Of a DNA stretch of 33,022 nt, positions 1 to 33,022 are shown piece after piece. Numbering within the stretch: the first letter of the stretch is position 1; each line of letters opens with the position of its first letter. Location of the stretch: contig JACZKK010000218.1 in the NCBI GenBank assembly GCA_014860115.1, positions 1 to 33,022 of the forward strand. The letters run 5' to 3'. The translations under genes and the position numbers were made by a program. Origin of the DNA: Ignavibacteriaceae bacterium (GTDB taxonomy: Bacteria > Bacteroidota > Ignavibacteria > Ignavibacteriales > Ignavibacteriaceae). Under the pieces are notes generated by a model, which saw only the letters and a program-made list of their open reading frames with translations, did not search any database and was not told the origin of the DNA.

Positions 1-296
1 ATCCACCTCTGAGGTGGGTTTTGTGCTTCGAACGTCGCTACGGCCATCCTACGGCCATCTTCGCGTATCCTACGGAACATATCAGGGATACAATGAAGAA
101 TTAATAATGAGTCTTTTCTTTGCTTTTTATTTTCTAGTAATTTAAATAAATCAAAATATTTTATTGTTATTGCTTTTGATATTGATTTACCTATCGGGAT
201 GAGACGAATATCGTTATTTGGTGCCAATGCTCGGATATAGTTTCGAGCAGCATATCCAAATCCAGTATAATTCAAAAAACAAGCATAATCAATATT
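1..296 (-). CDS. Glycosyltransferase N-terminal fragment (GT4-like), truncated at both ends
   Basis: The minus strand is open from about 375 to base 1. From about 296 downward it reads like the start of a family 4 type glycosyltransferase: [20 protein letters not shown], then a stretch ending in [10 protein letters not shown]. The Y-T-G-[FY]-G/S-x-A-A-R-x-Y pattern and the later F-E-x-x-x-P-P element are what I associate with N-terminal Rossmann halves of such enzymes. The C-terminal donor-binding half lies beyond base 1. No ATG precedes NIDYA: its expected place holds GAG, and upstream the frame runs into the antisense of the ABC gene. The 5' end is therefore probably lost at a junction near 276-299. 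A likely role is transfer of a sugar to surface polysaccharide. Family assignment is from memory of motifs only. Confidence 0.5.
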
Positions 297-896
297 CTCA
301 CAAGGTTTTACGATATCAGCAAAGGAGAAATCCTGCTTGATGGTATCAACATCGAAAAGCTTGATAAGCGGGAATTAAGAAAGCACGTATCAATAGTTTT
401 ACAGGATGTGTTTTTGTTCTCGGGTGATATAAAATCAAATATTAATCTTCATGATAATGGAATTAGTGATGAAAGAATTTTTGAAGCTGCAAAGATAGTC
501 GGTGCAGATAAATTTATTGCAGACCTTCCGCAAAAATATGGTGAGGAAGTGAAGGAACGCGGAGCCACCTTAAGTGTTGGTCAGAAACAACTGATTTCTT
601 TTGCGAGAGCACTTGCTTATAACCCAAAGATTCTTATCCTTGATGAAGCTACCTCAAGCATAGATACAGAAACAGAGATGCTTATCAAGCAGGCAATAGA
701 AAAACTACTGGTTGGAAGGACGGCCATTGTAATAGCCCACAGACTTTCAACTATACAAAATGCTGATAAAATCATCGTTTTGCACAAGGGAGAAATCAGG
801 GAAACAGGAAATCATCAACAGCTTCTTGCAAAAAAGGGAATTTATTATAAATTGTACCAGCTTCAATATAAAGATCAGGAAATTCTTGCTTCCTGA
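276..896 (+). CDS. ABC exporter ATP-binding domain, 5'-truncated
   Basis: From codon 276 the plus frame reads [13 protein letters not shown], the last two residues of a Walker A motif and the helix after it in exporter-type (MsbA/LmrA-like) ABC ATPases. Then follow a Q-loop (IVLQDVFLF), a signature motif in the variant form LSVGQ, Walker B ([12 protein letters not shown]) and the H-loop ([10 protein letters not shown]), ending at TGA 894-896. The first part of Walker A (GxxGxG) and the whole transmembrane domain are missing: codons just upstream of 276 do not encode glycines. The first in-frame ATG at 408 lies inside the Q-loop region and is not a genuine start. In the intact gene this would energise lipid or drug export across the inner membrane. 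fbp follows after 30 bases and may be co-transcribed. Confidence 0.85.
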
Positions 897-926
897 ATTC
901 ATCAACAAAAGGGAGAAGGGAAAAAA

Positions 927-1949
927 ATGGGCTCAACACAATTCATGACTCTCGGTCGGCACATTATAGAAGAGCAATCAAAATATTCCGGTGCGACCGG
1001 CGAACTTTCAAAACTATTACACGATCTTTCACTCGCAGCAAAAGTTATTTCGCTTGAAGTTAACAAAGCAGGACTGGTTGATATTATCGGTTTTACCGGT
1101 GATAATAATATTCACGGCGAGCAGGTTAAAAAACTGGATATGCTTGCTCACGACATGTTGATTAAAGCCATGGATCATGGAGGACATCTTTGTGTGATGG
1201 CTTCAGAGGAAGAAGAAGACATTATTCAAATTCCACAGAAGTTTAATATTGGTAAATATGTCCTTCTGTTTGATCCTCTCGATGGCTCTTCAAATATTGA
1301 CGCTAATATTAGTATCGGAACTATTTTCTCTATTTACAGAAGAGTCTCACCAGGTGACGGACCAGGTACAATGAAGGATTGTTTGCAAGCTGGAATTCAC
1401 CAGGTTGCTGCCGGCTATGTTGTTTATGGATCGAGTACAATGCTCGTCTATACTGCTGGTGCAGGTGTCCATGGTTTTACTCTTGATCCTGCATTTGGCG
1501 AGTTTCTTCTCTCGCATCCGAATATTCAGACTCCTAAAAAATCCAAGATCTACAGCATCAATGAAGGTAATTATCTTTACTGGCATCCCGGACTGAAAAA
1601 ATATATTAAGTATTTACAGGAAGAAGATAAAGCAACTAACCGTCCGTATTCATCAAGATACATCGGTTCGATGGTTGCAGATATTCACCGTAATCTTTTA
1701 TACGGCGGAATATTTATGTATCCGGCTGATTCAAGAAATCCTTATGGTAAATTACGCCTGCAATATGAATGCAATCCAATGGCCTTTATTGTTGAGCAGG
1801 CTGGCGGTCGGGCTTCAAATGGAAAGATGAGAATATTAGAAATTCAACCTGAAAAACTGCATCAGCGAATGCCAATTTTTATTGGAAGCGAAGAAGATGT
1901 GAAGACAGTTGAAAAATTTATGGCTGAAGTGGTAGTGCCGGTAAATTAA
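927..1949 (+). CDS. fbp: Fructose-1,6-bisphosphatase class I
   Basis: Hydrolyses fructose 1,6-bisphosphate to fructose 6-phosphate, the committed step of gluconeogenesis, in the cytoplasm. The 340-residue length is normal for class I enzymes. Visible family features are an acidic run at residues 94-98, the metal-binding block LFDPLDGSSNID at about 114-125 (D116, D119), SSRYIGSMVADIHRNL with its substrate-phosphate-binding region, and the C-terminal KLRLQYECNPMAFIVEQAGG. The ATG at 927 has a good ribosome-binding site (GGGAGAAGGG, roughly 6-15 bases upstream); a second Met at codon 7 is less well placed. It lies 30 bases after the ABC fragment on the same strand and converges on the next gene with only 6 bases between stops. 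Identification is secure. Confidence 0.97.
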   Translation: MGSTQFMTLGRHIIEEQSKYSGATGELSKLLHDLSLAAKVISLEVNKAGLVDIIGFTGDNNIHGEQVKKLDMLAHDMLIKAMDHGGHLCVMASEEEEDIIQIPQKFNIGKYVLLFDPLDGSSNIDANISIGTIFSIYRRVSPGDGPGTMKDCLQAGIHQVAAGYVVYGSSTMLVYTAGAGVHGFTLDPAFGEFLLSHPNIQTPKKSKIYSINEGNYLYWHPGLKKYIKYLQEEDKATNRPYSSRYIGSMVADIHRNLLYGGIFMYPADSRNPYGKLRLQYECNPMAFIVEQAGGRASNGKMRILEIQPEKLHQRMPIFIGSEEDVKTVEKFMAEVVVPVN

Positions 1950-1955
1950 TTATTT

Positions 1956-2222
1956 TTATTCAGATATCTTTTTCAGCTCGGCATCTATTTTTTGTGCGAG
2001 TTCATCTATCGAGATGCCAACCACTTTAATCTTTGCACTTCGTATAGATACCTTAGGAGGATCTCCTTCTCCTTTCATAAACTTAAACAAACAGTAGCCA
2101 AGTCTGTTCTTGTCATTTGTAACAGGGATGTTTTCACTGAAGTTTTCAACAATACTATAAACTTTTTTCTCAAGCGAAGATTGAGGAAATTCAATAGTTC
2201 CGGGAGGTGGTAGTGTCGTCAT
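1956..2222 (-). CDS. Small hypothetical protein, 88 aa
   Basis: An 88-residue acidic-basic mixed soluble protein starting MTTLPPPGTIEFPQ. I do not recognise a family. It has no signal peptide, membrane segment or cysteine pair (one Cys, in LGYCLFKF). The N-terminal 15 residues are proline-rich; the rest looks like an alpha/beta fold with a K/E-rich C-terminal helix (SIDELAQKIDAELKKISE). The ATG is preceded by a weak GAAAG. It sits alone on the minus strand between fbp (convergent, 6-base gap) and the GT9 gene (divergent, 114-base gap). I call it real because the opposite-strand reading is cysteine- and phenylalanine-rich and has no better neighbour, and because the composition looks like a normal protein. 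Confidence 0.6.
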   Translation of the reverse strand: MTTLPPPGTIEFPQSSLEKKVYSIVENFSENIPVTNDKNRLGYCLFKFMKGEGDPPKVSIRSAKIKVVGISIDELAQKIDAELKKISE

Positions 2223-2336
2223 ATCAATACTTTCAAAATTTATATGCTAAATTAATTCCAAATACTCTAAACTTCAACATTTGTTTTATGTGTAATCAAT
2301 AAATGTTTATATTTTACAGTAAATTTTGCTACAAAA

Positions 2337-3329
2337 ATGGTAATAGACTTTTCTAAGTTAAAGAAAATACTCATCATAAGACTAAGTTCGATTGGCGATA
2401 TATTGCTAACTACCCCACTAATACGCTCAATAAAAAAAATAAATCCGGAAATTCAAATTGATTTTGTATTGAAAGAAGAATTTTTTGAGCTTGTTCAATA
2501 CAACCCAAACATCTCCAATATCTATAAATACACAAAACATAGCTTTGAAAAAAAGATTCTTGGCAATGCGTTGAGTTCTAATAACTATGAACTTGTAATT
2601 GATTTGCAAAGTAATTTAAGAGCACGTGAAATCATCAGACCATTGCATTGTCAGGTTGTTCGAATTAAGAAAAATAATTTTAAGAAATTTCTAATAGTCC
2701 ATTTTAAGATAAACAAGCTAAACGATGCTCCTCAAATTCCAATCAGATATGCTGAAGCTTCAGGTGTTGAACTTGACACAGAAGGACTTGATTTCTTCAC
2801 AGAAAACCTGCCGGACTCGCGATTAGATAAGAATGAAAAATACATTGGCTTCTGCCCGGGTTCAAAACATTTTACCAAGCGTTGGCCAGTAGATTATTTT
2901 ATCGAGCTGGGAAATAGTTTAGAATCCGCTGGTTACAAGATTGTACTTTTCGGAGGATTAGAAGAAGTAGAACTTTGTTTTGAATTAGAGAACAAAATCA
3001 AAAATGTTTTAAATCTCTGCAATACGAGTATTTTACAAGTAGGTTCTGATATGAAAATGTGCAAAGCCATTTATACAAATGATTCGGGATTAATGCATCT
3101 TGCATCTGCCCTGAAAGTTCCTGTGATAGCATTTTTTGGATCTACAGTAAAAGAGTTTGGATTCTATCCTTACAAAGCAAATAGTATTGAACTTGAGAAC
3201 AAGAATCTTTTTTGCAGACCATGTACTCACATTGGTAGAAAGTCGTGTCCGAAAATTCACTTCAAATGTATGAAGGAGCTGAAACCGGAGCTGGCATTTA
3301 ATAGTTTAACCAAACTTCTGATGTCATAA
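2337..3329 (+). CDS. Glycosyltransferase family 9 (heptosyltransferase-like)
   Basis: A 330-residue GT9 enzyme of the ADP-heptose:LPS heptosyltransferase type. The N-terminus KKILIIRLSSIGDILLTTPLIRSIKK is the family's first Rossmann strand and loop. The C-terminal half has FCPGSKHFTKRWPVDYFIELG and the donor-binding TNDSGLMHLASALKVPVIAFFGST. Near the C-terminus is the four-cysteine cluster C-x2-C...C...C (CRPCTHIGRKSCPKIHFKC) often seen in this family. It likely adds a heptose or related sugar to lipid A-Kdo core on the cytoplasmic face. Its TAA shares a base with the ATG of waaA, so the two are almost certainly translationally coupled. The exact sugar cannot be told from sequence alone. Confidence 0.9.
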   Translation: MVIDFSKLKKILIIRLSSIGDILLTTPLIRSIKKINPEIQIDFVLKEEFFELVQYNPNISNIYKYTKHSFEKKILGNALSSNNYELVIDLQSNLRAREIIRPLHCQVVRIKKNNFKKFLIVHFKINKLNDAPQIPIRYAEASGVELDTEGLDFFTENLPDSRLDKNEKYIGFCPGSKHFTKRWPVDYFIELGNSLESAGYKIVLFGGLEEVELCFELENKIKNVLNLCNTSILQVGSDMKMCKAIYTNDSGLMHLASALKVPVIAFFGSTVKEFGFYPYKANSIELENKNLFCRPCTHIGRKSCPKIHFKCMKELKPELAFNSLTKLLMS

Positions 3330-4603
3330 TGAAAAAGTTCTGGCAGATAATATATAATGTATTTTTTGTTCCACTTCTTTATTTAACATTAATTTTCATT
3401 TCTCTCTTTAAGAAAAAAATCCGAACTGGTATAGCCGGCCGAAAAAGAATATTTGAAGATTTAATACTTAGCCGTTTGACACTTGACTTGTCAAAAAAAG
3501 TTATTTGGTTTCATTCTTCATCCCTGGGTGAATTCGAACAGGCAAAACCAATTATTGAAAAGCTTAAAAAAGAAACAGATGTAAAAATCGTAGTAAGCTT
3601 TTTCTCACCATCAGGTTATGAAAATTCAAAGAAATATCCTTACGCAGATATAATCACTTACCTGCCCTTTGATTCAAGGTGGAGAGCTAAAAGATTCATC
3701 GAGATCATTTCACCGAATATGGCTGTATTTATGCGTTACGATATATGGCCAAACTATATTTGGGCGTTGAAGAAGAAAAAGATTCCCTGCCTCTTAGTGG
3801 ACGCAACAATGAAGAAAAATTCTCCGCGTAAGCTGCCATTAGTAAGGTCGTTCCATAAATACCTTTACGAAGACTTCACAAAAATCTTGACCGTATCAGA
3901 AGAAGACGGCGAAGGTTTTAAGAGTTTCAAATGTAAGAATGTACAGATAAGAGTAGTTGGCGATACACGCTTCGACAGAGTGTACAGCAGAAGCGTTGCT
4001 TCAAAGGGAAGTAAAATAATCAACTCGGAAATTTTTAAGGATCGCAGAGTTTTAGTTGCAGGCAGCACCTGGCAGCACGATGAGGATGTAATCATTCCCT
4101 CATTTCTGAAACTATTGAGGTTTGAGAAGAAAGCGCTGATGATAATTGCACCTCATGAACCAACAATATTACATCTTGAAAAATTGGAACAGGAGTTTGC
4201 AGGTGAGGCAACTTCTATTAGATTATCGCATATCAACAACTATAATAATCAGCAAATTATTATTGTTGATTCGATCGGAGTGTTATCTATTCTTTACAGC
4301 TATGCAGACACAGCTTTTATCGGCGGCAGTTTCAAGATAAATGTTCACAATGTGCTTGAAGCAGCAGTATATGGAGTCCCCGTTTTATTCGGACCCAAAA
4401 TTGATAATTCTCAGGAAGCAAAAAAATTAGTTGAAGTTGGTGGTGGAATAATGGTAAAGGATAAAAAGGAGTTTTACAGGGTGATTAGAAAATTATTTTC
4501 TGATGAGAAACTGCTGAATGAATGTGGAAGAAAATCTTATGACTTTGTACATAAAAATATTGGTACGACCGATCGGATAATTAAAGAAATTTTCAGCGAA
4601 TAA
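3329..4603 (+). CDS. waaA: 3-deoxy-D-manno-octulosonic acid transferase (Kdo transferase)
   Basis: Transfers Kdo from CMP-Kdo to the lipid A precursor, the first step of LPS core assembly, at the inner face of the cytoplasmic membrane. At 424 residues it has normal length. An N-terminal membrane anchor spans about residues 8-28, then G-x-x-GRKRIF, then WFHSSSLGEFEQAKP with the catalytic-type glutamate at 68. The C-terminal half has VAGSTWQHDEDVI, IIAPHEP, and AFIGGSFKINVHNVLEAAVYGVPVLFGP, the CMP-binding region. The ATG overlaps the stop of the preceding GT9 gene (TAATG). The gene converges on the DinB-like gene with a 3-base gap, so no separate terminator fits there. Confidence 0.96.
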   Translation: MKKFWQIIYNVFFVPLLYLTLIFISLFKKKIRTGIAGRKRIFEDLILSRLTLDLSKKVIWFHSSSLGEFEQAKPIIEKLKKETDVKIVVSFFSPSGYENSKKYPYADIITYLPFDSRWRAKRFIEIISPNMAVFMRYDIWPNYIWALKKKKIPCLLVDATMKKNSPRKLPLVRSFHKYLYEDFTKILTVSEEDGEGFKSFKCKNVQIRVVGDTRFDRVYSRSVASKGSKIINSEIFKDRRVLVAGSTWQHDEDVIIPSFLKLLRFEKKALMIIAPHEPTILHLEKLEQEFAGEATSIRLSHINNYNNQQIIIVDSIGVLSILYSYADTAFIGGSFKINVHNVLEAAVYGVPVLFGPKIDNSQEAKKLVEVGGGIMVKDKKEFYRVIRKLFSDEKLLNECGRKSYDFVHKNIGTTDRIIKEIFSE

Positions 4604-4606
4604 TTT

Positions 4607-5116
4607 CTACCTCAAATATTTTTCCCGTAAGAAATTCATATGATGTTTCTCATGACCCGCTATCATATAAAGAATTGCAAGGACGGTTACGGAAGTATCA
4701 TTTGCATAGCCTCTTCTATTAAACATTTCCGGAGTAAAACTTCTGAACAAAAGAATATTTGATTCCCTTAATAATCTAAAATCATAATTCAATTCGAAGA
4801 GTTCACGGCTGTTAAAATTTCCTTCCTTCACATAATCATCCTGATCAAAACCCGGCAGTGATTTTTTCTCTCCCCTCGCAATGCAAAGTGCACGATAAGC
4901 AAAAACTCTTTCCGTATCGAGCAGATGACCAACGACTTCTTTCACAGTCCATTTACCATCAGCATACCTGAAATTGCCTTTGTGTTCGGAAAATGAATTA
5001 AGAACATCCTGCGTTTTTTTACTTTGATCGTTAAGTATCTTTAGTATATCATCACCATCAATAAGCTTGATATAATTTTCATAGTATGGAGCGTAATCTC
5101 CCGGAGCCGGTTTCAT
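4607..5116 (-). CDS. DinB-family putative metal-binding protein
   Basis: A 169-residue four-helix-bundle protein of the DinB/YfiT superfamily. The three-histidine metal site is visible: H64 in VVGHLLDTERVFAYR and the pair H155/H159 in MIAGHEKHHMNFLREKYLR (H-x3-H). GKWTVKEVVGHLLDTE at 54-69 is a typical family entry motif. Members bind nickel, zinc or iron, and some are thiol-dependent transferases; the substrate here cannot be inferred. The ATG is supported by a strong ribosome-binding site, AGGAG about 7 bases upstream. The gene ends 3 bases from waaA on the other strand and starts just beside the hairpin repeat at 5140-5205. Confidence 0.88.
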   Translation of the reverse strand: MKPAPGDYAPYYENYIKLIDGDDILKILNDQSKKTQDVLNSFSEHKGNFRYADGKWTVKEVVGHLLDTERVFAYRALCIARGEKKSLPGFDQDDYVKEGNFNSRELFELNYDFRLLRESNILLFRSFTPEMFNRRGYANDTSVTVLAILYMIAGHEKHHMNFLREKYLR

Positions 5117-5139
5117 TTTTTTCTCCTATTATTAATTTC

Positions 5140-5205
5140 TGTAGCTCAGGACTCCAGTCCTGAGAATTTTGCTCAGATTTGTCCCGCAAAACGGGATGAG
5201 CTACA
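5140..5205. repeat. Composite palindromic intergenic repeat
   Basis: A 66-base element with perfect 9-base outer arms, TGTAGCTCA at 5140-5148 and TGAGCTACA at 5197-5205. It encloses two further hairpins: CTCAGGACT/AGTCCTGAG (5145-5153 and 5156-5164) and TCCCG/CGGGA (5182-5186 and 5192-5196). The first inner hairpin shares bases with the left outer arm, so alternative folds are possible. It lies between the start of the DinB gene and the stop of the asparaginase gene, both on minus. The outline resembles REP-type dispersed elements or a cloverleaf; it lacks tRNA features. Confidence 0.75.
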
Positions 5206-5216
5206 ATTATCAAAAA

Positions 5217-6191
5217 TTATTTCCAGATTTTTACTTCAAATACTCCATCTGATGTAGCAACACCACGCATCATACTGGAAGTATTAAAAGGAAATTCAAA
5301 ATTATAATTTTTATCAACCGCAATTATTCCGCCCGATCCTTTCGGTAAAATCTGATGAATGACTTCATCAGCCGCTTGATTCAATGTCAGACCTTTAAAC
5401 TCCATCAATGCCGAAACCTGGTATGCTGCAGTATTTTTAATGAACAACTCTCCGTGCCCGGTAGCTGAAATTCCGCAAGTTTTATTGTTGGCGTAAGTGC
5501 CAGCATTTATCAATGGTGAATCACCAACTCTTCCTGGCATTTTACCTGTTCTTCCTCCTGTTGAAGTTGCTGCGGCAATATTTCCATATTGATCTATTGC
5601 TACGCAGCCAACTGTTCCCTTTACATTCCTCGTCATCCTTTTTAATTCATTGAACCTGTCGTGAACAAAAAAATAAGAGGGATCGACAATATCTGCACCT
5701 AAACTTTTTCCAAGCTCATCGGCATATATTCCTGCAAAGAGCACATGCTGAGTTTTTTCCATTACCATACGTGCAAGTGAAATTGGATTTTTAATTGTGG
5801 TTACTCCTGCAACGGCACCAGAAGATAAATCTCTCCCATCCATTATAGATGCATCAAGTTCATTTTTTCCTTCAGCAGTAAATACTGCTCCTCTTCCTGC
5901 ATTGAACAGTGAATCATCTTCAAGGAACCTGACAACCTGCTCAACTGCATCAAGACTTTTTCCTCCTTTTTCAAGAATTTCCTTTCCAATATTTAGTGCA
6001 GCAGTTAATGATTTCAGATACGCTTGCTTTGAAGACTCTTCCATATTTGGATCCATTGATCCGGCACCACCGTGAATTACGATTGTGTATTTTCCGTTCA
6101 GCTGCTGAGAAAAAGTCGTTTGGCAGAGTAAGAGAACGAGTAAGATTAAGAGTAAGAAAATTTTTGATCTGCTTTTTGTAAGGATTTTCAT
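5217..6191 (-). CDS. Exported isoaspartyl peptidase / type 2 L-asparaginase (Ntn hydrolase)
   Basis: Cleaves isoaspartyl (beta-aspartyl) dipeptides and often L-asparagine. Residues 1-29 form a signal peptide (KILTKSRSK, then a Leu/Ile-rich core, ending TTFSQ), so it acts in the periplasm or outside. The mature part begins YTIVIHGGAG, the family's N-terminal signature. GTVGCVAID at 192-200 contains Thr193, which should become the N-terminal nucleophile after autocleavage. The substrate-binding GGRTGKMPGRVGDSP and GTYAN follow. The 324-residue length is normal. It is divergent from the DUF2459 gene with only 13 bases between start codons, so no full-length promoter fits between the two ATGs and the control regions must overlap coding sequence. 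Confidence 0.94.
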   Translation of the reverse strand: MKILTKSRSKIFLLLILLVLLLCQTTFSQQLNGKYTIVIHGGAGSMDPNMEESSKQAYLKSLTAALNIGKEILEKGGKSLDAVEQVVRFLEDDSLFNAGRGAVFTAEGKNELDASIMDGRDLSSGAVAGVTTIKNPISLARMVMEKTQHVLFAGIYADELGKSLGADIVDPSYFFVHDRFNELKRMTRNVKGTVGCVAIDQYGNIAAATSTGGRTGKMPGRVGDSPLINAGTYANNKTCGISATGHGELFIKNTAAYQVSALMEFKGLTLNQAADEVIHQILPKGSGGIIAVDKNYNFEFPFNTSSMMRGVATSDGVFEVKIWK

Positions 6192-6204
6192 AAAAATTTG
6201 TTTT

Positions 6205-6927
6205 ATGTTAGTAAAAAGAGAACTTTTAAAAATTTACATGAATAACATAGTAATCTTTCCGATAATTTTCTTTTTTTTGCATACATCACCTGCACTTCAG
6301 GTTACTCCAATAGATTGGGAGTGCTGCGGCTTCTCAAAGGAAGCTACAAAAGTTTTTTTTCAGGATGATTCTCTGAAGACTGTTTACTTGATAAAAGAAA
6401 GATGGCATACTGCGGTTGTTTTTAACATCGAAGATGTAGATTCAATAATTTTACCGGAGATAAAATATTTCAGAAATGCAGAAATGATAGATATAGGCTG
6501 GGGCGACGAAGCATTTTATCAACACCCTGAATTCGATTGGGATCTTGCTTACCAGGCGATTTTCCACTCCACACCAAGCACACTCAGAGTGGAAGGTATA
6601 AATATTACAAAGCAGCAGTACTTTGACATTTCGGAGATTGTTGTTGAATTAAAAATTAACGATGAACAAATAAAAATTTTACAAAAGTATATCAGTGATA
6701 CGATCTTTAGAAATGAAAACGGGGATTATGAAATTCTAAGCACACAATATCTGAACCGGGTTTATTTTTTAAAAGCAAACGGAAGTTATCATCTCTTTAA
6801 CACCTGTAACACCTGGCTGGCAAGAGGATTAAAAAAATCAGGTTTAGAGATAAAAGACGATATAGTTCTTACCGAGCAGCTTTTTAATGAAGCTGCAAAA
6901 ATTGGAATTGTAATAAAGGCCGAGTAA
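6205..6927 (+). CDS. DUF2459 family exported protein
   Basis: A 240-residue protein of the DUF2459 (TIGR02117) family, whose function is unknown. Matching elements are VYLIKERWHTAVVF (conserved W-H), IDIGWGDEAFYQHPEFDWDLAYQAIF, and LFNTCNTWLARGLKKSGL (conserved N-T-C-N-T-W). A hydrophobic segment (about residues 13-30) works as a signal peptide or anchor. Starting at 6205 gives a basic n-region (MLVKRELLK); the ATG at 6238 would give an uncharged one. Neither has a clear ribosome-binding site, so the start is uncertain. The conserved His/Asp/Cys/Asn/Trp set hints at an NlpC-like hydrolase, but that is only inference. Confidence 0.78.
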   Translation: MLVKRELLKIYMNNIVIFPIIFFFLHTSPALQVTPIDWECCGFSKEATKVFFQDDSLKTVYLIKERWHTAVVFNIEDVDSIILPEIKYFRNAEMIDIGWGDEAFYQHPEFDWDLAYQAIFHSTPSTLRVEGINITKQQYFDISEIVVELKINDEQIKILQKYISDTIFRNENGDYEILSTQYLNRVYFLKANGSYHLFNTCNTWLARGLKKSGLEIKDDIVLTEQLFNEAAKIGIVIKAE

Positions 6928-6967
6928 TCAATAATAAAAGATTAATAAAATTTTAAAAATAAAACTC

Positions 6968-9097
6968 CTATTTAACCTTACCCTTTAATATTTCCGAAGA
7001 TAATTTTTCAGCTTTATAGAGATCACGAATGGCTTCAATCATTCCTTCAGCACTTAAGCTGACGGTTCTATTGTACTCCGTTGTATAAATAAATCTGCCG
7101 GAATGGCTTTCCATATTTCCGTCAAATGCAAGACCCACAATTTCACCATTAATATTGATTACAGGACTTCCAGAATTGCCTCCTATGATGTCGCAGGTGC
7201 TCGCAAAATTAAATGGCACAGACAGATCAAATTCTTCTGGCAATTTTTCCCAGTAATCTGGTAAGTTGTACGGAAATTTTTTATCGAATGAATAATAACG
7301 ATCCAGTGATCCATAGAATGTTGTTTTGTAGGGTGCTTTTGTTCCGTTGTAATCATATCCTTGCAATATTCCGTCAGAAATCCGGAGCGTTCCGGTTGCA
7401 TCGGGTGGAATTGCATCACCGTAAACTTCGTACAATGCTTCACCAAGCAATTGATTATTAATTACATCAGCGTCCTCAAGCTGCTTATTTCTCGCTTCCA
7501 TTTCTGTAAGCCTTTCTCTTGAGCTTAAAACAAACTTGATAAATGGATCATCCGATTTAAGAATTGCTTCTGCTCCTGAATTGGCTAATGCAATAACACT
7601 ATCTTTATTTGTAATTTCAGATTTTACGAGGACCATTTCCGCTGATGCTTTAGCATCACTCTCTAATAACAAAATATGAGCTATCTCATTTTCCGGAGGA
7701 AGATTTCTCTTTACTACACCCATATGAACTAATAGCTTTCTTTCTTCCACCCTTTTATCAAAATTTCCAGGAAAAATATTTTCAATCAAACTATTTAGGT
7801 TTTCCTTTCTGTATGCTTCCTCACGTTCGGTTTCTGCGAGACTTAACTGTTCAGCAAGTTTTATCAAATCTTTTGCAATAAAAAAATATTTTGGAGAATA
7901 AGTTGAACTGATTGAAAGTGCAAAAATTTCATTAGCATTCTCTGAAGCTTCTTTTCTGTTATCATCAATTTTCTTCCAGATACTACCATACTTAATTGTC
8001 AAATCCGGATCACAATAAATGTCATGGCTGAATTTTTTCTCGAAGTCTTTTTTTCTGGCCATGAAAAAAGGATCTTGCAAAGCCAGGTAAGTCGATTCAT
8101 ATACTTTTAATCCATTACCGACATTGAACAAAGTAGCAATCAGCTTCATATCTTCTGCATTGGTTTCTTTAACAAGCTCATCATAAATTTTGTATAATTC
8201 TTTCCTCATTGGTGTCTGCAATCCAAATTGAAAATCTCTTATATATTCAAGTTGAGCAACCGTATACAACCGGTTCGTGCTTCCCGGATTTCCAACAACA
8301 AAAACAGGCTGGTTTTCATAAATTGGATCGGTACTCCATTTAAAATAATGTTCTGTTTTAACCGGCTTATCATTTTCGTAAGCACGAAGGAATGCACAAT
8401 CAAATCCATATCGTGGATAGGTAAAATTATCATAATCACCACCGAGCTTGGATACCATCAGCTCAGGTACAAAAACAAGTCTGACATCATTATATCGCTT
8501 GTAACCGTAGAGAGAATATTTCCCGCCATAATAAAGCGAAACAACTGAACACATCAATTCCGGATTTTTTTCTGAATATTGTTTCTTAATTTCTTCGATC
8601 TTCTGAATCCGTCTTAAAACTTTTTCAGAATCCGAAACTACTTCGTTCATTGCGGATTTAATTTCTTTAGTTACGTCTTCAATCAGCATTAACTGGCTCA
8701 CATACAAATTTGGGATTTTCATTTCGTCTTCCTGTTTATCTGCATAGAATCCATACTTTAGCAAATCTTTTTCTTCAGTGCTCAAGTCTCTGAGCGTTCC
8801 GCGAATGCAATGGTGATTTGTCATTATCAATCCATCTTCAGAGATAAAGGAAGCAGAACATCCGCTTCCAAACTTTAAGGCTGATTTCTGTGCATGATCC
8901 AGCCATTCCTGATCGGGTCTGAAATCGTAAGTCTTTTCAAAATAATCGAGCGGAGGATTTTCGAACGTCCACATTTTTCCCATATCGAACTTCTGTGCCC
9001 TAACAGTATCGAAATCTACTCCAAAGTGGGATTGAGCAAAGCTGATATAGGTGAATAAAACTAAAAAGCTGCAGGTTGAACAATATATCTTTCTCAT
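6968..9097 (-). CDS. S46 family dipeptidyl-peptidase (DPP7-like)
   Basis: A periplasmic serine exopeptidase releasing N-terminal dipeptides. A signal peptide (MRKIYCSTCSFLVLFTYISFAQ) is followed by the split chymotrypsin-like domain: catalytic His in IMTNHHC (about residue 95-96), Asp in GGDYDNFTYPR, Ser642 in GGNSGSPV. Eighteen residues after the Ser is Gly660 in LAFDGN. In characterised S46 enzymes this position is Gly in DPP7 (hydrophobic P1) and Arg in DPP11 (acidic P1), so DPP7-like specificity is inferred. I chose the ATG at 9097 over an in-frame GTG three codons earlier. Length, about 709 residues, is normal. The gene is single, divergent from the MDR gene and convergent with DUF2459. 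With the nearby isoaspartyl peptidase it suggests scavenging of peptides. Confidence 0.95.
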   Translation of the reverse strand: MRKIYCSTCSFLVLFTYISFAQSHFGVDFDTVRAQKFDMGKMWTFENPPLDYFEKTYDFRPDQEWLDHAQKSALKFGSGCSASFISEDGLIMTNHHCIRGTLRDLSTEEKDLLKYGFYADKQEDEMKIPNLYVSQLMLIEDVTKEIKSAMNEVVSDSEKVLRRIQKIEEIKKQYSEKNPELMCSVVSLYYGGKYSLYGYKRYNDVRLVFVPELMVSKLGGDYDNFTYPRYGFDCAFLRAYENDKPVKTEHYFKWSTDPIYENQPVFVVGNPGSTNRLYTVAQLEYIRDFQFGLQTPMRKELYKIYDELVKETNAEDMKLIATLFNVGNGLKVYESTYLALQDPFFMARKKDFEKKFSHDIYCDPDLTIKYGSIWKKIDDNRKEASENANEIFALSISSTYSPKYFFIAKDLIKLAEQLSLAETEREEAYRKENLNSLIENIFPGNFDKRVEERKLLVHMGVVKRNLPPENEIAHILLLESDAKASAEMVLVKSEITNKDSVIALANSGAEAILKSDDPFIKFVLSSRERLTEMEARNKQLEDADVINNQLLGEALYEVYGDAIPPDATGTLRISDGILQGYDYNGTKAPYKTTFYGSLDRYYSFDKKFPYNLPDYWEKLPEEFDLSVPFNFASTCDIIGGNSGSPVININGEIVGLAFDGNMESHSGRFIYTTEYNRTVSLSAEGMIEAIRDLYKAEKLSSEILKGKVK

Positions 9098-9186
9098 CAC
9101 AAACACTCAGTAAAAGTTAATTGATTGTTAAAGTAATTTTATATTAGGTCTCCAAAATAAATAAAAACTTTTTTTTAGAAGACATT

Positions 9187-10227
9187 ATGGAAAACAATTC
9201 AGACAGTACACTGACAAGAAAAGCATACCGGATCAAGAAAGCTGGTTCATTAGATAATTTGAAGCTTTACAAAGAACACCTGAAACAACCTTCAGAAAAT
9301 GAAGTGACAGTAGAAGTAAAAGCCATCGGACTGAATTTTGCTGACCTATTTGCAATACAAGGATTATACAGTGCAACACCAAAAGGCAGCTTCGTTCCAG
9401 GACTTGAATACTCAGGTATCATAATCAGAAAAGGAACAAATGTAAACGAATACAGCATTGGTGATAAAATTATGGGTGCGATTAGATTTGGTGCTTATGC
9501 GACGAATTTAAATATTGATAAAAAATATATTCTGCATCTTCCCGATGATTATACATTTGAGGAAGGTGCAGCAATGGTCGTTCAGCCGTTGACTGCATAT
9601 TATTCTTTGTTTGAACTTGGAAATTTAAAACCGAATCATACTGTCTTGATACACAGTGCTGCGGGAGGTGTAGGAATTTATGCAAACAGACTCGCAAAAC
9701 ATTTTGGCGCTTATACAATCGGAACGGTAGGATCTGAATCAAAAAGGATTTTTTTAATTAACGAAGATTATGATGAAATTATTGTGCGGAAAGATAATTT
9801 CGGGAAACAGCTCACTCAGGCTATTGGAGGACGTAATCTTAATCTGGTTCTTGAATCAATCGGAGGAAAAGTCTTTGAAGAGAGTTTTAAAGCTTTAGCA
9901 CCTTCCGGAAGAATAGTTATTTATGGTGGTGCACAATTTATGTCTCAATCTTCAAAGCCAAATCTGTTCAAAGTCATTCCGAAATATTTATTCCGTCCAA
10001 AGATTGATCCGCTTTCTCTTTCGGATAAAAACCGTTCGGTGATGGGATTTAACCTGATTTATTTGTGGGATCATCCGGAGGAGTTGCGAGAAATGCTCAA
10101 CAAAATAATTGAGATGAAATTGAAGAAACCTCACATCGGAAAAGTTTTTACGTTTGATAAATTGATTAGTGCGTTGATATATTTTCAAACAGGTAAAAGT
10201 ATCGGAAAAGTTGTTGTGCAGGTATAA
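9187..10227 (+). CDS. Zinc-independent MDR oxidoreductase (quinone reductase / VAT1-like)
   Basis: A 346-residue medium-chain dehydrogenase/reductase. The GroES-like N-terminal half has GLNFADLFAIQGLY and VPGLEYSGIIIRKG; the Rossmann half has VLIHSAAGGVGIYANRLAKHFGA (NADPH-binding AAGGVG) and LVLESIGGKVFEESFKALAPSGRIVIYGG. The cysteine cluster of structural-zinc alcohol dehydrogenases is absent, so it is a quinone-oxidoreductase/VAT1 type enzyme reducing an unknown carbonyl or quinone with NADPH. The ATG at 9187 fits the domain start; no clear ribosome-binding site is visible. It converges with uvrA across a gap holding a perfect 28-base palindrome. Confidence 0.9.
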   Translation: MENNSDSTLTRKAYRIKKAGSLDNLKLYKEHLKQPSENEVTVEVKAIGLNFADLFAIQGLYSATPKGSFVPGLEYSGIIIRKGTNVNEYSIGDKIMGAIRFGAYATNLNIDKKYILHLPDDYTFEEGAAMVVQPLTAYYSLFELGNLKPNHTVLIHSAAGGVGIYANRLAKHFGAYTIGTVGSESKRIFLINEDYDEIIVRKDNFGKQLTQAIGGRNLNLVLESIGGKVFEESFKALAPSGRIVIYGGAQFMSQSSKPNLFKVIPKYLFRPKIDPLSLSDKNRSVMGFNLIYLWDHPEELREMLNKIIEMKLKKPHIGKVFTFDKLISALIYFQTGKSIGKVVVQV

Positions 10228-10245
10228 ATCATTTTGCTTTAAATA

Positions 10246-10273
10246 GTAGGGGTTCAAAATTTTGAACCCCTAC
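10246..10273. repeat. Perfect 28-base palindrome in convergent gap
   Basis: The left arm GTAGGGGTTCAAAA is exactly complementary to the right arm TTTTGAACCCCTAC, with no loop. It sits between the convergent stops of the MDR gene and uvrA. The outer TGTAGGGG edge is shared with the hairpin at 15213-15238. It could act as a two-way terminator, but neither side has a long T run, so a dispersed REP-like element is the simpler description. Confidence 0.85.
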
Positions 10274-10321
10274 AAAATGCAAATCGAAAAATATTCCTTC
10301 GGGATCGGATGAATACTATCG

Positions 10322-13129
10322 CTAATTTCCATTCAAATACTCTTTCAAATATTTTCCCGTCCACGAATTTTCAACTTCAATAATTTCTTCCGGTGTCCCG
10401 GTTGCTACAACTTCTCCACCCTCTTCTCCGGCTTCGGGACCGAGATCAATTACATAATCAGCACACTTTATCACATCAAGATTGTGCTCGATGATCACAA
10501 CAGAATTTCCTCTTTCGACAAGCATATTAAAACAATTTAACAACTTTGAAATATCATCAAAGTGAAGTCCGGTCGTTGGTTCATCAAAAATAAATAATGT
10601 ATGCTTGCTTTCTCTGCTTGAAACAAGATGCGATGCAAGTTTTACTCTTTGAGCTTCACCACCGGAAAGAGTATTCGACGGTTGTCCAAGCTTTATGTAA
10701 CCCAATCCAACATCGGAAAGTACCCGAAGTATGTTTGCAATTTTTTTATGGTCTGTGAAGAACTCCAATGCTTCATCAACAGTCATTTCAAGAACTTCAA
10801 CAAGATTTTTTCCGTGATAAGTAATTTCTCTTGTTTCTTTTTTGTATCTAGTTCCTTCGCAATCATCACAGGTTAAATAAAGATCGGCGAGAAATTGCAT
10901 TTCAACTTTAATAAGACCGTCACCCTGACAGGTTTCGCATCTTCCACCGGGAACGTTGAATGAAAAATATCCCGGTTTGTAACCTCTGGCTTTTGCCTGA
11001 TGTGTCGATGCAAATAGTTCTCTTATCAACTCAAATGCTTTTACATAGCTGATTGGATTTGATCTTGGTGATTTTCCAATTGGGGATTGATCGACTATCT
11101 CAATTCCGTCAATGTATTTCGCACCAACAATGTCATCAAACTTTCCGATATGCGAAGGAGCCATTCCAAAATATTTTGCGACACCAGCATAAAGTACATC
11201 GTGAATGAGTGTGCTTTTGCCTGAACCGCTTACACCGGTAATCACCACAAACCTGTTAAGAGGAATTTCAAGGGAAATATTTTTTAAATTATTTTCTCTT
11301 GCGCCGACGATCTCAATGCTCTTTGTTTTCCTGTTGTTTCTTTTTTTAGGAAGAGGGATTTTTATCTTTCCTGAAAGATATTTTCCAGTCAATGAATTTT
11401 CATTTCTCAGAATGTCTTCAACTGTTCCCGTTGCAATAATTTCTCCTCCGTTCGTTCCTGCTTTCGGACCCATATCAAAAATCAAGTCTGCGTTATGCAT
11501 CATCTCGGGATCGTGTTCAACAACAATCACGGTGTTACCAATATCACGTAGATTTTTTAGTAATTGTATCAGCCTGTTGTTATCTCTCGGATGCAATCCG
11601 ATTGTTGGTTCATCAAGCACATAAAGAGTTCCAACCAATGATGAACCAAGTGATGTTGCGAGATTAATTCTCTGTGTTTCACCGCCTGAAAGTGTGCTGC
11701 TCAATCTGTCCATCGTTAAATAACCAATTCCAACGTCGTTCAAAAACTTTAATCGCTTTATTATCTCCTTCAGGATTCTTTCGCCAACAAGAAGATCATA
11801 TTCAGAAAGCTGAAGCTCTTGAAAAAATTTTAACGAATATTCGATTGGAAGAGCAACCACATCATAAATAGATTTACCTGTAATCTTCACCTGCAAAGCT
11901 TCTCTTCGCAAACGTGAGCCTTTGCACGCATTACAAATGGTATATCCTCTGAATCTACTGAGCATCACGCGTACGTGCATCTTGTAGGTTTTCTGTTCAA
12001 GCTTTTCAAAAAAGCCATCAATTCCGTGATAAGTACCAAATCCTTTTTTAACAAGATCAATCTGAACTTCAGACAATTGCTTGAATGGAATGTTAATTGG
12101 CATTTTGAAAGCCTTTGCGTTCTGAACCAAGTCACGGAGGAAAGAACTATATTTTGCACCACGGAATGGTGCAATTGCTCCATCTATTATGCTCATATTC
12201 GGATCCGGAATTACAAGATTCATATCGATACCGACTGTTTTACTGAATCCCTGGCAAACCGGACAAGCACCGAACGGATTATTGAATGAGAAAAATCTTG
12301 GCTCTGGTTCTTCGTATCTTATTCCACAGCATTCATAATACTTGTTGAATTCTTTTTCTTCACCGTTATCCGCATTGATGACGATAAGTCTGTTTTCACC
12401 TTCTTTAAATGTAACTTCAATTGAGTCAGATAATTTTTCCCGGATCTTTCCTTTTTCAGCTTTAAATCTTTCAATAATAACTATAATATCTGCTGCACCT
12501 GACTTCCGGCCGGGCAGTTTCTTTGCGGCGAATTTTTCTTCATTCAAATCAATTAGTTTGTTGTCGGAAAAAATCCGAAAGAAGCCTCGTTTTTTAAGAA
12601 GATCAATTTCTTCCTTTAATGTGTGCCCTTCGTGCTGATGAAGTGGAAAGCCGAGATAAAATTTTGTTCCATCGGGTTGGTCTTCCAACCATTCAACAAC
12701 TGTAGTTGTAGTTGCTCTTGTAACTTCTTTTCCGCATTGGAAGCAGATCGTCTTTCCGATTCTTGCAAAGAGAAGTCGAAGATAATCATAAACTTCTGTG
12801 GTTGTTCCTACTGTCGAACGTGAATTTCGTGCAACAGTTTTTTGTTCGATTGCAACTGCTGGAGAAATTCCCTGTATGAAATCAACATCAGGTTTATTCA
12901 TTCTTTCCAAAAATTGCCGGGCGTACGAAGAAAGACTTTCAACATATCTTCTCTGCCCCTCTGCATAAATTGTATCAAAGACGAGAGAAGATTTTCCGCT
13001 GCCGCTTACACCTGTAAACACAACCAATTTGTTCCTCGGAATCTCGAAGCTGAGGTTTTTCAGGTTGTGCTCACGTGCACCTTTAACTACTATCCGTTTA
13101 TTATTATTTGATGACTTATTGTTATTCAT
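10322..13129 (-). CDS. uvrA: Excinuclease ABC subunit A
   Basis: DNA damage-sensing ATPase of nucleotide excision repair, loading UvrB at lesions. The 935-residue length is normal. Two ABC modules are visible: Walker A at residues 40-47 (GVSGSGKS), signature LSGGETQRINLA, Walker B YVLDEPTIGLHPRDN; then a second GVSGSGKSTLIHDVLY, LSGGEAQRVKLA and FIFDEPTTGLHFDD. Zinc-binding cysteine pairs are CFQC, CPVC, CNAC, CETC and CDDC. The insertion-domain entry NSRSTVGTTTEVYDYLRLLF is intact. The N-terminus is Asn/Lys-rich (MNNNKSSNNNKR). No ribosome-binding site is obvious before the ATG at 13129. It appears to be a single-gene unit. Confidence 0.98.
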   Translation of the reverse strand: MNNNKSSNNNKRIVVKGAREHNLKNLSFEIPRNKLVVFTGVSGSGKSSLVFDTIYAEGQRRYVESLSSYARQFLERMNKPDVDFIQGISPAVAIEQKTVARNSRSTVGTTTEVYDYLRLLFARIGKTICFQCGKEVTRATTTTVVEWLEDQPDGTKFYLGFPLHQHEGHTLKEEIDLLKKRGFFRIFSDNKLIDLNEEKFAAKKLPGRKSGAADIIVIIERFKAEKGKIREKLSDSIEVTFKEGENRLIVINADNGEEKEFNKYYECCGIRYEEPEPRFFSFNNPFGACPVCQGFSKTVGIDMNLVIPDPNMSIIDGAIAPFRGAKYSSFLRDLVQNAKAFKMPINIPFKQLSEVQIDLVKKGFGTYHGIDGFFEKLEQKTYKMHVRVMLSRFRGYTICNACKGSRLRREALQVKITGKSIYDVVALPIEYSLKFFQELQLSEYDLLVGERILKEIIKRLKFLNDVGIGYLTMDRLSSTLSGGETQRINLATSLGSSLVGTLYVLDEPTIGLHPRDNNRLIQLLKNLRDIGNTVIVVEHDPEMMHNADLIFDMGPKAGTNGGEIIATGTVEDILRNENSLTGKYLSGKIKIPLPKKRNNRKTKSIEIVGARENNLKNISLEIPLNRFVVITGVSGSGKSTLIHDVLYAGVAKYFGMAPSHIGKFDDIVGAKYIDGIEIVDQSPIGKSPRSNPISYVKAFELIRELFASTHQAKARGYKPGYFSFNVPGGRCETCQGDGLIKVEMQFLADLYLTCDDCEGTRYKKETREITYHGKNLVEVLEMTVDEALEFFTDHKKIANILRVLSDVGLGYIKLGQPSNTLSGGEAQRVKLASHLVSSRESKHTLFIFDEPTTGLHFDDISKLLNCFNMLVERGNSVVIIEHNLDVIKCADYVIDLGPEAGEEGGEVVATGTPEEIIEVENSWTGKYLKEYLNGN

Positions 13130-13599
13130 TTTGGAATATTGCCAGTAAGAAAAAGAAGGATTCTTAAATCCAGCCAGCTAATTTAAGAATTTATTGGATA
13201 CACGTGAGGGGAAAATGTGAGTATATGTGATGCCCTTGTTTTCTGATGTCATTGCAAGCAAAGCGATGTAATCTCAATGTGGAATTTTCCAAGTTTAAGA
13301 TATTCATATTAGGCAATTCTCATTGTGTACTTCACTCAATTACTTGGTGATCAGCAACTAAAACTAGTCAATCACAGGTTGCATCTCATTTTATTTTGAT
13401 TAAATTTTATATAGTTAATAAGGAAAAGTTCCGGTCGAAGATTCCGGCGAATAAAAATGATTCGACGAATGAGAAAAAAAATTGAATCTGAATTTATTCC
13501 TATCCCACGCTTAAACTACGATCCATTAGGAAGAGTACTTACTCCAACACACCACAAGGTTATCCGGTTAACTACAAGAATTTTTATCAGGAGGGAAAA
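13130..13599. other. 470-base region without a recognised gene, upstream of the T9SS cargo gene
   Basis: This stretch separates the divergent uvrA and T9SS cargo genes and should hold both promoters, though I see no convincing -35/-10 or TAnnTTTG-type pair. It contains a dispersed-repeat-like segment at 13248-13275 and a 48-codon open frame at 13457-13603 that runs into the next gene. Just before the cargo gene ATG is a strong ribosome-binding site (AGGAGGG). No tRNA, riboswitch or clear terminator was seen. Confidence 0.6.
13248..13275. repeat. Dispersed-repeat-like segment (GTCATTGC...AATCTC type)
   Basis: Begins GTCATTGCAAGC and ends GATGTAATCTC. It matches from memory the widespread intergenic repeat type GTCATTGCGAGC...GAAGCAATCTC found in many bacterial genomes. 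There is only one copy in this window, so repetition is not shown here directly. It lies in the long intergenic stretch before the T9SS cargo gene. Confidence 0.5.
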
Positions 13600-13603
13600 A
13601 TGA
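13457..13603 (+). CDS. Candidate 48-aa upstream ORF, doubtful
   Basis: An ATG-started frame encoding a strongly basic 48-residue peptide (starts MIRRMRKKIESEF, ends TTRIFIRREK). Its TGA overlaps the ATG of the T9SS cargo gene in an ATGA arrangement, which would allow translational coupling. No ribosome-binding site precedes its ATG, I recognise no homologue, and the strong ribosome-binding site of the downstream gene makes coupling unnecessary. It may be a chance frame. Confidence 0.2.
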   Translation: MIRRMRKKIESEFIPIPRLNYDPLGRVLTPTHHKVIRLTTRIFIRREK

Positions 13604-15204
13604 AATTTATTATAATATTTTTAATTGTATTCTTCTCCGCTCAACCTTATTGTCAGAACCAAATTCCAGATTTGGTTATCCCTATACAAATTACTTTTCT
13701 GTCTGGAAATAATCCTGTAAATATGGAAATAGGATTAGATTCAACTGCAACCAATTGTATCGATCCTCAATTAGGAGAATCACAATTACCACCAATCCCA
13801 CCACCAGGATGGGAGGCTGTTCTTCTATTACCGTATCCTGAATGTCAGGGTAGCTATGGTGAATCAATAATAACATTCAAAGATTTTCGGTTTGGTGAAC
13901 AACCATATACAGGATCGAGAATACATAGACTAGGTTTCATTTCACAATTAGGTGTAACTATTCATTGGTCTCTTCCTGAAGGAATTACAGGTTTACTCCA
14001 GGAACCATTCAGCGGCGCTCCGTTATATCCTATGGCCGGACAGGACAGTTTTTTTGTGCCTATTACATTAAACGAATTAAACATGGTTATAAACTACACA
14101 ATAGAAGAACCACCTGTTCAGGTATTAAGCTATATAACAGTGACTGACGGACAAACGCTGTTTCCAAGAGTACTGTATTTTGGATTAGATCTTACGGCTA
14201 CAGATAGTATAGATATACTTCTTGGAGAGTCTGCTCTACCTCCATTTCCTCCCCCAGGTGCATTTGAAGCAAGATATATCCTGCCAGAAAATAATTTTTC
14301 AGGCACATTAGCTTCTTATTCTGATTTCAGATACGCAAATCTGCCATTTACCGGTCAAAAGGAATGGAGACTTGCTTACCAACCGGGAACGGGCAACACG
14401 ATTACTATAATCTGGGATTTCCCTCCTTATATAACTGGCTCATTGAAGGATATTATTAATGGAACTCTAATTAATATTCCAATTTCGGATTCTGGAAGTT
14501 ATACTGTAGAAAATCCTTCTGTCTTTAATCAATTAAGAATGATTATAGAGTTTAACAATGCTGTGCCTGTTGAGCTTAATTCATTCACAGCTTCAGTTCT
14601 ACAAAATGAAAGAGCTGTTCAGCTAAATTGGACAACTGCAACTGAAACAAACAACTCAGGCTTCGAGATTCTTCGTTCCTGCCTTGCCGGCAGGCAGGTC
14701 ACTCAGAATGACAACGACTGGAGTACAATTGGTTTTGTTCCCGGATTTGGGACTACAACAGAACCAAAATTATATTCATTCACTGATGAGAGTGTAACAT
14801 CGGGAACTTACAAGTTCCGTCTCAAGCAAATTGATTTTGATGGATCATTCACTTACTCAAACGAAGTAGAAATTGAAGTTGATTTTACTCCGAAGGAGTT
14901 TGTGCTGTATCAGAATTACCCTAATCCGTTTAATCCGAGTACGACAATTAAGTTTGAGATTCCGTCTGTCACTCTTCGACAGGCTCAGAGTGACATAATG
15001 GTTTCGTTAAAAGTTTATGATGTGCTCGGAAACGAAGTTGCAACTCTTATGAATGAAGAAAAACAACCAGGAACTTATGAAGTTGAGTTCAATTCTCAAG
15101 TCAGTCATTCCGGCGATGTCCGGAATCTAACCAGTGGAATATATTTCTATCAACTTAAAACTGGTTCATTCACTCAAACTAAGAAAATGATTCTGGCAAA
15201 GTAA
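13600..15204 (+). CDS. T9SS type A sorting-domain secreted protein with duplicated domain
   Basis: A 534-residue secreted protein. Signal peptide at residues 1-19; two homologous domains at about 40-170 and 190-320, each with GLDxTAT...LGES.LPP.PPPG, a [KS]DFR[FY] block and an ITG.L block; an fn3-like domain at about 322-428 (VELNSFTASVLQNERAVQLNWTTATE); and a C-terminal T9SS type A sorting domain from 432 (FVLYQNYPNPFNPST...VLGNEVATL...GIYFYQL...KKMILAK). The sorting domain should direct outer-membrane translocation and surface release or anchoring. Three in-frame palindromic insertions at 14678, 14968 and 15104 add residues near 359-367, 457-465 and 500-509. The start is fixed by AGGAGGG five bases upstream. 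The duplicated domain is unknown to me. Confidence 0.9.
   Translation: MKFIIIFLIVFFSAQPYCQNQIPDLVIPIQITFLSGNNPVNMEIGLDSTATNCIDPQLGESQLPPIPPPGWEAVLLLPYPECQGSYGESIITFKDFRFGEQPYTGSRIHRLGFISQLGVTIHWSLPEGITGLLQEPFSGAPLYPMAGQDSFFVPITLNELNMVINYTIEEPPVQVLSYITVTDGQTLFPRVLYFGLDLTATDSIDILLGESALPPFPPPGAFEARYILPENNFSGTLASYSDFRYANLPFTGQKEWRLAYQPGTGNTITIIWDFPPYITGSLKDIINGTLINIPISDSGSYTVENPSVFNQLRMIIEFNNAVPVELNSFTASVLQNERAVQLNWTTATETNNSGFEILRSCLAGRQVTQNDNDWSTIGFVPGFGTTTEPKLYSFTDESVTSGTYKFRLKQIDFDGSFTYSNEVEIEVDFTPKEFVLYQNYPNPFNPSTTIKFEIPSVTLRQAQSDIMVSLKVYDVLGNEVATLMNEEKQPGTYEVEFNSQVSHSGDVRNLTSGIYFYQLKTGSFTQTKKMILAK
14678..14698. repeat. 21-base palindromic element inside the T9SS cargo gene
   Basis: Arms CCTGCC (14678-14683) and GGCAGG (14693-14698) enclose TGCC/GGCA, with one bulged T at 14684. 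In frame it encodes S-C-L-A-G-R-Q within the fn3-like domain, in a loop between FEILRS and NDNDWSTIGFV. The same family occurs at 22014-22034 between genes (CCTG...CCGG...CAGGCAGG). Confidence 0.75.
14968..14994. repeat. 27-base palindromic element inside the T9SS cargo gene
   Basis: Eight-base perfect arms GTCACTCT (14968-14975) and AGAGTGAC (14987-14994) surround TCGACAGGCTC. Its length of 27 keeps the frame. It adds T-L-R-Q-A-Q-S-D to the sorting domain between KFEIPSV and MVSLKVYD, where related sorting domains run straight through. The TTCGACAGGCTCAG core is a commonly seen dispersed repeat word. Confidence 0.75.
15104..15127. repeat. 24-base palindromic element inside the T9SS cargo gene
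   Basis: Arms ATTCCGG (15107-15113) and CCGGAAT (15120-15126) enclose CGATGT; the element starts GTCATTCCGG and ends CCGGAATC. It adds about S-H-S-G-D-V-R-N-L in the sorting domain between VEFNSQ and TSGIYFYQL. The frame is kept. Confidence 0.7.
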
Positions 15205-15212
15205 AATAATAA

Positions 15213-15238
15213 GGGCGAGTCAACAACTCGCCCCTACA
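15213..15238. repeat. Hairpin repeat in convergent gap (TGTAGGGG edge)
   Basis: Perfect 8-base arms GGGCGAGT (15213-15220) and ACTCGCCC (15226-15233) with loop CAACA, followed by CTACA. Read on the minus strand it begins TGTAGGGGCGAGT, sharing the TGTAGGGG edge with the palindrome at 10246-10273. It lies between the convergent stops of the T9SS cargo and SpoVG-like genes and could terminate transcription. Confidence 0.75.
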
Positions 15239-15277
15239 ATTTCATTTTGTATTGAATCGTACAGAAGAACTTATGGA

Positions 15278-15532
15278 TCACTGGCTGTTTTTATTGTATT
15301 CCTCCAGCGCCATCTTCTCAAGTTCACTTCTCATTTCTTTCGGAAGTGTAACGGTTTCATAATATTTACCGTCTTTTCCTTTTTGATCCGGAGAAGAAAG
15401 AAACAGACCGTTAGAGCCATTGACGAGACGAAATCCTTTGATGATAATTCCATCACTTGTTTGAATATCCAGGAATGCAGCGGTCTTTCCACTGCCATCC
15501 GATTTCAAAGGATTAATTCTTAATATTTTCAT
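15278..15532 (-). CDS. SpoVG family nucleic-acid-binding regulator
   Basis: An 84-residue protein matching the SpoVG fold: MKILRINPL at the N-terminus, AFLDIQTSDGIIIKGFRLVNGSNGLFLSSPDQK in the centre (compare the family's G-[IF]-R-[VL]-[IV]-x-G-x-x-G-L-F-[VI]-x-x-P), and a C-terminal helix LEKMALEEY. SpoVG proteins are small site-specific DNA/RNA-binding regulators in Firmicutes and other phyla; the target here is unknown. The ATG at 15532 is backed by a strong AGGAGG ribosome-binding site. It lies 106 bases downstream of mlaD on the same strand and may be read from the same transcript or from its own promoter. Confidence 0.85.
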   Translation of the reverse strand: MKILRINPLKSDGSGKTAAFLDIQTSDGIIIKGFRLVNGSNGLFLSSPDQKGKDGKYYETVTLPKEMRSELEKMALEEYNKNSQ

Positions 15533-15638
15533 TGCAGCCTCCTGTTTTGGTTTGGGATAAATTTCTAGAACAATTTATAATATTTGTTACTTTATGTCAA
15601 ATCCCTCCAAATACATACCATAAAATTAATTTCGGAAA

Positions 15639-16670
15639 CTATTTATTTGATGATTCCAGAGATTTTAATTCATCAATTTTATTATTAAGCACCTCTATTT
15701 TTTCATCGAGTTCTTTGGTTTTGCGGTCTATTTCCTTTTCGTATTCAGCAGCATCCCAATAACCACGCTGTTCAAAATAACTCTTGAATAACCAGTTATA
15801 TTTAAGCGCTTCCATATTTTCAGAAAGACGAGTGGCAGCTATTTTTGACTCTTCAGATATCGCTTTGAGATTTATAACTAAAGATTGAAAATTTGAATCA
15901 GCACTTGTGCCTTCAACTAAAAGTGAGCCAAGAACGCCTTTACCCTTTGCAGTATTGTAAAGAAGAGTATCGATGCCAACTACAACTCTGTTAATGTTGT
16001 CAACTGCCGAAGCGACAGAAACACCTAATGACTTATACTGTTCTGTTATTATGTTCAGTTCCGTGGTAATTGAGTTAAGACTTTTATCTGCTGATTTAGT
16101 TAAATCAGTCGCTGCATAATAAAGAGCGTCATCAGTAAATATTTTACCAACAGTTCCCTCTCCGGCATTAATCCTGTTAATTATATCAGCCAGATCTTTT
16201 GTCATTTCTCTTGTGTAACCCATAATACCCTGAGTTTCTTCAATTATATCAGCAAAACTAACGGGTTCCTTCGCACGAATTACTCCACCATCTTTCACGA
16301 GTTCTGATCTGCTGTCGCCGATCTTGAGCGAAACAAATTTATTTCCAACCAATCCTTCAGTTTGAATTTCTGCCTGGGTATCTACTCTAATAAAATGTTC
16401 AATTTCTTTCAGCAGTCTCATCGTAACTTCTATTGAACTCACAGTATCACCGACAACTTTTATATTCTGAACAGCACCGGCATCAATACCGCTTAGCTTA
16501 ACCGGAGCGCCATTCCTTAATCCTTCAATATTCCGAAAGTAAGCCTTTACTATAAATGTTGGTTTAAAAAGAGCTTCTTTGTTACCGAGCATAAAAATTC
16601 CGAGAACAAGAAGCGTACTTCCAATAAAAATAAAGATGCCAAGCTTGGCGCCTGATAATCCGCCTTTCAT
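15639..16670 (-). CDS. mlaD: MlaD/MCE-domain lipid-binding protein
   Basis: The periplasmic lipid-binding subunit of an Mla-type phospholipid transporter, anchored in the inner membrane. One N-terminal transmembrane segment lies at about residues 9-27 (LGIFIFIGSTLLVLGIFML). The MCE domain spans about 36-117 (FIVKAYFRNIEGLRNGAPVKLSGIDAGAVQNIKV). A long helical region follows, and the C-terminus (KEIDRKTKELDEKIEVLNNKIDELK) is a heptad coiled coil, which probably extends the hexamer toward the outer membrane. At 343 residues it is longer than E. coli MlaD (183). Its ATG overlaps the mlaF stop in an ATGA arrangement, showing tight coupling. Confidence 0.93.
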   Translation of the reverse strand: MKGGLSGAKLGIFIFIGSTLLVLGIFMLGNKEALFKPTFIVKAYFRNIEGLRNGAPVKLSGIDAGAVQNIKVVGDTVSSIEVTMRLLKEIEHFIRVDTQAEIQTEGLVGNKFVSLKIGDSRSELVKDGGVIRAKEPVSFADIIEETQGIMGYTREMTKDLADIINRINAGEGTVGKIFTDDALYYAATDLTKSADKSLNSITTELNIITEQYKSLGVSVASAVDNINRVVVGIDTLLYNTAKGKGVLGSLLVEGTSADSNFQSLVINLKAISEESKIAATRLSENMEALKYNWLFKSYFEQRGYWDAAEYEKEIDRKTKELDEKIEVLNNKIDELKSLESSNK

Positions 16671-17416
16671 TTCACACTCCCGTTGGTTTCAATTATTTCA
16701 TCACTGAAAAAGTTTTTAAGTAATGGATCATTTGATGTGGTTAGATCGTTAATACTTCCTTCTTTTACAATCTTTCCTTCATCCAGTATAATTGCTCTGT
16801 CCGCAATAATTTTTGCACAAAGCAGATCGTGCGTTACAACAATTGAGGTCATCTTCAATGCATGCTGCAAATCTGTTATCAAAGCACTTATTTCTTTAGC
16901 AGTAATTGGATCGAGTCCCGTTGTTGGTTCATCGTAAAGCATAAGTTTTGGCTTTGTGATGATAGACCTTGCAAGACCAATTCTTTTTTTCATCCCGCCT
17001 GATAATTCAGAAGGCATTTTATCAATTGCTTCGAGCAGAGAAACAGCCTCAAGCACAAAATGAACTCTCTTATCAATCTCCTTTTTATCCAGATTGAAAT
17101 TTCTGATCAAGGGAAATTCTAGATTCTCTCTAACACTCATCGAATCATATAGAGCTGCACCCTGAAAAAGGAATCCGATATCTTTTCTAAGTTCATTAAG
17201 TTCTTTAAGATCAAGTTTTAGTACATCCTTTCCCTCAATAAAAACGGTGCCTGCATCCGGTTCCAATAATCTTATCATACATTTGAGCAGCACACTCTTG
17301 CCTGTTCCGCTTCTACCGAATACAATCATGTTCTCAGCTTCGGTTACATTGAAAGAAACACCGTCAAGTACGGTATTGCTATTAAACGATTTGTATAAAT
17401 CTTTAATTTCAACCAT
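16667..17416 (-). CDS. mlaF: MlaF-type ABC transporter ATP-binding protein
   Basis: The cytoplasmic ATPase powering Mla-type lipid transport with MlaE. Walker A GRSGTGKS at residues 34-41, Q-loop GFLFQGAALYDSMSV, signature LSGGMKKRIGLAR, Walker B LMLYDEPTTGLDP, and H-loop VVTHD are all present. QGAALYDSMSVRENLEFPL is characteristic of the MlaF subfamily. I start it at ATG 17416, which shares bases with the mlaE stop (TAATG) and has GGTG just upstream; a longer frame begins at TTG 17440 inside mlaE and is less likely. This gives 249 residues. The 4-base overlap with mlaD completes an E-F-D operon. Confidence 0.94.
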   Translation of the reverse strand: MVEIKDLYKSFNSNTVLDGVSFNVTEAENMIVFGRSGTGKSVLLKCMIRLLEPDAGTVFIEGKDVLKLDLKELNELRKDIGFLFQGAALYDSMSVRENLEFPLIRNFNLDKKEIDKRVHFVLEAVSLLEAIDKMPSELSGGMKKRIGLARSIITKPKLMLYDEPTTGLDPITAKEISALITDLQHALKMTSIVVTHDLLCAKIIADRAIILDEGKIVKEGSINDLTTSNDPLLKNFFSDEIIETNGSVK

Positions 17417-18225
17417 TACTTCACCGTGGGCCAGATCCAAAGAGTTAATTTCACAAGAATCATGTCAAAGATCAAAATCAATAAAGAAGAAACAACCACG
17501 GCACTGGTTGATGCCTTTCCAACACCTTCGGTTCCGTTTTCAGCAGTGTAGCCTTTGTAACAACCTACAAGTCCAACAATAAATCCAAATACAAAAGTTT
17601 TACTCACCCCGGGAATAGCATCACCAAATTCTACAGCAAAGATTACTCTATCTATGTAATAAGCCCATGTCATATTCTGAACAAGTACAACCGCAATGTA
17701 TGCACCGATCAGTGAGATAAAGATTACATAAACAGTTAAAATTGGAAGGATGAAAGTTGTAGCGAAAATTCTTGTAACTACTAAATACCTGAATGGATTT
17801 ACACCCGAAACTTCCATAGCATCAATCTGTTCGGTAACTCTCATTGAGCCGAGTTCAGCACCGATGCCCGAACTTACTCTCCCTGCAAAAATTAATGCGC
17901 AGATCACCGGACCAAGCTCGCGAACAATAGAAATTCCAACTGAACCCGGAAGAAATGCTTCAGCACCAAATCTTTTCAGAACCGGACTAAGCTGCATTGC
18001 GATAACCAACCCAATAATAAAACCTGTTACTCCAACAATTGGCAGCGTTTTCATCCCAAGCTCAATCATATGTTTTCTGATTTGTTCAACTTCATACGGG
18101 GGTAGAAATACTTCTTTAACAAATCTTACCGAAAACGTACTCAAGCCACCAAGCATAGAAAAGAACTCGGTCAGTTTTTTTTCCGTTTTATTGAAAAGTT
18201 TATCGGATGTTAGGAAATTATTCAA
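17416..18225 (-). CDS. mlaE: MlaE-type ABC transporter permease
   Basis: The inner-membrane permease of an Mla-type phospholipid transporter, 269 residues. It shows the MlaE family pattern: an N-terminal amphipathic region, GMKTLPIVGVTGFIIGLVIAMQ, a central loop with GRVSSGIGAELGSMRVTEQIDAMEVSGVNP that contacts the ATPase, then several hydrophobic helices. The start is a TTG at 18225, the first start codon after an in-frame TAA; no ATG or clear ribosome-binding site precedes it, and ATG codon 24 (MLGGLSTF) is an alternative. It is the first gene of mlaE-mlaF-mlaD. No MlaC or MlaB gene is nearby. Divergent from the AbgT gene across 243 bases. Confidence 0.94.
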   Translation of the reverse strand: MNNFLTSDKLFNKTEKKLTEFFSMLGGLSTFSVRFVKEVFLPPYEVEQIRKHMIELGMKTLPIVGVTGFIIGLVIAMQLSPVLKRFGAEAFLPGSVGISIVRELGPVICALIFAGRVSSGIGAELGSMRVTEQIDAMEVSGVNPFRYLVVTRIFATTFILPILTVYVIFISLIGAYIAVVLVQNMTWAYYIDRVIFAVEFGDAIPGVSKTFVFGFIVGLVGCYKGYTAENGTEGVGKASTSAVVVSSLLILIFDMILVKLTLWIWPTVK

Positions 18226-18468
18226 TTTTTAATGCATTAAATAAAGTTTGGTTGCTGGTAAAAATATAGAAAATGATTGGTAATATAAATCCAAACACAT
18301 TTTAAATCACCTTACTAAATAAATTTTTTGGGAAATTGTTTGGATAATAAGTTCTATGCAGACATATTAAGGTTATTCTTATTGTTTTTTTCAACATAAT
18401 TATATTCATTTTACCAAAACGAATTAGTATAACTGACATCATCTATTTATTGAAAAAACAGGTGCAAA

Positions 18469-19998
18469 ATGGCCAATAAATCTCCTGAAAATAAAAAGTT
18501 CTTAGATAAGTTTTTAACGTTAATTGAAAAAGTTGGAAATGCTTTACCTCATCCAGCAACATTATTTGCTCTCTTCGCATTTGCAATAATTATAATTTCA
18601 GGAATTGTCAGCGCATTTAATCTTGAAGTTACTCATCCAGCCACGGGTGAAATAATAAAACCTGTAAGCCTTCTTACAGTTGAAGGATTACATCGCATAT
18701 TAGTAACAATGGTCACTAACTTCACCAGTTTTGCTCCGCTCGGGACTGTTCTCGTAGCAATGCTGGGAATCGGTGTAGCAGAATCAAGCGGTTTAATGGG
18801 TTCAGGATTGCGTCTTCTGGTTCTTAAAGCACCTAAAAAGTTATTGACTTTCGTAATTGTGTTCGCAGGAATTTTGTCCAACACAGCAAGTGAAGTTGGA
18901 TATGTTTTATTAGTTCCATTAGCAGCAGTAATCTTTCTTGCAGTTGGAAGACACCCGCTTGCAGGATTGGCAGCAGCATTTGCCGGCGTTTCCGGTGGAT
19001 ACAGTGCAAATCTTTTACTCGGAACAATTGATCCTTTGCTGGCAGGACTATCAGAAGAAGCAGCTCACATTATTGATCGCTCCTATGTGGTTAACGCGGC
19101 CTGCAATTATTATTTTATGTTCGTTTCAACTTTTATTATCGCGATCGTTGGCACGTGGGTAACAGAAAAGTTAGTTGAACCAAGGCTGGGTAATTATGAA
19201 GGTTCAACACAACCCGAAGAACTAAATCCGCTAACAAAGGAGGAGAAAAAAGGATTACTGTACGCTGTCATTGCAGGTCTGGGTTTAGGAATTATTATAA
19301 TAATTGGTCTTATTCCGGATAACGGTTTCCTTCGCGAAATTAATACAGGTGATATTTTAAATTCACCATTTATGAAAGGCATTGTCGCATTCATTTTTAT
19401 TGGAGCTGGTGTGATGGGCATTGCTTATGGAATTGGTGCGAAGACATTCAAAAATGATTCAGATGTTATGAAAGGAATGGGAAAATCTATTGAGTCGCTT
19501 GGTGTGTACATGGTGCTCGTCTTCTTTGCCGCACAGTTTGTTGCTTACTTTAACTGGACAAATATTGGTTTGATAATCGCAATTGAAGGGGCTGATCTGC
19601 TAAAAGCATCCGGACTTGGCGCAATTCCCTTGATGCTGAGCTTTATTCTTGTCTCCGCAATTATAAATCTTTTTATGGGAAGTGCTTCGGCAAAATGGGC
19701 AATAATGGCACCGGTCTTTATTCCAATGTTTATGCTACTTGGTTATTCGCCGGAGTTCACTCAGGTAGCCTACAGAATTGGCGACAGCACAACAAACATC
19801 ATTTCACCGATGATGTCTTACTTTGCTTTGATAGTAGCGTTCGTCGGGAAATATGAAAGCAAGGCCGGTATTGGAACTGTAATTGCCACAATGCTTCCTT
19901 ACTCATTCTTCTTTTTAATTGCGTGGGTAATACTTTTAATTGTATGGATGCTTTTAGGATTGCCAGTTGGTCCGGGTGCCGGGTTGTTTATCAATTAA
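18469..19998 (+). CDS. abgT: AbgT family transporter
   Basis: A 509-residue inner-membrane transporter of the AbgT family, whose characterised members take up p-aminobenzoyl-glutamate (E. coli AbgT) or export sulfonamide-like antimetabolites (MtrF, YdaH). Family features are the N-terminal [21 protein letters not shown], the re-entrant segment [19 protein letters not shown] with [23 protein letters not shown], and the C-terminal [27 protein letters not shown]...[19 protein letters not shown]. About 11 hydrophobic segments are seen. The ATG is preceded by AGGTG. The real substrate is unknown: pABA-glutamate, other peptide-like anions and drugs are possible. It stands alone on the plus strand; I see no pabA or abgAB partner. 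Confidence 0.94.
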
Positions 19999-20001
19999 AA
20001 T

Positions 20002-20027
20002 AATTCGTGTTCATTCGTGTAATTCGT
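20002..20027. repeat. Three spaced ATTCGTG copies in convergent gap
   Basis: ATTCGTG occurs at 20002-20008, 20012-20018 and 20021-20027, a period of 9 to 10 bases, in the 38-base gap between the abgT and yraN stops. From memory, this wording resembles a dispersed intergenic repeat found near gene ends in several Bacteroidota-related genomes. There is a single occurrence in this window. Confidence 0.55.
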
Positions 20028-20036
20028 GGCAAAATA

Positions 20037-20402
20037 TTAAAATGCATTTTCGTAATGATTGACTTGAGGATTATTTAAGTCCTCAAATAAAATTGCAAAG
20101 ACATCAAATCGACAATCAATTTCGGTTATTCCTTTATCGAAAAGATAAAGCTCCGCCATCTTCCTTATTTGCTTCTGTTTGTTTTTGGTTATCGAATATT
20201 CAGGTTCACCAAACTCAAGATTTTGTCTTGCTTTCACTTCAACAAACACAGTGCATTTATCTTTTGGATCCATTGCAATTATATCAATTTCACCGTGACT
20301 GAAACGGTAATTGCGTTCAATGATCTCAAAACCTTTTTCAGTAAGAATTTTGGCTGCGAGATCCTCCCCTCTTTTTGCGAGTTCCTTTTTATCCAGATTC
20401 AT
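20037..20402 (-). CDS. yraN: YraN family (UPF0102) endonuclease-like protein
   Basis: A 121-residue protein of the YraN/UPF0102 family, which has a restriction-endonuclease-like core but no firmly assigned role. The motif set is clear: GEDLAAKILTEKGFEIIERNYR, GEIDIIA (E38, D40), and VFVEVKARQ (E55, K57), giving the E-x-D...E-x-K arrangement of PD-(D/E)XK nucleases. The C-terminal helix region CRFDVFAI completes the fold. It begins two bases after the rnhB stop, so it belongs to the ubiA-rnhB-yraN unit; rnhB-yraN adjacency is common across bacteria. Confidence 0.95.
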   Translation of the reverse strand: MNLDKKELAKRGEDLAAKILTEKGFEIIERNYRFSHGEIDIIAMDPKDKCTVFVEVKARQNLEFGEPEYSITKNKQKQIRKMAELYLFDKGITEIDCRFDVFAILFEDLNNPQVNHYENAF

Positions 20403-20404
20403 AC

Positions 20405-21043
20405 TTATTGATCATTAATTACATTTGTGTCAAACTCAAGCACTTGCTGCTCTGTTAAAATATTTTTGAGAAATGATTTTCTATGAAGCGGACTTGGACC
20501 AAGCTTTTGGATAATTTCTCTGTGCTGCCGGGTTGGATATCCTTTATTCTGCTCCCACAAGTAAACAGGATATTTAACGGCAAGCTTTTTCATTAATCTA
20601 TCACGAGTAACCTTTGCAAGTATAGATGCAGCAGCAATTGAAAATGATTTTGAGTCACCTTTTACTATTGTTATAACCGGAATATCTGATTGAAATTTTC
20701 TGTTGCCATCCACCAAAACCAAATCAGGTTTGATTTCAAGATCATCTACGGCTTGCCTCATTGCAAGTAAGGACGCTTGAAGAATGTTTACTTCATCAAT
20801 CACGTTATGTTCAACTACAGAAACGGAATATGCAATTGCTAAAGAAATAATTTTTTCATACAATTCTTCCCGCTGTTTCTCAGTCAAAAGTTTCGAATCA
20901 TTTACACCTTTAATATTCGTTTTCTTGTTGAAAATTACTGCAGCAGCCACAACCGGACCAGCAAGGGGTCCTCTTCCGGCTTCATCAACACCTGCGAGAT
21001 ATTTTACTTTGCTCTTTAAATATTTTTTATCGAATGATTTCAT
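20405..21043 (-). CDS. rnhB: Ribonuclease HII
   Basis: Cleaves RNA in RNA-DNA hybrids and at single ribonucleotides misincorporated in DNA. The 212-residue length is normal. The active-site residues are all visible: D20 and E21 in AGVDEAGRGPLAGPVVAAAV, D112 in PDLVLVDGN, and D148 in ILAKVTRDRLM. The motif YPVYLWEQNKGYPTRQHREII with LGPSPLHRKSF is the usual C-terminal substrate-binding region. Its ATG overlaps the stop of the upstream prenyltransferase by four bases (ATGA), and yraN follows after two bases. Confidence 0.98.
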   Translation of the reverse strand: MKSFDKKYLKSKVKYLAGVDEAGRGPLAGPVVAAAVIFNKKTNIKGVNDSKLLTEKQREELYEKIISLAIAYSVSVVEHNVIDEVNILQASLLAMRQAVDDLEIKPDLVLVDGNRKFQSDIPVITIVKGDSKSFSIAAASILAKVTRDRLMKKLAVKYPVYLWEQNKGYPTRQHREIIQKLGPSPLHRKSFLKNILTEQQVLEFDTNVINDQ

Positions 21044-21879
21044 ACTCCGAGATAGATCGCGATTAATCCAAAGATCATATTTAATTTTAAGAGACTACTT
21101 ATTTTATTCAAACTTCCGGGTTTTTGCTTCTCGAAAAGCAACTTCATTGAATAGACTAAAATAGGATTTACAGTTACCATAACAATTATGAAATATTCTA
21201 TTTTGTATAGTTCAGTGAGAAAAGGATAAAGTGTAAAAAGTACAAGCAAAAGGGTTATTACAAGAATCAGAACTTTTGACTTCTGAAAACCAAACTTTAT
21301 CGGGAAAGTATTTATATCAGCCTTTCTATCACCTTCAACATCTTCCATATCTTTTACAATTTCCCGGATAAGATTTATAAGCATAGCAAATAATGCCGGA
21401 ACAATTGCCGCATTCGGATTGTCTACAACAACACCTCCGAAAATAAAAACGAGACCAGTTAAGAAAGCAACTGTAATATTTCCAACAAGGGGAATTCGCT
21501 TCAGATATTTTGAATAGAAAAAAAGCATAAGAATTGAAATAAGAACAATTGCTAATGCTTTTTCATTTACTAATGCTGAGATAACTATTGATGTGACAAT
21601 AAAAATAAAATAAAGAGCATACGCTTCTTTGATGGTTATATTACCTGAAGGAATCGGGCGAAGAGGTTTGTTGATCTTATCTATTCCGATATCATAGATA
21701 TCATTTAAAACATTTCCTGAGGCCATCACAAGCGAAGCTGCAAGCGCTGCAAGAAATATATTGAGTCCTGAAAATTTATCAGGAGAACAAATGACTGCTG
21801 CAACAATTACAGAAATGAAAGTAATTAAAAAATTAATTGGTCGAATAAGTTTTACTATAGCTGTAAGTTTTTCTGACAA
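21040..21879 (-). CDS. UbiA family prenyltransferase (DGGGP synthase-like)
   Basis: A 279-residue membrane prenyltransferase with about eight to nine hydrophobic helices. The two Asp-rich Mg-diphosphate motifs are NDIYDIGIDKINKPLRPIPSG (N59, D60, D63, D67) and KDMEDVEGDRKADINTFP (D177, D180, D184). The first motif closely resembles geranylgeranylglyceryl-phosphate geranylgeranyltransferases of archaeal lipid synthesis, which also occur in FCB bacteria. Menaquinone or other quinone prenylation remains possible. The start is TTG at 21879; upstream in frame to a TAG I see no ATG. It is first in a unit with rnhB and yraN. Confidence 0.85.
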   Translation of the reverse strand: MSEKLTAIVKLIRPINFLITFISVIVAAVICSPDKFSGLNIFLAALAASLVMASGNVLNDIYDIGIDKINKPLRPIPSGNITIKEAYALYFIFIVTSIVISALVNEKALAIVLISILMLFFYSKYLKRIPLVGNITVAFLTGLVFIFGGVVVDNPNAAIVPALFAMLINLIREIVKDMEDVEGDRKADINTFPIKFGFQKSKVLILVITLLLVLFTLYPFLTELYKIEYFIIVMVTVNPILVYSMKLLFEKQKPGSLNKISSLLKLNMIFGLIAIYLGV

Positions 21880-21955
21880 AGCTGAAAAAGTTTTGATGAA
21901 AGATTCGCCGAAACTTACGAAAAGAATATATATCTAGCGGTGTGTAGTAATAAAT

Positions 21956-22050
21956 CTTAGTGCTTCTGAGTGCTCTTAATGTCTCAGTGGTAAAAAATTC
22001 TTCACCACTAAGACCTGTATACCGGACAGGCAGGCACTTAGTTCACTAAG
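21956..22050. repeat. Long imperfect inverted repeat between ubiA-like and iron-sulfur genes
   Basis: Outer arms CTTAGTG (21956-21962) and CACTAAG (22044-22050) pair. An inner stem joins GTCTCAGTGGT (21981-21991) to ACCACTAAGAC (22004-22014), with one C/A mismatch and a 12-base loop. A second palindromic element (22014-22034) lies in the right half, as if inserted. It occupies the gap after the CDGSH gene stop and before the UbiA gene start. Confidence 0.65.
22014..22034. repeat. 21-base palindromic element, second copy of the 14678 family
   Basis: Begins CCTGTATACCGG and ends ACAGGCAGG; arms CCTGT (22014-22018) and ACAGG (22026-22030). It has the same length and the same ...CCGG...CAGGCAGG ending as the copy at 14678-14698 inside a coding region. 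It interrupts the right side of the inverted repeat at 21956-22050. Confidence 0.6.
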
Positions 22051-22064
22051 TTTCATATTGAAAA

Positions 22065-22508
22065 TTACCCCTGGTCAAAGTCAATTTTACGATGTGTACC
22101 GTCACAGAATGGTTTGTTATTTGAACCACCACAACGGCAAAGTGCAATTGAACCTTCTTTGGTTTCTTCTTTCCCATCAGTTCCTACAAAAACGAATTCA
22201 CCTTTAATAAGGTATGGTCCGCCTTTGCTTACCTGGACAGTGGTTTGTGATTCCTGAGATTGTGCAGGCTGTGCTTTTTGTTCGCTCATTTTATTATTCC
22301 TTTCATAAGATAATGCCCCGGAGGGACAATTATCAACAATTTTAATTATTTGTTCTGTTGTTCCGGCTGACATATCAATCCATGGTCTTCGTTTCGGATT
22401 GAAGATCGCCAGTGATGCTTTCCAGCATTTGGTTGAATGTATACAAACATCCGGTTTCCAGATTACAGTTATATCTTCATTTGAATACGTCTTTCGTCGT
22501 TCAGCCAC
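22065..22508 (-). CDS. Fused (4Fe-4S) mono-cluster / CDGSH iron-sulfur protein
   Basis: A 147-residue fusion. The N-terminal part (1-70) matches the Fer4_19/YjdI-type mono-cluster domain: ITVIWKPDVCIHSTKCWKA and VDNCPSGALSYER (C22, C28, C61, with H24 nearby). A low-complexity Gln/Ser/Ala linker spans about 75-93. The C-terminal part is a CDGSH zinc-finger-like [2Fe-2S] domain: CRCGGSNNKPFCDGTH with C124, C126, C135 and H139, the usual 3-Cys 1-His ligand set. Likely a small cytoplasmic electron-transfer or redox-sensing protein; partners unknown. The start is GTG at 22508, with AGGAG about 7 bases upstream. It follows the Omp85 gene by 29 bases. Confidence 0.92.
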   Translation of the reverse strand: MAERRKTYSNEDITVIWKPDVCIHSTKCWKASLAIFNPKRRPWIDMSAGTTEQIIKIVDNCPSGALSYERNNKMSEQKAQPAQSQESQTTVQVSKGGPYLIKGEFVFVGTDGKEETKEGSIALCRCGGSNNKPFCDGTHRKIDFDQG

Positions 22509-22537
22509 TGTTTCTCCTAAATTTTACTATTAAACAC

Positions 22538-24304
22538 TCAAAACTCATTAATAATTCCAAAATGAATTTTCCCTTCGCTAAATGAATCGCCTTGTGCAAG
22601 AGCAAAGCTAACACCCAGCAGACCGATTGTAGTTTCCACTGTAATACCAAGCCCGTAACCGAAAATATATTCCTCCAATTTTGCTATTCCTTTTTCAGGG
22701 ACTGCATCAAGGAAATAATATCCAGCGTCAAAAAATAGAAACGCATACGATCTCTGTGTAAGCATTAAACGATATTCCAGATTTGACCAGGCTATACGGG
22801 AGGCAAGAAATTGCTCTTCCCTGTAACCTCTGACTGTTCTCGTTCCACCGAACCGCCACAGATCACTCTGCTCAAAAAATGGTCCGTTGAGCTCTTTACC
22901 ATTCACACTTATAGCAATGATATTACGGAAGAAAATTTCATAAAAAGCACCAAAGCCAACAGTAATTCTTTGAAGATTAGGATCTGTTTCCAATCCGGGA
23001 GTTATGTACTCAGCAGGACCATTAATTTTTTTTCTGCTGAAGGAGTAAACAGTTTCGAAAAGAAAGCCACCTGTTGATGCTATTGGATCATCTCTTAAGT
23101 CTATCTTCAATCCGAGACCTGTAGTAAGAGAGGAAGAATTATAGACAGTAAAGACAGGGATCGTTCGCTCGGTTGGAATTATTTCTTCAGTTGAAACGAA
23201 AGCAGAAGCTGAAATATCTTCCGTTGCAAGAAATTCCAAAGCTCCGCCTAATCTTCTCTGCACATAAGTTGTATCCTGTATACGCTGAAAAAGATCTGCG
23301 TTCAAATTAAAAGGATAGCCGAACAACCATGGTTCTAAATATTTAAGTTCAAGTTCCTGGGATTCACGGTTAAGTTTTTGCCATCGTACTGCTGCTGCTC
23401 TCCCTGTTCCAAAAATATTTCGTAGAGTTACATTTACTAATCCTGTTACGTAACCGGTTTCATTATCATTTGCCGGAGGCACATAACCAATTATTCCATC
23501 AAAGTTATTTGTGTTTCTTTCTTTTACGTTTATTAGCAAAACACCATTATTCTGTGAATCAATATAAAACTGGGGAACTGGAACCGGATCGAAGTAACGA
23601 AGTTTATTTAATCGCCGCGGCAGACTTACAATTTTTTGCTGAGAGTATTCTTCGCCTGAATCAATTCTTAATTCTCTTGTAATTACATAATCTTTTGTAG
23701 AAGTGTTACCAGCGACTTCAATTTTATCGATACGACTCTGCCTTCCTTCTTCAAGCGCAATATAAATATCAGCATAATGATCCTTGCTCACTGAATCATC
23801 ATAAAAATGAACAGACTGAATCTTAACTGCTGCGAAAGGAAATCCCCTGTTTTCAAAATCTGTCAACAAACTGGAGATACTTGTTTCGATTTCATATCGA
23901 TTGAAAATCTCTCCTCTTAAATAATTCAAAGATGAGATGAAATCGTCGATGTTAACTGAATCTGATGCTTTGAGAAATAATTCCTTCACAAAGGTAGGCT
24001 GACCTTCATCTACATTGAGAAGTAAGTTCACTTTTTGAGAATCGGTTGATAACTCAAACTGTGTGCCTTCGAATATAAAATTGAAATAACCGTTTGATAT
24101 TAGATTGGTCGAGATTCGTGAGAGCGATGTATCAATTACGCCCGGATAAAAATTTTGTCCCTCATTTAAGCCAGCCCACTGTTTTATTTCCGCATCACTA
24201 AAAATCCTGTTACTGTTAATCTCTATCTTCTCTATTTTTTGTGCAAATACTGCAATAGAAAATAAAATAAAGTACAATAAAATATTTTTAGTCGGGTGAA
24301 TCAT
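22538..24304 (-). CDS. Omp85 superfamily outer-membrane protein (BamA/TamA-like)
   Basis: A 588-residue outer-membrane protein. Signal peptide at about residues 1-21 (ending AVFAQ). The periplasmic part to about 260 looks like POTRA repeats (KIEKIEINSNRIFSDAEIKQW; SRIDKIEVAGNTSTKDYVITREL). The C-terminal 16-strand barrel contains the signature loop-6 motif FGGTRTVRGYRE at 485-495 and ends in a phenylalanine. It is shorter than BamA (about 800) and closer to TamA or to a single-partner secretion/lipid protein, so its substrate is open. The ATG at 24304 overlaps the kinase gene by 17 bases, implying co-translation. Confidence 0.9.
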   Translation of the reverse strand: MIHPTKNILLYFILFSIAVFAQKIEKIEINSNRIFSDAEIKQWAGLNEGQNFYPGVIDTSLSRISTNLISNGYFNFIFEGTQFELSTDSQKVNLLLNVDEGQPTFVKELFLKASDSVNIDDFISSLNYLRGEIFNRYEIETSISSLLTDFENRGFPFAAVKIQSVHFYDDSVSKDHYADIYIALEEGRQSRIDKIEVAGNTSTKDYVITRELRIDSGEEYSQQKIVSLPRRLNKLRYFDPVPVPQFYIDSQNNGVLLINVKERNTNNFDGIIGYVPPANDNETGYVTGLVNVTLRNIFGTGRAAAVRWQKLNRESQELELKYLEPWLFGYPFNLNADLFQRIQDTTYVQRRLGGALEFLATEDISASAFVSTEEIIPTERTIPVFTVYNSSSLTTGLGLKIDLRDDPIASTGGFLFETVYSFSRKKINGPAEYITPGLETDPNLQRITVGFGAFYEIFFRNIIAISVNGKELNGPFFEQSDLWRFGGTRTVRGYREEQFLASRIAWSNLEYRLMLTQRSYAFLFFDAGYYFLDAVPEKGIAKLEEYIFGYGLGITVETTIGLLGVSFALAQGDSFSEGKIHFGIINEF

Positions 24305-25253
24305 CTATTTCTTTTAATTTTTTTCCAACAGCATTGATTTGGATTTTACCAGCAAGTGAATTAGCATCAGATATTTCAACATCACAGACTTCGAAAGATT
24401 TTGCGTTAAAAGCTGCAAGAGCAGTTGCAAAGCGTAGTTGATTTTCAAAAGTAAACTTATTGTGCCAGCCGTATACAATCCCGGCAACGAACGCATCGCC
24501 ACTTCCGGTTGAATCAACAGGGTTAATTTTAGGGGGAACTGCTTTATAATGAAAGTCAAAATTGGAAGCATAGAAAGGTCTGCCGCCATCAGTAATGTAA
24601 GCTTGCTTAACTCCCTTTTTGTATAACATATTTAATAGGTTGATGTGATCAGCTTCATTCTGAAGATCCAAACCAAGAGATGTTCTGATCTCATCGGTAT
24701 TATTATGAACGATAGTTGGTGAAGAGTCGTAGCAATCCTGAAGATGTCTGCCGTAAGTATCACACACGGAAATTTTATCAAGTTTATTTGCAATATTGAT
24801 TCCCTCCGTAATAATCGGATCAGCTTCTTTGCAGGGAGAGCTTCCTGAGAAAACTACTATCTCACAAGCAGCAATTGCTTTCTCCAATTTTGAGATGAAT
24901 TCCCTAACTTCGTTTGATGAAACTATTGAGTCTGTTCCAAAGAAGGAATAAACTTTATCAGTGGACTGGTCTATAATGATCGCAGAATCTCTCGTTTCAT
25001 TCTTGGTGATAATTTCAGAAAAGTTTATCTGTTCTTTTCTTAGAGCTTCTCGAATTAATTTTCCATTTACACCGCCGGTAAACAGCATAGCAATGTTCTT
25101 AACCCCCATCTTATTCAATTGCCGGTTTACATTTATTCCTTTGCCGCCAGCTTGGATGATCAATTTTCCATTTCTGTTTACAGATGATAGATCAAGGTAT
25201 TGATAGTAATATCGTCTTTCCAGAAGAGGGTTTATTGTAACGGTGAGAATCAT
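24288..25253 (-). CDS. PfkB family sugar (phosphate) kinase, 1-phosphofructokinase-like
   Basis: A 321-residue ribokinase-fold kinase in the 1-phosphofructokinase/tagatose-6-phosphate kinase branch. MILTVTINPLLERRYYYQ occupies the place of the TVTLNPALDRT signature; AGGKGINVNRQL at 35-46 is the substrate-binding block; PVDSTGSGDAFVAG at 245-258 holds the catalytic base D253 and the anion hole. The aspartate of NPALD is replaced by E12, and the K-P-N of the usual KPN-x-x-E motif reads H-N-N (HNNTDEI). These changes could alter substrate choice, so fruK should not be assumed. ATG at 25253 follows an inverted repeat; the Omp85 gene overlaps its end. Confidence 0.85.
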   Translation of the reverse strand: MILTVTINPLLERRYYYQYLDLSSVNRNGKLIIQAGGKGINVNRQLNKMGVKNIAMLFTGGVNGKLIREALRKEQINFSEIITKNETRDSAIIIDQSTDKVYSFFGTDSIVSSNEVREFISKLEKAIAACEIVVFSGSSPCKEADPIITEGINIANKLDKISVCDTYGRHLQDCYDSSPTIVHNNTDEIRTSLGLDLQNEADHINLLNMLYKKGVKQAYITDGGRPFYASNFDFHYKAVPPKINPVDSTGSGDAFVAGIVYGWHNKFTFENQLRFATALAAFNAKSFEVCDVEISDANSLAGKIQINAVGKKLKEIDDSPD

Positions 25254-25272
25254 TTATTAATATTGTTAAATT

Positions 25273-25339
25273 GTTTAGGACGTGAGATAATTAAATCTGA
25301 TGATATACTTTTTATAAATCATTATTTCACGTCCTAAAC
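25273..25339. repeat. Inverted repeat with 19-base arms before the PfkB gene
   Basis: The arms are 25273-25291 (GTTTAGGACGTGAGATAAT) and 25321-25339 (ATTATTTCACGTCCTAAAC). They pair over 19 bases with one mismatch (a G-U wobble possible in RNA), around a 29-base AT-rich loop. It lies between the GWxTD gene stop and the kinase start, 20 to 86 bases before the kinase ATG. It may be a mini mobile element, an mRNA-stabilising or attenuating hairpin, or a binding site. Confidence 0.8.
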
Positions 25340-25400
25340 TATTAAACATCCCCATAAAATTTAATCTCCGAGGTCAAATGGCAACGGGAGCTTTCATAAA

Positions 25401-26678
25401 TCAATATCTGAACCGGTACAGATCACCATAGAGTGGCGTACTTGGATCTAACCTGTAATCTCCAAATCCTGTATAATCAACAAATATAAATTGTTTATTC
25501 AGGTTATAATATTGCCACACCTCATACGGTTTTGCATAATACTCGAATGGATGACGATCGATATTATCCGGTGCACCAAGTATAATCATTACCATTCCTC
25601 GGTCAGATCTCCAGCCGTCAAGAGAGTAAGATGTAAAATTCTGATTCGCGTATGCTACTCTGTTATAATACTCATTAAAAACAGGATTGTATTCATCAGA
25701 TGGATTGGGATCTTGTCTTTTCCAGAAGGCAACAAACCTTTTGGCTTTTTCCATACGAATTTCGGTATCCTTGATAAACGCTAGATCTTCCGGGGCCGCT
25801 AAATAGACCATCTGCTCAATTGCTTTGTCAAGATCGGTAAGGGTAATTGGAACTCCAACCCAACGGGACATGAATGATTTTACTGAAGAATCATATTCTT
25901 TGCCGCTTGAATCTCTTAAAGTGATCTTAAGAAGATTTTTTCCGAGATCAAGATTTAATGAATCGATGTTATTGAAAATCTGATTGTTGCCTGCCTTAAC
26001 TTCGACTTCGGTTGTGGTTTTATATATCGAGGTTTCTTTTTCATCAAAAATCTCATAGTCAACAAATAAATTAGACACAGTATCCGAATAGACTTCAAAA
26101 AATGTCGATAAGGGATCTCTATCGGTAACAACACTCCTGGAAACATTTGGAATAATTTTCGAACTTCCTTCAACAACAGTTTTTCGTGCAATTAGCATAA
26201 TATCACTAATTGAGGGAACTGTAAAAAACTGTTTAACGATAACTTTGTTTTCAGAATTATATTCATTCTTGGAGTCCTTATCGAACAGTGAAGTTTTTAC
26301 TGAATATATTCCGGGAGTTAATTCAAATGAACGATGACCAAGATTAAAATTTTCTGGGGAGTTAGTTAATTCATAACTAATCGCAATAATTTTTTCATTC
26401 CAGATTTTTTCAGTAATAAGATTTTTCTTTTCTTCATCAAAAACAGATACTGTAACTGTATAAGCTGCCTCGAACCCCTGCCCGGTTTTTACAAATTGTA
26501 CTGCATTATAAGGCACATGGATAAAATAATCCAGTCTGGCCTTATCAGTTTCACCTTTGAATGACATGAAGTCCTGGTAGTATTTTACTTTGTTGTCCGG
26601 TATCCGGGAAAAGTTGTCATCTTGCGCAAAGGCAATTACCGAATAGAGGACAAGACAAATAAATAATTGCTTTTTCAT
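25401..26678 (-). CDS. GWxTD domain-containing exported protein
   Basis: A 425-residue protein with signal peptide MKKQLFICLVLYSVIAFAQ. The GWxTD-type domain is C-terminal: GWRSDRGMVMIILGAPD at 355-371 and YEVWQYY...FIFVDYTGFGDYRL at 385-409, the domain's two conserved blocks. Here the namesake threonine is Ser (GWRSD). The middle region (about 45-270) is beta-rich with several 'SLFDKDS' and 'LRDSSGKEYD' elements, perhaps Ig-like. The function of the family is unknown; it is common in Acidobacteria and Ignavibacteria-like genomes. It follows rimO by 12 bases on minus and is likely in the same operon. Confidence 0.88.
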   Translation of the reverse strand: MKKQLFICLVLYSVIAFAQDDNFSRIPDNKVKYYQDFMSFKGETDKARLDYFIHVPYNAVQFVKTGQGFEAAYTVTVSVFDEEKKNLITEKIWNEKIIAISYELTNSPENFNLGHRSFELTPGIYSVKTSLFDKDSKNEYNSENKVIVKQFFTVPSISDIMLIARKTVVEGSSKIIPNVSRSVVTDRDPLSTFFEVYSDTVSNLFVDYEIFDEKETSIYKTTTEVEVKAGNNQIFNNIDSLNLDLGKNLLKITLRDSSGKEYDSSVKSFMSRWVGVPITLTDLDKAIEQMVYLAAPEDLAFIKDTEIRMEKAKRFVAFWKRQDPNPSDEYNPVFNEYYNRVAYANQNFTSYSLDGWRSDRGMVMIILGAPDNIDRHPFEYYAKPYEVWQYYNLNKQFIFVDYTGFGDYRLDPSTPLYGDLYRFRY

Positions 26679-26690
26679 TTTGGTTAGTCC

Positions 26691-27989
26691 TTAATTTTTC
26701 TTTAATCTTGCAAAAAGATCGTACTCATCAGAATCATACACTTCCGCAGTATAAAAATTACCGGGAATAATCTTACCATCACTTGAAGGAATTAAGACTT
26801 CACCATCAACTTCAGGTGCATCCCGATAGCTGCGTCCAACATAAAAATCTCCTTCGATAGATTCAACTAATATTTTTAGTTCACTCCCGATTAGCTGGCT
26901 GTTTTGCTCAGCTGATATTTCGCGTTGAATTTCCATTAATCTATTCTGCCGTTGTTTTTTTACTTCTTCAGGAACAGGATCACCAAGCTCATAGCTGCCA
27001 GTGTTTGCTTCCTGTGAATAGGTGAATGTTCCCATTCTCTCAAATTTGAACTCTTCAACAAAATCACAAAGCTCCTGAAATTCTTTTTCTGTTTCGCCAG
27101 GATATCCAACAATAAACGTAGTTCTGAGAACCAAGCTCGGAATTTCATTTCTTAGTTGAGATAACAATTCTTTTGTCTGTCTGCTTGTAATTCCTCTTCT
27201 CATAGATTTGAGAATGTTATCAGAAATATGCTGAAGAGGTATATCTATGTATTTACAAACTTTATCATTGTTTTTTATTTCATCAATTAAGTCTTCCGGG
27301 AATCTTGATGGATAAGCATACATCAACCGGATCCACTCGATTCCTTTAATTTTACTCAGTCTGGCTATAAGTTCCGCAATATTTCTTGTATTGTAAAGGT
27401 CTTTTCCATAATCGGTTGTATCCTGTGCTATAAGCACCAATTCCTTTGTGTTGTTGCGTGCAAGGAATTCAGTTTCTGCAACCAGTTCTTCAATAGATTT
27501 TGATTTATGCAATCCTCTCATTATCGGTATTGCACAAAAGGAACACGGATGATCGCAACCTTCGGATATTTTCAGATATGCTGTTTGTGAAGGAAGTGAA
27601 ACTGCTCTTTCACCCAGAAGATTTTTTTTCAGTTCCCCGCCGAGTTCTTTTAAAATTCTCTCATAATCTTCTGTCCCAAAAAACACATCCACTTCAGGAA
27701 TTTCTTGTTGAAGATCATTCTTGTATCGTTGAGAAAGACAACCGGCGACGATAATCCTTTTTGTTATTCCTGATTTCTTACTGGCAACAGCATTCATAAT
27801 AGTGTTGATTGATTCTTCTTTTGCTGCTTCAATAAAACCACAAGTGTTGATAATCACTGTATCTGCTTCAGTAGGGTTTGAGCGGAGATCAAGATTATTA
27901 AGCTGAAGCTGGCGGAGAAGTCTTTCTGAGTCAACGGTATTCTTTGCACAACCTAAAGTAATTACACTAACTTTCTCTCTTGTTTTCAT
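26691..27989 (-). CDS. rimO: Ribosomal protein S12 methylthiotransferase
   Basis: A radical SAM enzyme adding a methylthio group to the conserved aspartate of ribosomal protein S12. The N-terminal UPF0004 domain has cluster ligands C14, C50 and C84 (TLGCAKN, INTCGFI, VAGCLSQRY). The radical SAM motif is C145-x3-C149-x2-C152 (CDHPCSFCAIP). RimO rather than MiaB is indicated by NTCGFIEAAKEES, IPLQHISDNILKSMRRG and TFTYSQEANTGSYELGD. The TRAM domain lies at about 368-430. The 432-residue length is normal. It is 14 bases after cdsA. Confidence 0.97.
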   Translation of the reverse strand: MKTREKVSVITLGCAKNTVDSERLLRQLQLNNLDLRSNPTEADTVIINTCGFIEAAKEESINTIMNAVASKKSGITKRIIVAGCLSQRYKNDLQQEIPEVDVFFGTEDYERILKELGGELKKNLLGERAVSLPSQTAYLKISEGCDHPCSFCAIPIMRGLHKSKSIEELVAETEFLARNNTKELVLIAQDTTDYGKDLYNTRNIAELIARLSKIKGIEWIRLMYAYPSRFPEDLIDEIKNNDKVCKYIDIPLQHISDNILKSMRRGITSRQTKELLSQLRNEIPSLVLRTTFIVGYPGETEKEFQELCDFVEEFKFERMGTFTYSQEANTGSYELGDPVPEEVKKQRQNRLMEIQREISAEQNSQLIGSELKILVESIEGDFYVGRSYRDAPEVDGEVLIPSSDGKIIPGNFYTAEVYDSDEYDLFARLKKN

Positions 27990-28003
27990 ATTTTCGAGTT
28001 ACG

Positions 28004-28825
28004 TCAACTAAAGTAATTAAGATAAATCCATATTGCCGGTGCACTAAAAAGCAATGAGTCAAACCTGTCAAAAAAACCACCGTGACCTGGAATTAACGAA
28101 GATGAATCTTTCACTTCAGAATCTCTTTTGATTAATGACTCAACTAAATCACCGATTTGACCTATTGTACCGATAATAATTCCTACAACAATAACATTCA
28201 TCCAGCTTAAAGAATTCAAAACTAAAACTTTTGCAAAAATCATCGCACCAACAGAAAAAATAAAACCAAAAATTGCTCCTTCCCAGCTTTTCTTGGGACT
28301 AACACGCGGGAATAATTTATGCCTGCCAAAATTTATCCCCCCGTAATATGCAGCAGAATCACCTACCCAAATTGAAGCAAAGATTGATATAATAAAATAT
28401 ACACCAAGATTTTCTGTATAAATGTCATTTGAATAAAACTCACGAACTGAAATAAGTGAAGCAGAAAAAACTCCAATGTAAAATATTCCAAGAAAAGTTG
28501 AACCAAGATTAAAAATTGCTGAACCTTTATTACGAAATAGTTCAAAAGTTAAAAGTGCTAAAGAAGATAGAAGAATGATAAAGACAGGACCGACTAAGTC
28601 AAGAAATTGATTAAGAAGAAAAACGAAAATGATTATCCCGCCAAGAAACAAATTTACATTTGCACCTTTATGCCTGACGAGAAGACTGAACTCGTAAAAC
28701 GAGAGCAGACCAATGATGACAACAAAGGAAAAGAAATAATACCCGCCAAGATAGCTGGCAATAAGTATAACCGGGATACCAATTAAAGAAACAAATACTC
28801 TCTTTAGATTTTCACTCGTCGGCAT
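28004..28825 (-). CDS. cdsA: Phosphatidate cytidylyltransferase
   Basis: Makes CDP-diacylglycerol from CTP and phosphatidic acid, the branch point of bacterial phospholipid synthesis, in the inner membrane. The 273-residue protein has about eight hydrophobic helices. The family motifs SPKKSWEGAIFGFIFSVG and, near the C-terminus, GDLVESLIKRDSEVKDSSSLIPGHGGFFDRFDSLLFSAP (the K-R-x4-K-D signature) are intact. Its ATG lies 14 bases inside the preceding zinc-ribbon/DUF2007 gene, so translation is coupled. rimO follows closely. Confidence 0.96.
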   Translation of the reverse strand: MPTSENLKRVFVSLIGIPVILIASYLGGYYFFSFVVIIGLLSFYEFSLLVRHKGANVNLFLGGIIIFVFLLNQFLDLVGPVFIILLSSLALLTFELFRNKGSAIFNLGSTFLGIFYIGVFSASLISVREFYSNDIYTENLGVYFIISIFASIWVGDSAAYYGGINFGRHKLFPRVSPKKSWEGAIFGFIFSVGAMIFAKVLVLNSLSWMNVIVVGIIIGTIGQIGDLVESLIKRDSEVKDSSSLIPGHGGFFDRFDSLLFSAPAIWIYLNYFS

Positions 28826-29171
28826 CTTCCTCTGAGTCTAATGGTTTTCTTTTAACTTCTTGTATAAATTCAAGGGCTTCCGGAACATCAACCTTCTTTA
28901 CAAACAATTTTATTGTTGAAAGATCACCAGGAGCAGGAAAACTTGAATCTTTTTGTGAAAGAACTGATGCTGAGATTCCAGCACTTTCAAGATTTTCTTT
29001 CAGCATTTCAGCATCAATTTCACTAAATGATGTATAAACAAGTACCCAATCTTCTTCTGAAAGATCCGAATAATTGTTCAGCTCAATCGCATCAACAAGT
29101 GGAGTATTGCAATCTGGACAGATTACTATCCCGTCGACGTATTCGTATTTACATTTTGGACATACTGGCAT
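28812..29171 (-). CDS. Zinc-ribbon plus DUF2007 protein
   Basis: A 119-residue two-part protein. Residues 1-25 form a zinc ribbon with C4, C7, C18 and C21 (VCPKCKYEYVDGIVICPDC). Residues about 40-105 match DUF2007 ('putative prokaryotic signal transducing protein'): WVLVYTSFSEIDAEMLKENLESAGISASVLSQKD and IKLFVKKVDVPEALEFIQE, the typical ferredoxin-like fold. The C-terminus is acidic (DSEEDADE). Function unknown. It starts immediately after the CPBP gene stop and overlaps cdsA, so the three genes form a tight unit. Confidence 0.88.
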   Translation of the reverse strand: MPVCPKCKYEYVDGIVICPDCNTPLVDAIELNNYSDLSEEDWVLVYTSFSEIDAEMLKENLESAGISASVLSQKDSSFPAPGDLSTIKLFVKKVDVPEALEFIQEVKRKPLDSEEDADE

Positions 29172-30146
29172 TTAAACCTCCTGTGGAATTTTGATTTTCT
29201 TATAATAATTTCTGATAAAAAACATTAATGCCGTAAACATAAAAAACAATATCAGAAAATAAATTATGTTCGCATCGAGAGCTTCAGCATCGGAAACATT
29301 ACTTTTAAATAGCTCATCATCGCCAATGATAAAGTATAGCATCACCGCAAAAAAGTTATTCAGAAAATGTATAATAATTGGTATAACCAGCGATTGACTT
29401 GTGTAAGCGGCAAATCCCAAATAAAATCCTATAATCGCCAATGGTATTAGTCCGTAAGGATTAAAATGATATAAAGCAAAAAACAAAGCAGTGAGAATTG
29501 CAGCTATGTGTGGCTTGAATTTAAACCCAAAACTGCGCTGGATGTATCCTCTGAACATCACTTCTTCGCAAATTGCGGGCACAACAGAAATAGTTATTAT
29601 AACCAAAAGCATTTCAGGTACATTATCAGCCCGAATCAGATTGCCAAATGTTTTTTCAATTAATTCATTTAACGAGTCAAGTAAAAATTTTATTGAGTTG
29701 ATGAATGGTGAAACTTCTGCCCATTGCTCGATTAAGTAATTCTGAATATAAAGATAGCTTTGAAGAAGAGGAGTAAGAATTATTATTCCTAACACAAATA
29801 GAACTACTTCTCTCCAATTCGGCAATTTAAGAGAAATAATTTTCGAAACATCTCCATAAATCCATTTGCTGAAAAGTAAAGCTGGAATAAAAATGAATAA
29901 AATTTGTCCAATGATAGTCATAAATCGTAAACCATTCACCGGTGCGGCTTCAAGGTCGAAACCAAAAATCAGCAGAGTCATTAATCCACCTAAAAACTGG
30001 TAGAGAATAAATCCGCCAACTAAACCCAGGAATGCCGCTGCAACAGGTGAAATAAGCGGATATGGAGAGTAAGTTTCTGCTAATGGAATTTGTTCCCCTG
30101 ATTTTTCAGGTTCAATTTGATTTTGTTGATTTTCGAGTTCTTCCAA
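29172..30146 (-). CDS. CPBP family intramembrane glutamic protease
   Basis: A 324-residue membrane protease of the CPBP/Rce1 (ABI) family. The diagnostic motifs are EEVMFRGYIQRSFG (E194, E195, R199), FALYHFNPYGLIPLAIIGFYLG (H227) and IIHFLNN (H260, N263/N264). About eight hydrophobic segments are seen; the N-terminal 30 residues are charged and cytosolic. Bacterial members cleave within membranes, often processing peptides or surface proteins, but the target here is unknown. The start is TTG at 30146, the first possible start after an in-frame TAA, without a clear ribosome-binding site. It leads a unit with the zinc-ribbon protein and cdsA. Confidence 0.92.
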   Translation of the reverse strand: MEELENQQNQIEPEKSGEQIPLAETYSPYPLISPVAAAFLGLVGGFILYQFLGGLMTLLIFGFDLEAAPVNGLRFMTIIGQILFIFIPALLFSKWIYGDVSKIISLKLPNWREVVLFVLGIIILTPLLQSYLYIQNYLIEQWAEVSPFINSIKFLLDSLNELIEKTFGNLIRADNVPEMLLVIITISVVPAICEEVMFRGYIQRSFGFKFKPHIAAILTALFFALYHFNPYGLIPLAIIGFYLGFAAYTSQSLVIPIIIHFLNNFFAVMLYFIIGDDELFKSNVSDAEALDANIIYFLILFFMFTALMFFIRNYYKKIKIPQEV

Positions 30147-30213
30147 TTTAGTCTTTTAATTTTCTATAATTATTGCTTTTAACAAAGTTAATAAATTATG
30201 AAATGATTAATAA

Positions 30214-30240
30214 GAAAAGAGGAGACAAAAGCCTCCTCAT
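30214..30240 (-). terminator. Intrinsic terminator after the DUF3108 gene
   Basis: On the minus strand the sequence 30238-30233 GAGGAG pairs with 30224-30219 CTCCTC, with an extra G-C pair past one mismatch and a four-base TTTT loop, followed at once by TTTTCTTATT. It lies 24 bases beyond the DUF3108 stop, so it should end the mpg-GT9-DUF3108 transcript before the CPBP gene. Confidence 0.75.
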
Positions 30241-30261
30241 TTCAATCAGTTTTAGATAATA

Positions 30262-31050
30262 TTAGCGTTTTGAAGTTAGTTTTCCCGCAAGACCTTCATA
30301 GGTGGTGAGTTTTGCTTCGACGTGTCCAATAATTATTTTAGTTCTAACCTTCACAGGCATTTTTAGCTCATCATCTGTAAGCCAGATTATAATATTTCCT
30401 TCGTGCTTAAATAGTCCGCCTTCTTTAACCAACGGCTCAACAATAATACAATCAAATTTTCCAGCAGGCACATCTATCGTTTCTTTACCTAAATATTTTA
30501 CATCCAGATCGTATACTTTATCTTTATAAAAATTTTTCAAATTAATTAAGTCGTTCACCTTCATATTTGAATAATCAATAGTTCTTGCATAATAGAATGC
30601 AGAAATTATATCATTAACGTAAAGGGGAATTTCATATTCGCCTTCGCTCGTTTTCGCTTTACCCTTTCTATGATCGAAGAATGCTGAGAAGTCACGTGTA
30701 TATCCACCTTCCCGGATATGCTGCTCAAATCTCCACGGAAATAATCCTTCAACATCCAGATAACTTTCATAACGATCTCTAACTTTATAGAACATATCAA
30801 AGCTCGGTACCGAATTAACTTCAAAGTTAACGTGATATGCATTTCTTCCAGATATTTTTTTAATTCGGGGAATTTCCATTACAGCAACTCCGGCAGTGAC
30901 AAATCCATAGTCAAGATCAAAGACTAATTTCTCACCTTCCTTAAAAGCTTTATTTTCTAAGGTTCTGAATTCGTCTTTAGATTGTGGAGCAATCAGGAAA
31001 TTGCCCAAGATGATGAACAAAACAACATACATCCATTTACACAAATACAT
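30262..31050 (-). CDS. DUF3108 family exported protein
   Basis: A 262-residue protein of the DUF3108 family: FKEGEKLVFDLDYGFVTAGVAVMEI at the start of the domain, then FEVNSVPSFDMFYKVRDRYESYLD, FDHRKGKAKTSEGEYEIP, DIISAFYYARTIDY and a C-terminal IIIWLTDDELKMPVKVRTKIIIGHVEAKL. A signal peptide or anchor is at residues 7-22. These proteins look like beta-barrel-like periplasmic proteins; no enzyme activity is known to me. The ATG has a good GGAG upstream. It follows the GT9 gene by 16 bases and precedes a terminator, so it closes that operon. Confidence 0.9.
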   Translation of the reverse strand: MYLCKWMYVVLFIILGNFLIAPQSKDEFRTLENKAFKEGEKLVFDLDYGFVTAGVAVMEIPRIKKISGRNAYHVNFEVNSVPSFDMFYKVRDRYESYLDVEGLFPWRFEQHIREGGYTRDFSAFFDHRKGKAKTSEGEYEIPLYVNDIISAFYYARTIDYSNMKVNDLINLKNFYKDKVYDLDVKYLGKETIDVPAGKFDCIIVEPLVKEGGLFKHEGNIIIWLTDDELKMPVKVRTKIIIGHVEAKLTTYEGLAGKLTSKR

Positions 31051-31066
31051 TTACAGCTCCAGATAA

Positions 31067-32098
31067 TTATAGAATTTTCAATACAGTCTTAGTTTCGTCA
31101 AATACTCTGCCAATATCAATACTATTCATACAGTCAAGTTTTTCACATTGTTCGCGGGTACAATTGCTGCAGTCAATTGTTGGGCTGAAGATTGTCCTCT
31201 TTTCTGTATACGGTCCCCACCTCTTTTGTGAACAGGACAAAATTTTAGGAAAAAAGCCTATAACGTGCACTCCCAATGCTGCAGCAATATGCATTGGACC
31301 GGTAGAGTTTGAAATGAAAAGGTCTGCTTTGTTTATAAGAGCTTTTAATAAAGATAAATCGAGCTGACCGGATAGGTTTACGACAGATTCAGTGATTTCA
31401 AATTCCCGGCAAAGTTCGGATTCACTTTTACTACCGGTAATTATAATTGTAACACTATTAAGATTGCCTATCCTTCCGGTAAGTTGAATTAATTTATCTT
31501 TGCGAAGATCAACTGAACTTCCGCCGCTTCCGGGATGAATAATTACAATTTTATTTCCCGACTTAAATCCTTTTTCATATAAAATTAAATTTATTTTTTC
31601 AGAACTTTTTTCATTTACGTTCAGGTGAAATTTAATCTCGTTCGAAAAGTCTTTAAAATTTATATCTATTTTATTAAGAAGATTAATATTGTATTCGAGT
31701 TCATGTTTATCACCATGCTTTCTATGCTCAAAAACTTTCTGATTGAACAAAAAAGAATACCATCTGTAGCCTGTTCCAATCCTGTTTTGAATTCCGGATA
31801 AAAACATAATCAACGAAATTGTTAAGGTTGGGTTTACTACCACACAAGTATCAAATTTTTTCGATTTTATTTTTTTTAAATTTTTTCCGAAAAGTATTTC
31901 CCCATCTGATTCCTCTGCTATAAATACTTCATCGATAAAAGGATTGCCATCAATAAGAGAGCTTGTGTAATCCCTGATGAAGTATGTTACTTTACAATCA
32001 GGATATTTTTTCTTAATTAGCTCAGCCATCGGCAAAGATAAAACCACATCCCCAATGCGATCTGTCCGAACAATCAATATATTTTTTGGTGAAACCAT
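31067..32098 (-). CDS. Glycosyltransferase family 9 (heptosyltransferase-like)
   Basis: A second GT9 enzyme, 343 residues. The N-terminal KNILIVRTDRIGDVVLSLPMAELIKKKYP and the donor-binding ADLFISNSTGPMHIAAALGVHVIGFFP are diagnostic. The IVIIHPGSGGSSVDLRKD block starts the C-terminal half. A cysteine cluster near the end (CSNCTREQCEKLDC) parallels the first GT9 at 2337-3329, though the two differ clearly. Probably transfers a heptose or other sugar to LPS core or a surface glycan. Its ATG lies 25 bases inside the end of mpg, an unrelated gene, so the two are co-translated. Confidence 0.92.
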   Translation of the reverse strand: MVSPKNILIVRTDRIGDVVLSLPMAELIKKKYPDCKVTYFIRDYTSSLIDGNPFIDEVFIAEESDGEILFGKNLKKIKSKKFDTCVVVNPTLTISLIMFLSGIQNRIGTGYRWYSFLFNQKVFEHRKHGDKHELEYNINLLNKIDINFKDFSNEIKFHLNVNEKSSEKINLILYEKGFKSGNKIVIIHPGSGGSSVDLRKDKLIQLTGRIGNLNSVTIIITGSKSESELCREFEITESVVNLSGQLDLSLLKALINKADLFISNSTGPMHIAAALGVHVIGFFPKILSCSQKRWGPYTEKRTIFSPTIDCSNCTREQCEKLDCMNSIDIGRVFDETKTVLKIL

Positions 32099-32709
32099 TT
32101 ACGCGATAAATATGGATTATCTTTAATAAAAAACCTCCATGGTAAATCTACTGATCTTGTTATTCCAATTCTTTTTGAAACACCAATATCTTTGCTTCTA
32201 ATTTTTTCTCCGTCTAACATAAAAATATCTTCACTTGTAAGATCTGTTCCGGAGTGATTTCTATCTAATTTAAATGCTTGACAGACTTTGCCTGGTCCAC
32301 TGGTTAAATTAAAAATCTCTTTATCATTTTTCAGCTTTCTGCCGAATCGGTTTTTTATCATTTTATCAATTCCGGAAATCGGTTCCACTGCACGAATTAG
32401 TACCGCAGTTCCCTGTCCTTTTTTTCCGGTTACAACATTACAACAGTGATGGGCACCGTAAGTAAAATAAACATATAAAAAACCTCCTGTTTCAAACATA
32501 ATTTCATTTCGTTTAGTGATACCGCCATAAGAGTGCGCAGCTTCATCTGTGTCACCGTGATAAGCCTCAACCTCAACAATTTTTCCGGCAAGAATTTCTT
32601 TGCCACTTGATTTTACCAGAACTTTACCTAGTAATTCTCTTGCGACAATAAGTAATTCTCTTCGATAAAAACTCTTGTTTAATTTGTTGGTTGATAGAAT
32701 AGCTGCCAT
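32074..32709 (-). CDS. mpg: DNA-3-methyladenine glycosylase (AAG/MPG family)
   Basis: Excises alkylated purines (3-methyladenine, hypoxanthine) in base excision repair. The 211-residue protein matches the AAG/MPG family: FYRRELLIVARELLGKVLV at the start, then IVEVEAYHGDTDEAAHSYGG, where E48, Y50 and H59 correspond to the catalytic Glu and base-stacking Tyr and His of human AAG, followed by NEIMFETGGFLYVYFTYGAHHCCNVV and LTSGPGKVCQAF. It is the first complete gene of a unit with GT9 and DUF3108. The ATG at 32709 has no strong ribosome-binding site. Confidence 0.96.
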   Translation of the reverse strand: MAAILSTNKLNKSFYRRELLIVARELLGKVLVKSSGKEILAGKIVEVEAYHGDTDEAAHSYGGITKRNEIMFETGGFLYVYFTYGAHHCCNVVTGKKGQGTAVLIRAVEPISGIDKMIKNRFGRKLKNDKEIFNLTSGPGKVCQAFKLDRNHSGTDLTSEDIFMLDGEKIRSKDIGVSKRIGITRSVDLPWRFFIKDNPYLSRKWFHQKIY

Positions 32710-32752
32710 AGGAAACGTAAGTGATCAGGATAAGTTTATTAAATCAGAGAAT

Positions 32753-33022
32753 TTACTGAGACCTTATGTCCCGAATTTTTTCAAGATAATATTCTTTCTT
32801 TCCGTGATTACGGTTAGCAAGCAATTCGTAAATTTTTATTGCTTCGTTTTTCTGTCCCTGTGAAAGATAAATATTTGCTAAAGTTTCCGTTGCCAGCTTG
32901 CTCTTATCGGGCGAATATTGCTGCTTATCTGCTTCCCTTAAAGGAAAATTAGTAGTCTGCTCAAGCCTTTTATTAATTAGCTCATTTGCAATTTGTGCAA
33001 GTCTATCTTCAACCGGTTGTGA
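32753..33022 (-). CDS. C-terminal end of a TPR-type protein (partial)
   Basis: The minus strand is open from base 33022 to a TAA at 32753-32755, giving 89 residues that end in YYLEKIRDIRSQ. The segment SKLATETLANIYLSQGQKNEAIKIYELL fits a tetratricopeptide repeat unit (A at the family positions, then G-Q and A-I-x-x-Y). The part before it is polar and Gln-rich. The start lies outside the window, so the full protein is unknown. It sits 43 bases upstream of mpg on the same strand and may be in the same operon. Confidence 0.75.
   Translation of the reverse strand, partial: SQPVEDRLAQIANELINKRLEQTTNFPLREADKQQYSPDKSKLATETLANIYLSQGQKNEAIKIYELLANRNHGKKEYYLEKIRDIRSQ

Follow-up and report, generated by a model that had tools for sequence, protein, structure and literature searches.

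A bacterial UbiA prenyltransferase of probable DGGGP synthase type and its partner genes in class Ignavibacteria

We analysed a stretch of 33,022 nucleotides from an Ignavibacteriaceae bacterium (contig JACZKK010000218.1 of assembly GCA_014860115.1; hereafter the window) and found on its minus strand the gene of a UbiA-superfamily prenyltransferase (window UbiA) that is very probably a bacterial digeranylgeranylglyceryl phosphate (DGGGP) synthase acting between a GGGP synthase (GGGPS) and a geranylgeranyl reductase. This reading is based on homology, motif residues, predicted fold, tree position, the partner genes and their co-distribution and, in some relatives, the neighbourhood of the UbiA and reductase genes. 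As a relative of DGGGP synthases is accompanied here by probable enzymes of the preceding and following steps, the host, judged by its gene content, probably makes archaeal-style lipids and may have mixed membranes. Archaeal-type ether-lipid genes are already known for the FCB group from three studies, which we draw on, like the other papers cited here, as excerpts: bacterial sequences from Bacteroidetes were placed among crenarchaeal DGGGP synthases (Lombard et al. 2012, PMC3533463), orthologues of GGGPS and DGGGPS were reported in 12 of 12 FCB phyla surveyed with Ignavibacteria tabulated (Coleman et al. 2019, PMC6431249), and a GGGPS/DGGGPS pathway was described in Cloacimonetes and other FCB bacteria and found active in E. 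coli (Villanueva et al. 2020, PMC7852524). The initial annotation had suggested an archaeal-lipid-type prenyltransferase in an FCB-group bacterium; the host is indeed a member of class Ignavibacteria, and the GGGP synthase in the genome and the tree position described below support the enzyme reading, the reasoning from the RPIPSG stretch being weak.

The open reading frame runs from 21879 down to 21040 over 279 codons, and the plus strand of the same segment contains many stops in the frame translated. The protein matches PF01040 (UbiA) in Pfam with 164 bits (E 4e-48), and counterparts 35-62% identical to it occur in 41 other class genomes, one of them with an internal stop (G259) and one truncated at a contig end (G097). 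The stop of the gene and the start of the RNase HII gene share 4 bases (ATGA), and RNase HII adjoins UbiA in 35 of the 37 class loci examined, while in one of the remaining two the contig breaks off. Given these 41 matches and the conserved neighbour, the frame does not arise by chance, which confirms that 21040-21879 is a real gene. In an alignment of 29 class sequences (the window protein and 28 of 29 relatives, L039 being left out as a near twin of L038) the mean column identity was 52% and 29 positions were invariant. The features of the window are summarized in the table.

Table. Features of the window that are discussed in the text
Feature	Position	Strand	Remark
UPF0102 (YraN) family protein	20037..20402	-	conserved neighbour
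RNase HII	20405..21043	-	shares 4 bases with the UbiA stop; conserved neighbour to which no part in lipid synthesis is assigned
UbiA-superfamily prenyltransferase, DGGGP synthase type	21040..21879	-	279 aa, TTG start
Second Asp motif D177-x2-D180-x3-D184, within REIVKDMEDVEGD	21328..21351	-	equivalent to D180/D183/D187 of MjDGGGPS; alignment
Motif 2, Y122-x4-K127	21499..21516	-	equivalent to Y125/K130 of MjDGGGPS; alignment
NKPLRPIPSG stretch, residues 70-79	21643..21672	-	not diagnostic
First Asp motif N59-x3-D63-x3-D67	21679..21705	-	equivalent to N62/D66/D70 of MjDGGGPS; alignment
Fusion of 4Fe-4S and CDGSH domains	22065..22508		between UbiA and Omp85
POTRA/Omp85 outer-membrane protein	22538..24304	-	upstream neighbour
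Cytidylyltransferase family protein, CdsA type	28004..28825	-	PF01148, 199.5 bits

Among proteins of known structure, window UbiA most resembles a DGGGP synthase. Its top PDB sequence match in a phmmer search was 6m31, the DGGGP synthase of M. jannaschii (MjDGGGPS; E 2.1e-43, 36% identity), followed by chlorophyll synthase (1e-13) and the UbiA proteins of A. fulgidus (9e-11) and A. pernix (2e-5). A structure predicted from the 29 sequences had a mean pLDDT of 92.9, and the resulting model superposed best on the two MjDGGGPS structures (6m31: Z 32.6, rmsd 3.2 over 277 residues; 7bpu: Z 32.2), with the next other protein at Z 25.5. All entries with Z of at least 18.8 were of the UbiA type, and farnesyl and polyprenyl synthases reached at most 15.9. 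Thus, window UbiA carries the UbiA superfamily domain and is predicted to adopt the fold of a DGGGP synthase, and its likeness to MjDGGGPS extends to eight motif residues and the neighbourhood in the tree.

Among the best 25 of 32 NCBIfam matches, the highest score was that of PRK12884 (NF009523; a prenyltransferase model that states no acceptor) with 231 bits, below its cut-off, and the second that of PRK12882 (GGGP geranylgeranyltransferase) with 213 bits against a cut-off of 296. As five of seven archaeal proteins that we tried also fell below every NCBIfam cut-off, including a Methanothermococcus protein 62% identical to MjDGGGPS, such a cut-off is no marker of this family and was dropped as a criterion of membership. 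MenA, heme O synthase (CyoE/CtaB) and chlorophyll synthase (ChlG) share the UbiA superfamily and similar motifs with window UbiA, but they occupy separate positions in the tree and their models scored at most 95 bits, again among the best 25 of 32 matches (chlorophyll synthase 95, heme O synthase 54, MenA 37.8). We therefore rejected MenA as an identity of window UbiA: the score is low, and the genome has its own MenA (L004; 307 bits, over the cut-off), which is placed apart in the tree. Heme O synthase is likewise a separate gene over its cut-off.

We compared window UbiA with MjDGGGPS by alignment at 12 positions, taking the roles of the motif residues from the published work on MjDGGGPS (PMC9385802). 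All eight motif residues (N62, D66, D70, Y125, K130, D180, D183 and D187) are identical, the first Asp motif of window UbiA reading NDIYDIGID (residues 59-67), and the tunnel residue F148 is also kept. Two positions differ (I29 to V and E190 to A), and S171 falls on an alignment gap. Since motifs of these types also occur in other UbiA enzymes, the residues indicate competence rather than specificity. The NKPLRPIPSG stretch, which the initial annotation had taken to distinguish archaeal-type enzymes from menaquinone or heme enzymes, is present exactly as quoted, but it does not make that distinction: RP[IL]PSG occurs in 10 of 61 FCB, 29 of 49 archaeal, 2 of 6 paralogue and 3 of 7 other UbiA rows. 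RPIPSG is found in a chlorophyll synthase and in the genome's own heme O synthase, and the variant RPLPSG in its phosphoribosyltransferase-type UbiA, so that we rejected the stretch as a marker of DGGGP synthases. KDxED in the second Asp motif separates DGGGP synthase-type rows from other UbiA proteins better, being present in 53 of 61 FCB rows, in none of the 6 paralogue and 7 other UbiA rows, and in 44 of 49 archaeal rows, the archaeal count being partly circular because KDxED was one of the two patterns in the scan by which loci were fetched.

To place the protein we calculated a quick tree of 123 rows with heme O synthase as outgroup (37 loci that were near duplicates, partial copies or record repeats, such as L153 = L031 and L137 = L046, were left out) and a careful tree of 53 of these rows with chlorophyll synthases as outgroup. 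In the larger tree window UbiA lies inside a bacterial clade of 61 rows (SH-aLRT 96), and in the smaller one 24 bacterial rows including the window were united at 99/98. This clade joins the one TACK row available, from a Desulfurococcales archaeon, with moderate support (94/75 for 53 rows, 84 for 123 rows), and the remaining archaeal DGGGP synthases lie further out in the 123-row tree. The genome's MenA, its CyoE and two other UbiA proteins are outside the bacterial clade in the 123-row tree, where they were included. Next to the bacterial clade plus L151 stands a group of 12 UbiA rows (support 82). It consists of AfUbiA, six paralogues, two rows of chlorophyll synthases and three proteins of the genome, namely MenA, the phosphoribosyltransferase-type UbiA and a further UbiA protein (L005); these rows have long branches, and their exact placement is uncertain. 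The trees hence place window UbiA with the DGGGP synthases of archaea and FCB bacteria and apart from other UbiA subfamilies, with other UbiA groups joining nearby; the initial annotation had named placement in a MenA or other quinone clade as the result that would refute it, and the trees do not show such a placement.

The six paralogues, which are of the PRK12884 type, make up a separate UbiA group found in some Ignavibacteria and in one family of the phylum, f27 (L173, L174, L193, L191, L192 and L175). They bear on an alternative reading in which window UbiA prenylates another acceptor, such as a quinone precursor, a chlorophyll-like ring or some other compound, its likeness to DGGGP synthases being ancestral only. 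PRK12884, with its unstated acceptor, is the best NCBIfam model of window UbiA; paralogues of this type occur in relatives and in three f27 genomes examined (three of the six rows); 63 f27 genomes have a UbiA match and none has GGGPS; and in the 53-row tree the paralogues join directly after the Desulfurococcales row, near the window's clade (83/83). Window UbiA, however, is outside the paralogue clade (100/100) and within the bacterial rows, it carries KDxED, which all six paralogues lack, and one of the paralogues, L173, passes the PRK12884 cut-off that window UbiA does not reach. Moreover, MenA and heme O synthase are provided by separate genes, and GGGPS co-occurs with UbiA in all 42 genomes of the class sample. 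Together these results make another acceptor improbable.

The proposed role of window UbiA as a DGGGP synthase calls for partner enzymes, and a GGGP synthase, the absence of which the initial annotation had treated as decisive against its reading, was found in the genome. The protein (L001, contig C105), an enzyme for supplying the acceptor, exceeded the Pfam cut-off and those of three NCBIfam models (NF003198, 288 bits against 247; TIGR01769, 211 against 161.55; TIGR01768, 178 against 113.25). A geranylgeranyl reductase of the archaeal-lipid type is encoded on contig C41 (L008); it has the PF22578 GGR catalytic domain and scored 227 bits with TIGR02032 (cut-off 158.8), and its best NCBIfam match was the digeranylgeranylglycerophospholipid reductase model with 240 bits, below the cut-off of 780. 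This protein was searched from its first ATG, the frame continuing further upstream. The genome also encodes two polyprenyl synthases, one of which (L016) scored best with models of short-chain and GGPP synthases, none over its cut-off.

UbiA, GGGPS and reductase are located on three separate contigs. The genome is a draft of 222 contigs with a contamination estimate of 3.56%, a situation in which archaeal-type genes might be contaminants or recent arrivals. However, another genome of the genus (G294), which consists of one contig, carries the three genes there, and this, together with the conserved RNase HII neighbour, refutes contamination or recent transfer for the clade and leaves that explanation a negligible probability for the window.

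Combining these components suggests the following scheme. GGPP would come from one of the two polyprenyl synthases, and the GGGP synthase would form the preceding ether bond. Window UbiA would then use GGPP to add a geranylgeranyl group at the sn-2 hydroxyl that is still free in geranylgeranylglyceryl phosphate, its two Asp motifs holding Mg2+ and the diphosphate, and the reductase would subsequently saturate the isoprenoid chains. We infer the enzyme activity and the order of the steps, as well as the substitution of a CdsA-type enzyme for CarS, the glycerol chirality and the use of the product in the membrane.

We also searched the genome for the remaining enzymes of the archaeal pathway. 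For CDP-archaeol synthase (CarS) there was no PF01864 match at E <= 0.001, and glycerol-1-phosphate (G1P) dehydrogenase (EgsA/AraM) was not found: there was no PRK00843 match at E <= 1e-30, and the sole PF13685 match, a candidate by its Fe-ADH_2 domain, was rejected as it is AroB by NCBIfam. Among 392 genomes of the phylum PRK00843 matched in two (G216 and G386), and the G216 protein was rejected as well, being a glycerol dehydrogenase (470 bits). As G1P dehydrogenase was not detected, we do not claim a complete archaeal phospholipid pathway. The CdsA-type protein of the window, whose best NCBIfam match is phosphatidate cytidylyltransferase (101 bits, below the cut-off of 385), is a candidate stand-in for the missing CarS. 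Two PlsY-family acyltransferase genes suggest that ester lipids are made too; in contrast to archaeal DGGGP synthases, window UbiA resides in a bacterium that has these two genes and in which G1P dehydrogenase and CarS were not found.

The same gene content resembles the pathway described in Cloacimonetes, which likewise consists of GGGPS, DGGGPS and reductase without G1P dehydrogenase and CarS and lies near Crenarchaeota in the tree (PMC7852524). According to the excerpts of that report, G1P dehydrogenase and CarS are missing in the FCB pathway and a bacterial enzyme replaces CarS; the excerpts of PMC6431249 give G1P dehydrogenase only for Fibrobacteres and Cloacimonetes among the FCB phyla surveyed. 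These gaps are relevant to a further possibility, namely that window UbiA is a DGGGP synthase whose product is either a minor lipid outside the membrane (a diether in dephosphorylated, acetylated or glycosylated form) or a diether based on glycerol-3-phosphate (G3P), in which case there would be no heterochiral mixed membrane. Apart from the two enzymes not found in the genome, this is favoured by the case of Bacillales, in which G1P is built into a C35 monoether and not into a diether phospholipid (PMC9179154), by the reported promiscuity of GGGPS for G3P (PMC7852524) and by the acceptance of G3P-based GGGP by DGGGPS (PMC9385802). The lipid-type reductase that accompanies the pair, on the other hand, fits a saturated diether lipid, and the Cloacimonetes enzyme pair yielded PG-archaeol in E. 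coli (PMC7852524). We regard such a product as a serious contender, somewhat short of an even chance, and retain DGGGP synthase activity between GGGPS and reductase as the preferred reading of the gene itself.

To determine how the three genes are distributed we searched the 392 phylum genomes with thresholds of E <= 1e-15 for UbiA and GGGPS and E <= 1e-45 for the reductase. UbiA was matched in 208 genomes, GGGPS in 133 and the reductase in 144. At this threshold GGGPS is accompanied by a UbiA match in 130 of 133 genomes, the three others (G017, G091 and G162) being outside the class, and 78 genomes have UbiA without GGGPS, 63 of which belong to f27. Within the class sample 42 genomes have UbiA at E <= 1e-42; the same 42 have GGGPS, and the reductase is present in 42 of 42. 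Absence was counted within the order, for which every one of the 42 genomes scored (of 113 listed) was covered: 28 have all three genes and 14 have neither GGGPS nor a strong UbiA match, with one weak UbiA match among them (G035, 8.8e-16). The reductase is absent in 13 of these 14 as well, the exception (G327) having the reductase without UbiA or GGGPS.

We mapped the absences onto a UvrA tree that contained 37 of these 42 genomes, five members of the window's family being left out (G156, G184, G216, G302 and G357). Two changes suffice to explain absence, one for a single branch of 13 genomes and one for G342 alone, and as two changes are too few for a sign test of joint loss we attach no significance to the pattern. 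The branch without GGGPS and window-type UbiA is of the Melioribacteraceae type (family f2), and the reductase is also absent there, with the exception of one genome.

The usual gene order around UbiA in the class is Omp85-UbiA-RnhB-YraN, often with MlaE next. Reductase and UbiA form close pairs, with 330-519 bases between the matched stretches, in 7 of 42 genomes (G216, G322, G124, G031, G240, G224 and G152; loci L281, L282, L285, L286, L287, L288 and L289); these close pairs come from six genera and three families, six are divergent and one is co-directional, and in all six close-pair genomes with Omp85 in view the reductase sits between Omp85 and UbiA. The distance is 9-11 kb in six more class genomes and 19 kb in one. 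UbiA and GGGPS share a contig in 8 of the 42 genomes, where they are at least 13.9 kb apart, and are on separate contigs in the other 34. The arrangement thus differs from that in Cloacimonetes, where GGGPS adjoins DGGGPS (PMC7852524): in Ignavibacteria these two genes are not adjoining in the eight one-contig genomes, and it is the reductase that adjoins UbiA in 7 of 42. Co-localisation of bacterial GGGPS and DGGGPS is apparently confined to Cloacimonetes, as far as the excerpts of PMC7852524 state.

For the gene-less branch the stretch of UbiA and RnhB was in view in seven genomes. In five of them (G019, G348, G176, G319 and G372; loci L259, L260, L263, L264 and L265), which lack GGGPS and reductase too, UbiA is missing between Omp85 and RnhB, and RnhB follows directly after Omp85, overlapping it or up to ~180 bases apart. 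In the other two, G035 and G310, the view was limited to the side of RnhB, and UbiA is absent there. At the window locus the space between UbiA and Omp85 is occupied by a fusion of divergent 4Fe-4S (PF06902) and CDGSH iron-binding (PF09360) domains, which was matched at this locus only among the class loci compared.

From this distribution we tentatively propose, as a wider hypothesis that we consider possible without giving it better than even prospects, that much of class Ignavibacteria makes, in addition to ester lipids, saturated diether phospholipids of the archaeol type by way of GGGPS, DGGGPS and reductase, that GGGPS, DGGGPS and reductase are kept or lost together, and that G1P comes from another bacterial enzyme. 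If this were true, heterochiral membranes would occur naturally in the class, and the Melioribacteraceae-type branch would serve as a built-in control. In the open-licence literature searched, there was no demonstration of isoprenoid ether phospholipids of the archaeal type in a bacterium's own membrane and no report of a pairing of UbiA and reductase or of lipid data for Ignavibacteria, Ignavibacterium or Melioribacter, including the excerpts of PMC11868695 and PMC11129491. The discoverers of the Cloacimonetes case obtained no culture (PMC7852524), and a member of Ignavibacteriaceae has been enriched, not isolated (PMC11129491); no ether-lipid analysis was seen in the excerpts of the latter report. 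As the three genes occur together, with synthase-reductase pairs in some genomes, and close relatives lack all three, these bacteria provide matched test organisms for the question of the lipid divide.

Two further UbiA loci were observed. L005 (contig C132 of the same genome, G000) encodes the further UbiA protein of the 12-row group, which has no NCBIfam match at E <= 1e-20 and whose neighbours, by eye, resemble a short-chain dehydrogenase and a diacylglycerol-kinase-like gene. L165 (contig C12 of G137) contains two tandem UbiA genes with a 4-base overlap, both of which fall into the bacterial DGGGP synthase-like clade.
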